Assembly: GCF_003555545.1 (NCBI RefSeq)
Contig: NZ_CP032157.1
Location: forward strand, 6,886,546 to 6,950,545
Length of the DNA: 64,000 bases
Source of the DNA: Paraflavitalea soli
GTDB taxonomy: Bacteria > Bacteroidota > Bacteroidia > Chitinophagales > Chitinophagaceae
Direction of reading: 5' to 3'
Part shown: positions 1-64,000 of the stretch, piece by piece
Layout of the letters: each line of letters begins with the position of its first letter
How positions within the stretch are numbered: the stretch's first letter is position 1
The notes under the pieces: model-generated
The model's input: only the letters and a program-made list of their open reading frames with translations
Database searches by the model: none
Told to the model about the DNA's origin: nothing
Made by a program: the position numbers and the translations under genes

Positions 1-24
1 CTGCGAGCATTTGTCGCGGATCAG

Positions 25-57
25 GGCTCGAAGCTCGCAGCTCGTGGCTCGAAGCTG
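25..57. repeat. Heptamer repeat array (AGCTCGN type)
   Basis: Four 7-nt units in strict register (GGCTCGA, AGCTCGC, AGCTCGT, GGCTCGA) followed by AGCTG. The array lies just beyond the 3' end of the leftward gene that ends at 65. Similar arrays recur at 13735, 14823, 19735, 20202, 20431, 54984 and 57280. Confidence 0.85.
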
Positions 58-64
58 TTTTCGG

Positions 65-2350
65 CTAATTCTTTATCAGTCGCGTTGTGACGATCTGGTC
101 ATTCTTTTGTATCTGCATAATGTAAGCGCCTGGCAATACTTTTTCCAGGTTGGGAATGGACAGGGTATTAAAGCCTTTGTACACAGTAGCAGCCGTTTTT
201 TTGATCACCCTGCCATAAGTATCCAGCAATGTAATGGTGATGGCTGTATTGTCGGGGGTCGTCATTTCAATATTGATCTGGTCCTTGAATGGGTTCACCA
301 CGGATCTTACTGCAAATTCCAGGTTTCCACCAGCCAATTGGATGATCCGGCTGTACTTACTGGTCTTTCCATCTGTGATACGGATACGGTAGTACCGTGT
401 GGTGATCAATTCGCGGGGATCGGTAAAATGATAAGTATTGGTGCCCGGTAGATTGCCATCAACGGTACCGATCTTCGTAAAGTGTATCTTGTCTGTACTG
501 CTCTCTATTTCATAGCTGGTGCCATTCGCTTCATTGAAGGCGGTCCACTGTAGCTGCGCCAGTTCATTGACCACCCTGCCGGAAAAGGCCTGGATATCGG
601 CTTGCACCAATATGGTACAATTTTGTGTGGTCAATGTGATAATGGTGGTGGCCGCAAAAGAACAGCTATTATCATCCAGGTTACTGAGTGTGGAAGCGAT
701 CCGCACACGGTACTGGCTATTGTCTACTGCAGTAGTGGCAGGGAACGTAGGATAGGGGGCCTGGTATTCATATTCGCCGCCATTCAGTACAGGAGTTCCT
801 ATACCTCCCACGCCTGTATTACTCCAGGTGCTACCGCCATCGGTACTTTTCTCCCAACGCCAGTGGATGTAATTGGGAAAATAACAGCGGATATTGGCAA
901 ACATATCAATGGAATGACCCACGCAAACCTGTAAAGAAGGAGAGGGGCGCAGGTCGAGGTTGGGCGTACAGGTAGCCAGGGTCACATCATCGATGGCCCA
1001 GTCATTACCGCCACCACCGGCTGCATTGTTGCGGATGGTGATGGTAAAAGAAGTTTGGCCAGGGCCGGTCTGGTATACAAATCCTTTCTTCACCCATTGG
1101 CCGGTATACTTCAGGTTTCCACTGGTATAGTAATCGACTCCATCTACTGTAAAAGTGAGGTTGGGATTTACACCGGAAGAGTCGGGACCATTGAAACTGG
1201 GATTGGGGAAAAAGGTAGATCCCGATTGGCCGTAAGAACCATCGCCGGTAGAATCACAAGCGCAGTATTTACAGATATTTTTGAACCAGGCTGAAAATTC
1301 GTAGTAGGTATTGGGACATAAGCCGCCTACTGTTTGCTGGATGGCATTACTGTTGGCATAGGCAGCATTGACGGCCACAAAGTAACCGCCATTAGCGCCG
1401 GGCGCCACGGGCAAATTCCCTGCTAAAGGATCAGTTGCGCCGGTATGATCACCCATGATATCCCAGCGGGCGTGTACCCGGTTGGTAGCATTTGGTATAG
1501 GCGAATTGGGATTGGTATTGCCGGAGGGGCTCATGTTGTTGACAATAGAATAGCTGCCATCATTGGGTTGGCCAGCGGCCACGCTTTGAAAAAGGAATCC
1601 TGGTACGATGGCTGAGGTGGCCCTGTTTTGGGTATTGCCGGTACCAAAGGTGCCGCCATAATCAATCACTGCATTGGCGCCGATGGCATTGGCACATAAA
1701 CCGGTGTTTTGTTTGAGGGCAATGGTGTAAGCATTACAGGGACTATTTACATTAGTACCATTGTTGCGGAAATAAAAAGAACCGCCATGTACATAGATGA
1801 AACTTCCATAGGTCATGGAAGGATTGACCCTGATGCGGAAGGAGGCTGAAATAATACAAACGCCTCCAAAAAAAGAGGGGCGTCCGGATGCATGGATCAA
1901 TCCGCCATTGGGTGCTGACCAGGGTGTGGTATTGTTACAGGCGCCTCCAAGGTCAACGCCGGCATTAAAGGTGCTGCCCAGGTTGATGCGCAGGTAACCT
2001 GCTGGATCAAAATAAGCGGGGTCATCGCCGGGAGCGTCGGTATAAGCTTTGAATTCTAAACCTTCATTGGTGAGCATTTTTAAAGTGCCCGGAATATAGG
2101 TGGTATTGGCGGGAATGGTATCTACATAATGCGCACGGCTCACCGACCGGGCGTCGAAATTACCTACGGCGATGGTAGCGCGGATCTCTAAAGTATCTCC
2201 TGGTTCAATAGTACCTCCATTGAGTCCTTTGGTAATGTTAACATAGCTCTTACCTGTAAGTACCTTGGCTGTTTGTGCTGCCGAGGTGAGGAATAGCACT
2301 GATGAACATACGCAGATCAGTATTGGTTTTAAAAGTAAACTTGTCTTCAT
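65..2350 (-). CDS. Secreted protein with CBM-like domain and T9SS sorting domain
   Basis: A 761-residue exported protein. Residues 1-25 form a signal peptide (hydrophobic core, then SAAQ). The N-terminal part resembles the DUF11-type bacterial adhesion repeats (EPGDTLEIRATI, then DTIPANTTYIPGTLK). Residues about 340-460 look like a jelly-roll carbohydrate-binding module of the CBM4/9 kind: YYEFSAWFKN, a fluorescent-type aromatic strand pattern, and the closing DWAIDDVTL. The last 75 residues are a type A C-terminal sorting domain of the type IX secretion system (NPFKDQINIE, then LPGAYIMQI), so the protein should be exported across the outer membrane and attached to the surface. No catalytic motif is visible; a surface adhesin or glycan-binding protein is my inference. 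It is transcribed away from the sugar dehydrogenase at 2535, with 184 bp between the starts. A Cys-rich CKYCACD cluster near residue 360 is unusual. Confidence 0.85.
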   Translation of the reverse strand: MKTSLLLKPILICVCSSVLFLTSAAQTAKVLTGKSYVNITKGLNGGTIEPGDTLEIRATIAVGNFDARSVSRAHYVDTIPANTTYIPGTLKMLTNEGLEFKAYTDAPGDDPAYFDPAGYLRINLGSTFNAGVDLGGACNNTTPWSAPNGGLIHASGRPSFFGGVCIISASFRIRVNPSMTYGSFIYVHGGSFYFRNNGTNVNSPCNAYTIALKQNTGLCANAIGANAVIDYGGTFGTGNTQNRATSAIVPGFLFQSVAAGQPNDGSYSIVNNMSPSGNTNPNSPIPNATNRVHARWDIMGDHTGATDPLAGNLPVAPGANGGYFVAVNAAYANSNAIQQTVGGLCPNTYYEFSAWFKNICKYCACDSTGDGSYGQSGSTFFPNPSFNGPDSSGVNPNLTFTVDGVDYYTSGNLKYTGQWVKKGFVYQTGPGQTSFTITIRNNAAGGGGNDWAIDDVTLATCTPNLDLRPSPSLQVCVGHSIDMFANIRCYFPNYIHWRWEKSTDGGSTWSNTGVGGIGTPVLNGGEYEYQAPYPTFPATTAVDNSQYRVRIASTLSNLDDNSCSFAATTIITLTTQNCTILVQADIQAFSGRVVNELAQLQWTAFNEANGTSYEIESSTDKIHFTKIGTVDGNLPGTNTYHFTDPRELITTRYYRIRITDGKTSKYSRIIQLAGGNLEFAVRSVVNPFKDQINIEMTTPDNTAITITLLDTYGRVIKKTAATVYKGFNTLSIPNLEKVLPGAYIMQIQKNDQIVTTRLIKN

Positions 2351-2534
2351 AAGGTTGGATTTGGGGGTACCTTGAGTACCATGGTTAAGCGTAAATATAT
2401 AATATAGGTGTCAATGTTACAATCGTATATATACTAGTGCTGGCGCGGGTTTCAGCTATTGTTTTGCACGGAAAAAATTACCATTTTCGTAATGCCGAGA
2501 TCAATAACCCGTTATACCAAAACCTATCCCGTGT

Positions 2535-4292
2535 ATGAAAAACCTTATCCTGTTGCCAATAAGCTTTCTTATATTATTTTCTTTTTCCGCGTTTGCTCAA
2601 AATGAACCTTTTACACGTACTGTTTTAAATGAAAAGCCAGGTGCAGGCGGCTATCGGCTGGCCCATCCTTTTGATATAGTGTATGGGCCTGATGATCATC
2701 TGTATATCACTGAAAAAGTGGGTCGTATCCTGCGGGTGGATACGGGTACGGGAGTAAGGCAGATCATTTTAGATATACGTAGTAGCGTGGCCCTCAATAT
2801 CACAAGAAACGGCCCTCCCGGGTATGCTGCCACCAGCATCGGGCAGAATGGCATGCTGGGTCTTGCCCTGCATCCGGGGTTTAGCAAGGGTACCGGACAA
2901 GATTCCATTTTTGTAGCCTATAGTTCTACTTCCAGTAATATCAGGATCGTTCGTTATAAGTACAATGGCGGAGCTAGTCCCTCGTTGACCAATCCTACTA
3001 TTTTGATACAGGGCATTCCTGCCGGAGGAGATCACAGTACGGGCCGCCTGATCATTGGTGCGGATAATAAGCTTTATTATTCCTGTGGCGACCTGGGCAA
3101 TAACCAGTTCAATAACCGGTGTACAGAGATCCGTTCTCAGAAGCTCCCTACGCAAACAGATATAGATAATGCTACTTATACATTGTATTCAGGTAAGATA
3201 TTGCGACTCAACCTGGATGGGTCGATACCCAATGATAACCCATTGTGGAATGGTGTGCAGAGTCATATCTATACGATCGGGCACCGGAATCCGCAAGGAC
3301 TGGTATGGGAGAAAAATCCTGCCAATGGCACCACATTTCCGGTATTGACACCTGGTGGTAAATTATTCAGTTCCGAACATGGGCCTAATACAGATGATGA
3401 GGTAAACAGTATTGAAAGTGGTCGTAATTACGGCTGGCCCTATATTGCCGGTGACACTGATGAAGTAAACTATCAATATGTGAACTGGTCTTCTACCAGT
3501 AATTGCACTATTAACTATGATGAGAACCCTTACCAGGTTCCTGCCGGCGCCGTGGTGACGCAGGAGAAAAATGCACCTGCCGATGTAAAAGCGAATTTCA
3601 GAAAGCCGCTCGTAAAAGCCTATACAGTTTGTACACCATTACCCGCTTCGCAATGTGAACTGGCCAACGGGTGGTTAAAATTCCCTACGATTGCACCTTC
3701 GAGTATTGAATATTATAACCTTAACAGCGGCAAGGGCATTCCTAACTGGTACCCTTCTTTGCTGGTGCCTACCCTGCGCACAGGAACACTTTTCCGCTAC
3801 CGGCTCAATGCCGCAAAAGATATGATCATTGGAGATTCGATCCAATATTTCAAAACTGTCAACCGGTACAGGGATATAGCCCTGAGCCCGGATGGGAAAA
3901 TTTACATTATTACAGATAGTATTGGTTCTACCTCGGGGCCCAGTGGCTCCAGTCAGACCAATATGACGAATAAGGGAGCCATCCTGGTATTTGAATATGC
4001 CGGCATCATCCTGCCTATCCGTGAACATCCTGAAAACCTTCCCCGTAAATATACTAGCAGCGTGTACCCCAATCCTGCCACCAGTTATATCCAGGTGGAA
4101 ACGGAACCTGCTGTGCAGAAGCCTATCCGTTACCGGCTGATCGATATGAACGGTAAACTGATCCTGGATGAAAAAACAACCCGGAACAACTTTACTATTG
4201 AAACGGGTCGTTACAGAAGAGGGGTATATATCCTGAAATTGTTCAATGGGTATGGGTCAGAGATCAGGATGGATAAGATCATCTTGCAGTAA
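2535..4292 (+). CDS. PQQ-dependent sugar dehydrogenase with T9SS sorting domain
   Basis: A 585-residue secreted protein of the glucose/sorbosone dehydrogenase family (soluble aldose sugar dehydrogenase, YliI-like), which oxidises sugars with pyrroloquinoline quinone on a six-bladed propeller. Seen: a signal peptide (residues 1-21, ending SAFAQ), the blade-start pattern PFDIVYGPDDHLYITEKVG, LGLALHPGF, the family motif IGHRNPQGLVW, and SEHGPNTDDEVNSIESG followed by NYGWP. The last 80 residues are a type A T9SS sorting domain (VYPNPATSYIQVE, then RRGVYILKLFN), so it is probably displayed on the cell surface or released. The core is longer than the usual 350-380 residues because of inserts between blades. 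A TonB-dependent receptor follows 81 bp downstream. Which sugar is oxidised cannot be read from the sequence. Confidence 0.88.
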   Translation: MKNLILLPISFLILFSFSAFAQNEPFTRTVLNEKPGAGGYRLAHPFDIVYGPDDHLYITEKVGRILRVDTGTGVRQIILDIRSSVALNITRNGPPGYAATSIGQNGMLGLALHPGFSKGTGQDSIFVAYSSTSSNIRIVRYKYNGGASPSLTNPTILIQGIPAGGDHSTGRLIIGADNKLYYSCGDLGNNQFNNRCTEIRSQKLPTQTDIDNATYTLYSGKILRLNLDGSIPNDNPLWNGVQSHIYTIGHRNPQGLVWEKNPANGTTFPVLTPGGKLFSSEHGPNTDDEVNSIESGRNYGWPYIAGDTDEVNYQYVNWSSTSNCTINYDENPYQVPAGAVVTQEKNAPADVKANFRKPLVKAYTVCTPLPASQCELANGWLKFPTIAPSSIEYYNLNSGKGIPNWYPSLLVPTLRTGTLFRYRLNAAKDMIIGDSIQYFKTVNRYRDIALSPDGKIYIITDSIGSTSGPSGSSQTNMTNKGAILVFEYAGIILPIREHPENLPRKYTSSVYPNPATSYIQVETEPAVQKPIRYRLIDMNGKLILDEKTTRNNFTIETGRYRRGVYILKLFNGYGSEIRMDKIILQ

Positions 4293-4373
4293 TCCCTAAA
4301 CAGTTACCCATTTCGTAAGCCGATTTCCTGATTCCGTAAGTGGGAGTAGGGGGTAGTATCTTCCTTTGCACGC

Positions 4374-6797
4374 ATGAAAATTAAGCTACTCTCCACGATT
4401 TTATGTTGTACGTTTTTATTGATCTGCTCCCTGGCGCAGGCGCAGGGTGGCGGAACCCTGCATGGGAAGGTATATTCTTCGGATGGCCAGCCTGCAGAAG
4501 GTGTGTCTGTGGTACTGGTAGGTAAAAAGCACGCTACTACCACCAATACGCTGGGTGAATACAAAATTACCGGTATCGCTCCTGGCAATTATATCCTTCG
4601 GGTAAGTTCGGTAGAGCTGAAACCGGTAGAAAAGGAAATATCAATCAAAGAGAATGAAGTTGCGGAATATGATTTCAGGCTTACTGAGAACCACGCTTTC
4701 CTGGAAGAGATCGTGATAGCGGGCAGAAAAAATAAATTCTATTCCAAAGAAAGCCAGTCCGTGGCCAAGATGCCGCTGAGCCGGTTGGAAAATCCCCAGG
4801 TGTATACCTCTATCCCTAAAAACCTGTTGCGCGAGCAAATGGTGATCGATTTTGGCAGTGCGCTGCGCAATGCACCGGGTCTTTACAAAATACAAGGCAG
4901 TCGGGGTATCAATTCGGATGGCGCTTCTTTCTACTCACTGCGTGGCTTTCGTACAGAAGCTTCCATGGTAGATGGTGTGCCCGGACAAACGAATGGCGAT
5001 TATGATCCGGCTTCCATTGAAAGGATCGAGGTATTGAAAGGGCCTTCTGCTACTTTGTTTGGCGGCGCTGTGACTTCCTTTGGCGGCATGGTGAATATCA
5101 TTACCAAAAAGCCACTGGACACACTGGGTGGAGAGGTGTCTTATACTACAGGCAGCTTTAACCTCAACCGGGTGATGGCGGATATCTATGGGCCGCTCAA
5201 TAAAGAAAAGACTGTACTCTTCAGGTTGAATGCCTCCTATCATCACCAGCTTAGCTGGCAGGATGCCGGCTTCAAAAAGACAATGTTCCTGGCTCCTTCG
5301 CTGGAACTGCGTGCCAGTGAAAGGCTCAAGATCAACCTGAATGCTGATTTCTACAGTGCAGAGGCTACCAGTCCTTCAGCGGTGTTCCTCAACCGTACCC
5401 GTCCCTTTGTGGCGCATGAGCCTGGTGAGTTGAACTTCGATTGGAAACGTTCTTATACAAGTAACGACCTGACGATGAAAACACCTACGGTGAATGTGCG
5501 TGCGGTGGGTACCTACAAATTGTCGGAGAACTGGACCTCCCAAACGGTCATTTCCAGCAATACCCGGAAATCGGATGGCTATTACCAATACCAGTTTATC
5601 CGCAAGGCTACGGATGATTCGCTGGAGCGGAATGTGTCTTTACAGAATACGATCAATACGGCACTGGATATCCAACAGAACTTTACCGGCAATTTCAAGA
5701 TCGCCGGATTTAAGAACAGGTTGCTGGTGGGCATTGATTACCTGCGGCTGAAGGTAAATAATGACAATTCACCATACATCGTGTATGATTTTGTGAATGG
5801 TACGTTGAATGATGACAAGAATTATACAAAGATCTCCAAATATGGGGTGGATCAAAAGATCATGGCGAGCACTGCTGCTCCTACGAGAAACCACGGCAGC
5901 ACCTATATTTATAGTGCTTATGCATCGGATGTGGTGAATCTTACGCCCAACCTTTTGGCGATGCTTAGTTTACGGGTAGACCGTTTCGACAGCAAGGGCA
6001 CCATCAACCATGCTACCAATGCGGTGATGGCCAACAGTAACTATCAACAAACGGCTTTCTCTCCCAAGTTCGGCCTGGTGTATGAGGTGATCAAAAAACA
6101 GGTATCGGTATTTGGTAACTATATGAATGGATTTAGCAATGTGGCGCCGGTGACGCAACCCATCCCTGAGTTGTCTGGCAACTTCAAACCGCAACAGGCC
6201 AACCAGTTTGAAGGTGGCGTGAAGCTGGAACTGTTTAACAACCAGCTGAACTTTACAGCCAGCTATTATGATATTAAAGTGGATAATATTACCCGCCCTG
6301 ATGTGTACAAGCAAAATGGGGTTGATTACAATGTGACGGTGCAGGACGGTACGCAAACGAGCAAGGGTATTGAATTTGAGCTGAATGCCAATCCGCTGCC
6401 AGGATTGAATATCAATGGCGGTTATGCCCACAACAACAGCAAACTGACGAAGACAACAGCAGCGCTGCAAGACAGGCGACCTGCTGCGGCGGGCCCGGCT
6501 GACCTGGCTAATCTGTGGGTGAGCTATTCTATATTGAAGGGAGACTTTAAAGGATTGGGCATGGGTGCAGGCGGTACTTATACAGGTAAGCACATGACAG
6601 CCAATTCGGCTACTACCGGGGTATTTACTTTTGATTCCTATACCCTGCTGAACGCAACTGTGTTTTATGAAACAAGGAGGTTCCGCCTGGGTGTTAAGTT
6701 TGATAATATTACGGATGAGCAATACTTCCTTGGTCAGGGTACCATCACTCCGCAAATGCCGATGAATGTATTGGCCAATGTGGCAGTGAAGTTGTAG
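4374..6797 (+). CDS. TonB-dependent siderophore-type receptor
   Basis: An 807-residue outer-membrane receptor of the FhuA/FecA type, which imports a ligand with energy from TonB-ExbBD. Order of domains: signal peptide (1-23), a carboxypeptidase-regulatory-like beta domain (about 25-110, GTLHGKVYSSDGQPAEGVSV), a plug (about 140-250, with YSLRGFRTEASMVDGVP and ERIEVLKGPSATLFGGA) and a 22-strand barrel to the C terminus. The plug wording is typical of siderophore receptors rather than SusC, and no susD gene follows. No FecI/FecR regulators are adjacent. A strong terminator follows at 6832. It is co-oriented with the sugar dehydrogenase, but a shared transcript is not certain. Confidence 0.92.
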   Translation: MKIKLLSTILCCTFLLICSLAQAQGGGTLHGKVYSSDGQPAEGVSVVLVGKKHATTTNTLGEYKITGIAPGNYILRVSSVELKPVEKEISIKENEVAEYDFRLTENHAFLEEIVIAGRKNKFYSKESQSVAKMPLSRLENPQVYTSIPKNLLREQMVIDFGSALRNAPGLYKIQGSRGINSDGASFYSLRGFRTEASMVDGVPGQTNGDYDPASIERIEVLKGPSATLFGGAVTSFGGMVNIITKKPLDTLGGEVSYTTGSFNLNRVMADIYGPLNKEKTVLFRLNASYHHQLSWQDAGFKKTMFLAPSLELRASERLKINLNADFYSAEATSPSAVFLNRTRPFVAHEPGELNFDWKRSYTSNDLTMKTPTVNVRAVGTYKLSENWTSQTVISSNTRKSDGYYQYQFIRKATDDSLERNVSLQNTINTALDIQQNFTGNFKIAGFKNRLLVGIDYLRLKVNNDNSPYIVYDFVNGTLNDDKNYTKISKYGVDQKIMASTAAPTRNHGSTYIYSAYASDVVNLTPNLLAMLSLRVDRFDSKGTINHATNAVMANSNYQQTAFSPKFGLVYEVIKKQVSVFGNYMNGFSNVAPVTQPIPELSGNFKPQQANQFEGGVKLELFNNQLNFTASYYDIKVDNITRPDVYKQNGVDYNVTVQDGTQTSKGIEFELNANPLPGLNINGGYAHNNSKLTKTTAALQDRRPAAAGPADLANLWVSYSILKGDFKGLGMGAGGTYTGKHMTANSATTGVFTFDSYTLLNATVFYETRRFRLGVKFDNITDEQYFLGQGTITPQMPMNVLANVAVKL

Positions 6798-6831
6798 TAA
6801 CTTATAGTTCCTGGTTCTCTGTGTAAATATA

Positions 6832-6869
6832 AGACCCTGTATGTGTTGTTACATACAGGGTCTTTTTTT
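6832..6869 (+). terminator. Intrinsic terminator of the TonB receptor gene
   Basis: Perfect 13-bp stem AGACCCTGTATGT / ACATACAGGGTCT with loop GTTGTT, followed by a run of T. On the opposite strand the same stem is followed by an A/T-rich stretch, so it may also end the convergent fumC transcript. Confidence 0.93.
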
Positions 6870-6896
6870 GTGTAATTCGCTTTGATTGGTATAGTG

Positions 6897-8294
6897 CTAG
6901 ATCTTGCCCACCATATTGGCTGGTACCACCCATTCATCAAACTGCTCAGGTGTTACATAACCCAGCTTCACAGCCATTTCTTTGAGGGTAGTGCCTTCTT
7001 TGTGAGCTGTTTGGGCTATCTCAGCAGCTTTGTAATAACCAATTTTGGTATTCAAAGCCGTTACGAGCATGAGGCTATTGTCTACGTGCTTCTTAATATT
7101 CTCTTCAATAGGGGCCAGGCCTTCTGCGCACTTATCGTTGAAGCTTACGCAGCCATCGCCAATGAGACGGGCGCTGTGCAGGAAGTTGTAGATCATGACG
7201 GGCTTGAATACGTTCAGCTCGAAATGACCGGTAGCGCCGCCGATGTTAATGGCCACATCATTGCCCAATACCTGTGCTGCGATCATGGTAAGCGCTTCGC
7301 ATTGTGTAGGGTTGACCTTGCCGGGCATGATAGAGGAACCGGGCTCGTTATCGGGAATAAACAATTCACCGATGCCGCTGCGCGGACCAGAGCTCAACAT
7401 ACGCACATCGTTGGCAATCTTCATCAGGCTCACGGCTACTGTTTTCAGGGCGCCATGAGCTTCTACGATCGCATCATGGGCTGCCAGGGCCTCAAATTTA
7501 TTCTCAGCTGTTACAAAAGGCAGTCCGGTTAATGCTGCAATATGTTTGGCTACATTCTCTGAATAATTAGCAGGAGTATTGATGCCGGTACCTACCGCGG
7601 TGCCGCCGAGGGCCAGTTCGCTCAGGTGGGCCAGTGTATTCTTAATGGCTTTTAATCCATGGTTCAGTTGTGATACGTATCCGCTGAACTCCTGTCCTAC
7701 CGTTAATGGGGTAGCGTCCATAAAGTGCGTACGGCCGATCTTCACCACGTGCATGTATTGCTTGCTTTTGGCGGCGAGGGTATCGCGCAGCTTTTCGATG
7801 CCGGGGATGGTTACATCCAGCAGCATTTTATAAGCCGCAATGTGCATGGCGGTAGGGAAGGTATCGTTGGATGATTGTGATTTATTGACATCATCATTGG
7901 GGTGGAGGAACTTTTCTTTATCGGTTAGTTTGCCTCCCTTGATCACATGACCACGGTAAGCTACTACTTCATTTACGTTCATATTGGACTGGGTGCCGGA
8001 GCCGGTTTGCCAAACCACCAGGGGGAATGAATTGTCCAGTTTGCCGGCCAGTATTTCGTCACAAACCTGACCGATCAGGTCAGCCTTTTCCTGAGGCAAT
8101 ACACCTGCCTCGAAATTGGTAATGGCGGCGGCTTTTTTCAGGTAGGCAAAAGCACGGATGATCTCTTTCGGCATCCTGTTGATATCCTGTGCAATCTTGA
8201 AATTCTCAATGCTGCGTTGGGTCTGTGCGCCGTATAAAGCATCGGCAGGCACCTGCACCTCGCCCATGGTATCTTTTTCAATACGATAATCCAT
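6897..8294 (-). CDS. fumC: Fumarate hydratase, class II
   Basis: A 465-residue iron-independent fumarase, which interconverts fumarate and L-malate in the TCA cycle in the cytoplasm as a homotetramer. Seen: the start [20 protein letters not shown], the substrate-site segment [13 protein letters not shown], the family signature [16 protein letters not shown] and the usual total length. I start at the ATG at 8294; a TTG seven codons upstream is open, but known class II fumarases begin at MDYRIE-like sequence. A TAnnTTTG promoter box lies at 8313-8320. The gene stands alone between the TonB receptor and a LacI-family regulator transcribed in the same direction. Confidence 0.97.
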
Positions 8295-8312
8295 AACAAA
8301 AAAATTTGTGGG

Positions 8313-8320
8313 CAAAGGTA
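8313..8320 (-). promoter_or_regulatory. -7 promoter box of fumC
   Basis: TACCTTTG on the minus strand is an exact match to the Bacteroidota -7 consensus TAnnTTTG, 18 bp upstream of the fumC ATG. No clear -33 TTG was found at the usual distance. Confidence 0.6.
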
Positions 8321-8333
8321 GGCGGATTACGCT

Positions 8334-9347
8334 TTAGTGCACGATTAATTCGCTTTTTAATACCACGTTCTCGTATGGGAATTCCTGGCGGTTGGTCTTG
8401 CTATCCAATAGTTTGAATAACAATTCTGTAGCACGGGCGCCCTGGTCGTAGGGAAACTGCTCTACGGAGGCGATGGGCGGGTAATCGAGGTACCGGGTGA
8501 CGGATACGTTGGCATAACTTACAAAGCTGATGTCTTTGTCAATACGCAGTTTTTTCTGGCGGGCATAATGGATGGCGTCCAGTGCCACATAATCATTGAA
8601 TACCAGTACGGCGGTGGGTTTTTTCTTCTTGCTGAGCAGGAGGTCCAATGCTGCTTCGGTGCTTTGGGTGGAAAGGTCTGTGCTTACGATGAGGGATTCA
8701 TCTACGGGCAATTTGTGCTTTTTGAGGGCTTCATAATAGCCTGCCAGCCTTTCATTTTTAATACCCAGGGTAGGAGGTCCCTGCATGTAGCCGATGATCT
8801 TATGGCCTTTGCCAATGAGGAATTCAACGGCTTCCACAGAACTATGGTAGAGGTTGCAGCTTACGGAATGTACATCGGGTACATCGGGTACACGGTCGAA
8901 AAATACCACGGGTATATCGTAGCTCTTCATTTGTTCAAAGTGATCAAACTGGGTGGTATTCTTGGAGATGGAGGCCAATATGCCGTCTACCCGGTGCTTC
9001 TTCATGGTCTCCAGTATCTTCTTTTCATTTTCTATATCATCATGTGACTGGCCGATCAATACAATGTAATTGTTGGGCAGGGCAATGGCTTCAATACCAT
9101 TGATAGCAGAAGAAAAGAACTCTTCCCGCAGGTTGGGCAGAATAACGCCGATGGTGAAGGTTTTGCGCTGCTTGAAGAATATAGCCGTTTGATTGGGCTC
9201 ATAATTCAATTCGGCAGCCATCTTCTTCACAGCCAGCCGGGTACGCAGCCCAATGCTGGGATGATCGTGTAATGCGCGCGATACGGTAGAAATGGAAATA
9301 CTCAGGCGCTGCGCAATTTCTTTAATGGTAGGAAGCTTTTTCTCCAT
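8334..9347 (-). CDS. LacI-family transcriptional regulator
   Basis: A 337-residue DNA-binding regulator. Residues 1-50 are the LacI helix-turn-helix (PTIKEIAQRLSISISTVSRA, then LNYEPN), and the rest is a periplasmic-binding-protein-like sensor fold (FTIGVILPNLREEFFSSAI, PVVFFDRVPD, GIKNERLAGY, PTAVLVFNDYVALDA). The reading frame is open 120 codons further upstream, but the ATG at 9347 precedes the conserved HTH directly and a TATTTTTG promoter box lies just before it. It is divergent from the DUF1549/DUF1553 gene cluster, with 124 bp between starts, and a LacI-type palindrome sits in that gap. Control of the divergent cluster and of itself is an inference from position. The ligand is probably a sugar, but cannot be named. 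Confidence 0.93.
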   Translation of the reverse strand: MEKKLPTIKEIAQRLSISISTVSRALHDHPSIGLRTRLAVKKMAAELNYEPNQTAIFFKQRKTFTIGVILPNLREEFFSSAINGIEAIALPNNYIVLIGQSHDDIENEKKILETMKKHRVDGILASISKNTTQFDHFEQMKSYDIPVVFFDRVPDVPDVHSVSCNLYHSSVEAVEFLIGKGHKIIGYMQGPPTLGIKNERLAGYYEALKKHKLPVDESLIVSTDLSTQSTEAALDLLLSKKKKPTAVLVFNDYVALDAIHYARQKKLRIDKDISFVSYANVSVTRYLDYPPIASVEQFPYDQGARATELLFKLLDSKTNRQEFPYENVVLKSELIVH

Positions 9348-9352
9348 ATGAA

Positions 9353-9360
9353 CAAAAATA
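9353..9360 (-). promoter_or_regulatory. -7 promoter box of the LacI-family gene
   Basis: TATTTTTG on the minus strand, an exact TAnnTTTG match, only 5 bp before the ATG at 9347. Transcription would begin at or very near the start codon. Confidence 0.55.
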
Positions 9361-9383
9361 AACCGGTAATATATCAAAAAAAA

Positions 9384-9397
9384 TACAAACGATTGCG
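9384..9397. promoter_or_regulatory. Candidate LacI-type operator
   Basis: On the minus strand the site reads CGCAATCGTTTGTA. It matches the half-symmetric pattern common to LacI/PurR/CcpA operators (TGNAANCGNTTNCA) except at the two outer positions 1 and 13. It lies between the divergent starts of the regulator (9347) and the DUF1553 gene (9472). Binding is an inference. Confidence 0.4.
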
Positions 9398-9471
9398 CAT
9401 AATAAGTTTCGGGATGGATGAGGCAGCAGGATTTATTGCTAACTTTAAGCGTCAGCCAAACGGTTCCCATT

Positions 9472-12201
9472 ATGATTGCTCCTGCTTTAAAGAAAACATT
9501 GCTGGTTATTGCCGTATTGCTGGTAGCCATACTGGTATTCACCTTTAGCACGCGTAGCCGTGCTATCGACTTCAACACGGAAGTAAAACCCATCTTCAAT
9601 AAAAAATGTATCTCCTGCCATGGCGGGGTTAAACGCCAGGGAGGGTTTAGTTTGTTATTCCGCTCGGAAGCATTGGCCAATACCGAATCGGGCAAGCCTG
9701 CTATCATTCCCGGCCACCCCGATCAAAGTGATATGATCCGCCGCCTCACCCTCAAAGATCCGGAAGAGCGTATGCCTTATAAACATGAGCCCTTAACGGA
9801 AGCAGAGATCAGCACGTTAACGGCCTGGGTAAAGCAAGGCGCTGTGTGGGGCGATCACTGGGCCTATGTACCGGTAAAAGAACCCACTGTTCCTGCTACA
9901 GCTTACCCCGGCGCCCGCAATGGTATCGATCATTATATCTATGAACAACTGGAAGCGGCATCGCTGAAGCCATCGCCCGAAGCAGACAAAGCCACTTTAC
10001 TGCGGCGGGTAAGTCTTGACCTCACGGGCATGCCGGCAACAGAGGCTGTAGCGCAACGTTTCTTACAAAGTAAAGCACCTAATGCTTATGATGAGCTGGT
10101 AGATACTTTATTGGCCTCTCCCCATTTCGGAGAAAAATGGGCGGCCGTATGGCTCGACCTGGCCCGCTATTCCGATACGAAGGGTTACGAGCGTGATGCG
10201 GGGCGTAATATCTGGCGCTACCGCGACTGGCTCATCCAGGCATTCAATGCAGACAAGCCCTATGATGTCTTTCTAACAGAACAAATAGCCGGCGACCTGC
10301 TGCCCGATCCCTCCGATGAACAATATATTGCCACGGCCTTCCACCGCAATACGATGACGAATGATGAAGGAGGTACGGATAATGAAGAGTTCCGTACTTC
10401 GGCGGTGCTCGACCGGGTGAATACCACCTGGGAGGGCGTGATGGGCACCACGTTTGCCTGCGTGCAATGCCATAGTCATCCTTATGATCCCTTTACGCAC
10501 GATGAGTATTATAAGTTCATGGCTTTCTTCAACGATACGCGTGATGAGGATACATATGAGGATTACCCGCTGCTGCGTCATTTTACTGATTCGATGAAGC
10601 AGGAACTGGCCACGATGGTCAACTGGGCCACGAAATATTCCTCTAAAGAAGTAGCGAGCCAGTGGGAGCGGTTTGTAAAGACCTGGGAGCCTTCCATTCA
10701 CTCGCTCACAGCTGATGTGCTGGTAAATAGTGCGCTGGCTGATACGAAGTGGCTTACCTGCCGCAACCATGCCATTGCCCGGCTGAATAAAGTGAACCTG
10801 CAGGACAAAACGCAATTGCTCATTCGCTATTCCACAGGACTAAAAGATGGCATACTTTGTTTGCGCCTCGACAGTGCTACAGGTCCCATCATTAAAAAGA
10901 TCGTATTGCCGCCTACGCAGGGATGGCAGATCAATCGTTTTGAACTGCCAGCTACTGCCGGTGTGCATCCACTCTATTTAACTTATTCCAGCAATAGTCT
11001 CAAAGAACCTGAAGCCAGCGGCGTGACCTTCGACTGGTTTCATTTCACGGCGCCTTTTCCCGGTAAAGGTCAGCCCGGTTATGCAGAAAATGAAGCACGT
11101 TGGTGGGGCCTGCTCAATAAAGGAGTGTCCTCCACGCCGATCATGATGGACAATCCTGCGGACATGCACCGCACCTCGCAGGTATTTGAGCGTGGTAACT
11201 GGCTGGTAAAAGGTAAAACGGTAACGCCGGATGTACCACATGCACTCAACCCATTTCCGGTGAAAGCGCCCCGCAACAGGCTTGGCCTGGCCATGTGGCT
11301 TACGCAAGATGACAACCCACTTACGGCACGTACGATGGTAAACAGGATATGGGAGCAATTCTTTGGCAGTGGCCTGGCGGAAACGCTGGAAGATCTGGGT
11401 ACGCAAGGTATACAGCCCACACACCGTGAGCTGCTGGACTATCTTTCTTACGAGTTGATGCACCAATATAAATGGAGCCTTAAAAAACTCATGCGCGAAA
11501 TTGTATTGTCTGCCACTTACCGGCAGGATTCTAAAACAAACCCGCAGTTACAGGAAAAAGATCCCTATAATAAATTATATGCAAGAGGTGCCCGTGTGCG
11601 GTTGTCTGCGGAACAAGTGCGGGACCAGGCTTTGTGCATCAGTGGACTGATGAGTGCAACGATGTATGGCCCTGCGGTATTTCCGTTTCAACCGGATGGT
11701 ATCTGGCTATCACCCTGGAATGGGGCGCAATGGAGAAATGCCACAGGAGACAATGCGCATCGCCGGGCAATCTACACGTATTGGAAACGTACAGCGCCTT
11801 ACCCTTCTATGATCACTTTCGACGGTGCGTTGCGGGAAGTATGTACTTCCAGGCGCATCCGCACCAATACACCTTTGCAGGCGCTGGTAACGCTGAATGA
11901 CGAAGCCTATCTCGAAATGGCGCGGCACCTTGCTTACCGTATGCAGCAACAGGCTGGCAACAATGTAAAGCAGCAGATCAGCAAAGGATATGAACTGGCG
12001 ATGTATAAGCCGATCACTGAAACAAGGTTGGCCATTCTTTCCAAGCTGTACCAGGAAGCATTGCAAACTTATCAGCAGGATAAAGACAAAACCTGTGCTA
12101 TCATTGGTGAAATGAATGAACACAATAACCCGGAAACAGCCGCACTGGTAGTTACTGCCAATGCGATGCTCAACCTCGACGAACTGATCACCAAAAACTA
12201 G
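9472..12201 (+). CDS. PSCyt1/DUF1549/DUF1553 membrane-anchored cytochrome-like protein
   Basis: A 909-residue protein of the planctomycete-type family that combines a cytochrome c-like domain with PSD1. Seen: one N-terminal membrane segment (about residues 7-25), a single haem motif CISCHGG with distal Met-containing text (about 45-120), DUF1549 (IDHYIYEQLEAASLKPSPEA, then LRRVSLDLTGMPAT), a middle beta-rich insert, and DUF1553 at the C-terminal third (DNPLTARTMVNRIWEQFFG, DLGTQGIQPTHRELLDYL). The frame is open 18 codons further up, but the ATG at 9472 is followed at once by the membrane anchor. The biochemical role of DUF1549/1553 is not settled; these proteins occur beside DUF1501 proteins, as here (18 bp downstream). 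Location is expected to be the periplasm. The cluster faces a LacI-family regulator, which hints at a role in carbohydrate use. Confidence 0.9.
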   Translation: MIAPALKKTLLVIAVLLVAILVFTFSTRSRAIDFNTEVKPIFNKKCISCHGGVKRQGGFSLLFRSEALANTESGKPAIIPGHPDQSDMIRRLTLKDPEERMPYKHEPLTEAEISTLTAWVKQGAVWGDHWAYVPVKEPTVPATAYPGARNGIDHYIYEQLEAASLKPSPEADKATLLRRVSLDLTGMPATEAVAQRFLQSKAPNAYDELVDTLLASPHFGEKWAAVWLDLARYSDTKGYERDAGRNIWRYRDWLIQAFNADKPYDVFLTEQIAGDLLPDPSDEQYIATAFHRNTMTNDEGGTDNEEFRTSAVLDRVNTTWEGVMGTTFACVQCHSHPYDPFTHDEYYKFMAFFNDTRDEDTYEDYPLLRHFTDSMKQELATMVNWATKYSSKEVASQWERFVKTWEPSIHSLTADVLVNSALADTKWLTCRNHAIARLNKVNLQDKTQLLIRYSTGLKDGILCLRLDSATGPIIKKIVLPPTQGWQINRFELPATAGVHPLYLTYSSNSLKEPEASGVTFDWFHFTAPFPGKGQPGYAENEARWWGLLNKGVSSTPIMMDNPADMHRTSQVFERGNWLVKGKTVTPDVPHALNPFPVKAPRNRLGLAMWLTQDDNPLTARTMVNRIWEQFFGSGLAETLEDLGTQGIQPTHRELLDYLSYELMHQYKWSLKKLMREIVLSATYRQDSKTNPQLQEKDPYNKLYARGARVRLSAEQVRDQALCISGLMSATMYGPAVFPFQPDGIWLSPWNGAQWRNATGDNAHRRAIYTYWKRTAPYPSMITFDGALREVCTSRRIRTNTPLQALVTLNDEAYLEMARHLAYRMQQQAGNNVKQQISKGYELAMYKPITETRLAILSKLYQEALQTYQQDKDKTCAIIGEMNEHNNPETAALVVTANAMLNLDELITKN

Positions 12202-12219
12202 CACGCATCCATTATCAAC

Positions 12220-13731
12220 ATGACACAAAAAGAACTACATAATCAACGCCTGCTTAATGAAGCCAATGCCAGGGCCTGTCATTATTTTACGCGGCGTCAC
12301 TTTCTGAAAGAAAGCGCCATGGGATTGGGTGCGCTGGCACTGGGTTCGCTGTTTGGTGGTTGTGGTACAGGCAAAGAAGAGGCCGCAGCCAGTACGGTAT
12401 TTGATGCGGCCAACCCGCTGGCGCCCAAACTGCCTTTGTTTCCCGGTAAGGCCAGGTCTGTTATTTACCTGCACATGGCGGGAGCTCCCTCACAATTAGA
12501 ATTATTCGACTATAAGCCGGCACTGATGAAACTGGACGGACAGGATTGTCCGCCTTCTTTGCTGGAAGGAAAAAAATTTGCTTTCATTCGCGGTGTTCCC
12601 AAAATGATGGGGCCGCAGGCCAACTTCAAGCAAAGAGGGCAAAGCGGCGCCTGGGTATCGGACCATATGCCGCATTTTGCAACGGTGGCGGATGAAGTGA
12701 GTTTCTTAAAAGCAGTGACGACAGATCAGTTTAACCACGGGCCTGCACAACTGCTGATGCATACGGGCGCTCCCCGCCTGGGGCGGCCCAGCATTGGATC
12801 ATGGGCTACGTATGGATTAGGAACGGAGAACCAGAACCTGCCCGGCTTTGTGGTGCTCACCTCCGGGGGTAAATTTCCGGATGCCGGTAAAAGTGTATGG
12901 GGCAGTGGTTTTCTGCCCAGCGTGTACCAGGGCGTTCAATGCCGCAGTGAAGGTGATCCGGTATTGTTTATCAAAGACCCGGAAGGGATGGACCGTGACC
13001 TGCGCAAAGCTTCCATTGATGCTATTAATGAAGTGAACAGGCAACAGTATGCGGAGTTCCAGGACCCGGAGACCTTATCGCGCATTGCGCAATATGAAAT
13101 GGCTTACCGTATGCAGATATCTGTACCGGAGGTCATGAACATCAACGACGAACCACAATACATTCATGATATGTATGGCACACAGCCGGGCAAGTCCTGC
13201 TATGCCAACAATGTATTGCTGGCGCGTAAGCTGGTGGAAAAAGGGGTGCGTTTTGTACAGTTGTTTGATTGGGGATGGGATAGTCATGGTACGGATAGCA
13301 ACCTGGCTATTGATGTAGGCTTTATCAATAAGTGCAGGCAGGTAGACAAAGCCACCACGGCGCTCCTGCTTGATCTGAAACAACGTGGTTTGCTGGAAGA
13401 TACATTGGTCGTATGGGGTGGTGAATTTGGCAGAACGCCGATGATGGAAAACCGTGATGGCAAGAAAAATCCTTTCAAAGGACGCGATCACCACGTAGAA
13501 GCATTCACCATCTGGATGGCCGGAGGTGGTATTAAGAAGGCAACGAGCTTTGGCGAAACAGATGAAATTGGCTACAGTGCCATCAGTGGTAAAACCACTG
13601 CATTTGATATACAGGCTACGATATTGAACCAGTTGGGATTTGATCATGAGAAATTCACCTACCAGTTTCAGGGCCGGCCGTTCCGCCTGACGGATGTACA
13701 TGGCAGGGTGATCGAAGAGATAATAGCATAG
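12220..13731 (+). CDS. DUF1501 family protein, Tat-exported, likely lipoprotein
   Basis: A 503-residue protein of the DUF1501 family, which has the alkaline-phosphatase/sulfatase-like fold. The N terminus has a twin-arginine motif (TRRHFLK, about residues 25-31), a hydrophobic stretch (GLGALALGSLF) and a cysteine right after it (FGGC), so Tat export followed by lipidation is plausible. Conserved parts include VIYLHMAGAPSQLELFDYKP, the DSHGT stretch (GWDSHGTDSNL), VWGGEFGRTPM and GRDHHVEAFTIWMAGGG. It follows the DUF1553 gene by 18 bp, and this gene pair is a standard neighbourhood in Planctomycetes and some Bacteroidota. The substrate is unknown. A heptamer repeat block begins four bases after the stop codon. 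Confidence 0.92.
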   Translation: MTQKELHNQRLLNEANARACHYFTRRHFLKESAMGLGALALGSLFGGCGTGKEEAAASTVFDAANPLAPKLPLFPGKARSVIYLHMAGAPSQLELFDYKPALMKLDGQDCPPSLLEGKKFAFIRGVPKMMGPQANFKQRGQSGAWVSDHMPHFATVADEVSFLKAVTTDQFNHGPAQLLMHTGAPRLGRPSIGSWATYGLGTENQNLPGFVVLTSGGKFPDAGKSVWGSGFLPSVYQGVQCRSEGDPVLFIKDPEGMDRDLRKASIDAINEVNRQQYAEFQDPETLSRIAQYEMAYRMQISVPEVMNINDEPQYIHDMYGTQPGKSCYANNVLLARKLVEKGVRFVQLFDWGWDSHGTDSNLAIDVGFINKCRQVDKATTALLLDLKQRGLLEDTLVVWGGEFGRTPMMENRDGKKNPFKGRDHHVEAFTIWMAGGGIKKATSFGETDEIGYSAISGKTTAFDIQATILNQLGFDHEKFTYQFQGRPFRLTDVHGRVIEEIIA

Positions 13732-13734
13732 GCG

Positions 13735-13821
13735 TTAGCTGTTAGGTATTAGCTGTTAGCTTTTAGCGATTAGCTGTTTTTGTATTTAGCTCGTAGCTCG
13801 CAGCTCAAGGCTCGCAGCTTT
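13735..13821. repeat. Two heptamer arrays side by side
   Basis: First six units in perfect 7-nt register: TTAGCTG, TTAGGTA, TTAGCTG, TTAGCTT, TTAGCGA, TTAGCTG (13735-13776). After a 10-nt spacer come five units of the other family: TAGCTCG, TAGCTCG, CAGCTCA, AGGCTCG, CAGCTTT (13787-13821). The block lies between the DUF1501 and epimerase genes. Confidence 0.85.
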
Positions 13822-13886
13822 TGATTAATGGGAAATCAAAAAGAGAAAAATTCACACCGTATTTTGTAATAACTAAATCGAGACTA

Positions 13887-14816
13887 ATGCCTTTAACCCG
13901 CAGAAAGTTTTTTGGAATGGGCGCATCTGCCAGCGCTGCCATGATGTTGACCTCCTTTGAAGCCCTGGCGATGGACAAGCCGGCCTTCCAAACCACCCAG
14001 GGATTCTCTTTAAAAATAATGGCCACCAATTGGGGCTTCCGGGGCACCATGGATGAGTTTTGCGCCAAGGCAAAAAAAGAAGGATATGATGGTATAGAAT
14101 TGTGGTGGCCGGGAGATGCTGCGGGTCAGCAGGAATTATTTACTGCCTTGAAAAAGCATGGATTGGCAGTTGGTTTCCTCTGCGGCGGATCATCCAGTAA
14201 CTGGCAGGAACACCTTACGCAGTTTAAAGCATCGGTGGATGCTGCTGCCGGTAATACGGCACAGCGTCCCTTGTACATTAATTGTCATGCAGGTCGTGAT
14301 TATTTTTCCTTCGATCAGAACAAAGCTTTTATTGACCATACCACCCAGTTGGCTAAAAAAACAGGTATCGGCATATACCATGAGTCGCACCGTTCAAGAA
14401 TATTGTTTGCTGCTTCCATAGCACGGCATTTCATTGAAAAGCTGCCCGACCTGCGCCTTACACTGGATATATCGCATTGGTGCACAGTACATGAAAGCCT
14501 GCTGGGTGACCAGGTAGAGACTGTTAATATGGCGCTGGAACGTACAGATCATATCCATGCGCGGGTAGGCCATCCGGAAGGCCCGCAGGTGAGCGACCCC
14601 CGTGCACCGGAATGGGAAGGAGCTGTGAAAGCGCATATCGCCTGGTGGGACAGTATCGTAGAAAAGAAAAAGAAAGCCGGTTTACCGTTGACGATCCTCA
14701 CCGAATTTGGTCCGCCGGATTATATGCCCACCTTGCCGTATACCCGTCAGCCTTTGGCCGATCAGTGGGCCATCAATGTGCATATGATGCAACTCTTAAG
14801 AAAACGTTATTCATAA
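13887..14816 (+). CDS. Tat-exported sugar phosphate isomerase/epimerase-like TIM barrel
   Basis: A 309-residue protein of the xylose-isomerase-like TIM-barrel superfamily. The Tat signal is at the N terminus (LTRRKFFGMGASASAAMML, cleavage near AMDK). Core strands carry the family's metal-site pattern: EGYDGIELWWPG, INCHAGRDYFSF, GIYHESHRS, LRLTLDISHWCTVHES, DHIHARVGHPEG and LTILTEFGPP, which supply Glu, His and Asp ligands for a divalent metal. I use the ATG at 13887 because it gives the Tat motif directly; 22 more codons upstream are open but run into repeat DNA. The gene belongs by orientation to the DUF1553-DUF1501 cluster, though repeat-filled gaps flank it on both sides. The substrate is not known; a periplasmic sugar or sugar acid is likely. 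Confidence 0.88.
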   Translation: MPLTRRKFFGMGASASAAMMLTSFEALAMDKPAFQTTQGFSLKIMATNWGFRGTMDEFCAKAKKEGYDGIELWWPGDAAGQQELFTALKKHGLAVGFLCGGSSSNWQEHLTQFKASVDAAAGNTAQRPLYINCHAGRDYFSFDQNKAFIDHTTQLAKKTGIGIYHESHRSRILFAASIARHFIEKLPDLRLTLDISHWCTVHESLLGDQVETVNMALERTDHIHARVGHPEGPQVSDPRAPEWEGAVKAHIAWWDSIVEKKKKAGLPLTILTEFGPPDYMPTLPYTRQPLADQWAINVHMMQLLRKRYS

Positions 14817-14822
14817 ATTAGC

Positions 14823-14907
14823 TACGAGCCACGAGCTACGAGCTTTGAGCCCTTTGAGCCGCATTTGGGTTTTAGCTCGCAGCTCGTAGCTCAAAGCTCG
14901 CAGCTTG
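14823..14907. repeat. Inverted pair of heptamer arrays
   Basis: The left arm has units TACGAGC, CACGAGC, TACGAGC, TTTGAGC (14823-14850) and another TTTGAGC at 14853. The right arm has TAGCTCG, CAGCTCG, TAGCTCA, AAGCTCG, CAGCTTG (14873-14907), that is, the reverse complement type. The two arms can fold into a long stem around 14860-14872. The right arm ends in CAGCTTGTATTCC just before the next start codon. Confidence 0.8.
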
Positions 14908-14916
14908 TATTCCACT

Positions 14917-16317
14917 ATGTTTTCACTCATTGGTCATTTCCATCCTGTATTCGTACACCTTCCTATCGGCATCCTGTTGCTGGCTGCTGTATTGCAGTTC
15001 ATTGAAAAGAGAAAGCCGGGCAGCAACCTTGAACAGGCGATCACGATCTCGCTGTTGATCGGCATGATCAGTGCTGTTATTTCCTGCATCACGGGATATT
15101 TCCTGTCGCGCAGTGATGACTATGATGAGCAGCTGGTAAGCCAACACCAATGGATGGGGATCGGTGTGGCAGTAGTGGCCATCATCCTGTACTTTCTGCG
15201 CAAGCGGAATAGGGCGCCACGCTGGCATGGGCCTTTGATGCTGGTGCTCATCGTGCTGGTGTCCATAACAGGGCATATAGGCGGTTCCCTCACCCACGGT
15301 TCGGATTATCTTACACGGCCTTTTGCCGATCTGGGCAATGGTCCTGACACGGCGGCGCGGGTAGCTATTGCCAATGTACAGGAAGCGGCTGCTTATAAGG
15401 ATGTGATACAACCCCTGTTGCAAACGAAGTGCTATAGCTGTCACAATAAGAACAAACAAAAAGGAGGGCTGCGGATGGATGAGCAGGCGCTGTTATTGAA
15501 AGGGGGTAAAAATGGAGTGGCTTTGTTGCCCGGCAAAGCGGCTGAAAGTGAATTGATGAAACGGCTGTTGCTGCCCAGGGAAAATGAAGACCATATGCCT
15601 CCTAAAGAAAAGCCTCAATTAACGGAAAGTGAAATAGCCCTGATACACTGGTGGATCGCTTCAGGTGCTTCCTTCGATAAAAAAGTAAAGGAGTTGGAGC
15701 AACCGGCTGCCGTGAAGCCAGCCCTGCTGGCCTTGCAAAACACTACCACAGAAAAGAAAGCCCTGCCGGAGATTCCCGCAGAACCGGTAAGCCGGGCTGA
15801 TGACAGCGCCTTGAAAAGGATCAGGGAACTGGGTGTGGTGATCCTGCCCGTATCGCAGAACAGCAACTATCTTTCCGCCAATTTTATCACGGCTGTGAAC
15901 GCGAGGGGCAAAGACCTGCAATTGCTGTTGCCGGTAAAGAAGCAACTGGTGTGGCTAAAACTAAGCAATCCTGCGATCAACGATTCTGCGCTGGCAACGA
16001 TTGCCCAATGCAATAATATTACCCGCCTGCAATTGGATCATACCGCTATTACGGATGCGGGGTTACAACAACTCAAGTCACTCAAACAGCTGCAATACCT
16101 CAACCTGGTAGGAACCAAAATAACAGCCGCGGGATTGCTGCAATTAAAAGGACTTGATCAACTGCAATCTATTTATTGTTATCAATCGGCTATCAAAAAG
16201 GAAGACCTCGCTGCATTGCAGCAGGCATTTCCCAAAGCAAAGATCGATCCCGGAGGATACGAGGTGCCGATATTGGCAACCGATACCACGGAAGTAAAGC
16301 AGGCAGTGCAGCCATAA
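14917..16317 (+). CDS. DUF2231 membrane protein with cytochrome c and leucine-rich repeat domains
   Basis: A 466-residue protein in three parts. Residues about 1-130 are a DUF2231-type four-helix membrane domain (FSLIGHFHPVFVHLPIGILL, IGMISAVISCITGYFL, GPLMLVLIVLVSITGHIGG). Residues about 150-260 are a planctomycete-type cytochrome c domain with one haem motif (CYSCHNKNKQKGGLRMD) and HMPPKEKPQLTESEI. Residues about 340-445 carry three to four leucine-rich repeats of the ribonuclease-inhibitor-like type (LVWLKLSNPAINDSALATI, ITRLQLDHTAITDAGLQQL, LQYLNLVGTKITAAGLLQL). The start is the ATG at 14917; a TTG four codons upstream is also open. It ends the cluster of cytochrome-like genes that starts at 9472. 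An electron-transfer or surface-recognition role is only inferred. Confidence 0.9.
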   Translation: MFSLIGHFHPVFVHLPIGILLLAAVLQFIEKRKPGSNLEQAITISLLIGMISAVISCITGYFLSRSDDYDEQLVSQHQWMGIGVAVVAIILYFLRKRNRAPRWHGPLMLVLIVLVSITGHIGGSLTHGSDYLTRPFADLGNGPDTAARVAIANVQEAAAYKDVIQPLLQTKCYSCHNKNKQKGGLRMDEQALLLKGGKNGVALLPGKAAESELMKRLLLPRENEDHMPPKEKPQLTESEIALIHWWIASGASFDKKVKELEQPAAVKPALLALQNTTTEKKALPEIPAEPVSRADDSALKRIRELGVVILPVSQNSNYLSANFITAVNARGKDLQLLLPVKKQLVWLKLSNPAINDSALATIAQCNNITRLQLDHTAITDAGLQQLKSLKQLQYLNLVGTKITAAGLLQLKGLDQLQSIYCYQSAIKKEDLAALQQAFPKAKIDPGGYEVPILATDTTEVKQAVQP

Positions 16318-16326
16318 GATGATCAG

Positions 16327-16355
16327 GGTGAGCCGCCCTCAAGGGGCGACCCACC
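16327..16355. repeat. 29-bp hairpin element, copy 1
   Basis: GGTGAGCCGCC, a 7-nt spacer CTCAAGG, then GGCGACCCACC: an imperfect 11-bp inverted repeat. Its reverse complement matches the element inside ppk1 at 56056-56084 at all 22 arm positions. It sits between two convergent genes, where it may help to end transcription. Confidence 0.75.
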
Positions 16356-16517
16356 CTTCGTGAAGTAAGAATTTCGAAAGTCAGGATAATTTTTGATGGC
16401 TCTTTTGAGGCAAAGGTGAGTAGCCCTGCGGCGCGGCGTGGCAGCCAGGCAGGGCGGCCCGCCTTAAGCCTCTTGGCAATTTGTTCAAATCGCGGCAGCA
16501 ATTCAGTATACTGTATT

Positions 16518-17291
16518 CTACTTGCCTTTAAACACTGGTTTTCTTTTCTCGAGGAATGCAGCAGCACCCTCTTGCATATCTTCAGTCGCGAAGCATTCTC
16601 CGAATTTTTGCACTTCCAGGTCGTATCCTTTTTGGGTGTGATCGAAGTTGTTAATGCACTCAATGATATTGGCGATGGCGATAGGCGCCTTGGATTGAAT
16701 GGTTTGCAGAATCTCTTTTACTTTGGGCAGCAGCGCTTCGGGTGTTACTACTTCATTCACCAGGCCATAGCTCTGTGCTTCTTTGGCGGTGATCATCTTG
16801 CCGCTCATTAGTAACTCCATGGCCCGGCCTTTGCCTGCTACCTGCACCAGTCTTTGCGTACCGCCATACCCGGGTATCAACCCAAGGTTTACTTCGGGTT
16901 GACCAAATTTGGCATTGTCGGAGGCGATCATAAAATGGCAGGATAGTGCTAATTCACATCCACCTCCCAGTGCAAAGCCATTTACCGCTGCTACGATGGG
17001 CTTGGGTGCATTTTCTATCTTGAAGAAAATATCATGTCCTTTCTTGGCCAGCGCCATTCCCTGCTCTTTGCTCAGGCCCTGGAATTCCGTGATGTCGGCG
17101 CCTGCTACAAATGCCTTGCCGCCCGAACCGGTAATAATAGCCGATTTAATGTTTGTATTGTTGTATACTTCATCAATCGCCTTGCTAAGCTCTTCCATCA
17201 CTGTTTTGTTGATGGCATTCAATTTATCGGGCCGGTTGATGGTAATAATACAAATATGCTGTTCTACTTCTACAAGCAAAGTTTCGTACAT
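16518..17291 (-). CDS. Enoyl-CoA hydratase/isomerase family protein
   Basis: A 257-residue crotonase. The family hydrates 2-enoyl-CoA to 3-hydroxyacyl-CoA in beta-oxidation and related pathways. Seen: NRPDKLNAINKTVMEEL at the N terminus, the oxyanion-hole segment GKAFVAGADI, GFALGGGCELALSC, and the catalytic-loop text FGQPEVNLGLIPGYGGTQRL, which keeps both glutamates expected of a true hydratase (one in CELALSC, one in PEVNLG). The C terminus EKRKPVFKGK is also typical. The gene is alone or co-transcribed with the small lipoprotein gene upstream, whose stop lies 19 bp before this start. A TAGATTTG box at 17306-17313 could give it its own promoter. Short-chain specificity is likely from the length and resemblance to crotonase. 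Confidence 0.95.
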   Translation of the reverse strand: MYETLLVEVEQHICIITINRPDKLNAINKTVMEELSKAIDEVYNNTNIKSAIITGSGGKAFVAGADITEFQGLSKEQGMALAKKGHDIFFKIENAPKPIVAAVNGFALGGGCELALSCHFMIASDNAKFGQPEVNLGLIPGYGGTQRLVQVAGKGRAMELLMSGKMITAKEAQSYGLVNEVVTPEALLPKVKEILQTIQSKAPIAIANIIECINNFDHTQKGYDLEVQKFGECFATEDMQEGAAAFLEKRKPVFKGK

Positions 17292-17305
17292 GACAAAGAT
17301 TTTTT

Positions 17306-17313
17306 CAAATCTA
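17306..17313 (-). promoter_or_regulatory. -7 promoter box of the enoyl-CoA hydratase gene
   Basis: TAGATTTG on the minus strand, an exact TAnnTTTG match 14 bp before the ATG at 17291. It overlaps the last codon of the upstream lipoprotein gene. Confidence 0.45.
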
Positions 17314-17808
17314 AGGAATGTCTTCTATATAGGCTGTCAACCGGTTCTCTAATTTCCCCTTGCCGTACTTGTCCCAGAAGGTGACCACAATTTTGTATTC
17401 CTGTTGCCAGTCCATGGGCTTGCCTGTATTGATCGTGCATTTCAGTTCTCTGGCTTTCTCTTTATCCCAGGTGTCATTGCCCTGAAACAGGTCGTTTTCT
17501 GCCAGGATCTTTTTGCCGCTGCTATCGGTGATGGTGAGGGAACAACCTACAGATACTTTACCATCTTTCACTACCAGTCCTTCAACACCCTGGTTAATTA
17601 CGGCAAAACTTTCGCCCAGCACTACCTGGTTGTGTGATACCGTTTCTCCGTTCATAACACGCAGCACTTCTGCCGGTTCCAGGTTAGTCCAGGAGGTTGT
17701 AATACCATTGCCACCGTCTTTTTTAATGCCGATATGGGTTTTCCCCTCACAGGCAGTCAGCAGCACGCATGCGAGGATGGCTGCCACCAACTTGTTGATC
17801 AATGTCAT
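17311..17808 (-). CDS. Hypothetical lipoprotein
   Basis: A 165-residue protein with a lipoprotein signal (hydrophobic residues 6-18, lipobox LLTAC, Cys near residue 20). The mature part is a beta-rich domain with the phrases LGESFAVINQGVEG, KVSVGCSLTITDSSG and EYKIVVTFWDKYGKGKLE, which suggest an immunoglobulin-like sandwich. I do not recognise the family. It lies directly upstream of the enoyl-CoA hydratase gene in the same direction, with a 19-bp gap, but nothing in the sequence links the two functions. Confidence 0.75.
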   Translation of the reverse strand: MTLINKLVAAILACVLLTACEGKTHIGIKKDGGNGITTSWTNLEPAEVLRVMNGETVSHNQVVLGESFAVINQGVEGLVVKDGKVSVGCSLTITDSSGKKILAENDLFQGNDTWDKEKARELKCTINTGKPMDWQQEYKIVVTFWDKYGKGKLENRLTAYIEDIP

Positions 17809-18004
17809 AATTGTAAGTATTTAATAGCCACACAAAGATCGGTAGGCTGGTTATATGTAAAAAGCGCCGGCAAGCGGAATGCCTTACTATTTAGTAAAGG
17901 GTGCGGAATGGCCCGTAAAATGCAGTCCAATCAGAAAAACCGCCTGTTATTGGCTAAAAATGACTGTACACCCATTTGCCCATTTCTGCGATAAAGCAGG
18001 CCTG

Positions 18005-18012
18005 TACATTTG
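18005..18012 (+). promoter_or_regulatory. -7 promoter box of the lipoprotein gene at 18053
   Basis: TACATTTG is an exact TAnnTTTG match, 40 bp upstream of the ATG at 18053. No TTG lies at the ideal distance upstream. Confidence 0.55.
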
Positions 18013-18052
18013 CACCCACCAATCAACTATCGTTCATCATTAAACCTTTATT

Positions 18053-18829
18053 ATGAAGTGGCTTTTAATAGCCTGTGGGGTCGTATTGTCTCTGACGGGG
18101 TACATGGCTTGTATGCGTTCGAAAGTACAGCGGGAAAACCCGGTGATACAAAGAAGTTTAGTAAAATGGGAAAGCACGGGTGATAGTGCTTCTTCTACAA
18201 GATTAGGAAAAGACAGTCAAGGTCATATCACCAGTATGGAAAACAATGCGGAACTGAACCGCTTTCAATTCTCAACAGATAGTATACTCCTCACTGAATA
18301 TTCCAAAACCAACAACCGCATTGTATATGCCTTCAAAGGCAGGCTGGACAGTGCCGGCAGGTTGACCGAAGGCACTGCGATCGTAGGTTATGCAGATCAC
18401 GGCACAGATACGGTACTGCACCGGTTTGAATACGATGACCAGGGCTACCTGGTGAAAGAGTACCGGGACTATGGAAAAGCGGGCATCTACATTATTATCT
18501 ATCAGTATGAGGCAGGCGATGCTATCAGGATCAGCACCTGGTACAACAATGAATTGTACAATACCAAAGAGCTGGAATACTACACGGGAAAAAATAACCT
18601 TACTGGCCTGGAAGATTTTAAGTTCAGAAAGAATATCAATCACATGGTAGGTAATGTCAGTAAACACCTGGTAAAGAAGATCACTTCTGTAGCCGGGAAT
18701 GGTAAGCTGAACTATTCATTCAATTTTGAGTACGAGACTGATGACGAGGGGTTGCCCTTAAAATTGATCACCCGAAAAGGTAAGAAGGTAAGTGGCGTTA
18801 CTACTTACTTCTATGCGGCTAAAGTGTAG
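18053..18829 (+). CDS. Hypothetical lipoprotein, YD-repeat-like
   Basis: A 258-residue protein with an N-terminal hydrophobic segment (residues 2-18) and a possible lipobox ending in Cys near residue 20 (GYMAC). The rest is built of short beta-hairpin units with wording like YD repeats or the DUF4595 family: FEYDDQGYLVKEYRDYG, IYQYEAGDAIRISTWYN and EYETDDEGLPLKLITRKG. This points to a surface or periplasmic beta-rich protein. No catalytic residues stand out and the neighbours give no clue. A TACATTTG promoter box precedes it, so it probably heads its own transcript. Confidence 0.75.
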   Translation: MKWLLIACGVVLSLTGYMACMRSKVQRENPVIQRSLVKWESTGDSASSTRLGKDSQGHITSMENNAELNRFQFSTDSILLTEYSKTNNRIVYAFKGRLDSAGRLTEGTAIVGYADHGTDTVLHRFEYDDQGYLVKEYRDYGKAGIYIIIYQYEAGDAIRISTWYNNELYNTKELEYYTGKNNLTGLEDFKFRKNINHMVGNVSKHLVKKITSVAGNGKLNYSFNFEYETDDEGLPLKLITRKGKKVSGVTTYFYAAKV

Positions 18830-18865
18830 GAGGTCCCCGTTTTTAAACCATAAAAATGAAAAACA

Positions 18866-19177
18866 GTGAATGCCTGGTGGAATATAGGAAGTCGAAGCCG
18901 AAAACGTAAACTGGTGTATGGTCAATTGCAGCAACAACGGATCATGTTGCAGCAAGGTGTGCCAGCTCATGCAAGGATCATTGAGATTGAATCAAAATAT
19001 GAATTGTTGAAAGGTTATGTGGAACTGCAATTGTGGGTAATGATCCGCTTGCAGGAAAGGTTGTTGTACCAGCAGGTGCATACGATGGTAGCTGCAGAGA
19101 ATATACCTGTTACTGGTGCCGTAGTGCCCATCCGGGTGCTACCGGAAAACACCTCGTCGATCCTTATTCTTTCTTAG
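18866..19177 (+). CDS. Hypothetical small protein, uncertain
   Basis: A 103-codon open frame starting at GTG. The section from about residue 15 on has coding-like codon use and a helical, coiled-coil-like look (YGQLQQQRIMLQQG, then IIEIESKYELLKGYVELQLW). There is no ATG near the start, and in another frame an ATG at 18856 opens an 17-codon peptide (MKNSECLVEYRKSKPKT) that runs into the same area. A frameshift that joins the two is possible. I recognise no family. Treat this as a possible short gene or a remnant. Confidence 0.4.
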   Translation: MNAWWNIGSRSRKRKLVYGQLQQQRIMLQQGVPAHARIIEIESKYELLKGYVELQLWVMIRLQERLLYQQVHTMVAAENIPVTGAVVPIRVLPENTSSILILS

Positions 19178-19293
19178 CTCACTTTTAGAGCTTAATCCCT
19201 CCGCTCACCAGGGTTCCCTTCCTGCGCTGCCGGTCCTCCGGTGGAGGCAGGTAAGGGGCTCTGCGTTTTAGCACCTGTTGAGGCGGGCAGTTA

Positions 19294-19713
19294 TCAGAAA
19301 TTCCGGTGGTCTTTAACCCAGGTGGTGATATAACTGGCAATATCATGGGTGGAGGTGCCGGGGGCAAACAATTTGCCAACGCCCATCTCATTTAATTGCT
19401 GCATGTCGTCTTCGGGAATGATACCACCGCCGGTAAGCAGTACATCATCCATGCCTTTTTCTTTCATGAGTTGGATGACCTTGGGGAATACCGTCATGTG
19501 GGCGCCTGAGAGAATGCTGATGCCAATGGCATCCACATCTTCCTGCAAGGCGGCATTGACGACCATCTCAGGTGTTTGGCGCAAGCCCGTATAGATGACC
19601 TCCATACCGGCATCGCGCAGGGCGGTGGCAATCACTTTTGCACCACGGTCGTGGCCATCCAGGCCCACCTTGGCCACCAATACCCGTACCGGCCTGTTTA
19701 ATTTATCATTCAT
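19294..19713 (-). CDS. Cobalamin B12-binding domain protein (methylmalonyl-CoA mutase C-terminal type)
   Basis: A 139-residue stand-alone B12-binding domain. Seen: the cobalamin signature D19-G-H21-D-R-G24, in which the histidine is the lower axial ligand, the following Ser/Thr region [10 protein letters not shown], and the GGG loop [13 protein letters not shown] that cradles the nucleotide tail. It ends [14 protein letters not shown]. Such subunits pair with a separate catalytic subunit, for example isobutyryl-CoA or methylmalonyl-CoA mutase; the partner is not in this window. The gene stands alone on the minus strand with heptamer repeats just upstream (19735-19769). Confidence 0.93.
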
Positions 19714-19734
19714 ATAGCTGGTTTAGAAGAAAGC

Positions 19735-19769
19735 CACGAGCTGTGAGCTACGAGCTGCGAGCCCTGAGC
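19735..19769. repeat. Heptamer repeat array (reverse orientation)
   Basis: Five units in 7-nt register: CACGAGC, TGTGAGC, TACGAGC, TGCGAGC, CCTGAGC. It is the reverse complement type of the AGCTCGN family and lies upstream of the leftward B12-binding gene. Confidence 0.82.
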
Positions 19770-19810
19770 TTTTCCTTTGAGGAGCAAGCTGGCCGCTTGT
19801 GGCAAATCAA

Positions 19811-20170
19811 TTATTTTTTTAGCTTGCTCAGGAAACTCATGAGCATTTTTTGCTCTTCGTCTACCTGCTGAAGCAATTCGTTAGTTAGTGCGTTATCACC
19901 AAGGTTTGCTGCCTTTGCGATCAACAATTGTGTTTCCAATTCAAAGCTTGAGCCTAAAGAAATCTCAACAAACCGGCTGTAATCCTTCTCACTGTTTCTA
20001 CTGCTACCTTCTGCAATATTTGAAGGAATGGACACTGCTGATCTTGTAACCTGTGAACACAAACCAAACCTTTCTTCTTTAGGGAAAGTGGTGGATAGCT
20101 TAAATGATCGTACAGCAATATCAAATCCCTTCTGCCAGATCTTAAGATCTTTAAAGTTTCTCATAAGCAT
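19811..20170 (-). CDS. Four-helix bundle protein (S23/IVP family)
   Basis: A 119-residue protein of the four-helix bundle family first found in 23S rRNA intervening sequences. Seen: the start NFKDLKIWQKGFDIAVRSF, the conserved loop FGLCSQVTRSAVSIPSNIAE, then GSSRNSEKDYSRFVEISLGS and ELETQLLIA. These proteins form pentamers; the function is not known. Here it is free-standing between two heptamer arrays (19735 and 20202), not in an rRNA gene. It lies 62 bp downstream of gltX in the same direction. Start could also be the Met two codons in. Confidence 0.93.
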   Translation of the reverse strand: MLMRNFKDLKIWQKGFDIAVRSFKLSTTFPKEERFGLCSQVTRSAVSIPSNIAEGSSRNSEKDYSRFVEISLGSSFELETQLLIAKAANLGDNALTNELLQQVDEEQKMLMSFLSKLKK

Positions 20171-20201
20171 TGAATTTAGTATTGGATTTGTACCTGTATT
20201 C

Positions 20202-20232
20202 GCTCGCAGCTCGCAGCTCGTGGCTCGGAGCT
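20202..20232. repeat. Heptamer repeat array after gltX
   Basis: GCTCGCA, GCTCGCA, GCTCGTG, GCTCGGA in register, ending at the gltX stop codon. Confidence 0.85.
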
Positions 20233-21759
20233 TTACAGTTGTTGTAACATGTTACTGATCCTCTTCACCGTTTCTTCTTTTCCGATCAACTCCGCTATAT
20301 CAAATACACCTGGTCCGAATTTACCACCCACCAGCATTACACGCAGGGGCATCAATACATCACCAGGTTTAATATTCTTTTGGGTAGCCAATGCTTTGAA
20401 AGAAGCTTCCAGATCTGCTGCCTTCCAACTGCCCGCAGCCCGCAGCTCGTCGCTCGCCGCTAAGAAAAATGCTTTTTTATCATCATTCCACTTTGGCTTA
20501 ACAGCATCCAGGTCCAGCTGGGCCGGTGTTTCAAACAGGAACTTCGATTGCTCATAGAAATCCGTCAACAAAGTGCAACGGTCTTTCACCAATGTCATCA
20601 CTTTATCGAGATAGGCTTCATCAGTAATAACAAGTCCTTTTTCTTCCAGTAAGCCTTTTACTGCAGCACGATAATGCTCCACCGGTAGTTTCCTGATCCA
20701 TTCGTGGTTGAACCATTTGGCTTTCTCGTAGTCGAATTTGGCGCCGCCTTTGTGTACGCGGTCCATGGAAAACTTTTGGATCAACTCTTCCAGGGTAAAT
20801 ATTTCCTGGGCCGTGCCGTCATTCCAACCCAGCATCGCCAACAGGTTATCAAAAGCTTCGGGCAGGAAACCCAGTTCCCGGAAACCTTTGGTTTGTTCGT
20901 TGGTCTTAGGGTCGTTCCAGTTCATGGCAAATACCGGGAATCCCAGGCGGTCGCCATCGCGCTTACTCAACTTGCCATTGCCATCGGGCTTCAGGATCAG
21001 CGGGAGGTGCGCCCATTGAGGCATTTCTTTTTCCCAGCCCAGGTATTTCCACAACAATACGTGTACGGGGGCGCTGGGCAGCCACTCTTCCCCGCGGAAA
21101 GCATGGGTGATCTTCATGAGGTAGTCATCTACTACCACTGCCAGGTGATAGGTAGGCATACCATCTGCCTTCAACAGCACTTTGTCATCTACCAGGCCGG
21201 TATGAAAACTTACTTCACCCCGGATCATATCGGTAAAAGTGACGGTCTCATTTTCCGGCATCCGGATCCGGATCACATAGGGCACACCATCTTCCAGCAG
21301 GGTTGCTGTTTCTTCCAACGTAAGAGAACAGGAATTGCGCATGGATGACCGTACGGTGTGATCGTATTGGGGGGAAGGATTTTCGGGCGTTTTGAAGCGT
21401 TCCCGCATTGTCTCCAATTCTTCGGGCCGGTCAAAAGCATAATAAGCATGGCCGGTTTGCACCAGGTGTTCGGCATATTTGCGATACATCGCCTTGCGTT
21501 CACTTTGGCGGTAAGGGCCATATTCTCCACCTACATGTGGACCTTCGTCAGGGTTCAGGCCACACCATTTCAGACAGTTTATAATATATTCTTCCGCCCC
21601 CGGTACAAAGCGGGTTTGGTCGGTGTCTTCAATACGCAGCACAAAATCGCCCCCATGCTGGCGGGCAAACAGGTAATTGTATAAAACTGTGCGCACACCA
21701 CCCAGGTGCAGACCACCTGTAGGGCTGGGCGCAAAACGAACACGTACTTTTTTTGCCAT
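20233..21759 (-). CDS. gltX: Glutamyl-tRNA synthetase
   Basis: A 508-residue class I aminoacyl-tRNA synthetase that charges tRNA-Glu with glutamate in the cytoplasm. Seen: the HIGH-type motif in APSPTGGLHLGG (residues 10-21), the KMSKS-type motif KLSKRDGD (about residue 255), the glutamate-site text RIEDTDQTRFV, and a helical anticodon-binding C-terminal part. The ATG at 21759 matches the family start MAKKVRVRFAPSP; a TTG three codons up is open but not needed. A TATCTTTG promoter box lies 6 bp before it. Oddity: residues about 433-443 (SDELRAAGS) are encoded by an in-register heptamer array of the same kind as the intergenic repeats. Confidence 0.98.
   Translation of the reverse strand: MAKKVRVRFAPSPTGGLHLGGVRTVLYNYLFARQHGGDFVLRIEDTDQTRFVPGAEEYIINCLKWCGLNPDEGPHVGGEYGPYRQSERKAMYRKYAEHLVQTGHAYYAFDRPEELETMRERFKTPENPSPQYDHTVRSSMRNSCSLTLEETATLLEDGVPYVIRIRMPENETVTFTDMIRGEVSFHTGLVDDKVLLKADGMPTYHLAVVVDDYLMKITHAFRGEEWLPSAPVHVLLWKYLGWEKEMPQWAHLPLILKPDGNGKLSKRDGDRLGFPVFAMNWNDPKTNEQTKGFRELGFLPEAFDNLLAMLGWNDGTAQEIFTLEELIQKFSMDRVHKGGAKFDYEKAKWFNHEWIRKLPVEHYRAAVKGLLEEKGLVITDEAYLDKVMTLVKDRCTLLTDFYEQSKFLFETPAQLDLDAVKPKWNDDKKAFFLAASDELRAAGSWKAADLEASFKALATQKNIKPGDVLMPLRVMLVGGKFGPGVFDIAELIGKEETVKRISNMLQQL
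20431..20461. repeat. Heptamer array inside the gltX coding sequence
   Basis: GCCCGCA, GCCCGCA, GCTCGTC, GCTCGCC in 7-nt register. It encodes part of the C-terminal domain of glutamyl-tRNA synthetase without breaking the frame. Confidence 0.75.
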
Positions 21760-21765
21760 AGTGGG

Positions 21766-21773
21766 CAAAGATA
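21766..21773 (-). promoter_or_regulatory. -7 promoter box of gltX
   Basis: TATCTTTG on the minus strand, an exact TAnnTTTG match, 6 bp before the ATG at 21759. Confidence 0.55.
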
Positions 21774-21855
21774 AGGAGTAGAAGGGTAGTTGGTACAGGG
21801 TTCCATTGATGGCAGAAAGTACTATTTTAGATGACCGGTCGTTAATATATTATCT

Positions 21856-22806
21856 ATGTCCAAAGGACTCTTCATACTCCTGCTGTTTTTTACCGTAAAA
21901 TGTACACAGGCACAGCTTACCTACCAAAACCTGGAGGTGGATTATGACAGCACCTGGACGTATAAAAACCTCAAAATAATTCCTATCCGTCCCAAAGGAG
22001 GTGGCAACGGTAATCCGCTGGGTTTCCCGCAGCAAAGCGGCAGGCCCATCATCTCCCTCAGCCAGGCCTTAAAACTGGGTTACGTTAAAATAAGTGAGCG
22101 GGGTACGGCTTCCACCGAGAATGTACATTATTTACGAATCAACAATAGCTCCGATACGGCGGTGTTCATTGCCTCGGGCGAGATCATTACGGGTGGTCGC
22201 CAGGACCGCATGGTAACCAAAGACACGGTATTGGCGCCTAATGGCAGGGACCAATACATTGATGTCATGTGCGTGGAAGAAGGCCGGTGGAGTGAAAAGG
22301 AGAAAAAGTTTGGGTACTATGGTTACGCCGATCCCGGCCTGCGCAAGGTGGTGGATCAGTCCAGGAACCAGGTGCTGGTGTGGAAAGAAATATTCGGACA
22401 ATTGGATGGAAGCGGCGTCAAAGCGCCCACCCTGGCTTATACTGCCCGGAAGCAGGATAAAAAATATATGCTGCAGGAGATGGAATACTTCCAGCAGTTT
22501 TATGACAAGATCATGAAGGATAGCAGCATAACGGGCTTTGTATGCGTAAGTGGCGACAAGGTGATCGGCATGGATGTATTTGCCGGTAACAAATTGTTCC
22601 AGGAAGAACTGGAGCCCTTATTACGGGGATATATAGAAGCTGCTATTGTGCGTGGCAGTCCGGTTACGGCGCCCGATCCTACGGTAAAAAAATACCTCGA
22701 TAAAATACTGACCAGCGAACGGGGCCAGGAAGAATACCTGAAGAAGAATGGAAAGATCTTCCGCTATGAGGAGAAGGTATACCATATAACAGGGTACGCA
22801 GAGTAA
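21856..22806 (+). CDS. Secreted DUF6569 (ARPP-1) domain protein
   Basis: A 316-residue protein with a signal peptide (residues 1-20, ending CTQAQ). The mature protein matches my memory of the ARPP-1/DUF6569 family: LTYQNLEVDYDSTWTYKNLKI, then SLSQALKLGYVKISE, SSDTAVFIASGEIITGGRQD, and MCVEEGRWSEKEKKFGYYG. The function of this domain is not known. The protein is followed 22 bp later by a polysaccharide deacetylase gene in the same direction, with which it may be co-transcribed, although that gene also has its own promoter box. Family assignment rests on recognition of wording only. Confidence 0.8.
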   Translation: MSKGLFILLLFFTVKCTQAQLTYQNLEVDYDSTWTYKNLKIIPIRPKGGGNGNPLGFPQQSGRPIISLSQALKLGYVKISERGTASTENVHYLRINNSSDTAVFIASGEIITGGRQDRMVTKDTVLAPNGRDQYIDVMCVEEGRWSEKEKKFGYYGYADPGLRKVVDQSRNQVLVWKEIFGQLDGSGVKAPTLAYTARKQDKKYMLQEMEYFQQFYDKIMKDSSITGFVCVSGDKVIGMDVFAGNKLFQEELEPLLRGYIEAAIVRGSPVTAPDPTVKKYLDKILTSERGQEEYLKKNGKIFRYEEKVYHITGYAE

Positions 22807-22813
22807 TTTCTGC

Positions 22814-22821
22814 TATTTTTG
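22814..22821 (+). promoter_or_regulatory. -7 promoter box of the polysaccharide deacetylase gene
   Basis: TATTTTTG is an exact TAnnTTTG match, 7 bp before the ATG at 22829. Confidence 0.5.
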
Positions 22822-22828
22822 TACCACC

Positions 22829-23473
22829 ATGTTCTACTTTGTAAAAACTCCATGGCTGCTCAAAAAGCTCTATCCAGGCTGTACCTGGGATATTCCCACC
22901 CGGGAAAAGATCATTTACCTCACATTCGACGACGGCCCGCACCCCATGGCCACCCCCTTCGTACTCGACACCTTAAAGCAGTACCAGGCCAAAGCAACCT
23001 TTTTTTGTATCGGTAAAAATGTAGTGGAAAATCCCGCTATTTACCGGCGGATCTTGGAGGAGGGGCACCGAACGGCCAACCACACCCATAATCACCTTAA
23101 TGGATGGAAAGTAAAGAACGATCAGTATGTCCATAACATATTGGAAGCTGCGAAACATATAGATTCCAACCTATTCCGGCCACCATACGGCAAGATCACC
23201 CGATTTCAGGTAAAAATACTGTCTGGCATTGGAGCGTATAAAGGTTCCAACCGAAGCTTTAAGATCGTAATGTGGGATGTATTAAGCGGAGATTTTGATA
23301 AGGGTCTTTCTGCTGAGCATTGTGCCTTGAATGTGATCAATAAAACAAGGCGGGGCAGCATCGTTGTTTTTCACGATAGTGAAAAAGCATTTCCGCGTAT
23401 GCAAAAAGCATTACCGGATATGCTGCAATATTTTAGTGGCAAGGGGTATCGTTTTGAAGCTATTCAGTTGTAG
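22829..23473 (+). CDS. Polysaccharide deacetylase family protein
   Basis: A 214-residue single-domain NodB-homology protein (carbohydrate esterase family 4), which removes N- or O-acetyl groups from glycans such as peptidoglycan or chitin oligomers with a metal ion. Seen: motif 1 TFDDGPHP with the catalytic base and metal ligand D34-D35, motif 2 with H85 and H89 (NHTHNH), motif 3 FRPPYGK, and a late motif VVFHDSEKAF with the His. There is no signal peptide, although residues 1-15 are moderately hydrophobic. The substrate is not readable. An intrinsic terminator follows. Confidence 0.95.
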   Translation: MFYFVKTPWLLKKLYPGCTWDIPTREKIIYLTFDDGPHPMATPFVLDTLKQYQAKATFFCIGKNVVENPAIYRRILEEGHRTANHTHNHLNGWKVKNDQYVHNILEAAKHIDSNLFRPPYGKITRFQVKILSGIGAYKGSNRSFKIVMWDVLSGDFDKGLSAEHCALNVINKTRRGSIVVFHDSEKAFPRMQKALPDMLQYFSGKGYRFEAIQL

Positions 23474-23549
23474 AGAAATAGTACTAAAAACCTGAAAATT
23501 TGTCGTGTAGGGGATTCCCAAAATTGGAGGGAAGGCCTTAAAAAAATTT

Positions 23550-23579
23550 GGGCCTGGGTAGACACCCTGGCCCGTTTTT
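23550..23579 (+). terminator. Intrinsic terminator after the deacetylase gene
   Basis: GGGCCTGGGT, loop AGAC, ACCCTGGCCC, then GTTTTT: a GC-rich stem with a single T-T mismatch and a T tail. Confidence 0.85.
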
Positions 23580-23625
23580 AATCCGTACCCTATGAAAACT
23601 GACTTAAAGGTATAATATTTTTTGA

Positions 23626-24537
23626 TTAAACCAAAGATATTTCAAATACGACCCCATTCACCGTGAGGGTGGCTTTCCGGTCACATTGTCCGGTTCCGTA
23701 ATCCAGTACCCCAACCGGGGTATTATTGTGACTAATGGTAATTGTACCCTGGCCGATCCACCAGCAGGTAAGTTTTTTTACCAGGGGAGTGGTGATGACG
23801 GCATCCCATTGGTAGGTCTTATCTCCCTTTTTCAGGGTTCCGCTGGCCTGGCCGGTAATGGTGAACACATCATCGCTGAGGTCCAACAAAGTAGCTGCTC
23901 CACCCGTTTGGGTGATCGTCTTCGCACTGTTCCAGGTACTGTAATTTCCATTAGCCCTGGTCAACTTAGCGCTGGACACTTCAATGGCAAAGCTCCTCTT
24001 ATCCTGGGTGCTGGTATTGGTCACTTTATGCGTGCCTTCTACCTTTAAGCTGTCCAGGTAAAAGCCATCAAAAGTAGTGGTGGCGCTGTTTCCGGGCAGT
24101 ATGAGGCGGCCGGTATAGACAATTATCATTTTCCCTTTACGGGTTCTGCCGTCGGGGCCGGTACAACCGGCGCCAAAATCAATGGTTGCCTGCAGGGGAA
24201 AGGCATTGGTGCCGTTTAATTTGGTAAAGGCGACGGTAAAGCAGGTAGGCCCATCTACGCCATATTCCTTGCCATTAGTGGGAGGGGTTGCTGTGCGGCC
24301 TGCGAAAACACCCGTGCCGCCGATAGCTACGTCGCTATTGACACCCAATACATTACTAAGTACGTCGTCAAAAACAGCATCCGATTCAGCATCCGCTTGG
24401 GTGGTGTTGGTGGCGTATTCCTGTTTCTCTGTCTGGTCGGTGGAAGAGGAGGCGTCCTTCTTACAAGCTGCAAAAACTACTGCAATAAGGCAGGCGGCTG
24501 TGACTAAGCCTTTGGAGAGGTTGCTCATGATTTTCAT
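23626..24537 (-). CDS. Hypothetical lipoprotein
   Basis: A 303-residue protein with a lipoprotein signal (LVTAACLIAVVFAACKKD; Cys near residue 25). A Ser/Thr-rich linker follows (DASSSTDQTEKQ), then a beta-rich domain with repeated phrases such as TIDFGAGCTGPDGRTRKGKM, FDGFYLDSLKVEGTHKVTN and YQWDAVITTPLVKKLTCWW, and the end GQCDRKATLTVNGVVFEI. The family is typical of Chitinophagaceae lipoproteins with no known role. Two in-frame ATGs (24537 and 24528) are possible starts. It is divergent from tatD, 102 bp apart. Confidence 0.8.
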   Translation of the reverse strand: MKIMSNLSKGLVTAACLIAVVFAACKKDASSSTDQTEKQEYATNTTQADAESDAVFDDVLSNVLGVNSDVAIGGTGVFAGRTATPPTNGKEYGVDGPTCFTVAFTKLNGTNAFPLQATIDFGAGCTGPDGRTRKGKMIIVYTGRLILPGNSATTTFDGFYLDSLKVEGTHKVTNTSTQDKRSFAIEVSSAKLTRANGNYSTWNSAKTITQTGGAATLLDLSDDVFTITGQASGTLKKGDKTYQWDAVITTPLVKKLTCWWIGQGTITISHNNTPVGVLDYGTGQCDRKATLTVNGVVFEISLV

Positions 24538-24610
24538 AAAAACGGGATTTGTGATAGTATTTAACGTCTTCAGACGGAAAGTTGGGGTGATGGTTTAACT
24601 ATTCTTCAAT

Positions 24611-24618
24611 TATTTTTG
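24611..24618 (+). promoter_or_regulatory. -7 promoter box of tatD
   Basis: TATTTTTG, an exact TAnnTTTG match, 21 bp upstream of the ATG at 24640. Confidence 0.6.
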
Positions 24619-24639
24619 CGGATCAGAAAAGACGAAATA

Positions 24640-25404
24640 ATGCAAATAGTTGATACTCATACCCATTTATACAGCAAGAGCTTTACGGGTGATATTGATG
24701 CCGTGATTGGCCGTGCGGTGGAGGAGGGGGTGGACAGGTTTTACCTGCCGGCGATCGATAGTGAGAGCCACCAGGCCATGCTGGACCTGGAAACCCGTTT
24801 TCCCGGTAAATGTATTGCCATGATGGGACTGCACCCCACCTCTGTGAAGGAGAATTACAAGGAGGAGCTGGCCATCATCGCCGACTGGCTGGGCAAGCGC
24901 AAGTTTGTGGCGGTAGGCGAGATCGGGCTGGATTTCTATTGGGACCGGGCTTTTGATAATCAGCAGGCGGAGGCTTTTCACCAACAAATCGAATGGGCTT
25001 TGCATTACCGGTTGCCGATTGTGATCCATTCGCGGGAGTCGATGGATGAATGCATCGGTATTGTGCGGGAGCACCAGAAGGGAGCGTTGGGGGGTATTTT
25101 TCATTGCTTTACCGGTACAGAAGCGCAGGCCCGGCAGATCATTGATGCCGGCTTTTACCTGGGTATTGGAGGAGTACTGACCTATAAAACATCTACCCTG
25201 CCTGTAGTTTTAAAAGATATTCCGCTGGAGCATATCGTCCTGGAGACCGATGCACCCTACTTGCCGCCGGTACCTTTCCGGGGTAAAAGGAATGAAAGCA
25301 GTTATTTGAAGTATGTGTTGGAGAAGTTGGCGGAGGTAAAAGGCGTGTCTAAAGAGGAGGTCGCAAAAATAACTACGGCCAATGCTCAAAAAATATTCGG
25401 TTGA
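24640..25404 (+). CDS. tatD: TatD-family metal-dependent hydrolase
   Basis: A 254-residue TIM-barrel hydrolase of the TatD family, which in E. coli acts as a 3'-5' DNA/RNA exonuclease. Seen: the first metal site DTHTHLYSK, GEIGLDFYWDR with the bridging Glu, IVIHSRESMDE, FHCFTGTEAQA and the closing VLETDAPYLPP with the metal-binding Asp. The start is the ATG at 24640, which places the HxH motif at residues 6-8 as in homologues. The stop codon overlaps the -33 part of the promoter of the tRNA array that follows. Which member of the family it is (TatD or YcfH-like) cannot be settled from sequence alone; the motifs fit either. Confidence 0.95.
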   Translation: MQIVDTHTHLYSKSFTGDIDAVIGRAVEEGVDRFYLPAIDSESHQAMLDLETRFPGKCIAMMGLHPTSVKENYKEELAIIADWLGKRKFVAVGEIGLDFYWDRAFDNQQAEAFHQQIEWALHYRLPIVIHSRESMDECIGIVREHQKGALGGIFHCFTGTEAQARQIIDAGFYLGIGGVLTYKTSTLPVVLKDIPLEHIVLETDAPYLPPVPFRGKRNESSYLKYVLEKLAEVKGVSKEEVAKITTANAQKIFG

Positions 25405-25427
25405 TAGGGCGTGAAACTGTATTTTTG
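25401..25427 (+). promoter_or_regulatory. Promoter of the tRNA-Ser array
   Basis: TTG at 25401-25403 and the -7 box TATTTTTG at 25420-25427, with 16 bp between, form a fair match to the Bacteroidota promoter. The box ends 15 bp before the first pseudo-tRNA unit and 520 bp before the only intact tRNA. No other TAnnTTTG box lies inside the repeat units. Confidence 0.6.
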
Positions 25428-25442
25428 CCACCCATTTTTAAA

Positions 25443-25947
25443 GGAGACGTGTCCGAGTGGTTGAAGGAGTCCCGATAGCAATCGGGAGAAAGTGTGTAGC
25501 TCGAAAGGGTATCGTTAGTTCGAATTGAGTTGTTTTTAAATATAGAGACGTGTCCGAGTGGTTGAAGGAGTCCCGATAGCAATCGGGAGAAAGTGTGTAG
25601 CTCGAAAGGGTATCGTTAGTTCGAATTGAGTTGTTTTTAAATATGGAGACGTGTCCGAGTGGTTGAAGGAGTCCCGATAGCAATCGGGAGAAAGTGTGTA
25701 GCTCGAAAGGGTATCGTTAGTTCGAATTGAGTTGTTTTTAAATATGGAGACGTGTCCGAGTGGTTGAAGGAGTCCCGATAGCAATCGGGAGAAAGTGTGT
25801 AGCTCGAAAGGGTATCGTTAGTTCGAATTGAGTTGTTTTTAAATATGGAGACGTGTCCGAGTGGTTGAAGGAGTCCCGATAGCAATCGGGAGAAAGTGTG
25901 TAGCTCGAAAGGGTATCGTTAGTTCGAATTGAGTTGTTTTTAAATAT
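25443..25947 (+). repeat. Five tandem 101-bp pseudo-tRNA-Ser units
   Basis: Units start at 25443, 25544, 25645, 25746 and 25847. They are identical except for the first base of unit 2 (A for G). Each begins with the first 27 bases of the intact tRNA-Ser downstream (acceptor 5' strand and D arm). Then the 5' half of the anticodon stem and the loop start (CACGCCTG in the tRNA) are replaced by the perfect hairpin TCCCGAT-AGCA-ATCGGGA (first copy 25470-25487). After that come GAAAGTGTG, a near-normal variable arm (CTCGAAAGGGTATC) and a T loop (GTTCGAAT), but the T stem no longer pairs and the 3' acceptor strand is lost, replaced by a T-rich spacer (TTGTTTTTAAATAT). They cannot be working serine tRNAs. 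Confidence 0.92.
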
Positions 25948-26034
25948 GGAGACGTGTCCGAGTGGTTGAAGGAGCACGCCTGGAAAGTGTGTATACTCGA
26001 AAGGGTATCGAGAGTTCGAATCTCTCCGTCTCCG
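25948..26034 (+). tRNA. tRNA-Ser (anticodon GGA)
   Basis: An 87-base class II tRNA. The acceptor stem is GGAGACG / CGTCTCC with discriminator G at 26034; the CCA end is not encoded. The anticodon arm is CACGC-CTGGAAA-GTGTG, with anticodon GGA. The long variable arm folds as ATAC/GTAT around TCGAAAGG, and the T arm is GAGAG-TTCGAAT-CTCTC, fully paired. It reads UCC and UCU codons. It is the last unit of the tandem array and the only intact one. Confidence 0.97.
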
Positions 26035-26051
26035 CAAAAATTCATTGGTGT

Positions 26052-26333
26052 ATGGAACACAATGAAAAATTTTATGTGTATGTCCTTCAATCTTTGAAGG
26101 ACTTTTCTTTTTATATAGGTCAATGTGATGACCTCGACTGCCGGATGAGTAAACATTCTGAGGGAATGAGCCAGTATACTTCCGGCAAAGGCCCTTGGCG
26201 GCTGCGCTATTTTGAATCTTATGGTAGCCGTTCTGAAGCTATCAAGCGTGAAAATGCCATCAAAAAGAAAAAGTCCAGAAAGTATATCGAATGGCTGATA
26301 AGTAACCGGTTTGTTAAGGAAGTTGATTTGTAA
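26052..26333 (+). CDS. GIY-YIG nuclease superfamily protein
   Basis: A 93-residue single-domain GIY-YIG protein of the small YhbQ/UPF0213-like kind. Seen: YVYVLQS (the GIY part), SFYIGQCDDLDCRMSKH (the YIG part with the conserved Arg), QYTSGKGPWRLRYFESYG and the conserved Glu-Asn helix KRENAIKKKKSRKYIEWLI. The true start is the ATG at 26052; the frame is open further upstream only because it runs through the tRNA gene. It begins 17 bp after the tRNA. Genes of this kind often sit right behind RNA genes in Bacteroidota. Its biological role is unknown; DNA cutting is inferred from the family. Confidence 0.92.
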   Translation: MEHNEKFYVYVLQSLKDFSFYIGQCDDLDCRMSKHSEGMSQYTSGKGPWRLRYFESYGSRSEAIKRENAIKKKKSRKYIEWLISNRFVKEVDL

Positions 26334-26373
26334 AACCCTCACCCGGGTGGTTGAAAAGTCCCGACATGTTTTA
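26334..26373 (+). other. Possible decayed tRNA-Ser fragment
   Basis: GGTGGTTGAAAAGTCCCGA (26345 to 26363) resembles the D arm and start of the hairpin in the pseudo-tRNA units (AGTGGTTGAAGGAGTCCCGA). No acceptor or T arm can be made out. The match is short and may be chance. Confidence 0.25.
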
Positions 26374-26440
26374 GGTGTTTTCACGGGTATTAGCCATACA
26401 GGTAATCGAATACCTTAGTGCACGAAGTTCCTTATAATAG

Positions 26441-26630
26441 ATGCCTATACAATCCCGCAGCTATTACTTTAAAATGCAGTGCTCTGCATTATCGGAGCTG
26501 CTATATTCTGCCTGGGAAGAAGTCTAAATGGTCAGACTCCTTTTGCGATATTCAGAAAGAAGCGTCGGTTGATAATACCCTGTATTTTGATCTGGGTTAT
26601 GAAGCGGACATTTATGCACAACAATTCTAA
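26441..26630 (+). pseudogene. Possible frame-broken small gene
   Basis: Two coding-like pieces in different frames lie end to end. From the ATG at 26441 a 28-codon peptide reads MPIQSRSYYFKMQCSALSEL and ends AWEEV at 26527. In the frame ending at 26630 the last stretch reads SDSFCDIQKEASVDNTLYF and ends EADIYAQQF. A one-base shift near 26525 would join them into a protein of about 62 residues. I do not know the family. The stretch 26374-26440 shows nothing. Confidence 0.3.
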
Positions 26631-26633
26631 GAT

Positions 26634-27542
26634 ATGAAACGTATATTAAGTCTTCTTGCCATGGGACTGGCGTTTAATACGTCCGGTCAAACATATCATT
26701 TTTCTAATGTTGCATTGGGCAAATCTTTTTCAAAGGCCTTGCAGATATCTTCCATTGCTTCGGTAGATGATAGCCTTTATCTGCCCGCTGAAAAATGCGG
26801 GAAAATTTATATTGGTAAAATTGTGAGCGACAGTCTTCGATACCGAACAGCGAGCATGACGGTTGGGGCAACCGAGGGCCTCGCCTACCACAATGGCTTT
26901 TTTTATACCTCGGATGATGCTGCAAATGTTGTCAGAAAATACAACAAGACCTTTAGTCAACAACCTGTTGAATACATAATAGATTTTAACGGCTTTCAAC
27001 ATAAACCTACAGATGGCAATGGGTTCGAAGGTGTTGCTGTTTTAAATGACACCACTATTGTGCTGTTATTGGAAAAAGTAAAATCACTCAGATGCGCTGT
27101 TCTTTATAGGGGGATTATACGCGCCGACAAGATCGTCCTAGTGGAACAACGGTTACTGGGCGTGGTAACAAAAGAACGCTATTGTGACCTGCATTACAGA
27201 AATGACACCTTGTTTTTATTGAAGTCTGCTTATTTTGGGGAAAGAACCCGCCCGTTCCTTGTCAATAACTGTAACCAGGAAAACAATTATTCAATCCGTT
27301 ATCTTGAAATCAGCCCGAAAGGAAATAGTCAGGAATGGCTGACTGGCACGCCCTCGCTTCTCTTTTCGTTGAAAAAAGCGGCGCTTGATAATTGCAATGC
27401 TTATAATACTAATATAGAAGGCATCGCTGCTGATGTCTACGGTAACTTCTACGCGGTTAGTGACAATCTATATGCAAATGGCTTATGTGACGTAAGCGGT
27501 GAAAACAAAACGTTGCTATTGAAAATTCAAAGACATAAATAA
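26634..27542 (+). CDS. Secreted beta-propeller-like protein, hypothetical
   Basis: A 302-residue protein with a signal peptide (MKRILSLLAMGLAFNTSGQ). The mature part reads like a beta-propeller of the SdiA-regulated / phytase-esterase-like group: three spaced blade motifs TEGLAYHNGFFYTSDD, NGFEGVAVLNDTTIVLLLEK and NIEGIAADVYGNFYAVSDN. There is no recognisable active site. Base composition of this stretch (26.4-27.5 kb) is poorer in G+C than most neighbouring genes, and it lies behind a tRNA, so arrival by transfer is possible. The start ATG lies three bases after the stop of the broken frame upstream. Confidence 0.75.
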   Translation: MKRILSLLAMGLAFNTSGQTYHFSNVALGKSFSKALQISSIASVDDSLYLPAEKCGKIYIGKIVSDSLRYRTASMTVGATEGLAYHNGFFYTSDDAANVVRKYNKTFSQQPVEYIIDFNGFQHKPTDGNGFEGVAVLNDTTIVLLLEKVKSLRCAVLYRGIIRADKIVLVEQRLLGVVTKERYCDLHYRNDTLFLLKSAYFGERTRPFLVNNCNQENNYSIRYLEISPKGNSQEWLTGTPSLLFSLKKAALDNCNAYNTNIEGIAADVYGNFYAVSDNLYANGLCDVSGENKTLLLKIQRHK

Positions 27543-28071
27543 AGCCCTGTTGGTAAAGATATATGGCAATAGTCTGGCGGGGTTTGTCCTCAATGGTACC
27601 TTGATAGATCCTAACATCCTTCTCTTTGGGTCCTCATTGCTTCCTCGGGGCCCGAGGAGCCAAAGAGGAGGCATAGAGGAGGATCCGAGGAGGCAAAGAG
27701 AAGCCCGGATGAAAAATGTGTCGTTCGTCCCTGAGCGTTGGCTGTTCGTCCCAGGTGTTTCCTCTTTCCGTCCCAACTCGACAGGTGTTTTGGAGGAAAA
27801 AAGGCGGTTCGTCCCAAGACATATGTCGTTCGTCCCAGGTCTCGGACAAGCCCGACCCATTTTTGAATAACGGGAGTGGGAACCACTGTAGCTTTGCTGT
27901 ATCGGTCTGTCACTGCCAAAAGGAGATTTCGCTTGGGAAAGCAGGAAGAGTGAACCTGCCAACCCTCTCCCGCCAGTCGTCCACAGTTCTTTGACATCGC
28001 TCCCCACCTTTCAATCCGATCCGGGTTGTGGACGTGGAGGAAGAAGTCCCGACACCACGGTTGGGAATAAA
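27543..28071. other. Gene-free stretch with purine-rich and 21-nt repeats
   Basis: No convincing gene. 27600-27710 is a purine-rich stretch with many GAGG motifs. 27724-27862 carries the 21-nt TTCGTCC repeat listed separately. Open frames on both strands here have repetitive, low-complexity translations and do not look real. Confidence 0.6.
27724..27840. repeat. 21-nt-period TTCGTCC repeat
   Basis: TTCGTCC occurs at 27724, 27745, 27808 and 27829, with a near copy TTCCGTC at 27766, all in one 21-nt (3 x 7) register. The slot at 27787 is degenerate. The bases between differ, unlike the AGCTCGN arrays. Confidence 0.75.
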
Positions 28072-28935
28072 TCAAACTAAAACTTGTTGCTTGATAGCAA
28101 GCGGAGAACTACCGAATCGCTGGCGAAAAGCCCGGCTGAAATGGGAAGGGCTTTCGAAGCCACTTTCGAAAGCGGTATCAGACACCGACTTATCCATATT
28201 GGTGAGCAAGTGCAATGCATGGTCCAACCTTTTTTCGATGAGCCATTTGCCGGGAGAGGTATTAAATAACCTTTGGAAATCTCTTTTAAACGCGGATAAA
28301 CTCCTGGCACTTAACCGGGCAAACTCTTCCAGCCCCAGGTTAAAGCAGTAATTGTCTTCCATCACCCGTTGCAGCGATACACTTTGTGGCTCCTGCAGCA
28401 GGGCGCAAAAATAAGCCAGCAATTCACTGTTCTCCGGGTTGTCGGCGATGGTGAGGATCAGTTCCCTGAATTTGAGTTCCAGCAAGGAGGCGTCCGGTGT
28501 GCGGTTGGCATCGAAATGAGACAACATAGAATGAAAGAAAGCATGTACCGCTTCATTGTTGTCAATGGCCATCACCGGATCGTAGGAAGCTCCGGATCTG
28601 TAAATGGGCGAAGATTTGCTTTTCAATACTTCGCAGATGAATTCGTCGGGCACAAAAAACACTACCACACAGAACGTGGAATCTGTAAAATGCTCTACAA
28701 TACATGCCCCCTTCCTTACAAAAACACAACTGCCCTTTTGCAACTCATAAGAACCATGGGAGGTATGCCATACCCGCCTGCCATCCATGATATAAACGAT
28801 GTAATTGCTATCACTCCAGAAATTTTCATATTTGGTTGAATACTGGCAGTTGATCATGGTGATAAGCGAATCCCTGCAGTTCAACTGCCGGTAGTAATTG
28901 GGGTTGCCCGCTATTTTTGCATATAAGTTGTACAA
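28072..28935 (-). CDS. AraC-family transcriptional regulator
   Basis: A 287-residue regulator. The N-terminal half is a cupin-like sensor (YIVYIMDGRRVWHTSHGSYE, KGSCVFVRKGACIVEHF). The C-terminal 100 residues have two helix-turn-helix motifs: LEEFARLSARSLSAFKRDFQ, then SVSDTAFESGFESPSHFSRA and FRQRFGSSPLA. The start is a TTG at 28935. I keep it because homologues have the extra residues before the first internal Met (residue 27), and a TAACTTTG box lies 18 bp upstream. No target gene is evident; the neighbour upstream (haloperoxidase-like gene) is on the same strand but 200 bp away. Confidence 0.9.
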   Translation of the reverse strand: MYNLYAKIAGNPNYYRQLNCRDSLITMINCQYSTKYENFWSDSNYIVYIMDGRRVWHTSHGSYELQKGSCVFVRKGACIVEHFTDSTFCVVVFFVPDEFICEVLKSKSSPIYRSGASYDPVMAIDNNEAVHAFFHSMLSHFDANRTPDASLLELKFRELILTIADNPENSELLAYFCALLQEPQSVSLQRVMEDNYCFNLGLEEFARLSARSLSAFKRDFQRLFNTSPGKWLIEKRLDHALHLLTNMDKSVSDTAFESGFESPSHFSRAFRQRFGSSPLAIKQQVLV

Positions 28936-28953
28936 GGGAAAAGAATTGGGTTA

Positions 28954-28961
28954 CAAAGTTA
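28954..28961 (-). promoter_or_regulatory. -7 promoter box of the AraC-family gene
   Basis: TAACTTTG on the minus strand is an exact TAnnTTTG match, 18 bp before the TTG start at 28935. Confidence 0.5.
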
Positions 28962-29134
28962 TTACTTGTCTCAACCCTGGCTATACCCAATAATGGTAGT
29001 ATTGCCAGCATCAGCAAGCTTCTTTTGTATGCCCAATTCCACAAAAGCTTAAGGATCAACTGTCCACCCAAATACTGAAAAATGAGCCTGCTACCTCAAT
29101 AAGGGGGTGAGGCCCATTGATAAATATCATAGAC

Positions 29135-30484
29135 TTAATCCGTAGTAAATTTCGACGGCAACACCTGATTGTATATGTTCTCACCTATTTTCTTTCCCTG
29201 CTGCAAACCTGCGTCGATAGATGAGGGATAGTGTATGCCCCCATACAGCCTTGATACGCCCGCTTCATTGGCAATGGCGGTATAGGAAGTATAGGTGCGC
29301 GGCGCAAATCCCAAATAATCATACGTGTGATCGGTAAAGGAAAGGATATTGCCAAAGAGCTGCTCGAAAATATGGGCAGCCCCGGCAGAAAGCGTGGAAT
29401 GTGCAGAGGGATATTCCGGATGGGCAGGCGTGGCCAATGTCGAATTCCAGGTTGTATATCCCATCGTTTCCCTGATATAAGTAATGGGCCTTACCAGGTT
29501 GTACTGGTATTTCAACTGGAAGCAGGCGATCAATGCATCATTGGTGGCTGCGCCAGTGAGTGCATAAGCTACTACTGCTTTGGCCAGGGAGGACTTCTTC
29601 TGGCGGACGGTTTGTTGCAATATGCTAAGCCAATGCCCGGGTGATGATACGCCCGGTATATCTCTCCAGAAAATAGCCATGGCTGTTTCATCGGCCGTCA
29701 GGTCTTGTGATGCGTCGTATACTTGTTTTACCATTTTATAAAATGGAGAGGCAGGATCGGTTGAATAAGCAGGCGGAGGAGTTGGTGTTGAGTTGGCAAG
29801 GCTTCCTTTTACAACCGGCCGGTTATTGCCCCAATAAGGGGTAGCGGGCGCAGCAAAGGCCGGCGGCGTAGGTTTCCACAACCCATCACCAACGGGAGGT
29901 GTATACGGATTGTTGGCATTTTTATAGCCATCCGTTTCTGCCCAGTTGTACACCGCAGTGGCCACGTCTTTTCCAAATTGAACAGAGAGGGCCAGCTTTG
30001 CTGCGTCAACCTTAAAGGTTTCCCTGAGCGCATTTTCCAGGGAGTCGACAGCCGCTTTATCAGTGGCGCTGGCATTGGGAAACATAGCTTTGTTCATACC
30101 CGCCAAAGCCGCATTGACGCTGGCCGGCCAGTAATACTTCTTTGAATGACCAGCTGCCGGCAAGCCAGTCAGGCCATTCCAATTTTTATTCCAGGCGCCA
30201 TACTCGGGCATACCCGGCGCAATCGCTTCCCGCGCAGCAATGCCTGTATAAGCATAATGCCTGGAAAACCCTTGGTTGGGAATACCGGTCGCATTCCTCA
30301 TCAATCTTAACTGCATAAGCATCCATTTGTCAGCGACGTCAGCAGGATAAGCGCTGGGTGAATCTGGTTGGCCGGGATGATGATCGTCCCATTTTTTACA
30401 ACTACTCAACACAAGAGAAGTGAGGAGCACGGTTAACGTACAGGCCATGGCAAGTCTGTACATCCTGAAAGATGTTGCATTCAT
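29135..30484 (-). CDS. Vanadium-dependent haloperoxidase-like lipoprotein (PAP2 superfamily)
   Basis: A 449-residue lipoprotein (hydrophobic stretch, then LVLSSCKKWDD with Cys near residue 29). The C-terminal half is the all-helical vanadate/phosphate-binding fold shared by haloperoxidases and PAP2 acid phosphatases: the conserved block HPEYPSAHSTLSAGAA carries the oxyanion-binding Ser-x-His, and RLYGGIHYPSSIDAG carries the Arg and the His that binds vanadate. An N-terminal Lys-Arg pair (KYQYNLVRPITYIRE) completes the site. Whether it oxidises halides or cleaves phosphate cannot be told from sequence. It is not operonic with its neighbours. Confidence 0.9.
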   Translation of the reverse strand: MNATSFRMYRLAMACTLTVLLTSLVLSSCKKWDDHHPGQPDSPSAYPADVADKWMLMQLRLMRNATGIPNQGFSRHYAYTGIAAREAIAPGMPEYGAWNKNWNGLTGLPAAGHSKKYYWPASVNAALAGMNKAMFPNASATDKAAVDSLENALRETFKVDAAKLALSVQFGKDVATAVYNWAETDGYKNANNPYTPPVGDGLWKPTPPAFAAPATPYWGNNRPVVKGSLANSTPTPPPAYSTDPASPFYKMVKQVYDASQDLTADETAMAIFWRDIPGVSSPGHWLSILQQTVRQKKSSLAKAVVAYALTGAATNDALIACFQLKYQYNLVRPITYIRETMGYTTWNSTLATPAHPEYPSAHSTLSAGAAHIFEQLFGNILSFTDHTYDYLGFAPRTYTSYTAIANEAGVSRLYGGIHYPSSIDAGLQQGKKIGENIYNQVLPSKFTTD

Positions 30485-30700
30485 GATAATAATGGTATTT
30501 GATGTTTAAAAAAACAAGGGTCCAGTTAGTGGTTACTCTTTCAGGTGGGAATCGATGGTGCAAAATTGTAAAAGATTGTTATAATGCTGTTGCCTGTGGG
30601 GTCCATATTCATTGCAAAAAAGCTCACCCTTTTGTTTTTTTAATGGTAAGGCCACCCTGCCTCCGTTGAAATCAGCTATATTAGTTCTTTTATCTTCATC

Positions 30701-32017
30701 ATGCAGAGAGAAAAGGCAGTTCAGATATTTCAATCAGCGATCGAATCCGTGCAACCCGCCCACCTGATGCAGGAGCACCTGGTGTATCATCAGGGCGTGC
30801 TCACCATTTGTGGCCAGTCCATCCCCCGTGAAGCATTCCGGCAGGTTTATGTCATTGGCGCGGGCAAAGCAGCTGCCGCTATGGCTACTGAGACCGAGAA
30901 GATATTGGGCGATCTCATCAGCGATGGTCTCATCACTACCAAATACGGCCATGCCCTTCCCACTCAAAAAATAAAGATCAGGGAGGCCGCCCATCCCGTA
31001 CCCGATGAAAAATGTGTAGCAGCCGTTGCTGAAACCTTACAACTACTGGAAAAGGTAACTGACCAGGATATTGTGATCTGCCTCATCAGCGGTGGCGCAT
31101 CAGCCCTGTGGTGCGATATACCGCCCGGCGCCACCCTGTCCGAAGTACAAACAACTTTTGATCTGTTGATACGGTCCGGCGCTGCCATCCACGAGATCAA
31201 TACCGTTCGCAAACACCTGTCGGGCATTAAAGGCGGACAGCTGATCCGGCATTGCCGGGACGCCAAAGTATTTTCTTTGATCATCAGCGATGTTCCGGGC
31301 GACGATCTGGCGGTTATTGCCAGTGGTCCTACCGTAGCAGATACTTCTACTTTTCAAGACGCCCATGCCATTCTTGCCAAATACAATTTATTAAAAAGAT
31401 TACCTCAAAGCGTGCAGAAGCATATGGAGCAGGGAAGAAATGGGTTGATCCCTGATACACCCAAATCCGGCGATCCTCTTTTTCAACATACTAGCAATAC
31501 CGTGATCGGGAGTAATCGTGTAGCTGTAGATGCAGCAGCCAAAAAAGCAAAAGCGCTGGGATACCAAACTCATATTATCTCTTCCTTAATAACCGGCGAT
31601 GCTGGAAAGGAAGCAACAAAACTGGTGAATACTGCCATTCAATACAAAGGCGAAAAGCCCGCCTGTATCATACAGGGAGGCGAAACCACCGTGCAGGTAA
31701 CCGGCGGTGGGAAAGGAGGAAGGAACCAGCATTTTGCATTGACAGCACTGTATGAATTGAGTAAATGTGATAAAAGCACCGCGGGCAATATTACCATTCT
31801 CAGCGGCGGTACCGATGGTACAGACGGCCCCACCGATGCTACCGGTGCTGTGGTAGATGAGGAAACAGTACACCAGGCTGCACAAAAGAACCTGGATATA
31901 ACAACCTATCTAAATAACCATAATGCATATCCTTTCCTGGAACTTACCGGCAGCCTCGTGATAACAGGCCCTACACAAACCAATGTAATGGATATCATGA
32001 TAGCCCTCATACAATAA
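30701..32017 (+). CDS. Glycerate 2-kinase (DUF4147/MOFRL family)
   Basis: A 438-residue kinase of the GckA/TtuD family, which phosphorylates D-glycerate with ATP to 2-phosphoglycerate. Seen: the N-terminal DUF4147 domain with VIGAGKAAAAMATETEKIL, DIVICLISGGASALWCDIPPG, the HLSGIKGGQL segment and SLIISDVPGDDLAVIASGP, and the C-terminal MOFRL domain with CIIQGGETTVQVTGGGKGGR and SGGTDGTDGPTDATGAVVD. Length is normal. The permease gene follows after 11 bp, so the two surely form an operon for glycerate uptake and use. No typical promoter box was found. Confidence 0.95.
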   Translation: MQREKAVQIFQSAIESVQPAHLMQEHLVYHQGVLTICGQSIPREAFRQVYVIGAGKAAAAMATETEKILGDLISDGLITTKYGHALPTQKIKIREAAHPVPDEKCVAAVAETLQLLEKVTDQDIVICLISGGASALWCDIPPGATLSEVQTTFDLLIRSGAAIHEINTVRKHLSGIKGGQLIRHCRDAKVFSLIISDVPGDDLAVIASGPTVADTSTFQDAHAILAKYNLLKRLPQSVQKHMEQGRNGLIPDTPKSGDPLFQHTSNTVIGSNRVAVDAAAKKAKALGYQTHIISSLITGDAGKEATKLVNTAIQYKGEKPACIIQGGETTVQVTGGGKGGRNQHFALTALYELSKCDKSTAGNITILSGGTDGTDGPTDATGAVVDEETVHQAAQKNLDITTYLNNHNAYPFLELTGSLVITGPTQTNVMDIMIALIQ

Positions 32018-32028
32018 AACCCGGCGGG

Positions 32029-33369
32029 ATGACAAACACTTATTACCTGTTATTACTTCTTATTGCCAGCATCGCTTTTATCATATGGCTCACCGCCTAT
32101 AAAAAGGTCAATGCATTTTTTGCTTTATTGATCGCTGCCTTGGGTGTTGGGATGCTCAGTGGCCTGCCCTTTGAAAATATACCGGGTATCCTCAAAACCG
32201 GTTTTGGCCACACCATGGAAAAGATCGGGCTGCTCATTATATTCGGTACCACCCTGGGCGTCATACTGGAAAAGACCGGCGCTACCATCAGCATGGCCAG
32301 TGCTATCCTGCGCATCGTGAAAGAGAAAAATGCACCGGCTGCCGTAGCCCTCACCGGCTTTATTGTTGGCCTGCCCATCTTTTGCGATAGCGGCTTCATC
32401 ATCCTGAGCGGATTGAATCACTCTCTCGTCAAGAAAACACATTTTCGTATGCCCGTCATGGCCGCTGTGTTAGCCACTTCTTTGTATGCAGTACATTGCC
32501 TGGTGCCACCCCATCCCGGCATCACAGCAGCAGTGGGTACTGCCGGCGGCAACCTGGGCATGGTGATGCTCTGGGGTATTGGCCTGGCCATACCGGCCGC
32601 CCTGGTAGGTTACTTATGGAGCGTGTGGCGTGGAAGGAAAATCACCCATGAATACATCGAACCGGAGACCAGTGAGGAAATGCCCAAACACCTGCCGCCC
32701 GCAGCGCGTTCCTTTATGCCCGTTATATTGCCCATAGCCCTGATCGCTGCCAAATCCGTCCTGCTCCTCTTTGCTACCAAAGAAGCCATCGCACAGCAAA
32801 CCATGTTGCACATCGTGTCGTTCATCGGAGAACCTGTGATAGCCCTGGCCATTGGGATATTGATCTCCCTTACCCTCATCAGGAAAGAAGATAAAAAAGA
32901 ATGGTCCCATTGGCTTACAGGTGGTGTAGAGAAAGCCGGGATGATATTGGCCATCATTGCCGCCGGCGGTATGTTTGGTGAAATGCTCCAGGCTACCGGC
33001 ATGGGTAAAAACCTGGGTGACCTGCTCAGTGGCTTGTCATTGGGCATATTCTTTCCGTTCCTGATCGCCGCTATCCTGAAGACCGCGCAAGGTTCTTCTA
33101 CCGTGGCCGTCATTACGGCTGCATCACTGGTCACTCCTTTGCTGGCAAGCCTGGGATTACAATCTCCCACAGGCTTAACCCTTACCATCCTGAGCATGGG
33201 CGCCGGCAGTATGATGGTAAGTCATGCCAATGACGCTTACTTCTGGGTCATCAGCCGCTTTTCCAATCTCGAAACAGCAGCTACCCTCAAAGTATACAGC
33301 GTAGCAACCCTGCTGATGGGACTAACGGTACAACTGCTTATTTGGGTACTTTTTATCGCATTTGGATAA
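32029..33369 (+). CDS. GntP-family permease, probably for glycerate
   Basis: A 446-residue inner-membrane proton symporter of the gluconate permease family with about 12-14 membrane segments. Seen: MTNTYYLLLLLIASIAFIIW at the start, the family pattern GFGHTMEKIGLLIIFGTTLG, VGLPIFCDSGFIILSGL, HCLVPPHPGITAAVGTAG, AQGSSTVAVITAASLV and MVSHANDAYFWVISRF. Known members carry gluconate, glycerate or related sugar acids. The tight link to glycerate 2-kinase (11 bp) makes D-glycerate the likely substrate; this is an inference from context. Confidence 0.94.
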   Translation: MTNTYYLLLLLIASIAFIIWLTAYKKVNAFFALLIAALGVGMLSGLPFENIPGILKTGFGHTMEKIGLLIIFGTTLGVILEKTGATISMASAILRIVKEKNAPAAVALTGFIVGLPIFCDSGFIILSGLNHSLVKKTHFRMPVMAAVLATSLYAVHCLVPPHPGITAAVGTAGGNLGMVMLWGIGLAIPAALVGYLWSVWRGRKITHEYIEPETSEEMPKHLPPAARSFMPVILPIALIAAKSVLLLFATKEAIAQQTMLHIVSFIGEPVIALAIGILISLTLIRKEDKKEWSHWLTGGVEKAGMILAIIAAGGMFGEMLQATGMGKNLGDLLSGLSLGIFFPFLIAAILKTAQGSSTVAVITAASLVTPLLASLGLQSPTGLTLTILSMGAGSMMVSHANDAYFWVISRFSNLETAATLKVYSVATLLMGLTVQLLIWVLFIAFG

Positions 33370-33465
33370 GTTTGAAAGGACTGGAGGCTAGTGGAATGAT
33401 TTTTATATAAGGTTTCCGGTAATCCGCAGACCGTAACCTTATTAAAATCTCCAAAAGTATTCTAT

Positions 33466-34470
33466 ATGAACCACCGCAAATGTTTGCTGGCCATTGTCCT
33501 TGTCATGATAACCTTAACCTGTGCAAAAGCCCAGGACCGCCCGGGAAGTAAGTTCTACCTGAAAGCATCCGGCGGTTATTTCTTCAGCGTATCCAATGGC
33601 CAGTTTCCCAACGTAGGCCCCTATCCTCCACAAGACGAAAACATAGCCATCAATCCCGTTAGCGGTGCTACCACTACTTTACGACAAAAAGTATTGACCG
33701 GTTCCTATGGAGAAGGTGTAAGAGGTGGTTTGTCTGTAGGGTATATGATCAACAAATACTTTTCGGTAGAAGCTACTTTCTGTTATTTCCACAGTGCGAA
33801 AAACCTCATGACACGCGCCATCACCACCATCCAGGGTACCAATACCGTCGTAGGCAGTATTGAATCGCATGGATACGTGAATGCAATTGACTTTGCACCC
33901 AGTATTGTTTTAAGTCCCGGCTATGAAAAATGGAATCCCTATATACGTTTTGGTGTGGTAACACCCCTGTGGGGCCGGTTGTACATCGAGACCGATGCCG
34001 CCAAAACAAGCCCTGTACCCGGACAGCCTGCAATTATTGTAGCGCAGACCACTATTCACCGAAAGGAAGAAATAAAACCCTATCCCACCATTGGCTTCCA
34101 GGGAGCCTTTGGCGTTACCTATACCCTGAAGAAACAATTTGACCTGTTCCTGGAAACAGAATACAGGAATATACCAGTAAAAAGTAAAAGCAAGGAAATA
34201 ACTACCTATGATGAAGTGACTAAGATCGTCAATAGTACCACAGGGCAGGAGGTTGCGCCCCAGCAAAAAAGAGGACTTGACGACCTGAGTGTAGCAGAAC
34301 GCAATACCGATTATGTAACTACCCTCGATCAAAATTCCAATACCCCCACCGGTACAACTGGCACAGTCACCAATTACAAAGACAATAACAAACCAGCCAA
34401 TGACCTCAAATCATTCATCAACATCGGTGGCCTGGGGCTCAACCTGGGTGTAAGGTTCAGGTTCAAATAA
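33466..34470 (+). CDS. Outer-membrane beta-barrel protein, hypothetical
   Basis: A 334-residue protein with a signal peptide (ending CAKAQ near residue 23). The mature chain alternates polar and hydrophobic residues with many aromatic girdle residues (FYLKASGGYFFSV, YGEGVRGGLSVGYMINKYFSV) and ends with a strand typical of an OmpA/OprF-like barrel (GGLGLNLGVRFRFK). A Thr/Asn-rich loop (NSNTPTGTTGTVTNYKDN) lies near residue 285. It is convergent with the cytochrome gene, 13 bp apart. No function can be assigned. Confidence 0.85.
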   Translation: MNHRKCLLAIVLVMITLTCAKAQDRPGSKFYLKASGGYFFSVSNGQFPNVGPYPPQDENIAINPVSGATTTLRQKVLTGSYGEGVRGGLSVGYMINKYFSVEATFCYFHSAKNLMTRAITTIQGTNTVVGSIESHGYVNAIDFAPSIVLSPGYEKWNPYIRFGVVTPLWGRLYIETDAAKTSPVPGQPAIIVAQTTIHRKEEIKPYPTIGFQGAFGVTYTLKKQFDLFLETEYRNIPVKSKSKEITTYDEVTKIVNSTTGQEVAPQQKRGLDDLSVAERNTDYVTTLDQNSNTPTGTTGTVTNYKDNNKPANDLKSFINIGGLGLNLGVRFRFK

Positions 34471-34483
34471 GACTTCTTTCATT

Positions 34484-35725
34484 TTAAGGGTGGCGCTCTG
34501 TACTGTCTTTTTTCAGCAAGGCCATCACCCTGGCCGTTTCGTCCGGGTAGATTGTGATGAGGTGCGTGCGTATGGAATCAGGCGTAGGACTTGCCTGGCC
34601 GTTGGTAAGTAAGGCGATCTTGCTGGAAGGCTGCGCCGGCATATGACAATCAATACAATTTTGCAAAAGTGTGGCGACAGGCAGGCCTTGCTGCGTACAA
34701 AAATTATGACCTGCCTCCGTATGACAATTCATGCATTGTTTGGAAAGAACAGGTAAAGATCTTTCCGTGGCATGCACATTATGACAGGATGAACAATTCA
34801 TGCCCTTGCTTTTTCTGAAACAGGCGCTGGCAGTAAATAACTGGTATTGATTGCCATGCACATCTATTTCAGTGGCCTTGGTAGCCCGCGTAAAGTCTGG
34901 ATAAAAATAATCTGATAGCGCGTCTCCCGGTTTAAATTCAAAAGCAGCCTTCTGTGCTGTCTTTAAGCCGGAATGACAAATGCCACACATATCCAGTTTG
35001 GGTTGATTCTCCAAACTGCTGATGGTGGTGATATGCATGGCCTTCTTTTCCTGCGGATGTGCCGTATGGAAGGTTACATGGTCTGCTGCAGGGCCATGAC
35101 AACGTTCACAGTCAATGCCATATACTATTTTGTTCTCTTCAAATTCTTCTACGGCAGTTATCCCTTGTTGCTTTACTTCTTTTACGTCGACCATAGAACT
35201 ATGACAGCCAAAGCAGGTGCTTGGGATCACCCGGTCAAACTTGGGATGGGTGGCAGGAAAACCGGGACTGTTGGCCCAGCTATGTGCCGGAACAAAATAG
35301 GAAACAGGCAATTGGAAATATTTACCACCTGCCCAGTATAGATACGTCTGTGCCTTGCGGCCCGAACCGATCGCAATATCAAATGGATAACTGCCCTGGA
35401 GTGCGCCATTGAGGTAGCCCGTTTGGAAAAGTTCATGGCCGCGTTCTTCCATGATCACCCGGGTATTGCCCGTATAGTGGAAAATGTTTCCGGGAGCAGC
35501 AAAGCTGCCTTTGACAGAGCTGGCAGAAGCTGGGCGGGAAGTAGTGGCGTGGGCCGTGGAGAGATAAGCGTTGTAAATGTTTTTATGGCAGCCTGCACAG
35601 GTGGCGGCGCCGGCAAATTTTTCACCCCTTATATCACGGCCATCCGGTTCATGATCAACGCACTGCGAAAAGATAGCGATACAAAGCACTATCGGGCAAA
35701 GTACATACAGCAGTCGTTTATTCAT
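34484..35725 (-). CDS. Seven-haem c-type cytochrome, likely lipoprotein
   Basis: A 413-residue exported multihaem cytochrome. Seven CXXCH motifs are present: CAGCH (residues 43-47), CFGCH, CERCH, CGICH, CSSCH, CMNCH and CIDCH. The arrangement with paired motifs and single His residues between them is like the cytochrome c554 / octahaem-type decahaem family. The signal is MNKRLLYVLCPIVLCIAIFS, then QC, so lipidation is likely. I use the ATG at 35725; a TTG three codons up is also open. No catalytic Lys-haem (CXXCK) was found, so I do not call it nitrite reductase. It is probably an electron-transfer protein of the periplasm or outer surface. Its partner is not visible. Confidence 0.9.
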   Translation of the reverse strand: MNKRLLYVLCPIVLCIAIFSQCVDHEPDGRDIRGEKFAGAATCAGCHKNIYNAYLSTAHATTSRPASASSVKGSFAAPGNIFHYTGNTRVIMEERGHELFQTGYLNGALQGSYPFDIAIGSGRKAQTYLYWAGGKYFQLPVSYFVPAHSWANSPGFPATHPKFDRVIPSTCFGCHSSMVDVKEVKQQGITAVEEFEENKIVYGIDCERCHGPAADHVTFHTAHPQEKKAMHITTISSLENQPKLDMCGICHSGLKTAQKAAFEFKPGDALSDYFYPDFTRATKATEIDVHGNQYQLFTASACFRKSKGMNCSSCHNVHATERSLPVLSKQCMNCHTEAGHNFCTQQGLPVATLLQNCIDCHMPAQPSSKIALLTNGQASPTPDSIRTHLITIYPDETARVMALLKKDSTERHP

Positions 35726-35946
35726 ATCCTTCAAATGATCATTAAATATACTGATCCCTTCCCTTTTCTACAACTCAACAGCCTCATTCAACAGGTCATC
35801 GGAAAATCATAGGTCCTCAGACATACGAATTACACTTTTGTATCCTGGTTATTAATCATGGCTAAGCTTATCCTGTAGCGGGGAATTTGTCGATTATTAT
35901 AGGGGTTTTGATTGCCAAAATTGTCTTACCATTTAAAAGTAGTAGC

Positions 35947-36582
35947 ATGAAAAGGTTGCAGATCATTGGTTGTTTGCTGGTAATGCTGGCACAGTCATCC
36001 AATGCCGGGATCACCGGCGAAGGGGAGTTCAAACTGGTGAAACAGGATGATGGGGTGTCCCTGTATGAAAGGTGGATACCCGGTGCGGAGGGTGGGAACA
36101 TCCGGGAGGTGAAAGCTGTTTTTTCCGTGCGGTCCGATGTGGAATCTGTTATTAAACTGCTGACCGATCAGGCAAAAGGAAAACAGTGGAATACAAATGC
36201 CGAGAAATACAACGTAGTACAATCTGGTAACCATACCAGTTGGGTTACCTACACCCGGTACAGCATACCCTGGCCGTTCGGCGATCAGGATTGCTGCTTA
36301 TCCTACACCGTGAGCAAGGATGCAGCTAATCCAAGAGCCGGCACTATTAGCTTTGAAAGTACCTTGCACAATCAGTTTCCTGTTACTACTTCCGTTACCC
36401 GGATTACCGGCACCAAAGGCAAATGGTATTTTGAAGATGCCCAGAATGGAAATATGAGAGTAGCTTATATCATTTCTACCAACCGCAGTAAAAAAGTACC
36501 CCGCTGGATAGCCGATCCCATTGTGCGGAACAACCTTTTCTCCACCATGACAACTTTCAGGAATATGCTGGAGAAGCCGTAA
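35947..36582 (+). CDS. START domain protein, exported
   Basis: A 211-residue protein with a signal peptide (MKRLQIIGCLLVMLAQSSNA) and one START-like lipid-binding domain. Seen: FKLVKQDDGVSLYERWIPGA, REVKAVFSVRSDVESVIKLL, YTRYSIPWPFGDQDCCLSYT and the C-terminal helix RNNLFSTMTTFRNMLEK. These fit the bacterial START proteins that resemble StAR-type steroid or phospholipid carriers. I choose the ATG at 35947; 20 codons further upstream are open but give no signal peptide. Ligand unknown. It stands alone. Confidence 0.88.
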   Translation: MKRLQIIGCLLVMLAQSSNAGITGEGEFKLVKQDDGVSLYERWIPGAEGGNIREVKAVFSVRSDVESVIKLLTDQAKGKQWNTNAEKYNVVQSGNHTSWVTYTRYSIPWPFGDQDCCLSYTVSKDAANPRAGTISFESTLHNQFPVTTSVTRITGTKGKWYFEDAQNGNMRVAYIISTNRSKKVPRWIADPIVRNNLFSTMTTFRNMLEKP

Positions 36583-36627
36583 TAATAAACCTCTATTTAA
36601 TAGGTGTATTTTGCCCTGTAGAGCTTG

Positions 36628-36643
36628 TCCCGCACAAGCGGGA
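36628..36643. repeat. TCCCG-type hairpin
   Basis: TCCCGC-ACAA-GCGGGA, a 6-bp stem with a 4-nt loop. It is of the same kind as hairpins at 37540, 55011 and in the pseudo-tRNA units. Confidence 0.6.
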
Positions 36644-36647
36644 GGCA

Positions 36648-36751
36648 ACCGCTTTGTAGCCCTGTGTCGCAAACGTGCATTCTGCCCCTTTAGGGGCTAC
36701 CGCTTTGTAGCTCCGTGTAGCAAACGTGTATTCTGCCCCATCGGGGCTGCC
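36648..36751. repeat. 51-bp tandem repeat, two copies
   Basis: Units begin at 36648 and 36699 with ACCGCTTTGTAGC and share GCAAACGTG, ATTCTGCCCC and GGGGCT with about six differences per copy. A partial copy may begin at 36603 (GGTGTATTTTGCCC). The stretch lies between convergent genes and codes for nothing visible. Confidence 0.75.
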
Positions 36752-36759
36752 CTCTCCCT

Positions 36760-37458
36760 TCATCGTAGGAACAATACAATCAAAGCCGCAAACAGCGTAT
36801 TGAGCAAATTCACCACATCATTGTTAATGCGGTGCCTGCGTTCCAGTGAAGCCCCCAGCAAAGAGTCCAGCAGGTTGCCCAGCACACCGGCAAGTACAAT
36901 AAGGAGACTGTCTTTCCCAAACCCCTGGAACAGCGAATAGATAACCGCCATCACCGCTGCCCCACCCATACCCAGCAAGCTGCCTTCCAGGCTTACCACA
37001 CCATCCAATCCTTTCTGGTCTTTTTTGAATGTCAGTATATTATAATGATGACGGCCATACACCATCCCCAGTTCAGAAGAAAGCGTGTCCGCAATGGCCG
37101 AGGCAAGACTGGCGGCCATCATCAGCAGGTAAACCACGTCATGGACAGGATCAATCATGGCCAGCAGTCCCGCCAGGGCGGCGATACCGCCATTGGCCAG
37201 TACCTGTCCGGCGTGTCGTTTTTCCGGATGGGGCTCTTGGGAGAGGATGGTTGCTTTAATGGCTTTCCCGTGCGAAGTAGCCCAGATTCCCAGCACAAAA
37301 AAAGCACTCAGCATCAGCAGACCCGTATAGCCCCCTCCGCCAAAAACGAGAAATCCTGTTAACCCACCCGCCAAGGCAGCGGGGATAGACAGTTTACCTG
37401 TCTTTACACTCATCGCCATAACGACCAGCAGCAGTCCCGAAACAAGAATGTATTCCAC
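36760..37458 (-). CDS. DUF92 family membrane protein
   Basis: A 232-residue membrane protein of the DUF92/TMEM19 family with about six membrane helices. Plant and cyanobacterial members include phytyl-phosphate kinase (VTE6). Seen: KTGKLSIPAALAGGLTGFLV, GGGGYTGLLMLSAFFVLG, the conserved KRHAGQVLANGG, ASLASAIADTLSSELGMVYG and LAGVLGNLLDSLLGASLERR. It begins at a GTG (37458); the next Met is at residue 14, within the first helix, so the GTG is preferred. Enzymatic activity is only inferred from the family. Confidence 0.9.
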   Translation of the reverse strand: MEYILVSGLLLVVMAMSVKTGKLSIPAALAGGLTGFLVFGGGGYTGLLMLSAFFVLGIWATSHGKAIKATILSQEPHPEKRHAGQVLANGGIAALAGLLAMIDPVHDVVYLLMMAASLASAIADTLSSELGMVYGRHHYNILTFKKDQKGLDGVVSLEGSLLGMGGAAVMAVIYSLFQGFGKDSLLIVLAGVLGNLLDSLLGASLERRHRINNDVVNLLNTLFAALIVLFLR

Positions 37459-37762
37459 CCCGCTAAGCTATACAAATTTCTTTCGTCCACCGAAGCAAAC
37501 GGACTCAAGCTCCCTTCGAAACAATAGATTGCCGGTTGCTCCCGCCGAAGGGCGGGACCGATTCACGTGCTTCATTTTAACATTTCCTATTAGCAATAAA
37601 ATAAGGTATGCTGCGTTTTTGCGCCCGCATCAACCCAAAACACATTTTTATTCCGTTTATCTTAATGAATTCATAAAGGCTGCACCAGCCTCCCGTTTTA
37701 GGTTTTCTTTATCATTCACCTGCATCAAAATCTTCTACATTTAATTAGAAACAAACCCTCCC
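37459..37762. other. Gene-free stretch before the FHA-kinase operon
   Basis: No convincing gene. A TCCCG-type hairpin lies at 37540-37557. TACATTTA at 37736-37743 differs from the -7 consensus only at the last base and could be the promoter of the operon that starts at 37793. The rest is A/T-rich. Confidence 0.5.
37540..37557. repeat. TCCCG-type hairpin
   Basis: TCCCGCC-GAAG-GGCGGGA: a 7-bp stem with a 4-nt loop, between the DUF92 gene and the FHA-kinase operon. Confidence 0.6.
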
Positions 37763-37779
37763 TGTATTTTTAAAATACA
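37763..37779. promoter_or_regulatory. Perfect palindrome before the FHA-kinase operon
   Basis: TGTATTTT-T-AAAATACA, an 8-bp perfect inverted repeat around one base, 13 bp before the ATG at 37793. It may be an operator; a short hairpin in the leader is another reading. Confidence 0.45.
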
Positions 37780-37792
37780 CAACCGGCTAATT

Positions 37793-38764
37793 ATGAAGCG
37801 AAGACCAGGAGATTTTTTGGGTGCAATGAAAAATTGGTTGATCCCGGAAAGTACGAAGGATTCACCTGCTGCACCCATTACCAACAATGATATCCTGAAA
37901 GAATTATTGGATTGCTTCGATGATTCCTGTAAAACCGAATCCGTAGGAGCGAGCCTGGTGTTCAACATGCATTTCCTTGTCATCCTGCATCCCGATGTCT
38001 ATGAACAACGGTTGCCTTCTTTTCCCGTGGTCGTGAAAGAGGCCGTGAAAATGTTTTACAAGAAACTTGAAGTGTACAGGAAAGACTATGAAGACCTGTC
38101 TCCCGTTTCCTCCCATTGGCAGTTCAGGTTTGGTCCGGCATCCGATTTCAACAGCGAGCGCATCAGCCCCTACGATATAAAGATCATTGGCATGCTCACC
38201 GGCATAAAGACTGGTAGTATGAGTGGCGAAAGAAGGCATACCGCCAAAGTGACCATGAAATCCAAAGCCACCAATGTATTCGATAAGATGGACATTAACC
38301 TGGAGGTGCTCCGCCATATCCATTTTGCCGAAAGCGGCAACTTTACCGTCAAGTTTAGCAGCGATCTTTCCCTCGGTGGCGGATCATTGCTGCGGCAGGC
38401 CCGCAATATGGACAGTGGCCTGGCCAGGATCGAATATTTTATGGGCGATAAGAACAAGTCCGACACCTACCTCATGAAGGATACTGAAATTGTTATTGCC
38501 CGGAAGGAACCCGAAAACCAGGGCTATAGCAATTACCTGCTCATCGAATCCAGTTATGTATCCAATCCCCATGCCCGCATCCGGTTGAATGAAGCAACCG
38601 GAAAATTTCAGATTGCCAGTTTCAGTTCCAATGAGACCAGGGTCAATGAAGTGGTGATTGCCAGGAGTGAAGCCCATAGCCCCCGTTGGTTTGACCTTGA
38701 ACCCCAAAGCCAGGTGTTACTGAACGGCATCATAACCCTTGAATTTAAACAGCAACAACAATGA
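37793..38764 (+). CDS. FHA domain protein, first of the cell-wall kinase operon
   Basis: A 323-residue cytoplasmic protein. The C-terminal 95 residues (about 228-320) look like a forkhead-associated domain, which binds phosphothreonine peptides: TEIVIARKEPE, then SSYVSNPHARIRLNEATGKF with the conserved Asn and His region, SNETRVNEVVI and PQSQVLLNGIITLEF. The usual Ser-Arg before the His is replaced by Ser-Asn-Pro-His-Ala-Arg, so peptide binding is not certain. The N-terminal 200 residues are a mixed alpha/beta domain (NNDILKELLDCFDDS, HFLVILHPDVYEQRL), which in layout recalls the N-terminal domain of mycobacterial FhaA, though I cannot prove homology. Its stop overlaps the start of the 28-residue peptide gene (ATGA). 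It heads the operon. Confidence 0.85.
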   Translation: MKRRPGDFLGAMKNWLIPESTKDSPAAPITNNDILKELLDCFDDSCKTESVGASLVFNMHFLVILHPDVYEQRLPSFPVVVKEAVKMFYKKLEVYRKDYEDLSPVSSHWQFRFGPASDFNSERISPYDIKIIGMLTGIKTGSMSGERRHTAKVTMKSKATNVFDKMDINLEVLRHIHFAESGNFTVKFSSDLSLGGGSLLRQARNMDSGLARIEYFMGDKNKSDTYLMKDTEIVIARKEPENQGYSNYLLIESSYVSNPHARIRLNEATGKFQIASFSSNETRVNEVVIARSEAHSPRWFDLEPQSQVLLNGIITLEFKQQQQ

Positions 38765-38847
38765 CCGTATCTGTGATCGGCACATGTGCCCTCTGTTTGT
38801 TTGTGGTGTTCTTATTAATACGACATTTTAAAAACCTGCCCCGATAA
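38761..38847 (+). CDS. 28-residue single-span membrane peptide
   Basis: MTVSVIGTCALCLFVVFLLI followed by RHFKNLPR. The peptide has one hydrophobic segment (about residues 4-20) and a basic C-terminal end, which predicts an inner-membrane peptide with its C terminus in the cytoplasm. The ATG overlaps the stop of the FHA gene (ATGA) and the stop lies 1 bp before the phosphatase ATG, so it fills the gap exactly and would be translationally coupled on both sides. This packing argues that it is a real gene. It is too short for usual gene finders. Function unknown; a small partner of the kinase, phosphatase or SEDS protein is a guess. Confidence 0.6.
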   Translation: MTVSVIGTCALCLFVVFLLIRHFKNLPR

Positions 38848-38848
38848 A

Positions 38849-40291
38849 ATGAAAAGCATGTTCATCAGCGGAAATACGGATCCGGGTAGGCGTCGGAAAG
38901 AAAACCAGGACGCCTGGATTGCGCAGCAGCTATGGTCGCCCGACAATGCTTTGCTGGCTGTGATCGATGGAGTAGGGGGATATACCGGCGGTGAAAAGGC
39001 CGCAGCTATTGCCCGTGAAAGTATTATACAATACATGCAATTGCCCAAGGGCGATACCCTCACTATGCTGCGGGAAGCCGTCATCTTTGCCAATAACCGC
39101 ATTGTAGAAGAAAGAAAAAAAGACCAGCACATCAGCGAAATGTGTTGTGTGCTCACCGCAGTAGTGGCCGATGCAGCCACCCAATCTCTTTATTTTGCCC
39201 ATGTAGGCGATACAAGACTTTATCGCTACAGAGAGGGCAAGCTGCAGAAGCTGACCAAGGACCATTCTTTTGTAGGCATCCGGGAAGACGCAGGAGAAAT
39301 GACCGAGCTGGAAGCCATGAACCACCCCCATCGCAACCAGATACTCCGGGAAGTAGGGTCTACCCCGCACCGGCTGGATGATGAAGATTTTATGGATTAT
39401 GGCCGCGATGAGTTGCTGCCGGGCGATAGTTTACTATTGTGCAGTGATGGTTTGACTGATATGATCACTGTACAACAGGTGACCACCGTACTATCTACCG
39501 GACAACCCTTGCCCAATAAGGTGAGCAGTCTCATTGCCCTGGCCAACGAAATGGGGGGCAACGACAACATCACCGTAGTATTGCTAAAGCGTAAACCTGT
39601 CACCGCCAAAAAGCAGGTGCCCGTGGTAAATCCAATTGCCGAAGTAAAAGATGCACAACCAGCTACACCAGTCGAAGCAAAAGATTGCCGACTGTCGACT
39701 GCCGATTGCCGACTGCCGACTGCCGATTGCCGACCATCAACTGCCGATCCACGACCGAAAACGCACAATACGCCGCCCCGTTTATTGTGGGCCGCCCTCA
39801 TCCTCCTGCTCGTAGCAGGAGCAGGCTGGTATTTTACACCGCCCAAAAGAATGGAGATACCACCGCCTGAAGTTATTGTTGTTGATAGTAATAAAGCGAC
39901 TACGGCCGTGCGCGTGAATCATCCCGCCGTCCCCGGCCCGGTGGTCGAAGAACAAACAGATACGCTGCGGATAGCCGCTACTAAAAGCTGGAAATACATT
40001 CAACAATATGTAGACAGCATTGGCAAAACGCTGGTGATCCTGCCCGCTAAAAACAACCAGACAAAGTTTGCCGCCATTGAGATCAATGACAGGTCTGCCA
40101 ATCCCGGTGATACCATCCTCATTAAAAATATACGCGTTAAGAACTTCGAGACCGGCATCAAAGTACAGGTGCCCATTCTCCTCAAAACAGATAACCTCGT
40201 CTTTGAAAATATCAAATATCCATTCAATAATCTTGTGAAATCCGATAGCAGCCATCCCTCCCTTTTGATCATGAACAACGTCAAGCGATAA
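38849..40291 (+). CDS. PP2C-type protein phosphatase with membrane span and periplasmic tail
   Basis: A 480-residue protein Ser/Thr phosphatase of the PPM/PP2C family (PstP/Stp-like). The catalytic domain covers residues about 1-250 and keeps the metal-binding motifs: RRRKENQDAW, AVIDGVGGYTGGEKA, HVGDTRLYRYREG, LLLCSDGLTDMI and GGNDNITVVLL. Residues 279-304 form a repetitive linker (DCRLSTA DCRLPTA DCRPSTA) that is encoded by a DNA heptamer array. Then comes one membrane span (LLWAALILLLVAGAGWYF, about 312-330) and a 150-residue periplasmic domain with beta-rich text (DTILIKNIRVKNFETGIKVQ). The tail domain is unknown to me. It is expected to reverse the kinase encoded next (3 bp between genes). 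Confidence 0.93.
   Translation: MKSMFISGNTDPGRRRKENQDAWIAQQLWSPDNALLAVIDGVGGYTGGEKAAAIARESIIQYMQLPKGDTLTMLREAVIFANNRIVEERKKDQHISEMCCVLTAVVADAATQSLYFAHVGDTRLYRYREGKLQKLTKDHSFVGIREDAGEMTELEAMNHPHRNQILREVGSTPHRLDDEDFMDYGRDELLPGDSLLLCSDGLTDMITVQQVTTVLSTGQPLPNKVSSLIALANEMGGNDNITVVLLKRKPVTAKKQVPVVNPIAEVKDAQPATPVEAKDCRLSTADCRLPTADCRPSTADPRPKTHNTPPRLLWAALILLLVAGAGWYFTPPKRMEIPPPEVIVVDSNKATTAVRVNHPAVPGPVVEEQTDTLRIAATKSWKYIQQYVDSIGKTLVILPAKNNQTKFAAIEINDRSANPGDTILIKNIRVKNFETGIKVQVPILLKTDNLVFENIKYPFNNLVKSDSSHPSLLIMNNVKR
39683..39759. repeat. Heptamer array (GAYTGCC type) inside the PP2C gene
   Basis: Eleven 7-nt units in register: GATTGCC, GACTGTC, GACTGCC, GATTGCC, GACTGCC, GACTGCC, GATTGCC, GACCATC, AACTGCC, GATCCAC, GACCGAA. 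Because three units make seven codons, the array gives a repeating seven-residue linker. Confidence 0.85.
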
Positions 40292-40294
40292 ACC

Positions 40295-42049
40295 ATGGCC
40301 ACTTCGATATTTAGAGAGTATTTTAAGGGGTATGAGATCCTCGGCGAACTGGGACGGGGTAATGCACGGGTATTAAAAGCCAGAAGTCTGCAAACAGGTG
40401 AGTTGGTTGCCATCAAGCACTTTGCTTTTAATACAGAACCCGATACCCTCCGGCGCTTCCAGCGCGAGTCGGAGATCATGAAGTCCATCCAGCATGAGTA
40501 TATTGTTAAGATCATAGAAGTGCACCTCGATGCAGAGCTGCCCTATATCGTAATGCAATTGGTAGAGGGAGGCGATCTGCGCAGCTTGTTGAGAATGCAC
40601 CATACCCTGGACATCGCTACCGTTATCCGCCTGGCACACCATATGACCGAAGCCCTGGATGCCATTCATGCCAAAGCAGTGGTGCACCGCGATGTGAAAC
40701 CCGAGAATATCATGTACCGGAGACTCCCTACCGGGGAGATCCATTTCTTACTCACCGATTTTGGCATTGCCAAATTGCGCGAGCAGTCCGACACCATTAC
40801 CGTTACCGGAGCTTCCATGCTCACCTATGATTACGCCTCACCTGAGCAATTCAACCAATCAAAAAATGTATCCACCCCTACCGATTATTATTCTTTGGGT
40901 GTGGTGATCTATGAATGCCTCACCGGCCTTGTTCCATTTGAATATGAACAGGACGATCTCCTAATGCACATCAACCGTGTGATCGCCTCGCCCATCCCCG
41001 TGCCCCGGCTGCCGGCTCATCGTTCCCTGCCACCCAGCCTGATGTTATTGATGGAAGGTCTGCTCACCAAACAAGGTTCCCACCGGTTGGCCGATCCTGT
41101 CCAGGTACGACACCTCTTAAAAATGGCCGCTATCGAAGACCTGCGGGGCATCAGAACCTTGCCGCCGGCTGAACAAAGTGAAACCGTCAAATACGTGGCG
41201 CCTCCACCGCCCCCGCCCACCAAAAAACGTGAGATCACTTTTATTGCTGTTGTGTTGTTGCTGATCAGTGTGGCCATCTTCTTTTCCTGGACCACCCTTG
41301 TTAAGTCAAATGCCATTGCTGCTGAGACCACGCCGCCTGATATTAAACCATCCCATGTGCAGGAGGTCAAATACAATATCCCCTCGGGAAAAAGAAAATA
41401 CCTGGCGGCGCCCATACAGGCTCCTGCCATCCCTATAGAACCTGTTCAGGAAGATATTCCCGAACGAACACCCGAAACCAACCCGGGCATAACCTTGAAC
41501 AATGGCGTGTATTACAATGATTTTAGTGATCCGCAGGATACCATTTGGGATATTGGGAAAGATGAGACCAGTGAGTTCAACCTGGCAGATGGGAAATACA
41601 TTATGAAAGGATTGGCCGATAGCCTGAGTTATTCTACGGCCGCTAAATTCAACCTGGATATCCATAAAGACTTCACCATCATGGCCAATGCTACCCATTG
41701 GGGAGATAGCGCCGGCGATCCTTTTGGCCTTAACTTCTGTGGCGATCAGCAACAGGATTCCTACTTCGTTTTTTATATTACTTCCAACGGGTATTATTCT
41801 GTGGGGGCTTTAATAAAAGATGAATGGAAGGTGTTCGTGGATTGGACACCCTCAGCCAATATCCGCCCGGATGCCGGCATGAACATGCTCACCGTTGAAA
41901 AGCATGGCACCGTACTCCGTTTCCTGATCAACGACCGGTTGGAAAAGACCTTATCCTTTACCGGTGGCTTTGGCAATTATTTTGGCCTTCGGGTGGATGG
42001 CGCCCAAACAGTATCGTTTGACCAGCTTATTGTAAAGGGATCACAATAA
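40295..42049 (+). CDS. Membrane Ser/Thr protein kinase (PknB-like) with extracytoplasmic domain
   Basis: A 584-residue Hanks-type kinase. Seen: glycine loop GELGRGNARV, the ATP-binding Lys41 in LVAIKHF, the catalytic loop HRDVKPEN with Asp133, the metal-binding DFG with Asp155 (LLTDFGIAKL), an activation loop with several Thr (DTITVTGAS), and SPEQ in place of APE. A Pro-rich juxtamembrane stretch and one membrane span (about 308-330, ITFIAVVLLLISVAIFFSW) lead to an outer domain of about 180 residues that resembles a concanavalin A/LamG-type sandwich (NNGVYYNDFSDPQDTIWDIG, then QLIVKGSQ). There are no PASTA repeats, unlike PknB/PrkC. The kinase probably phosphorylates the FHA proteins or the wall-synthesis protein encoded next to it. 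Confidence 0.94.
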   Translation: MATSIFREYFKGYEILGELGRGNARVLKARSLQTGELVAIKHFAFNTEPDTLRRFQRESEIMKSIQHEYIVKIIEVHLDAELPYIVMQLVEGGDLRSLLRMHHTLDIATVIRLAHHMTEALDAIHAKAVVHRDVKPENIMYRRLPTGEIHFLLTDFGIAKLREQSDTITVTGASMLTYDYASPEQFNQSKNVSTPTDYYSLGVVIYECLTGLVPFEYEQDDLLMHINRVIASPIPVPRLPAHRSLPPSLMLLMEGLLTKQGSHRLADPVQVRHLLKMAAIEDLRGIRTLPPAEQSETVKYVAPPPPPPTKKREITFIAVVLLLISVAIFFSWTTLVKSNAIAAETTPPDIKPSHVQEVKYNIPSGKRKYLAAPIQAPAIPIEPVQEDIPERTPETNPGITLNNGVYYNDFSDPQDTIWDIGKDETSEFNLADGKYIMKGLADSLSYSTAAKFNLDIHKDFTIMANATHWGDSAGDPFGLNFCGDQQQDSYFVFYITSNGYYSVGALIKDEWKVFVDWTPSANIRPDAGMNMLTVEKHGTVLRFLINDRLEKTLSFTGGFGNYFGLRVDGAQTVSFDQLIVKGSQ

Positions 42050-42069
42050 AAAATAATCAGCAATAATAC

Positions 42070-45000
42070 ATGGCTGTTAAGGCAGGCAATACCAATCATT
42101 ATGTAAAAAGAGAAGGCTGGCTCCTCCTCACAGGTGCGGCATTAATACTCCTCTTCCTGTTCTTCAACCTCTTTCAGGCACTCTCGCCACAACTGGCAAA
42201 AACAAATACCGCACTGCTGGAAGGCAGGGCTTTAAAGCTGGAAAGCGTTGTGAACAAGGACGTGCTAAGAAAGGTGATTACAGATGGTTCCTATTATACC
42301 GATCAGCGCGATGTTGACCTGCTGGTGGATTCCCTCGCCGGTAAGTTACTCGCCCTTGGCCAGCCCGACAACCTGGGTGCGCTCAACAAAGGCGCTTATG
42401 CCATTACCGCTCCCGTGCCATGGAAAACAACCATTGGAGGAATTGATTTTCAGGATCGCCTGCGGGCATCCCGCCAAAGACTTGGGTTCGATTCTGCTTT
42501 ATACGTACAGGAGTTAACCAGCCCCGTCAACAGTGAATTGTTAAGTGGAGCGTCCTCTTCGGGAGGTCGGGTCATGATTGCAACTGGTGATCAGGAAATG
42601 ACGGGGCGGGTCCTGTACCAGGATAAACCCATGCCAGGTGTGCTGGTACAATTAAGACAGCACATACCTTCCCTCGAAGAAGATTCACTCACCGGGATCA
42701 TTGGTTACGCACGCACCAATGCCAAAGGCGAGTTTGCCTTTGCTGGTTTGTTTCGTGATTCCGGGTACAGTGTACTGCCCTTGAAACCCGGCTACGAATT
42801 TGGCAGCAGAAAAGGTACCAGTGCACTGAGGAATAACCCTGCTTTCACCTTTGTGGCAAAGCCACATAAAATAAGACTCATAGGTTCCATCGTATACGGA
42901 CAATTAAAAGAAGATGGCGCTTTAATAGTCCGGACACCCGAAGAATTCAAGACCAGCTTTCAGATCATAGCCGGTGGCCTTATCCTCGCTTTCTTTATTG
43001 TACACCTCATCCTGTCCGTCAGAAAACGGCAGCCCGATATTTTCCTGTTGCCCGTACTCTTGCTTTTGTGTGGCATATCCGTATTAACCCTCTTTAGTAT
43101 CCAGCATCCCCTTACCGATTCACTCCATGCTTTTCAAACCCTGCAGGGCATTGTAGCGGGGCTTGTTGCCTATACTGTCTTCAGTAGTGTGAATGTAGGC
43201 GCCTGGTATACCCGCTGGTGGTTTGATGGCTTGTTCAACTTCAGGAATAAGCATATCTACCAGCTCAAAGGATGGACCTGGTTGGCCCTGGCCGTAGCGC
43301 TGGCCATCACCACCGTATTGATTGGAACGGGGCCTGAGGGCAGTGGTGTAAAAGTAAACCTCCAGCTGGGTGGATTTACCTTCCAGCCCAGTGAGATCAC
43401 CAAGTACCTCCTGTTATTTTTCCTCGCGGCATTCTTCGCTGCCAATGAAGAGAATATACGCAACCTGTCAGATATACGCTGGCGCTTTTACATCAACTGG
43501 GGCGTGTTTGCCGGCATTGGTCTTATCCTCGCCCTCTATCTTTTTATGGGCGATATGGGACCTGCCCTGGTAGTGTGTTTCACTTTCTTATTCTTTTACA
43601 GCATCGCCCGTGGCAACCTCCTCTTTACTGTAATGGCAGGGCTGATATATGGCGGATTGTTATTGGTGCTGCCCGGATGGATGGCTACCGCAGCGGCACT
43701 GCTCCTGGTAGTGATCGGCTTATTGGTACAAGGTAACCTCCGCAGCACCAAATGGTATGGCGCTTTTGCTGCCATCGCCGATGCACCTGTCATCATCATC
43801 ATGGTCATAGCCGCTTTTGCCTTTGGCGATAAGGTGCCCGGCATAGGAGAGCGGCTGGCCGATCGCAAAGCCATGTGGCTAAGCCAATGGGACAATGATG
43901 TATTTGGCGGTGATCACCTCGCCCATTCCTATTGGACACTTTCTTCCGGTGGATTTTCAGGCCAGGGCATAGGTCGCGGTTTCCCCAACACCATGCCTGC
44001 TGCCCATACCGACATGATCCTGCCCAGTATCGGTGAAGAATTGGGTTGGTTGGGCCTCGTGGCTGTATTGCTGCTGTTTGGCATACTCATTCACCGCAGT
44101 TTCCTCCATGCACGCAGATCAGGTCAGCCATTCACCTTTTACCTCTGTGCCGGTATTGCCATTACTATCGGCATCCAGCTCCTCATCATTGCTGGTGGCT
44201 CCATTGGATTACTGCCCCTTACCGGTGTAGCCGTTCCATTTCTCAGTTATGGCAAAATATCACTCATCATCAACCTGGCCGCCATGGGCATTGTGGCTGG
44301 TATCTCCGCCAGGGAAGGACAGGAAGTGCAGCGCGAGCGCATGCAAAAGAACTATGATCCCGTATTGGCAACCGGTATCGCCTTTTTCCTGATCGGCATC
44401 ATTGCCCTGTCCGCTAAATTATTATTTGTGCAGGTCATCGACCGTGATAAATACATCGTAAAGCAGGCACGTGTGGTCATGCGCAACGGCGTGCCCGTAT
44501 ACAGCTACAATCCACGTATAGATAAGCTCATGCGCCTGCTTGCTGCCGGCAATGTATATGATCGCAAGGGCCTCGTACTTGCCACCAGTGAACCAGGTAC
44601 TATTCAGCAAAACATGGATACACTGCAGCGTGCCGGCCTTAGCAGCGCCTGGCTGCACCAGCTGATGCAAAAAAGAGTGCGGCGCTTTTATCCCTTTGCA
44701 GAAGGTCTTTTCTTTTGGACAGGCGATTACAATACCCGTTTGTTTTGGGGGCAGGCCAATGGCTATTTTGCAGAAGCACGGCACCTTACCGCGCTGAGAG
44801 GATTTGGCGTAACCCGTGAAATACAGGATTCCGTATATACCCTCTATCAGCCTGACCGCTTCACCAGGCCCTTCTATAAAACAGTGCCTATGGCCCGGTA
44901 CGATTATACAGCACTGGTGGATGGGCTAAAGAGTGGTATCGATACCAACGAAGCTGCCATCAGGAAGATAAGAGACAAGGATAGGAACATACAGCTCACA

Positions 45001-46119
45001 GTAGATGCTGCCCTGCAGGTAGAACTGCAGGACTCCCTGCGCAACAGCCTCTTTCAGCAAAAACGGATATCCGTAGTGGTATTGGATGCAGCCACCGGCG
45101 ATGTACTGGCATCTGCATTGAATCCATTGCCCAACCTCCAGTCGCCCGAACTCATGCAATTGTCCGACAGGGAAAGGAATCAGCTGGAAACACCTGTCAC
45201 AGAGAGAGACCTTGGTATGACCTACTCTACAGCCCCTGGCTCCACCGCTAAAATACTCACCGCCATGGCTGGGTTTAATAAAATGGGTATGGCAGCTACC
45301 GAAGTGAGGTACAACGATATCTATCGCCCTGAAATATTCCGCGACAATAAAAGAGAGCAGGAGCCATTTATTCCCAAAGTTCCTTTTGTAGACATGCACG
45401 AAGCCATTGTCAATTCCAGCAATATCTTCTTCATTCGCCTGGCCAACGAAAACCACCTGGAAGAAGAAATGGCCGCCTTGTATGAAGCAACAGGCATGAG
45501 CCTGGAACAGCGTGGTGGCTATAACTATACCGGATCAAATGATGTGCAGAAACAATCAGCCGATTTGGCCGCCTGGAGAAAGGAGGTGCTCAACCACGAC
45601 CGCAAGCAATACAATAACCCCAACTATGTAGGTACTACCAAACGTTACCGCAGCTTGTTTTCCGGCATTGCCTGGGGCCAAAGCGTACTGACCGCTACTC
45701 CGGCATCCATGGCCAGGATGGCAGGTGGCATCGCCAATCATGGTTTGTTGCAACCCTCCCGGTATTCTTTACAGGAAGCCGGAAAACCAACACCCTTGCC
45801 CGAAGGAATTAAGATCGCTAAGGATACTGCCTATGCTTCTTTGCTGAAGCAATTCATGATCGACCAGTCCAGTACACCCGGTAAGCTAAAGATCAAGGAT
45901 ACCAGGGTAGCAGGTAAATCAGGTACACCCGAGCGTATTATCAAAGGAGAAAAGCAGTCCGATGGGTGGTATGTATTCTTTGCACCCACGCCCGATAATA
46001 CTTCGTATACCGTCACCTGTATTCGTATTGAAAGTGGGCAGAGTTCTGCCAATGCTGTACTCCTGGCCAATACCGTGGCGAAGATCTTACAGCGAAGGGC
46101 TTACATGGGTTCATTTTAG
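42070..46119 (+). CDS. SEDS glycosyltransferase fused to class B penicillin-binding transpeptidase
   Basis: A 1349-residue membrane protein that unites both reactions of peptidoglycan synthesis. Order: one span (about 15-35); an extracytoplasmic domain (about 36-295) with a carboxypeptidase-regulatory-like fold (MTGRVLYQDKPMPGVLVQL, from 177); a RodA/FtsW (SEDS) domain with about ten spans (297-760), seen in GDMGPALVVCF (Asp495), WDNDVFGGDH, AAHTDMILPSIGEELGWLG (His646) and VAVPFLSYGKISLIINL; then a class B PBP transpeptidase (about 830-1349) with all three motifs, S1058-TA-K1061, S1116-S-N1118 and K1283-S-G-T1286. SEDS enzymes polymerise lipid II; the PBP crosslinks the strands. Normally they are separate partner proteins, RodA-PBP2 or FtsW-FtsI. 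The gap to the kinase gene is 20 bp, so control by phosphorylation is a likely inference. Confidence 0.95.
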   Translation: MAVKAGNTNHYVKREGWLLLTGAALILLFLFFNLFQALSPQLAKTNTALLEGRALKLESVVNKDVLRKVITDGSYYTDQRDVDLLVDSLAGKLLALGQPDNLGALNKGAYAITAPVPWKTTIGGIDFQDRLRASRQRLGFDSALYVQELTSPVNSELLSGASSSGGRVMIATGDQEMTGRVLYQDKPMPGVLVQLRQHIPSLEEDSLTGIIGYARTNAKGEFAFAGLFRDSGYSVLPLKPGYEFGSRKGTSALRNNPAFTFVAKPHKIRLIGSIVYGQLKEDGALIVRTPEEFKTSFQIIAGGLILAFFIVHLILSVRKRQPDIFLLPVLLLLCGISVLTLFSIQHPLTDSLHAFQTLQGIVAGLVAYTVFSSVNVGAWYTRWWFDGLFNFRNKHIYQLKGWTWLALAVALAITTVLIGTGPEGSGVKVNLQLGGFTFQPSEITKYLLLFFLAAFFAANEENIRNLSDIRWRFYINWGVFAGIGLILALYLFMGDMGPALVVCFTFLFFYSIARGNLLFTVMAGLIYGGLLLVLPGWMATAAALLLVVIGLLVQGNLRSTKWYGAFAAIADAPVIIIMVIAAFAFGDKVPGIGERLADRKAMWLSQWDNDVFGGDHLAHSYWTLSSGGFSGQGIGRGFPNTMPAAHTDMILPSIGEELGWLGLVAVLLLFGILIHRSFLHARRSGQPFTFYLCAGIAITIGIQLLIIAGGSIGLLPLTGVAVPFLSYGKISLIINLAAMGIVAGISAREGQEVQRERMQKNYDPVLATGIAFFLIGIIALSAKLLFVQVIDRDKYIVKQARVVMRNGVPVYSYNPRIDKLMRLLAAGNVYDRKGLVLATSEPGTIQQNMDTLQRAGLSSAWLHQLMQKRVRRFYPFAEGLFFWTGDYNTRLFWGQANGYFAEARHLTALRGFGVTREIQDSVYTLYQPDRFTRPFYKTVPMARYDYTALVDGLKSGIDTNEAAIRKIRDKDRNIQLTVDAALQVELQDSLRNSLFQQKRISVVVLDAATGDVLASALNPLPNLQSPELMQLSDRERNQLETPVTERDLGMTYSTAPGSTAKILTAMAGFNKMGMAATEVRYNDIYRPEIFRDNKREQEPFIPKVPFVDMHEAIVNSSNIFFIRLANENHLEEEMAALYEATGMSLEQRGGYNYTGSNDVQKQSADLAAWRKEVLNHDRKQYNNPNYVGTTKRYRSLFSGIAWGQSVLTATPASMARMAGGIANHGLLQPSRYSLQEAGKPTPLPEGIKIAKDTAYASLLKQFMIDQSSTPGKLKIKDTRVAGKSGTPERIIKGEKQSDGWYVFFAPTPDNTSYTVTCIRIESGQSSANAVLLANTVAKILQRRAYMGSF

Positions 46120-46174
46120 AAACAATGTTGTGAAGGACTGGCACCGGCCAGTAAGCAAACAAAAAAATATACGG

Positions 46175-47053
46175 ATGAAAAACTTAATCAACAAACTGAA
46201 GAAAAGCTTTGGCCTCACAGAGGAATCCCCTGATACAGATCAGGCCGTATCATCGACAAAGGAAGAATCTCCCGACTCCTTTATCCCGGCCACTCCTGTG
46301 AAGCGGGATGCCATCATTAAGTTTATTATCCAGGCACTCAAACCATACGTAGACGAAAAAAGCATGTCCGTGGCGGGCCTGCGTTTTTATATTCTATGTA
46401 CCAGTCACGAGCAGGAAGAGGCAGCGGGCATTGCCTTGTATACCGATAAGCCAGGTATGTTTAAAACAGAGCACCTGGAAAGGAAATTGCTCAACCATTT
46501 TATACAATTGGAACAGGATTGGTTTTTTGAATACCAAATAGTAAAGGACCAATTGCCCGAGAATTGTATCCAGCAGGGCAGCTTTGGATTGAAAGTTACC
46601 CGGGCAGGTGAGCACATTGTAGAAAAATACGCAGCCGCTTGCCTGCAGGTACTCGTAGGCCAGGCCGAACAATTTGAATATGTACTCGATCCGCATACCC
46701 AGCTACGGTTCAACATTGGCAGAAGCAAATCCCCCCAGCTCTCGTCTGGCAAAATTCAATTGAACGATATCGTATTCCTGGCCGCCGGCGAACCTGGCTT
46801 CGATGAAATAGCTGGCCGGGCCAACCTGCATGTAAGCCGCAACCACGCCTACATAATCTATGATCCTAAAGTAGATAAATACCTCCTGTACCCCGATAAA
46901 GGAGGGCTGCCCGATAGTGGCAACAAGATCAAAGTGCATACCGCCGACGACAAAGTAAAATGGCTCAACATGTATGGCATTGCCCATCACTTGCAGGAAG
47001 GCGATCAGATTGAACTGGGCGGTGAAGCCATTTTGAGATTTAAGAAAGGGTAG
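46175..47053 (+). CDS. FHA domain protein, last of the cell-wall kinase operon
   Basis: A 292-residue cytoplasmic protein. The N-terminal part is a short helical, charged region (MKNLINKLKKSFGLTEES) and a domain of about 130 residues (KFIIQALKPYVDEKSMSVAG) with no known name. The C-terminal 115 residues are a canonical FHA domain: RFNIGRSKSP, LHVSRNHAYIIYDPK with the Ser-Arg-x-His core, and the late Asn strand (SGNKIKVHTADDKVKWLN), ending EGDQIELGGEAILRFKK. It should bind phosphothreonine. The ATG at 46175 is used; the frame runs on upstream but within the PBP coding region. It lies 55 bp after the SEDS-PBP gene. It is the better candidate of the two FHA proteins for a real phosphopeptide reader, like FhaB. 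Confidence 0.92.
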   Translation: MKNLINKLKKSFGLTEESPDTDQAVSSTKEESPDSFIPATPVKRDAIIKFIIQALKPYVDEKSMSVAGLRFYILCTSHEQEEAAGIALYTDKPGMFKTEHLERKLLNHFIQLEQDWFFEYQIVKDQLPENCIQQGSFGLKVTRAGEHIVEKYAAACLQVLVGQAEQFEYVLDPHTQLRFNIGRSKSPQLSSGKIQLNDIVFLAAGEPGFDEIAGRANLHVSRNHAYIIYDPKVDKYLLYPDKGGLPDSGNKIKVHTADDKVKWLNMYGIAHHLQEGDQIELGGEAILRFKKG

Positions 47054-47064
47054 TGATGTTTCGG

Positions 47065-47892
47065 TTATTTAACGACCCTGAATCCCTGGTTACTGAAGGA
47101 GGCGTGGATATTTGTCCTGCCGATATCGTAGGAATTAAAGAAATGACAACTATTGGGGCTGCACCACCAGGAACCTCCCCGCGCATGCGCCACTGTAGGG
47201 CTGGGATAAGCCTTTAGCTTGCCGCTGCAAAACTCAAATACATTTCCGTACATGTCATACAAACCCCAGGCATTGGGTGCAAAGCTGCCCGTTGGACTGG
47301 TAAAAAGATAGCCATCCGTACTGTCGGGCATCAGGTGATCTTTTCCATGCCAGGTATTCGCATACTTGCTCAGGAGTGCCGTATCATTACCAAAGGAGAA
47401 GTCTGTAGTGGTGCCTGCCCTGCAGGCAATTTCCCATTCGTCCAGCGACGGTAGCCGTACACCTGCCCACCGGCAATAGACCAAAATATCACTGTAGCTG
47501 ATACTGGTAACCGGATGAGCCATCTTATTTTCAATGCCTCCCCGGATCATACCGTTGGGGTATCGCCAGCTGGCAGTGCTATCATTGAACCATTCAAATT
47601 CCTGAAGCACCGGTTTATAGACCAGTGCATCATGCTTCCGTTCGGCATCTGTAACATAACCGGTGGCCTTGATGAAAGCGTCAAATTGCGCATTCGTTGT
47701 TTCCCGCGTAGCAATGCGGAAACTGTCTACCCTTACCCGGCGGAAAGGATTGAGCACATGCCCTTTCTTACCCACTGTATATTGCCCTTTGGGGATAGTG
47801 ACAAAATCCCCGCCATCCTGCGCCTGGCCAGCCATCGTATGGAGTAATACGACGATGATGCCTGTTAGTATAATGCTATTTTGGAAGCCCAT
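47065..47892 (-). CDS. Secreted SUMF1 (formylglycine-generating enzyme-like) protein
   Basis: A 275-residue protein of the FGE-sulfatase superfamily with a signal peptide (ILTGIIVVLLHTMAGQAQ). Seen: FVTIPKGQYTVGKKG, ATRETTNAQFDAFIKATGYV, HPVTSISYSDILVYCRWAG, RLPSLDEWEIACRAGTTTDF, NAWGLYDMYGNVFEFCSG and the ending RGGSWWCSPNSCHFF, which fit the C-type-lectin-like core. The two active-site Cys of true FGE (in the pattern around CVPCC-type text) are not clearly present, so it may be a non-enzymatic member. The start ATG at 47892 lies inside the upstream gene's last codons (17-bp overlap), which shows tight coupling. It is convergent with the FHA-kinase operon, 11 bp from its last stop. Confidence 0.88.
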   Translation of the reverse strand: MGFQNSIILTGIIVVLLHTMAGQAQDGGDFVTIPKGQYTVGKKGHVLNPFRRVRVDSFRIATRETTNAQFDAFIKATGYVTDAERKHDALVYKPVLQEFEWFNDSTASWRYPNGMIRGGIENKMAHPVTSISYSDILVYCRWAGVRLPSLDEWEIACRAGTTTDFSFGNDTALLSKYANTWHGKDHLMPDSTDGYLFTSPTGSFAPNAWGLYDMYGNVFEFCSGKLKAYPSPTVAHARGGSWWCSPNSCHFFNSYDIGRTNIHASFSNQGFRVVK

Positions 47893-48616
47893 TGTAGAAA
47901 TCCGTAGCACGTTTGATGATCAGTTCTTCGTTAGGAATATTGAAATTAAGAAAGGCATCATAACTATTGATCTCATCCCCGTATAATTTCTTGTTGGAAG
48001 TGGATACCATGAATTCCTTGTACTCATTGTTCTTCATCAGCAGCATCAGTACCGTGAGGATATCATGGTCCTTCTTATCTGTTTTATAAGTGCTGATCAG
48101 AAAGGGGATCATTTCCCGGGCGTTGATGTCAACGATGGCATGTTTTAAGTTCAACCCAAGCCTTTTTTCTTTGGCCACGCATTCCTTGATCCATTGCATG
48201 ACAGAATCTTTGTTCGATCGCAGGAACTGTACCTGCCGCTCCGACCAGTTGTTCTCTCCAAACATTTCAGGCAGCCGGCCGAATATTTTCTTGTGTTCAT
48301 CCTGTATGGGAGGCCTGGCGTCGCAATTCTGACTATACGATTCACCATGCATCATATGGTAGGTAAACTTCTCCCGTAGCGTAAGGCTAAGATAGTCGGA
48401 TTGCTTCAGTTTTTCATTGTCATCCTCATCTGGTGTTAATTTCTTCAATAACCCCAATATCTTGAGTTTCCCATAGCTGGGCTCCGACATGTAATTCCGG
48501 TAAGTATGATAGGCACGGCTTTCTTTGCTGGGTTCTTTCCAGGCTTCTCCTTCATCCTGTGCCTGTGAACAGATAGTTGTGGCACATAATAGAAGGAATA
48601 GATATAGGGGTTTCAT
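47876..48616 (-). CDS. Hypothetical secreted protein coupled to the SUMF1 gene
   Basis: A 246-residue protein with a signal peptide (MKPLYLFLLLCATTICSQAQ). The mature part is mostly helical (KLKILGLLKKLTPDEDDNEK, YLSLTLREKFTYHMMHGES, RQVQFLRSNKDSVMQWIKEC) and has a HEAT-like middle with DINAREMIPFLISTYKTDKK. No family is recognised. The ATGs at 48616 and 48622 are both possible; 48616 gives the better signal peptide. It overlaps the SUMF1 gene by 17 bp, so the two are co-translated. Confidence 0.78.
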   Translation of the reverse strand: MKPLYLFLLLCATTICSQAQDEGEAWKEPSKESRAYHTYRNYMSEPSYGKLKILGLLKKLTPDEDDNEKLKQSDYLSLTLREKFTYHMMHGESYSQNCDARPPIQDEHKKIFGRLPEMFGENNWSERQVQFLRSNKDSVMQWIKECVAKEKRLGLNLKHAIVDINAREMIPFLISTYKTDKKDHDILTVLMLLMKNNEYKEFMVSTSNKKLYGDEINSYDAFLNFNIPNEELIIKRATDFYNGLPK

Positions 48617-48761
48617 GAACATAATTTCTAGTGAGTGAAAGAATAAACTATTAGCAAGTACCAAACAGAAGTAGCTGGTTGGGGTCATAAGGCAGATACT
48701 TTTCGTCAACTACGCCAAAGCGCGGTAGCCACCCGAAACCCGCAACTTCAAACCCGAAGCC

Positions 48762-49145
48762 CTACAACACCAACCTTTCGTGCAGCTTTTCCAACGTCGC
48801 CATCGGGTCCGTGCAAAATCCCGGATGCACTTTTGAGCTTTGTACGATCGTGCTGCGGGTGGCTGTCAGCCAGCGGAAACGTGAGGCCATATCCAGCTTG
48901 GCGATCGGCCCCCCGGCTGCGTGCCCCAGGCATATATGTTCAAAAGCGCACAGGTAGGCCTTTACTTCTTCAATGTCCAGTGTGGCACAAAATGCCTGCA
49001 ACCTGTCGGTATTCAGCGTATGCAGCGTTTGCAGGAAAGCTGGTTTTCTGCAATACAGAATAACGCCCACATTCAGGAATTCTTCCCGTTCTACCCTCGG
49101 TACCACGCGGATCACCGCATACTCAAATAAGTGTTGTTCTTGCAT
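48762..49145 (-). CDS. DUF3037 family protein
   Basis: A 127-residue protein of the DUF3037 family: EYAVIRVVPRVEREEFLNVG, VILYCRKPAFL, EEVKAYLCAFEHICLG and the conserved end SRFRWLTATRSTIVQSSKVH, then HPGFCTDP. The family has no known function. The gene overlaps the upstream HipA-like gene by 23 bp, and this pairing is a standard one for both families. It may be a partner or regulator of the kinase-like protein. The region may have spread as a two-gene unit, but no mobile element is visible nearby. Confidence 0.93.
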   Translation of the reverse strand: MQEQHLFEYAVIRVVPRVEREEFLNVGVILYCRKPAFLQTLHTLNTDRLQAFCATLDIEEVKAYLCAFEHICLGHAAGGPIAKLDMASRFRWLTATRSTIVQSSKVHPGFCTDPMATLEKLHERLVL

Positions 49146-49917
49146 GCTGGGCTTCTTTTACAAAAATGGGAGAGGAGGCTACGCGTGTTAATAAGAATTG
49201 GATATATACTTCCCGGCGTTCATTGGCGGACCCGTCTTCCGAACCACCCGTTAACCAGTCGTCAGGCACCAGGCCCACGATGGCGCGGATGCGTTCTTCT
49301 GTAAGCAGTGGCGCGTATTCCGCGTCTACTATGTCCAGTTCGGCTGCCTGTGGTAACAGTACATGGTCCTTCACCGGGGCAAAAGGACGTTTGGCTTGCT
49401 CTTCCCAGTTCGTCCACGAGTGATGGAAATACAACGAGGCGCCATGATCGATCAGCCACAACTCTTTATTCCAAACCAGCATATTCGTATTGCGTGCAGT
49501 CCGGTCTACATTCGTAAGCAGGCAGTCCAGCCACACTATTTGTGAAGCGAGTCTGGAGGGAAGTTTGGTCACTGCCGGATCATAGGTAATAGAGCCCGAC
49601 AAATAGTGCAGTCCCAGGTTCAATCCCACACTGGCTTTCAGCAGGTCCTGTATCTCTTCATCCGGCTCAGTACGGCCAAAAGCCGTATCCAGCTGCGCAA
49701 ATACGATCTCCGGCACACGTAACCCAAGCAGCCGCGCTATTTCTCCGCCGATCAGTTCCGCTATCAGCGATTTCACCCCCTGACCTGCTCCCCGGAATTT
49801 CAGTACATAAAGGAACTCGTCATCCGCCTCGGCAATGGCCGGCAGCGAACCGCCCTCACGCAAAGGCGTCACATAACGGATCACCTGTACCGTCCTCAAT
49901 TGTGGTTTACTGTTCAT
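49123..49917 (-). CDS. HipA-like kinase-fold protein
   Basis: A 264-residue protein with a HipA-like protein-kinase fold. Seen: an N-terminal lobe with FLYVLKFRGAGQGVKSLIAE (Lys as a likely ATP contact), EIARLLGLRVPEIVFAQL, then the catalytic-loop-like text WLDCLLTNVDRTARNTNMLV, which fits the HipA pattern N-x-D-R-x-x-x-N-x-x, and ELWLIDHGASLYFHHSW with the metal-binding Asp. HipA phosphorylates glutamyl-tRNA synthetase, but members of this shorter branch have unknown targets. It overlaps the DUF3037 gene by 23 bp. No HipB-like antitoxin is present, so a toxin-antitoxin role is not supported. Confidence 0.85.
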   Translation of the reverse strand: MNSKPQLRTVQVIRYVTPLREGGSLPAIAEADDEFLYVLKFRGAGQGVKSLIAELIGGEIARLLGLRVPEIVFAQLDTAFGRTEPDEEIQDLLKASVGLNLGLHYLSGSITYDPAVTKLPSRLASQIVWLDCLLTNVDRTARNTNMLVWNKELWLIDHGASLYFHHSWTNWEEQAKRPFAPVKDHVLLPQAAELDIVDAEYAPLLTEERIRAIVGLVPDDWLTGGSEDGSANERREVYIQFLLTRVASSPIFVKEAQHARTTLI

Positions 49918-50010
49918 ATGCTCCTGTTCTATGCCTTATACTGCATGCACTGCAGCATTACGTCGATAAATAATGCCTGAAATTAAGCTCAATTTTCTAC
50001 CTGTACAAAC

Positions 50011-50044
50011 AAAGAGTGAGCATCCGCAAGGATGCCCACTCTTT
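50011..50044 (-). terminator. Intrinsic terminator of the DUF3857 gene
   Basis: A 15-bp stem AAAGAGTGAGCATCC / GGATGCCCACTCTTT with one mismatch and loop GCAA. On the minus strand it is followed by TTTGTTTGT. Confidence 0.88.
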
Positions 50045-50076
50045 ACTCCTAAATTCTATATGCTGAATTCTGTATT

Positions 50077-53000
50077 CTATTTAAAAGCAATATACTTCGA
50101 CTCCGCTTTGATGATCTTATTGAAGAATACCTTCAACGCTGCATAATCAGCCGGCGCCACATTATCACGTTGTATCTTCGCCTTGCGGATGATCTCCAGC
50201 TGTGTAGGCGATTTCTTTACAAACTGAAGACTGTAAGTGCTGCCATTAAAGGTGCAGTTTTCATTCTTAGGGATCTCTACAAATGTTTTCCCGGCAGGTG
50301 CCTGTACCGTAATGGAAGTTTCATATTCATCCGTGTCCTCATAAGACCAGTATTCGATAGGGAACTTACGCTCGTCCTCCGTAAGGTTATCAATAGAAGC
50401 CACGATCTCACCAAACGGTATTTTGATCATGCCCATGTCACCTACTTCCGTTACTTCATTCGTTACTTTGTATTTACATTCAAAAGAAACAGAATCTGTC
50501 AGGCTCTCTAACCCTGTAAAGGATATGCTCGTCAGTTTTACCGGGTTCTTATACCAGGAGCTCACTGATTTCTCCATCTCTTCTTTCTGCTTTTCATTGG
50601 TGAGCTTGCCAAAATTGGCCCGCAGCCCCGAGGTAAGGTTACCCGTTTTCACCGCCTTGATAGCCATCTTGATATCACTGCCTTCTATTGTTACATTGAT
50701 ATTGCGCCGCACCTTATCCTTTACCCGGTTTGTAGTGTACAGGTATTTCAATTGCGCCCCTGCAGTATCACTGCTTTTTTCAGGTATTACAAGATACGCC
50801 GCCTTGTACAGATTGGAGGGTAAGCTGGCAAAGGGGAGATCATTGTCTGTAAGCTCCAGGAAATACTCTTTTCCATCCAGTGTTGTCTTTACAATACAAT
50901 GGTTGAACTCTACCGACGGCATTTCCATCGCATGCAGACCATTGTCCCGCGTATTCACCAGCACGAGGTTAGCTTTAATACCAGCCATTTTCGCCAGTCC
51001 TACAAACAGGCTCGACAGATCCTTACAATCTCCCAGCCTGGTGTTAATAGTAGTTGCTGCCTTCTGCGGTACATAGGCACTTTGGCGGAAGGATACAGAA
51101 CTGTAGCGGATATTGGAGGTAATATAAGTATAGATGATCTTAGCCCGCTCCGCTTCACTCATCGTTCCTTTACCATTGGGAAACAATTCCTGGTACACCT
51201 GTTTTACTTCGAAATCATCTTCCGTTTTAGAGGAAGAAAGATCACTGTACCAGGCAGCAATATCGGCCCAGGACGACAGCGAGGAAAGGTACAGCGACGG
51301 CCCCACATCATTCAACGGTGGCATAAACTTCTCTGGCTTGGCTACTGCCGGGTCCTTCATTTCCCAGGTATACAAGGTGAAATCATCGTAAGTGCTTACT
51401 GCTGGTTTTACCGTGGCATTCAGCATCGTATGGTGCAGAGGAATGTTCTTGGCCACCAATAAGGAGTAGCGCGCCGTTTCTACCGGTACATAGGCATTGA
51501 ACGTATACCGGTCCCAAAACTCCTTCGCAAGCCGCCCCTGCGAATAGTGTTGTATCTTATACTTGATATACAACGCATCTCCGGCTTCAAGCCCCGTAAA
51601 TACCAATTGATTGCCACTTTGTTCCGCTTTGATCTTATTGCCGTTCTTTTTCACCGCTTCCGCTTTTTCCACCAGCAGGTATTGTGAATTGGAGTTGTAG
51701 CTCAGGTTTACTTCCTTCCAGTCATCAATGCCTTTTTCGTTAATGATCTTCACCACCATCGTCATATACTCTTCTGTAGCTCCTTCGGGATATACAACGA
51801 TCGATTTTTCATCCAGCAGGTAGTAGGAATTATGATCATAGGTTTTGGAGGCCGATTGTTTGATCAGTTCATATACATCCGTCTCCGGGAAGGCTTTCCA
51901 TACCATGGGCTTCTTCTGCAATTCCCGCAATTGTTCCCGGGCCGTATATTTATTGGCATCATAATACAGCGCCTTCCGGTAATTCTCCATCGCCTCATTG
52001 TCCTTATGCTGCTGTTGTAATTCCAGCCCCAGCGATTGCCAGTAGGAAGCAACATAGGGCGCCTGCACCAATGCTTTGCGTGTGTATTCCTCTGCCTTAT
52101 TGTATTGCTGCTTGTCGTAGTAAAAATTGGCGATCGTCATATATTGGTCCGGGTCGTAGGAGAACTTGTCTTTTAACCCCTCAAACAATTGCAGCGCCTT
52201 ATCCGACATGCCCTGCTCATTGTACTCCTGCGCCAGCGCCTTGATCACCTGGTAATTGTAGTTTTGTTTCAGGTAACTTTCATATACTTTCAATGCCCCT
52301 TTGGCATCCTTGTAGCCATTCTTTTTGAGCCTGAACATCATACTTACCAGGTCAACGTTATTGGGATACTTGTTGTAGGCATCCTGCAGCGTTTTCACCA
52401 GCTCGTCCATTTTGTTTTGCGATCCATATAATTGAATGCGCGATACCAGTATGTCCTCATCTTCACCCGACAGGGCCGCCATTTTGTCGAGTTCCTTCAT
52501 GGCTTCCTCATATTTCTCGTCTTCCTTCAATTGCTGCAAATTCAGGTTATACGTAAATACACAATTAGGATCAGTCTCTTTCATCCTTTCTACTTCCAGT
52601 GACAGCAAGGTCCTGTTCCCTTCCTTCAGCAAACATTGGATAAACTGGAAACGCAGCAGCGAATTGTCCTTGAAACGTTCCAGTGCTTCCGTCAGCAACT
52701 TCCTGGCAGCCGATGTCTTTTTGTTGCGGAGATAGGTTTGGCTCAGCAAAATATAATTGACCACATTGTTGGGTTCTGCTTTTACCTTCTTTTCAAAAAA
52801 GACCTCAGCGAAATGCGGAAGTGAATGCGGTTCCTCCGTTACTTTGGCAGCCTTTGGATAGGCCTGGTAGGCTGGGGTATACGTCAGCCCGGGAATCGTA
52901 TTGTACTGCTCATCCGTGAAACGGATAATGAAATTAGGGCTGCTGTTATCCATATAGCCCAGTTGTACCAGCACGCGGTTATAACCCTTTTTCAATTGCA

Positions 53001-53832
53001 CATAATTCTTATAGTAATCCAGCTCTGTTACTATTTCCTTCGACTCGGCCAATACAGGCTGGTCATTTACCCACACTTTCAGCGAACCGTTTACTCCTGC
53101 ATTCAACAACACCTTCATATCGGCGGGCGCCTGCACAAAGGTTTGGGCATACACGATGGCCGTATTATAAAGGATGTGCGAATGCGGGAAGGTCCATCCT
53201 TCAATGGTCATAACAGGTGGCGAAAACCAACTGATAGAGGCATTGCTCAGGGATGTGAAATTGGCGCCGGCTTCCGGATGCTCCAGCGGCCCATAATTTT
53301 TATAGTAGCCGCTGCCCGAAAGATTATCGAAAGGGCCAGCCAACTGCCACAACGGCCCGACTGATCCCATTTGTTTCCATTCTTTGGTAGCGCCTGAATA
53401 GTCATTGCCAAACAGGTAATGCATCGCTTTTACATAATGCGCGGCAGATTTCATCGATCCGTTGATATTCCCGTCACCCATCATCTTTTCCAGCAGTTCC
53501 CATTGATGTGGTTTCTTCTTGCCATAATTCCCCAGCACCGCGTCGTTAAACCACATGGCATAGATATAGGGGTTGGCGTCAGGTACCTTCTTGTAGACCT
53601 TTGAAAAGAAATCTTTTTCAGAGGTTTCCCGGCCCTCAAAGGTCTGGAGGTAGACATACGTCAGGTAAGCATCCACGCTGGTGGAGGATTCCTGCATAGC
53701 TTTTTCCAGTAATACTTTGGCTGTCTTACGGTCATTCTTATGCAAAGCCTTCCAGGCTTCTTCATAATCATTGGCAAAGGTGAGGCTGAACAGGCACAAC
53801 AAAGCCGGTAGCAGCAGGATACGATGTAGCAT
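50077..53832 (-). CDS. Large secreted DUF3857-transglutaminase protein with TPR repeats
   Basis: A 1251-residue protein with a signal peptide (MLHRILLLPALLCLFSLTFA). Residues about 20-110 and 360-610 are rich in TPR-type helix pairs (EKMMGDGN; YDPDQYMTIANFYYDKQQYN). About 640-800 is a DUF3857 beta domain (MTMVVKIINEKGIDDWKEVN, LSYNSNSQYLLVEK). About 880-1010 is a transglutaminase-like core with a full triad: Cys in RLGDCKDLSSLFVGL, His in VEFNHCIVKTTL and Asp in FLELTDNDLP. The C-terminal 200 residues are beta-rich. DUF3857-TGase proteins are common in Bacteroidota, and their substrate is unknown. It has its own terminator and stands between a HipA-like gene and an AraC gene. Confidence 0.92.
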   Translation of the reverse strand: MLHRILLLPALLCLFSLTFANDYEEAWKALHKNDRKTAKVLLEKAMQESSTSVDAYLTYVYLQTFEGRETSEKDFFSKVYKKVPDANPYIYAMWFNDAVLGNYGKKKPHQWELLEKMMGDGNINGSMKSAAHYVKAMHYLFGNDYSGATKEWKQMGSVGPLWQLAGPFDNLSGSGYYKNYGPLEHPEAGANFTSLSNASISWFSPPVMTIEGWTFPHSHILYNTAIVYAQTFVQAPADMKVLLNAGVNGSLKVWVNDQPVLAESKEIVTELDYYKNYVQLKKGYNRVLVQLGYMDNSSPNFIIRFTDEQYNTIPGLTYTPAYQAYPKAAKVTEEPHSLPHFAEVFFEKKVKAEPNNVVNYILLSQTYLRNKKTSAARKLLTEALERFKDNSLLRFQFIQCLLKEGNRTLLSLEVERMKETDPNCVFTYNLNLQQLKEDEKYEEAMKELDKMAALSGEDEDILVSRIQLYGSQNKMDELVKTLQDAYNKYPNNVDLVSMMFRLKKNGYKDAKGALKVYESYLKQNYNYQVIKALAQEYNEQGMSDKALQLFEGLKDKFSYDPDQYMTIANFYYDKQQYNKAEEYTRKALVQAPYVASYWQSLGLELQQQHKDNEAMENYRKALYYDANKYTAREQLRELQKKPMVWKAFPETDVYELIKQSASKTYDHNSYYLLDEKSIVVYPEGATEEYMTMVVKIINEKGIDDWKEVNLSYNSNSQYLLVEKAEAVKKNGNKIKAEQSGNQLVFTGLEAGDALYIKYKIQHYSQGRLAKEFWDRYTFNAYVPVETARYSLLVAKNIPLHHTMLNATVKPAVSTYDDFTLYTWEMKDPAVAKPEKFMPPLNDVGPSLYLSSLSSWADIAAWYSDLSSSKTEDDFEVKQVYQELFPNGKGTMSEAERAKIIYTYITSNIRYSSVSFRQSAYVPQKAATTINTRLGDCKDLSSLFVGLAKMAGIKANLVLVNTRDNGLHAMEMPSVEFNHCIVKTTLDGKEYFLELTDNDLPFASLPSNLYKAAYLVIPEKSSDTAGAQLKYLYTTNRVKDKVRRNINVTIEGSDIKMAIKAVKTGNLTSGLRANFGKLTNEKQKEEMEKSVSSWYKNPVKLTSISFTGLESLTDSVSFECKYKVTNEVTEVGDMGMIKIPFGEIVASIDNLTEDERKFPIEYWSYEDTDEYETSITVQAPAGKTFVEIPKNENCTFNGSTYSLQFVKKSPTQLEIIRKAKIQRDNVAPADYAALKVFFNKIIKAESKYIAFK

Positions 53833-54075
53833 AAATTCGGTTAGGGGTTAAATTGAACAACTCTTTAAATAACGATCACCGCGTAAAAATAATATGCACC
53901 GGCAACATTAATAGTTTAGCGCCAAACCTTGTGCTGGCAATAGCTGGCAGGCGCCAGGAATACTCCGCACTAACCTACTTAAGTCGAAAAATTATAATTT
54001 GTTAACCATTGCCACGTAGCTGTTTCTACTTCTGAACCGAATTTCCCCTAATTTCATCCTAAAATCCAGGCATTC

Positions 54076-54945
54076 ATGACCGCAACACCTGTATTGGATA
54101 TTGGGAGATCAGTGGCTAATGTTCCTTTTGAGATTCACACCATGGATTGGATTGCCCAAAACAGGTTCCAGCAGAATGAAGTTCCCCACCGCCATAGCTA
54201 TTTTGTGATCATTTGGATAAAAAACGGGGCCGGCGTTCATTTTATCGATGTTGATAAGTACGAGCTGGAAAACAATACCGTTTACTGCCTCACCCCCGGA
54301 CAAATACACCTCCTGAAGGCCGATGGGCCTGTTGACGGCTATGTGATCTCTTTTACTGCCGAATTCCTGAGCCTGAATGAAGATAATTTTAACCTCCTCT
54401 TCAATACCGGCCTTTTTTATACATTTTCCCATTCCCCGGTCATTAAAGTCTCAGCAGAAATGGCCGATGATATGGGCGGCGTGGTAGAGAAAATGATGAA
54501 GGAATACGCCAATTTCTTTCTCCTCCGGTCGGAAATACTCCGGGGTTTTCTTAAAATATTCCTGATCTACCTCACCCGCCAGTTTGAAGGAGCTGAACCC
54601 CATGCCCAACAACCCAGAAATATTGAGCTGGCCAAGAAATTCCTCTCCCTGCTCGAAAAGCAATTCGCTACCAAAAAGATGGTGGCAGATTACGCAGATC
54701 AGCTGGCCGTTACCCCCAATTACCTCAATGAGGTGATCAAAAAGGTCTCTGGTTTTCCGGCCAGTCACCATATACAGCAACGCATTGTGCTGGAGGCAAA
54801 GCGGCAGGCAGCTTATTCTGATGTCAGTATGAAGGAGATTGCCTGGCACCTCGGGTTCGACGACGTGGCTCATTTTAGCAAGTTCTTCAAGAATGTCTCC
54901 GGCTCCAGCTTTTCCGATTTCCGGAAAGAGCTTATCACCCGCTAG
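54076..54945 (+). CDS. AraC-family transcriptional regulator
   Basis: A 289-residue regulator with an N-terminal cupin-like domain (NEVPHRHSYFVIIWIKNGAG, YELENNTVYCLTPGQIHLL) and two C-terminal helix-turn-helix motifs (DYADQLAVTPNYLNEVIKKV; MKEIAWHLGFDDVAHFSKFF, then KNVSGSSFSDFRKE). The sensor part with HRHSYFVIIW is typical of the group that senses small ligands in Bacteroidota. No operator or target can be seen. The gene is followed by a heptamer array and then ppk1. Confidence 0.93.
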   Translation: MTATPVLDIGRSVANVPFEIHTMDWIAQNRFQQNEVPHRHSYFVIIWIKNGAGVHFIDVDKYELENNTVYCLTPGQIHLLKADGPVDGYVISFTAEFLSLNEDNFNLLFNTGLFYTFSHSPVIKVSAEMADDMGGVVEKMMKEYANFFLLRSEILRGFLKIFLIYLTRQFEGAEPHAQQPRNIELAKKFLSLLEKQFATKKMVADYADQLAVTPNYLNEVIKKVSGFPASHHIQQRIVLEAKRQAAYSDVSMKEIAWHLGFDDVAHFSKFFKNVSGSSFSDFRKELITR

Positions 54946-54983
54946 CCGGAGCCTCACTGGGAGATAGAGCTGTCGAAGCGATC

Positions 54984-55039
54984 GGCTCGCAGCTCGCAGC
55001 TCAAAACTTGTCCCGCCACAGCGGGAGCTCGTGGCTTGT
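54984..55039. repeat. Heptamer array interrupted by a TCCCG-type hairpin
   Basis: GGCTCGC, AGCTCGC, AGCTCAA, AACTTGT, then the hairpin TCCCGC-CACA-GCGGGA (55011-55026), then AGCTCGT, GGCTTGT. The hairpin seems to have landed inside the heptamer array. It ends with GCTTGTATTCC, as at 14902. Confidence 0.8.
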
Positions 55040-55155
55040 ATTCCATAAAATGTACAATTCTTCCCACTATTTATCAATGGCCTTTCTCAGCCCGTAATAT
55101 AGCTTTGTGGGTAATTTGGTAACTTGTAATATTCCGTCAGGCTTTTAACTTTTGT

Positions 55156-57246
55156 ATGCAGATATCTAACTTTTTCAGCAGGGACATCAGTTGGCTTTCT
55201 TTCAATCAGCGCGTATTAGCAGAAGCCGGTAGGGACACCGTGCCATTGGCAGAACGTGTAAAATTCCTTTCCATCTATTCTTCCAACCTCGATGAGTTTT
55301 ACCGCGTCCGTATGCCCGCCCTCATGGCATTACAGAAGATCAATAAGTCTAAAGCCGATCAGGAAATGATCTATACCGGTGCACTCGAAGAGGCTAAAGG
55401 CATCATTCACCGCCAGCAGGAACTATTTGGCAAAACCATTGGCAGTATCATCCCTTTGTTGGAGCAGCACCACATCCGGCTACTGTACAACCAGCCCATC
55501 CCCCAGGAAATATTGCCAGGATTAACAGAATACTTTTTTACCCAGGTATTGGCATTTATTCAGCCCGTTTACCTGGCCGATATCAGGCCCGACTTCTTTC
55601 CCGGCAACAATAAATTATACATCGTGGCCGCCCTTCAGTACCCCGGTAAAGGAGCTGACTATGCGATCATCAATATCCCTTCCGACACCTTGCCCCGCTT
55701 TAAAGCCTGTACCCTGAATGGCACTACCTATATCGTTTTTTTAGAAGATATTATCAAACACCACCTGCCTTATGTATTCCGGCAAGCTACCCTGGCCGGC
55801 GCCTGGAATTTCAAGATCACCCGCGATGCAGAACTGAACCTCGAAGACGATTTCGAAGAGGACATGGCCGAAAAGATTGAAAAACAGATCATGAAACGGG
55901 ATTATGGCTTCGCTACCCGCTTCCTGTACCAGCCCGGTATACCCGCCCCCTGCCTCGAATCGATGATCACCCATTTCGGGCTCACCAATGCCAGCATTGT
56001 GGCGGGAGGTACCTACCACAACCTCAAAGACCTGGCCGCACTTCCCATAAATAAAGGTGGGTCGCCTTCCAAAGGCGGCTCACCTGCATCTGTTCCCGAA
56101 TATGAACCCTGGCCCGCCATTATGCATATCGAGGCCGACAAAACCCGCTCCCTGTTTGAGGCCATTGCCGCCAAAGACCTCATCATTCATGCTCCCTACC
56201 AATCCTACAACACTGTATTGCGCTTTTTCAATGAAGCAGCTATTGATCCCGCCGTATCAGAGATCTACGCTACCCTTTACCGCGTTGCCGACGACTCAAA
56301 GATCGTTCATGCCCTCATCAGTGCAGCCCGTAATGGTAAGCAGGTCACCGTACTCGTGGAGCTAAAGGCCCGGTTTGATGAAGCCAACAATATCCGCTGG
56401 GCACGGCAAATGAAAGCCGCCGGCGTAAAGATCATTTACTCCGAACCCGCTTTAAAGGTCCATGCCAAAATTGCCCTCGTCAAACGAAAAGATAAAATTG
56501 GCACGTACTATGCAGGATTGCTCGCTACCGGCAACCTGAATGAGAGTACCGCCCGGTTCTATACCGACCATATATTACTCACCTCAGATTATGCCATGTT
56601 GAGCGAGATGGAGCAACTCTTTGTATGGCTGAGCCAGCGTAAAAAGACTGGCAATGCCAACATTAAGTTCAGGCACCTCCTGGCGGCCCGGTTCAACCTG
56701 CAGCGGGCTTTCATGGATATGATCGACCGCGAAATAGCCTGGGCCAGGCAGGGCAAGCCAGCTAAGATCATCATTAAGCTCAATAACCTCGAAGAGAAAA
56801 AGCTCATCAGCAAATTGTATGAAGCGTCCCAGGCAGGCGTGATCATTCAGCTCCTGGTAAGAGGTATTTGCTGCCTGATGCCCGGCGTGCCCGGCATCAG
56901 CGAAAACATCACCGTCAGGCGTATTGTAGACCGGTATTTGGAACATGGACGCGTATTCATCTTCCTCAATGGAGGCCAGGAAGAGATATACCTGGGGTCC
57001 GCAGACTGGATGGACAGGAATATCTACCGCCGCATAGAAGTATGCTTTCCTGTGTATGATAAAGAGCTGCTGCAGGAAATAAAAGACATAATAAGTTTGC
57101 AGCTGAGGGATACCGTACAGGCCGTGCAACTGGACAGCCGTCTGCAAAACCAGCCCGTAGCTGCTGCCGAAGAAAATATCCGTTCCCAGGAAGCTATTTA
57201 CCAATACCTGAAGAACAAAGCAACAAACCAGGTAACCATATCCTAA
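55156..57246 (+). CDS. ppk1: Polyphosphate kinase 1
   Basis: A 696-residue enzyme that makes inorganic polyphosphate from ATP, reversibly. Seen: the N-terminal RDISWLSFNQRVLAEA, the tail of the first phospholipase-D-like half with the autophosphorylated His436 in ALKVHAKIALVKRKD, the second His597 in YLEHGRVFIFLNGGQEE, and LGSADWMDRNIYRRIEVCFP. Length is that of the family. The start MQISNFFSRDISWLSF is the ATG at 55156. Oddity: residues about 301-313 (GGSPSKGGSPAS) are encoded by a 29-bp hairpin that also occurs between genes at 16327; the insertion is in frame and lies in a loop of the middle domain, so activity may be kept. No ppx neighbour. Confidence 0.97.
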   Translation: MQISNFFSRDISWLSFNQRVLAEAGRDTVPLAERVKFLSIYSSNLDEFYRVRMPALMALQKINKSKADQEMIYTGALEEAKGIIHRQQELFGKTIGSIIPLLEQHHIRLLYNQPIPQEILPGLTEYFFTQVLAFIQPVYLADIRPDFFPGNNKLYIVAALQYPGKGADYAIINIPSDTLPRFKACTLNGTTYIVFLEDIIKHHLPYVFRQATLAGAWNFKITRDAELNLEDDFEEDMAEKIEKQIMKRDYGFATRFLYQPGIPAPCLESMITHFGLTNASIVAGGTYHNLKDLAALPINKGGSPSKGGSPASVPEYEPWPAIMHIEADKTRSLFEAIAAKDLIIHAPYQSYNTVLRFFNEAAIDPAVSEIYATLYRVADDSKIVHALISAARNGKQVTVLVELKARFDEANNIRWARQMKAAGVKIIYSEPALKVHAKIALVKRKDKIGTYYAGLLATGNLNESTARFYTDHILLTSDYAMLSEMEQLFVWLSQRKKTGNANIKFRHLLAARFNLQRAFMDMIDREIAWARQGKPAKIIIKLNNLEEKKLISKLYEASQAGVIIQLLVRGICCLMPGVPGISENITVRRIVDRYLEHGRVFIFLNGGQEEIYLGSADWMDRNIYRRIEVCFPVYDKELLQEIKDIISLQLRDTVQAVQLDSRLQNQPVAAAEENIRSQEAIYQYLKNKATNQVTIS
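56056..56084. repeat. 29-bp hairpin element, copy 2, inside ppk1
   Basis: GGTGGGTCGCC, spacer TTCCAAA, GGCGGCTCACC. The two 11-base arms equal the reverse complement of the arms at 16327-16355, with only the 7-nt spacer different. Confidence 0.8.
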
Positions 57247-57279
57247 TTTTGCAGCATCAACGGCTAACAGCTGGCTTTT

Positions 57280-57314
57280 GCTCGAAGCTCGCAGTTCGTT
57301 GCCCGCAGCTTGTA
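57280..57314. repeat. Heptamer repeat array before the phosphoesterase gene
   Basis: GCTCGAA, GCTCGCA, GTTCGTT, GCCCGCA, GCTTGTA in 7-nt register. It ends 17 bp before the ATG at 57331 with the same GCTTGTATT tail as two other arrays. Confidence 0.82.
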
Positions 57315-57330
57315 TTTAAACCAAACTAGC

Positions 57331-60300
57331 ATGAAAAAACATCTATCCACGCTTGTCTTATTGTGTACTGTATACCTGGCCCATGCGCAGGATAGCATTG
57401 TTCACCGGGTGATCCTCATCGGCGATGCCGGAGAGATTAGTAAAGACCAACAACATATTATACCCATGGCCGCCGAAATGGTCATCAAGGGCAAGACTAC
57501 CGTGCTCTATTTGGGCGATAATATATACCCCACTGGCATGGGATTGCCAGGATCTAAAGACGAAAAAAAGACCCAGGACATCCTCCGTTCACAATATTCA
57601 CCCATGCGCAGCAACGGCGCCGCCGTTTATTTTATTCCCGGCAACCACGACTGGGACAGGATGGGCACCAAAGGACTGGCTAAGATCAAAAGCCAATGGA
57701 GTTTCCTCGACCAGCAAAACGATCCCTTGTTAAAAATGGTGCCGCCCGATGGTTGCCCCGATCCCATAGAGATCAACATGGGCGATAGCCTCACCGTTAT
57801 TGCTTTCGACAGCGAATGGTGGTTATTCCCTTATAATAAAGACAACAAAGAAACCGACTGCGATTGCCGCACCAAAGAAGATGTAACAGCCCGATTGATC
57901 GAACTGCTCTATAAGAACAGGTACAAAATGATCATGCTGGCATCCCACCACCCCTTCCAGTCTTATGGTCATCATGGCGGCTATTACTCCCTCAAAGATC
58001 ATCTCTTTCCCTTCACTGCTATCAACAAAAACCTGTACATACCCCTGCCTGTCATTGGCTCTTTATACCCCATACTAAGAAAGACCATCGTTAGCCCCGA
58101 AGACATGGGCCATCCCCTCTATAAAAGCATGATCAAAAATATTGATCAGTACGCCGCACGCCTGCCCAACCTTATTCACGTAGCAGGCCATGAACATGGA
58201 TTGCAGTTCATTAAAAGCGGCCAGGTGCAGGTAGTGAGTGGTGCAGGAGCCAAACGCAATTATGCACGGGAAGGAAAACATTCCCTTTTCGCTACCAGTA
58301 GATCCGGGTTTGTTACCGCCGATCTGCTGCTCAATAACAACCTCCGGTTTACCTATTATTCCGAAACACCAGCGGGTGTTAAGCCTTCCTTCTCCTATAC
58401 CCAGCAATATGTAAGAGTAGAAGAACAAGAAAAGCTGGCCATCAAGGCCATGCCCCAGGACAGCATCACCGTAGTGCCCCTGGCCAGGTTCGACAGTGTG
58501 GGCAGCTTTCACCGATGGCTATTTGGTGAGAACTACCGGAAGGATTATGCCATGCCTACCACCTTCCCCGTCCTGCACATGTCTGAAATAAAAGGCGGCT
58601 TAACCCCCAGCCGTCTCGGTGGCGGCCATCAATCCAAATCATTACGACTCCTGGATAAGGAAGGCAAAGAGTGGGCCCTCAGAAGCGTAGAGAAATACCC
58701 CGATGTATTATTGCCCGAAGCCCTTCGCGAAACTTTTGTAAAAGACCTTCTCTCTGATAATATGTCCTCTAACTATCCCTATGGTGCGTTGGTGGTTCCC
58801 CCCATTGCCCGCCTCCTGGGTATACCCCACTCCAATCCCATCATAGGTTGGGTAGCGCCCGATACCGCATTGGGTATTTATTCCAATACGTTTGCCAATA
58901 CCTTGTGTTTGCTGGAAGAACGCGAACCGTTGGGGGAATCAGACAATACCCCCAAAATGCGCCGCAAGGTAGACGAGGACAATGACAATAGTTTTGACAG
59001 CACTTTATACCTGCGTGCACGTTTGCTGGATCTCCTCATTGGCGATTGGGACAGGCACGAAGACCAATGGCGCTGGGTACCCGAAAAACAGGGCAAAGGC
59101 AAGAAATACCTGGCAATCCCCAGGGATCGTGACCAGGTATTTTACACCAACCAGGGCGTATTACCCGGACTGGCCAGGATGCGCTGGTTGCTTCCTTTTC
59201 TCCAGGGCTTTAAAAGCGACTATCATAACATAGAGGGCATCTTGTGGGAAAGCAGGGCCCTCAATGGCAGGTTCCTGGTGCAGTTTAGTTATGAAGATTG
59301 GATGCGCATTACCAATGAATTTGTAGCGGCCGTTACCGATTCTGTATTGGAAGAAGGGTTAAAACAACTCCCCGCGGCAGCCTATAAGCTCCGGCACGAT
59401 GAATTTTTGAAGATCCTCAAAGACAGGAGGAACAATCTGCCCAAGGCCATGAAGCGCTATTATACTTTCCTCAATAAGATCGTAGATATAAAAGTAAGCG
59501 ACAAGCACGAGCTCGTTGAGATCACCGATGCTCCTGATAATGGCATCACCATACAGATCAATAAACTCTCCAAATCCAGGAAGACCGAAGACCTTTTATT
59601 CAAAAAGACATTTTCACCCGACCTTACAAAGGAGATCAGGCTCTACCTGTCTAAGGGTAACGACAGTGTGCGCATCAACAGCACCAACAATGGCGTTAAA
59701 ATGCGTATCATAGGAGGCGAAGGCAGTAAATCCTACGAGGTGGCCCATGGAAAGGGCAGGATAAAACTCTATGAGCAGGAAGACAATGTTACTTATACCG
59801 GCGATGTGAACAGGCTCCGTAAACGTTTGTCAAATGATAGCGCCCACACCGCCTTTGTACCCGTAGACCTGTACAATGTGACCATGCCCCTGGCAACTAT
59901 TGGTCTCAACGTAGACGACGGCTTCCTCCTGGGTGCAGGCTTCAAACATATACGCAAACAGGGCTTCCGCAAAAAACCGTACTCTAAGGTTACATCTTAT
60001 TCAGGCATACAGCAATTATTGGTATCCCACTCCTTTTCTACCAAAGCCTATAAAATTGATTACAAAGGCGAGTGGATACATGTATTTGGTAAGGCTGATG
60101 TGATCACCCAGGCAATCATAAAAGCGCCCAACAATACCACCAACTTCTTTGGACGCGGTAACGAAACTGAATTTGACAAAACCGGTAACTTCAAAAAGTA
60201 CTACCGCGCCCGCTTCAATACTTACCAGGCATGGGCTGCCTTGCGTTGGGGCAATACCAAAGGCAGCAGCATCAGTGTAGGTCCAGCCGCACAGATCTAC

Positions 60301-60954
60301 CGTTTTGATGATGATGGGAACAAAGGCAGGTTCATCGAAAATACATCGATGATCGGTTCCTATGATAGTGCCACCGTTGCCGACGATAAAGCCCATGGCG
60401 GACTTATTTTGAATTATATCAGTGATAAAAGGAACAACCCGATCCTTACCTCCTGGGGCTCTTACATCAATATCCGCTTGCAGGGGTTCGCAGGGTTGAA
60501 TACCTATTCCAAATCATTTGCCCAGCTTATTCCCGAAGTATCCTTCTACAAGCCATTGAATGCAAGAGGTACTATAGTTCTGGCAAACCGCGTGGGCGGT
60601 GCTGTTACCGTAGGAAAGACGACTTTCTATCAATCTGTTTACCTCGGCGGGCATGAAAACCTGCTCGGTTTCAGACAATATCGTTTTGCCGGTGATCACA
60701 GCCTGTACAATAACCTGGAGATGCGCATTAAACTCACAGATATCGGAGGATATGTATTGCCGGGTATCATGGGCATGATCGCTTTTTATGACATTGGCCG
60801 GGTATGGCAAAAAGATGAACATTCCAAAAAGTGGCACAATGGCGTAGGTGGAGGCCTCTTCTTCGCCCCAGCCCAAATGATCGTTATCAGAGCATTGGCA
60901 GGGTATTCCAGTGAAGGGTGGTTGCCTTTCGTGGTAGTAGGCATGAGGTTTTAG
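57331..60954 (+). CDS. Metallophosphoesterase with kinase-like middle domain and Omp85-like barrel
   Basis: A 1207-residue exported protein. After a signal peptide (1-20, ending AHAQ) comes a calcineurin-like phosphoesterase (about 25-330) with RVILIGDAGE, YLGDNIYPTGMG, FIPGNHDWDRMGTKG, LASHHPF and HVAGHEHGLQF, all the metal ligands. The middle (about 400-700) has the pattern of an atypical kinase fold: LLIGDWDRHEDQWRW (Asp572-Gln579) then AIPRDRDQVFY (Asp599/Asp601), like the catalytic and metal loops of HipA or Fam20 proteins. The last 330 residues are a surface-antigen/BamA-like barrel (LGGHENLLGFRQYRFAGDHS, ending WLPFVVVGMRF). The phosphoesterase-barrel union is known in Bacteroidota; the kinase-like reading is mine. 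Start is the ATG at 57331; a TTG seven codons up is open. Confidence 0.88.
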   Translation: MKKHLSTLVLLCTVYLAHAQDSIVHRVILIGDAGEISKDQQHIIPMAAEMVIKGKTTVLYLGDNIYPTGMGLPGSKDEKKTQDILRSQYSPMRSNGAAVYFIPGNHDWDRMGTKGLAKIKSQWSFLDQQNDPLLKMVPPDGCPDPIEINMGDSLTVIAFDSEWWLFPYNKDNKETDCDCRTKEDVTARLIELLYKNRYKMIMLASHHPFQSYGHHGGYYSLKDHLFPFTAINKNLYIPLPVIGSLYPILRKTIVSPEDMGHPLYKSMIKNIDQYAARLPNLIHVAGHEHGLQFIKSGQVQVVSGAGAKRNYAREGKHSLFATSRSGFVTADLLLNNNLRFTYYSETPAGVKPSFSYTQQYVRVEEQEKLAIKAMPQDSITVVPLARFDSVGSFHRWLFGENYRKDYAMPTTFPVLHMSEIKGGLTPSRLGGGHQSKSLRLLDKEGKEWALRSVEKYPDVLLPEALRETFVKDLLSDNMSSNYPYGALVVPPIARLLGIPHSNPIIGWVAPDTALGIYSNTFANTLCLLEEREPLGESDNTPKMRRKVDEDNDNSFDSTLYLRARLLDLLIGDWDRHEDQWRWVPEKQGKGKKYLAIPRDRDQVFYTNQGVLPGLARMRWLLPFLQGFKSDYHNIEGILWESRALNGRFLVQFSYEDWMRITNEFVAAVTDSVLEEGLKQLPAAAYKLRHDEFLKILKDRRNNLPKAMKRYYTFLNKIVDIKVSDKHELVEITDAPDNGITIQINKLSKSRKTEDLLFKKTFSPDLTKEIRLYLSKGNDSVRINSTNNGVKMRIIGGEGSKSYEVAHGKGRIKLYEQEDNVTYTGDVNRLRKRLSNDSAHTAFVPVDLYNVTMPLATIGLNVDDGFLLGAGFKHIRKQGFRKKPYSKVTSYSGIQQLLVSHSFSTKAYKIDYKGEWIHVFGKADVITQAIIKAPNNTTNFFGRGNETEFDKTGNFKKYYRARFNTYQAWAALRWGNTKGSSISVGPAAQIYRFDDDGNKGRFIENTSMIGSYDSATVADDKAHGGLILNYISDKRNNPILTSWGSYINIRLQGFAGLNTYSKSFAQLIPEVSFYKPLNARGTIVLANRVGGAVTVGKTTFYQSVYLGGHENLLGFRQYRFAGDHSLYNNLEMRIKLTDIGGYVLPGIMGMIAFYDIGRVWQKDEHSKKWHNGVGGGLFFAPAQMIVIRALAGYSSEGWLPFVVVGMRF

Positions 60955-60971
60955 AAACGCGCATCATACAT

Positions 60972-63281
60972 ATGTTCAACCCCAAAACCATAATCGGTTC
61001 ATGGCTCATAGGCTGTGTCATAATAGGTACAGCATTGGGCGCTTTCGCACAAGCGTCCCCTGGCCGTTCCCACAAAGAACTGACAGCGCTGCTACAAAAT
61101 ACGGCGCCTGATACCAACCGCATTAAAATATTGCTGGAACTGGCCAGGTATTATGATGCCAAACCGGGAACATATGTAAATGAGGCCGACAGCGCATTTG
61201 CGTATGCTTCAAAAGCGAAACAGCTCAGTGATCAGCTGCAGGCTATGGCTTGGCAACACGAATGCCTGTTCTTATTGGGCGATATGTATTTTGAGCGTAG
61301 AGATTATGAACATGGCCGCGCATGTTTTTTACAAGTCATTACTGATCTTCAAAGGTCAGGTCAGAAAGAACAGGAAGCTATTGTTTGGACCAGGCTGGCC
61401 AATACCATTCCCGATAAAGTAGCGACCCATCCCGATAGTGCTTTTGCAGAACACATGCGCTACTTTAAAAAGGCGCGGGAACTCTACCAGCAAACCGGGA
61501 ATAAAGAAAAAGAAATTGCATCGACCAAAGATGTGGCAGATGTGTACCTGCACCAGGGAAAGCGCGATAGTGCAGAACAGGTATTACTCCGGGTGCTGAA
61601 AATGTACCAATCCATCCATTACGCCAACCTGCATTATACATATGATCTGCTGGCGGCAGTTTCTACCGCAAAAGGTAACTACCAACAGGCACTTTTCTAT
61701 GCCCTTGAAGCTGTCAAGAGCATGCAGGCTACTGCCGATAGTGCTTCTGCCGGCTTTTTTTACGGCAGGCTCGCGGGCATATACAAAGAATTAGGCCATA
61801 TTGATAAAAGTATCGAGTGGTACCAGCGAACAGTGGGATATTTCCAGCAAAGCGTTGAACGGGCCATACATAGCCCTATGTACAGGTACAATAGCCACCT
61901 GGTACGTGCATTGATCCTCCAAAAGAAAGAAAAACAGGCCCTCCAATCCTTATTGAACACCAGAGATAAATTCCCGCCTGTTCGCATGTCCGACAAACAA
62001 GCCGTGGCTATTTCCTTAGGCGATTGTTATACCGCTTTGAAACAATACGAGCTGGCAGAACAGTATTACCTGGAGATGGTGGCCTGGGAAGAAAAAATGA
62101 ACCAGGGTAATTCCTTCACATTCGATGTGTATTTTCTCATGGGTCAATTCTACCTCAACAGGCAACGCTTTGACCTGGCCCGTCCTTACCTCTCAAAAGC
62201 AATGGCCCTGGCTCCGGGTATAGCCATAGCGTCCAGGGTCAGGGATCTTCACTATTTAATGTTCAGGGTTGACTCCGCCACAGGCAATTACCTGTCCGCT
62301 ATCACCCATTTCAATAAACATAAAGCATTAAATGATTCCCTGTTCAATGAAAATAAAAGCAGGCAAATAGAAGAACTCCAGGTAAAATATGAGACCAGCA
62401 AAAAAGAAGAGAATATAGGGTTGCTCCAACAGAAAAATCAATGGCAGAATGACCAGTTAAAGCAGGCAAGGCTCACCGGCAATCTCACCATTGGAGCCGT
62501 AATCCTGCTGCTCATCATTGTAGCATTGCTGTACAATCGCTACCGTACACGCCAGCGCAACAACCATCGCCTGGAAATGAAGCAGGAAGAGATCAATGCC
62601 CAAAATTCCTCCCTGCAGCAACTCCTTACCGAAAAGGATAAGTTGCTCGAAGAAAAAGAGTGGCTGGTGAAAGAGATCCATCACCGGGTAAAAAACAACC
62701 TCCAGATCGTTATCAGCCTGCTCAATACACAAACCGCTTACCTCGACAACGAAGCAGCCCTTACCGCAATCCGGGATAGCCAGCACCGCATGCGCGCCAT
62801 GTCCCTCATCCACCAGCGACTGTACCAATCCGAAAAGGATTCCTGTATAGATATGCAGCATTACATCCGGGAGTTAGTCGATTATCTGGACGATAACTTC
62901 AACCTCGGCCATCGCATCCGCTTTGACCTGAGCATGGAAAAGATTGACCTGGATGTAGCGCAGGCTGTACCGGTTGGCCTTATACTCAATGAAGCCATTA
63001 CCAATGCCATCAAATATGCTTTCCCCGGCAACACGGCAGGCATCATTTCCGTTTCGATGAGCTTGGCAGATAACAACTTGCTATTGGTCATCAGCGACAA
63101 TGGACCGGGGTTGCCGGCCGGTTTTGACATAACAAAGATCAAATCCCTGGGCATGAGCCTCATGCAGGGACTCACACGACAATTAAATGGTACTTTTAAT
63201 ACCACAAACAACGATGGCCTTCAGATCACGATCCAATTTCCGGATGAGAAAATGACAAAATACAGTGCACTTACTGCATAG
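60972..63281 (+). CDS. TPR sensor histidine kinase (HisKA_2 type)
   Basis: A 769-residue membrane kinase. After a signal peptide or anchor (IIGSWLIGCVIIGTALGAFA) come TPR repeats (about 60-450; for example YFERRDYEHGRACFLQVITD), a coiled-coil stretch, one membrane span (about 500-522, NLTIGAVILLLIIVALLYNR), a HisKA_2 dimer domain with the phospho-acceptor His in KEIHHRVKNNLQIVISLLN (His570 or 571), and an ATPase domain with LILNEAITNAIKYAF and VISDNGPGLPAGF. The response regulator is not in the window. It begins 17 bp after the phosphoesterase gene, and a related TPR protein follows 48 bp later. The start is the ATG at 60972. Confidence 0.93.
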   Translation: MFNPKTIIGSWLIGCVIIGTALGAFAQASPGRSHKELTALLQNTAPDTNRIKILLELARYYDAKPGTYVNEADSAFAYASKAKQLSDQLQAMAWQHECLFLLGDMYFERRDYEHGRACFLQVITDLQRSGQKEQEAIVWTRLANTIPDKVATHPDSAFAEHMRYFKKARELYQQTGNKEKEIASTKDVADVYLHQGKRDSAEQVLLRVLKMYQSIHYANLHYTYDLLAAVSTAKGNYQQALFYALEAVKSMQATADSASAGFFYGRLAGIYKELGHIDKSIEWYQRTVGYFQQSVERAIHSPMYRYNSHLVRALILQKKEKQALQSLLNTRDKFPPVRMSDKQAVAISLGDCYTALKQYELAEQYYLEMVAWEEKMNQGNSFTFDVYFLMGQFYLNRQRFDLARPYLSKAMALAPGIAIASRVRDLHYLMFRVDSATGNYLSAITHFNKHKALNDSLFNENKSRQIEELQVKYETSKKEENIGLLQQKNQWQNDQLKQARLTGNLTIGAVILLLIIVALLYNRYRTRQRNNHRLEMKQEEINAQNSSLQQLLTEKDKLLEEKEWLVKEIHHRVKNNLQIVISLLNTQTAYLDNEAALTAIRDSQHRMRAMSLIHQRLYQSEKDSCIDMQHYIRELVDYLDDNFNLGHRIRFDLSMEKIDLDVAQAVPVGLILNEAITNAIKYAFPGNTAGIISVSMSLADNNLLLVISDNGPGLPAGFDITKIKSLGMSLMQGLTRQLNGTFNTTNNDGLQITIQFPDEKMTKYSALTA

Positions 63282-63329
63282 CCCGCTATGACATAACTGC
63301 CCTGGCAACGATAACCAAATCATTTCCCA

Positions 63330-64000
63330 ATGCTCAAATGGCTGCTTTTAACCTGCCTCACAGCATTCGCTGGCATCAATGCTGCGGCACAAAAGCAGTC
63401 CGTACAATCAACAACAGAACAACCCGGCAATCCTGCCGCACAAGCTGTCGCCCTGCTGAAGGCGGGAAAAATACCCGAAGGAAAAGCGGCATTTATGAAC
63501 CTCATAAAGAAGGCGCAGCAACAAAACAACAAAGAACAGGAAGCTGCGTGGTGGATGCAATTGGGCAATAGCCTGCCCGAAGAAGACACTGCTGCTGCCG
63601 GAAAGATCGCCAGCCTGCAAAAAGCATTGGAAGCGTATGAGTCGATACCCAACATTAAAAAACAGATAGCGCTTCTGGAAAAAATAGCCTCCCTATACAT
63701 CCGGCTGGATAATATGGACAAGGCCGAATTAGAATTGAATAAATTGTTACAACTACAGCAATCCCAGAGCATCCGGGAAATACAGAATACCTGCGATCTG
63801 CTCACCATAGTATACCGGGCCAAAGGCAATTTAAGCCAGGCGCTTTATTATGCCATGCAAGCCATCAAAATAGCCGAAGGTGTAAACGATTCTATCAAAT
63901 TAGGCCGTTTTTACAGCAGATTGTCCTTCGTTTACAAAGACCTGGAGCAACACGAACAATGCATGTACTGGCAAAGAAAGGCGTTTGAATGGCAGTTGCG
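63330..64000 (+). CDS. TPR protein, paralogue of the upstream histidine kinase, cut by the window end
   Basis: From the ATG at 63330 the frame is open to the window end, so 223 codons are visible and the gene continues. It starts with a signal peptide (MLKWLLLTCLTAFAGINAAA) and then repeats of the TPR type (LSQALYYAMQAIKIAEGV, RFYSRLSFVYKDLEQHEQCM). The wording matches the upstream protein (QQALFYALEAVKSMQA, FFYGRLAGIYKELGHIDKSI), so the two are paralogues from a tandem duplication. The missing part probably carries a histidine kinase domain; that cannot be checked here. Confidence 0.85.
   Translation, partial: MLKWLLLTCLTAFAGINAAAQKQSVQSTTEQPGNPAAQAVALLKAGKIPEGKAAFMNLIKKAQQQNNKEQEAAWWMQLGNSLPEEDTAAAGKIASLQKALEAYESIPNIKKQIALLEKIASLYIRLDNMDKAELELNKLLQLQQSQSIREIQNTCDLLTIVYRAKGNLSQALYYAMQAIKIAEGVNDSIKLGRFYSRLSFVYKDLEQHEQCMYWQRKAFEWQL

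Follow-up and report, generated by a model that had tools for sequence, protein, structure and literature searches.

A six-gene operon of Paraflavitalea soli that may encode a phosphorylation-controlled, one-chain peptidoglycan synthase related to the actinobacterial fha cassette

The product of a six-gene operon of Paraflavitalea soli is probably an accessory peptidoglycan synthase under the control of Ser/Thr phosphorylation; the operon would be a Bacteroidota branch of the fhaA-fhaB-pstP-rodA-pbpA-pknA-pknB cassette. It lies in a window of 64,000 nucleotides (the whole stretch of DNA analysed here). The basis for this reading is gene content, gene order, conservation, intact catalytic-type residues, the kinship of the SEDS half of the synthase, and an FhaA_N domain in FHA proteins of relatives from another Bacteroidota class (out-of-class relatives). 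Control of wall synthesis by the operon is plausible.

An initial annotation had described six genes on one strand. All six ORFs, which span 37793-47053 on the (+) strand, and the five gaps between them (-4, 1, 3, 20 and 55 bp) were reproduced (Table 1). Both flanking genes are on the opposite strand, a DUF92 gene at 36760-37458 and a gene of FGE-sulfatase type at 47065-47910. The functions first assigned (kinase, phosphatase, FHA pair, polymerase-transpeptidase) were upheld, by Pfam for the enzymes and by structure matches for the FHA proteins. The genome is 8.44 Mb in one contig and has two further SEDS genes outside the operon, so the operon SEDS is its third.

Table 1. Features of the operon, in window coordinates, with the basis of each assignment.
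Feature	Coordinates	Strand	Description and basis
FHA1	37793..38764	+	323 aa; N-terminal alpha/beta domain, C-terminal FHA fold (AlphaFold2 model, Foldseek)
Single-TM peptide	38761..38847	+	28 aa, basic C-terminus (...RHFKNLPR); sequence, 71/73 gaps, codon-position bias
PP2C phosphatase	38849..40291	+	480 aa; cytoplasmic catalytic domain, TM 312-330, C-terminal extracytoplasmic part; Pfam, hydropathy
Ser/Thr kinase	40295..42049	+	584 aa; kinase domain residues 13-266, TM 314-332, extracytoplasmic domain; Pfam, hydropathy
SEDS-PBP fusion	42070..46119	+	1349 aa; TM, N-terminal extracytoplasmic domain, SEDS glycosyltransferase and transpeptidase; Pfam, alignment, trees
Fusion, extra domain (residues 36-292)	42175..42945	+	CarboxypepD_reg-like in out-of-class relatives (Pfam)
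Fusion, SEDS polymerase part (residues 293-787)	42946..44430	+	FTSW_RODA_SPOVE, hydropathy segments 293-787, D648
Fusion, penicillin-binding transpeptidase domain (residues 1001-1334)	45070..46071	+	Pfam Transpeptidase, invariant residues
FHA2	46175..47053	+	292 aa; FHA fold with pThr-pocket-type residues kept; AlphaFold2 model, Foldseek, alignment

The synthase is a single protein. SEDS and transpeptidase domains (Pfam FTSW_RODA_SPOVE, 1.5e-48, and Transpeptidase, 6.8e-23) are encoded in one ORF, which bears out the earlier description of rodA and pbpA as one gene. Across 15 of 15 fusion rows, D648 in the SEDS part and S1058, K1061, S1116, N1118, K1283 and G1285 in the transpeptidase part are invariant; we take these to be the catalytic positions. 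The extra domain matched CarboxypepD_reg above the Pfam cut-off in two out-of-class loci (L098, 38.9 bits; L099, 44.8 bits) and below threshold in locus L101 (19.4) and in the window (15.2). By identity, the closest relatives of the fusion among at least 595 listed matches are from Paraflavitalea and Niastella (79-82%).

The two signalling enzymes matched Pkinase (1.6e-46) and PP2C_2 (3.1e-14) in Pfam. Each has a single TM-length hydrophobic segment by hydropathy, and neither gave a PASTA match, in agreement with the claim that both have ectodomains without PASTA repeats. These ectodomains matched no Pfam family at E 1. The kinase scored 187.5 bits against the PknB_PASTA_kin model (cut-off 450), covering model positions 9-292 of 563 only, and the phosphatase 190.5 bits against the Stp1/IreP model, under the cut-off of 230. 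As the genome yielded no full-length kinase-domain match besides the operon kinase, a dedicated kinase-phosphatase pair is plausible, despite another PP2C elsewhere in the genome with a stronger match than that of the operon.

Sequence support for the FHA calls is weak. FHA1 matched the Pfam FHA family at E 0.004, under the cut-off, FHA2 had no FHA match in Pfam, and a search of the genome found no FHA match at E 0.001. AlphaFold2 models (mean pLDDT 86.4 for FHA1 and 85.6 for FHA2) both matched solved FHA domains with a Foldseek probability of 1.00. For FHA1 the best match had E 4.8e-7 and a TMt of 0.84, with the FHA domain of Rv0020c at TMt 0.69, and the matches listed all were FHA domains or contained one. 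For FHA2 the best E was 1.8e-6, and the FHA domain of FhaA matched at TMt 0.76. All 39 FHA2 rows have G182, R183, S221, R222, H224 and N250. In FHA1, R237 and S257 are both kept in 14 of 40 rows, window included, and the other 26 have G237; counted as losses among 40 relatives, R237 is gone in 26 and S257 in 23. The residues named for both proteins are presumably phosphothreonine-pocket positions. The two models are also similar in their order of helices and strands.

The second gene of the operon, counted by the initial annotation and given neither name nor role, is among the most regular parts of the operon. Its ORF has one hydrophobic segment and was present in 71 of 73 FHA1-PP2C gaps (the window and the loci of 80 relatives), with L127 and L180 the exceptions. 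The figure comes from a somewhat wider scan than that of a first set (109 loci, 97 gaps, with some genomes held twice), in which a small hydrophobic ORF was found in 93 of 97 gaps; in two of the four gaps lacking it, the ORF appears once the called PP2C start is passed. The controls belong to the 93/97 scan, and gave 9/97 when these gaps were read on the opposite strand and 0/106 in the fusion-FHA2 gaps. Counted over close pairs, which are mutually dependent, differences at codon positions 1, 2 and 3 numbered 2007, 670 and 2979 (35 sequences), and 2264, 933 and 3327 in another sequence set (36 sequences), a pattern as expected for coding DNA. In one group of peptides an HF motif never varies; in the other its F is fixed, as is a K four positions further on, and its H is present in 89%. 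One-helix ORFs also follow FHA1 in all three out-of-class loci examined (L098, L099 and L100), and a similar one follows FHA1 on a Spirosoma plasmid, where the incomplete table of PLSDB has no gene. Nocardia FhaB has a hydrophobic segment at its start, followed by FHA-type sequence. This combination of TM helix and FHA domain between fhaA and pstP is absent from the operon, where the peptide alone occupies that place. Judged by place and shape only, the peptide may be a shrunken FhaB. It is a regular operon part that annotation easily overlooks.

As a cassette the operon is conserved, though its distribution is patchy, and its layout is FHA1, peptide, PP2C, (kinase), SEDS-PBP fusion, FHA2, (kinase). 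Relatives of Niastella, Spirosoma and Pedobacter carry it, and so, rarely, do members of another Bacteroidota class. A pattern scan of genomes matched at least 595 stretches, at least 531 of them relatives, from which we retained 80 loci (Niastella, Paraflavitalea, Longitalea, Flavihumibacter, Spirosoma, Larkinella, Fibrella, Pedobacter, Mucilaginibacter, Segetibacter and others); 65 of the 80 had full context, that is, at least 6.5 kb on both sides. Conservation of the genes together in relatives had been set as a test of the system, and the core order, FHA1-PP2C-(kinase)-fusion-FHA2 on one strand, is kept in 60 of these 65 loci. In two of the other five (L152, L173) the order is unchanged and genes are divided between two or more ORFs, and L129, L141 and L143 have cassette parts missing. 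Kinase genes vary in number and place: they lie between PP2C and fusion in 33/65 loci, while in the 30/65 where PP2C directly adjoins the fusion, kinases are found before FHA1 (22), after FHA2 (23), or in some cases both. At least one same-strand kinase gene within 9 kb was present in 63/65. No kinase was seen in the operons of the out-of-class loci.

In the family, 38 of 294 genomes and 14 of 101 genera had the transpeptidase part (E 1e-15); across the phylum the fusion profile matched 15 of 395 genomes (E 1e-50), and in another Bacteroidota class 7 of 244 (E 1e-40). Since most sampled genomes yielded no cassette, it is dispensable across the phylum, and to call it a Bacteroidota system is too wide. 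A complete operon is also carried on a 136,743-bp plasmid of Spirosoma oryzicola. None of the three Pfam-annotated neighbours, and none of the features beside this plasmid copy, appeared to be T6SS-like.

The SEDS half provides the clearest sign of ancestry. For comparison, six actinobacterial loci were taken from plasmid-collection records, four of which entered the SEDS tree (the Arthrobacter fragment was dropped and Embleya gave no row). This tree of 44 rows is unrooted, and some of its branches are long and some compositions unusual. In it, 20 fusions, the four actinobacterial fha-locus RodA proteins and an FHA-linked SEDS of Monoglobus are together set apart by a branch with 100/98 support. 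Grouping the fusions with actinobacterial RodA alone was not rejected (p-AU 0.434). Bacteroidota RodA (p-AU 0.00135) and Bacteroidota FtsW (p-AU 0.00251) were both rejected as sources of the SEDS half, as was a shared origin of this half with SEDS-transpeptidase fusions found on Rhodococcus plasmids (p-AU 0.0236).

The other enzymes are less informative. The transpeptidase tree (48 rows) did not place the fusions with actinobacterial PbpA; constraining them together cost 4.67 log units (p-AU 0.097), a constraint with Bacteroidota PBP2 did as well (p-AU 0.15), so neither partner was rejected, and FtsI was rejected as the source (p-AU 0.00416). The cassette PP2Cs fall into a single clade (19 rows, 98/96) that divides into the A/B/C/R groups also seen in the fusion tree; this clade was not placed with PstP. 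With the cassette profile, Embleya, the other PP2C of the P. soli genome (L257), L258, L274 and L276 yielded no row in the PP2C tree; two of its locus pairs overlap, and its 12 'other' rows include duplicates. One of its rows comes from L219, a locus with no SEDS match in the stretch examined. Kinases fell into separate clades by lineage, on long branches, in a tree with few outgroups for PknA/PknB, in which L256 yielded no row. The phylogenies first proposed as a check placed the SEDS domain with actinobacterial fha-locus RodA and a clostridial SEDS, and the kinases only in lineage-wise clades.

A second, less direct line of evidence comes from FhaA_N (PF12401). This domain matched in 5 of 390 Bacteroidota genomes, which are the same five out-of-class genomes that carried the fusion in the phylum sample, and exceeded the cut-off in three of the five; among 14 control genomes, C. 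glutamicum alone was positive. The match falls in the operon FHA1 of L098 (27.4 bits, cut-off 25) and is sub-threshold in L099 and L100. A direct Pfam search did not find FhaA_N in the window FHA1, so the window is linked to FhaA only indirectly. The window FHA1 family matched the out-of-class FHA1 with a profile E of 2.2e-15 over 256 columns, largely via the FHA domain. Its N-terminal part alone reached a probability of 75 against the out-of-class set and 15 against three rows, with 0.2 for a reversed control and up to 1.1 for control segments. Compared with three actinobacterial FhaA proteins (three of the six loci yielded a row, one with its start called too early), the window FHA1 had an hhalign probability of 1, which is no match. 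A search for FhaA in plasmids with one out-of-class FHA1 as query gave no match, a PDB profile search with Bacteroidia FHA1 gave a sole match at E 0.56, and hhalign saw no sign of FhaA_N in FHA2 (probability 0.3 or less). Some out-of-class genomes carry additional FhaA_N proteins outside the operon. The initial annotation had offered inheritance from far back or independent assembly; of these, deep inheritance, be it vertical or through transfer, is favoured over independent assembly for the SEDS half (100/98, alternatives rejected) and, less directly, for FHA1 through the out-of-class FhaA_N.

Phosphorylation control of wall synthases is established for Actinobacteria and Firmicutes. In the actinobacterial locus the order is fhaA, fhaB, PP2C, rodA, pbpA, kinase, kinase, as seen in Actinomyces oris and, as ORFs, in Nocardia. 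The resemblance of our operon to this locus stands: an FHA protein, (a TM gene), PP2C, SEDS and a class B PBP follow in the same order, the SEDS proteins belong to one group, and FhaA_N occurs in out-of-class FHA1. Because the FHA1-x-PP2C-SEDS-TP order is shared (60/65 full-context loci have fhaA-x-pstP-rodA-pbpA on one strand, interposed kinases allowed), the earlier statement that the order differs is only partly right, and applies to the kinase and the second FHA gene. The operon departs from the actinobacterial locus in that SEDS and PBP are fused, with an extra N-terminal domain, a bare TM peptide stands in place of the TM-FHA protein FhaB, a second FHA gene follows the synthase, the window kinase is without PASTA, and the kinases are in other places. 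Published accounts describe pstP, rodA, pbpA and a PASTA kinase as linked throughout Actinobacteria, a pknB-fhaA gene cluster as conserved there and also in some of the Firmicutes (both PMC6554272), and FhaA and FhaB as phosphothreonine readers in a conserved operon of Mycobacteriales (PMC11898655).

Three further systems invite comparison. A clostridial FHA-FtsW/RodA-PBP cluster in Monoglobus has an FHA gene directly before SEDS and PBP, and its SEDS is in the same group. However, SEDS and PBP are separate there, no kinase or PP2C is listed in the stretch shown, and its PBP groups with actinobacterial PbpA, unlike that of the fusion. The Rhodococcus plasmid fusions also join SEDS and transpeptidase in one protein, but no FHA, PP2C or kinase is listed beside them; as their SEDS falls outside the cassette group, they are probably a separate fusion event. 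The RodA-PBP2 and FtsW-FtsI pairs of Bacteroidota have the same two enzyme domains, but in separate genes, and their SEDS proteins were rejected as kin of the fusion. A published account of SEDS enzymes and class B PBPs describes them as separate partners (PMC8262863). Among the best matches to titles and abstract starts in open-licence PubMed Central, we found neither a Bacteroidota counterpart of the phospho-control system nor a natural SEDS-PBP fusion.

How might such an operon work? We infer each step below, including the substrates, the signal and the role of the peptide. The SEDS half would polymerise lipid II and the transpeptidase half would crosslink the product, making the fusion one tethered 1349-aa machine whose extra N-terminal domain would lie outside the membrane. 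An external signal may be sensed by the transmembrane kinase, which would then phosphorylate threonines in those parts of the module that face the cytoplasm. FHA2 would bind these phosphothreonines and recruit or activate the synthase; in the window's lineage FHA1 would probably do so too. The transmembrane PP2C would reset the phosphorylation, and the 28-aa TM peptide could serve as a structural or docking subunit in FhaB's place. A phospho-switched, one-chain synthase would then act in addition to the two other SEDS enzymes of the genome. The full combination, in which a third, one-chain synthase has a dedicated kinase-phosphatase-FHA relay, is inherited from the cassette that runs actinobacterial growth and retains FhaB, shrunk to a bare membrane peptide of ~28 aa, as an obligate subunit, is a tentative proposal that we think is more apt to fail in some part than to hold throughout. 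If the operon is indeed a Bacteroidota branch, the logic of phospho-controlled synthesis could be studied in diderms, using harmless strains from soil and water, and a natural one-chain SEDS-PBP fusion offers a ready-made complex for structural and enzyme work.

Could the kinase and FHA proteins instead serve other targets, such as general stress signalling, with the synthase only a neighbour? The out-of-class operons in which no kinase was seen, and the loss of FHA1 pocket residues in 26/40 relatives, are what this would lead one to expect, but the PP2C and fusion clades share the same grouping, a kinase gene is nearly always close by on the same strand (63/65), and in one genome the PP2C is fused to the synthase. 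We regard a mere neighbour as unlikely. Still less credible is convergent assembly, in which kinase, phosphatase and FHA genes were gathered around a SEDS-PBP fusion, itself of Bacteroidota origin or widely transferred, with no ancestry shared with the actinobacterial locus. It could draw on the transpeptidase, for which Bacteroidota PBP2 was not rejected, on kinases that vary in number and place among lineages, and on a PP2C that is not placed with PstP. Against it stand the SEDS kinship, with its rejected alternatives, the occurrence of FhaA_N in exactly the five out-of-class carriers, and the gene order common to both loci.

The phosphorylation-run synthase of actinobacterial kinship could nevertheless have arrived by transfer from a Gram-positive donor and spread in the phylum on plasmids, with a niche task (for example, growth in the presence of wall-targeting antibiotics) and not one in core growth. 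This is a possibility that we take seriously, if doubtfully. The patchy occurrence within the family fits it, as does the 137-kb Spirosoma plasmid with its complete operon. Long residence is suggested instead by the deep divergence between groups and by the occurrence in two classes, and we identified no donor. Such a transfer concerns the route by which the operon came, and is compatible with a synthase run by phosphorylation. Spirosoma-type fusions are nearer to the window's group than are other fusions of the window's own family, which again favours transfer.

Two of the operons from Bacteroidota genomes outside the class Bacteroidia carry further domain fusions. One (genome G487) encodes the PP2C, SEDS and transpeptidase domains in a single ORF of 1384 aa, and in the other FHA2 begins with an N-terminal Swt1-like HEPN domain (90.1 bits). 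A complete operon is also carried by a 137-kb plasmid of Spirosoma.

Proteins with FhaA_N (PF12401) occur in other gene rows as well. In genome G440, a second row consists of FHA2-like, FHA1-like (with FhaA_N) and PP2C genes, with no SEDS match within the 9.3-kb stretch. In three relatives, an ORF of 1130-1168 aa and of unknown function is followed within a few bases by an FhaA_N-FHA protein.

Separate SEDS-transpeptidase fusions are present on Rhodococcus plasmids, with no FHA, PP2C or kinase among the genes listed alongside. Elsewhere in the P. soli genome, beyond the window, RodA is flanked by two PBP2-group transpeptidase genes, all on the same strand.

Positions of the additional loci (within each locus unless an accession is given)
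Feature	Locus	Positions
Triple fusion	L100	7262-11416
HEPN-FHA2	L099	10435-11805
Spirosoma plasmid operon	L229 (NZ_CP089545.1)	69767-80323
Second row, G440	L219	1854-5821
Large ORF, FhaA_N-FHA	L220	3559-8373
Large ORF, FhaA_N-FHA	L222	4122-8825
Large ORF, FhaA_N-FHA	L223	3626-8329
Rhodococcus plasmid fusion	L226	7077-9902
Rhodococcus plasmid fusion	L227	6477-9317
RodA locus, P. soli	L230	2394-7815
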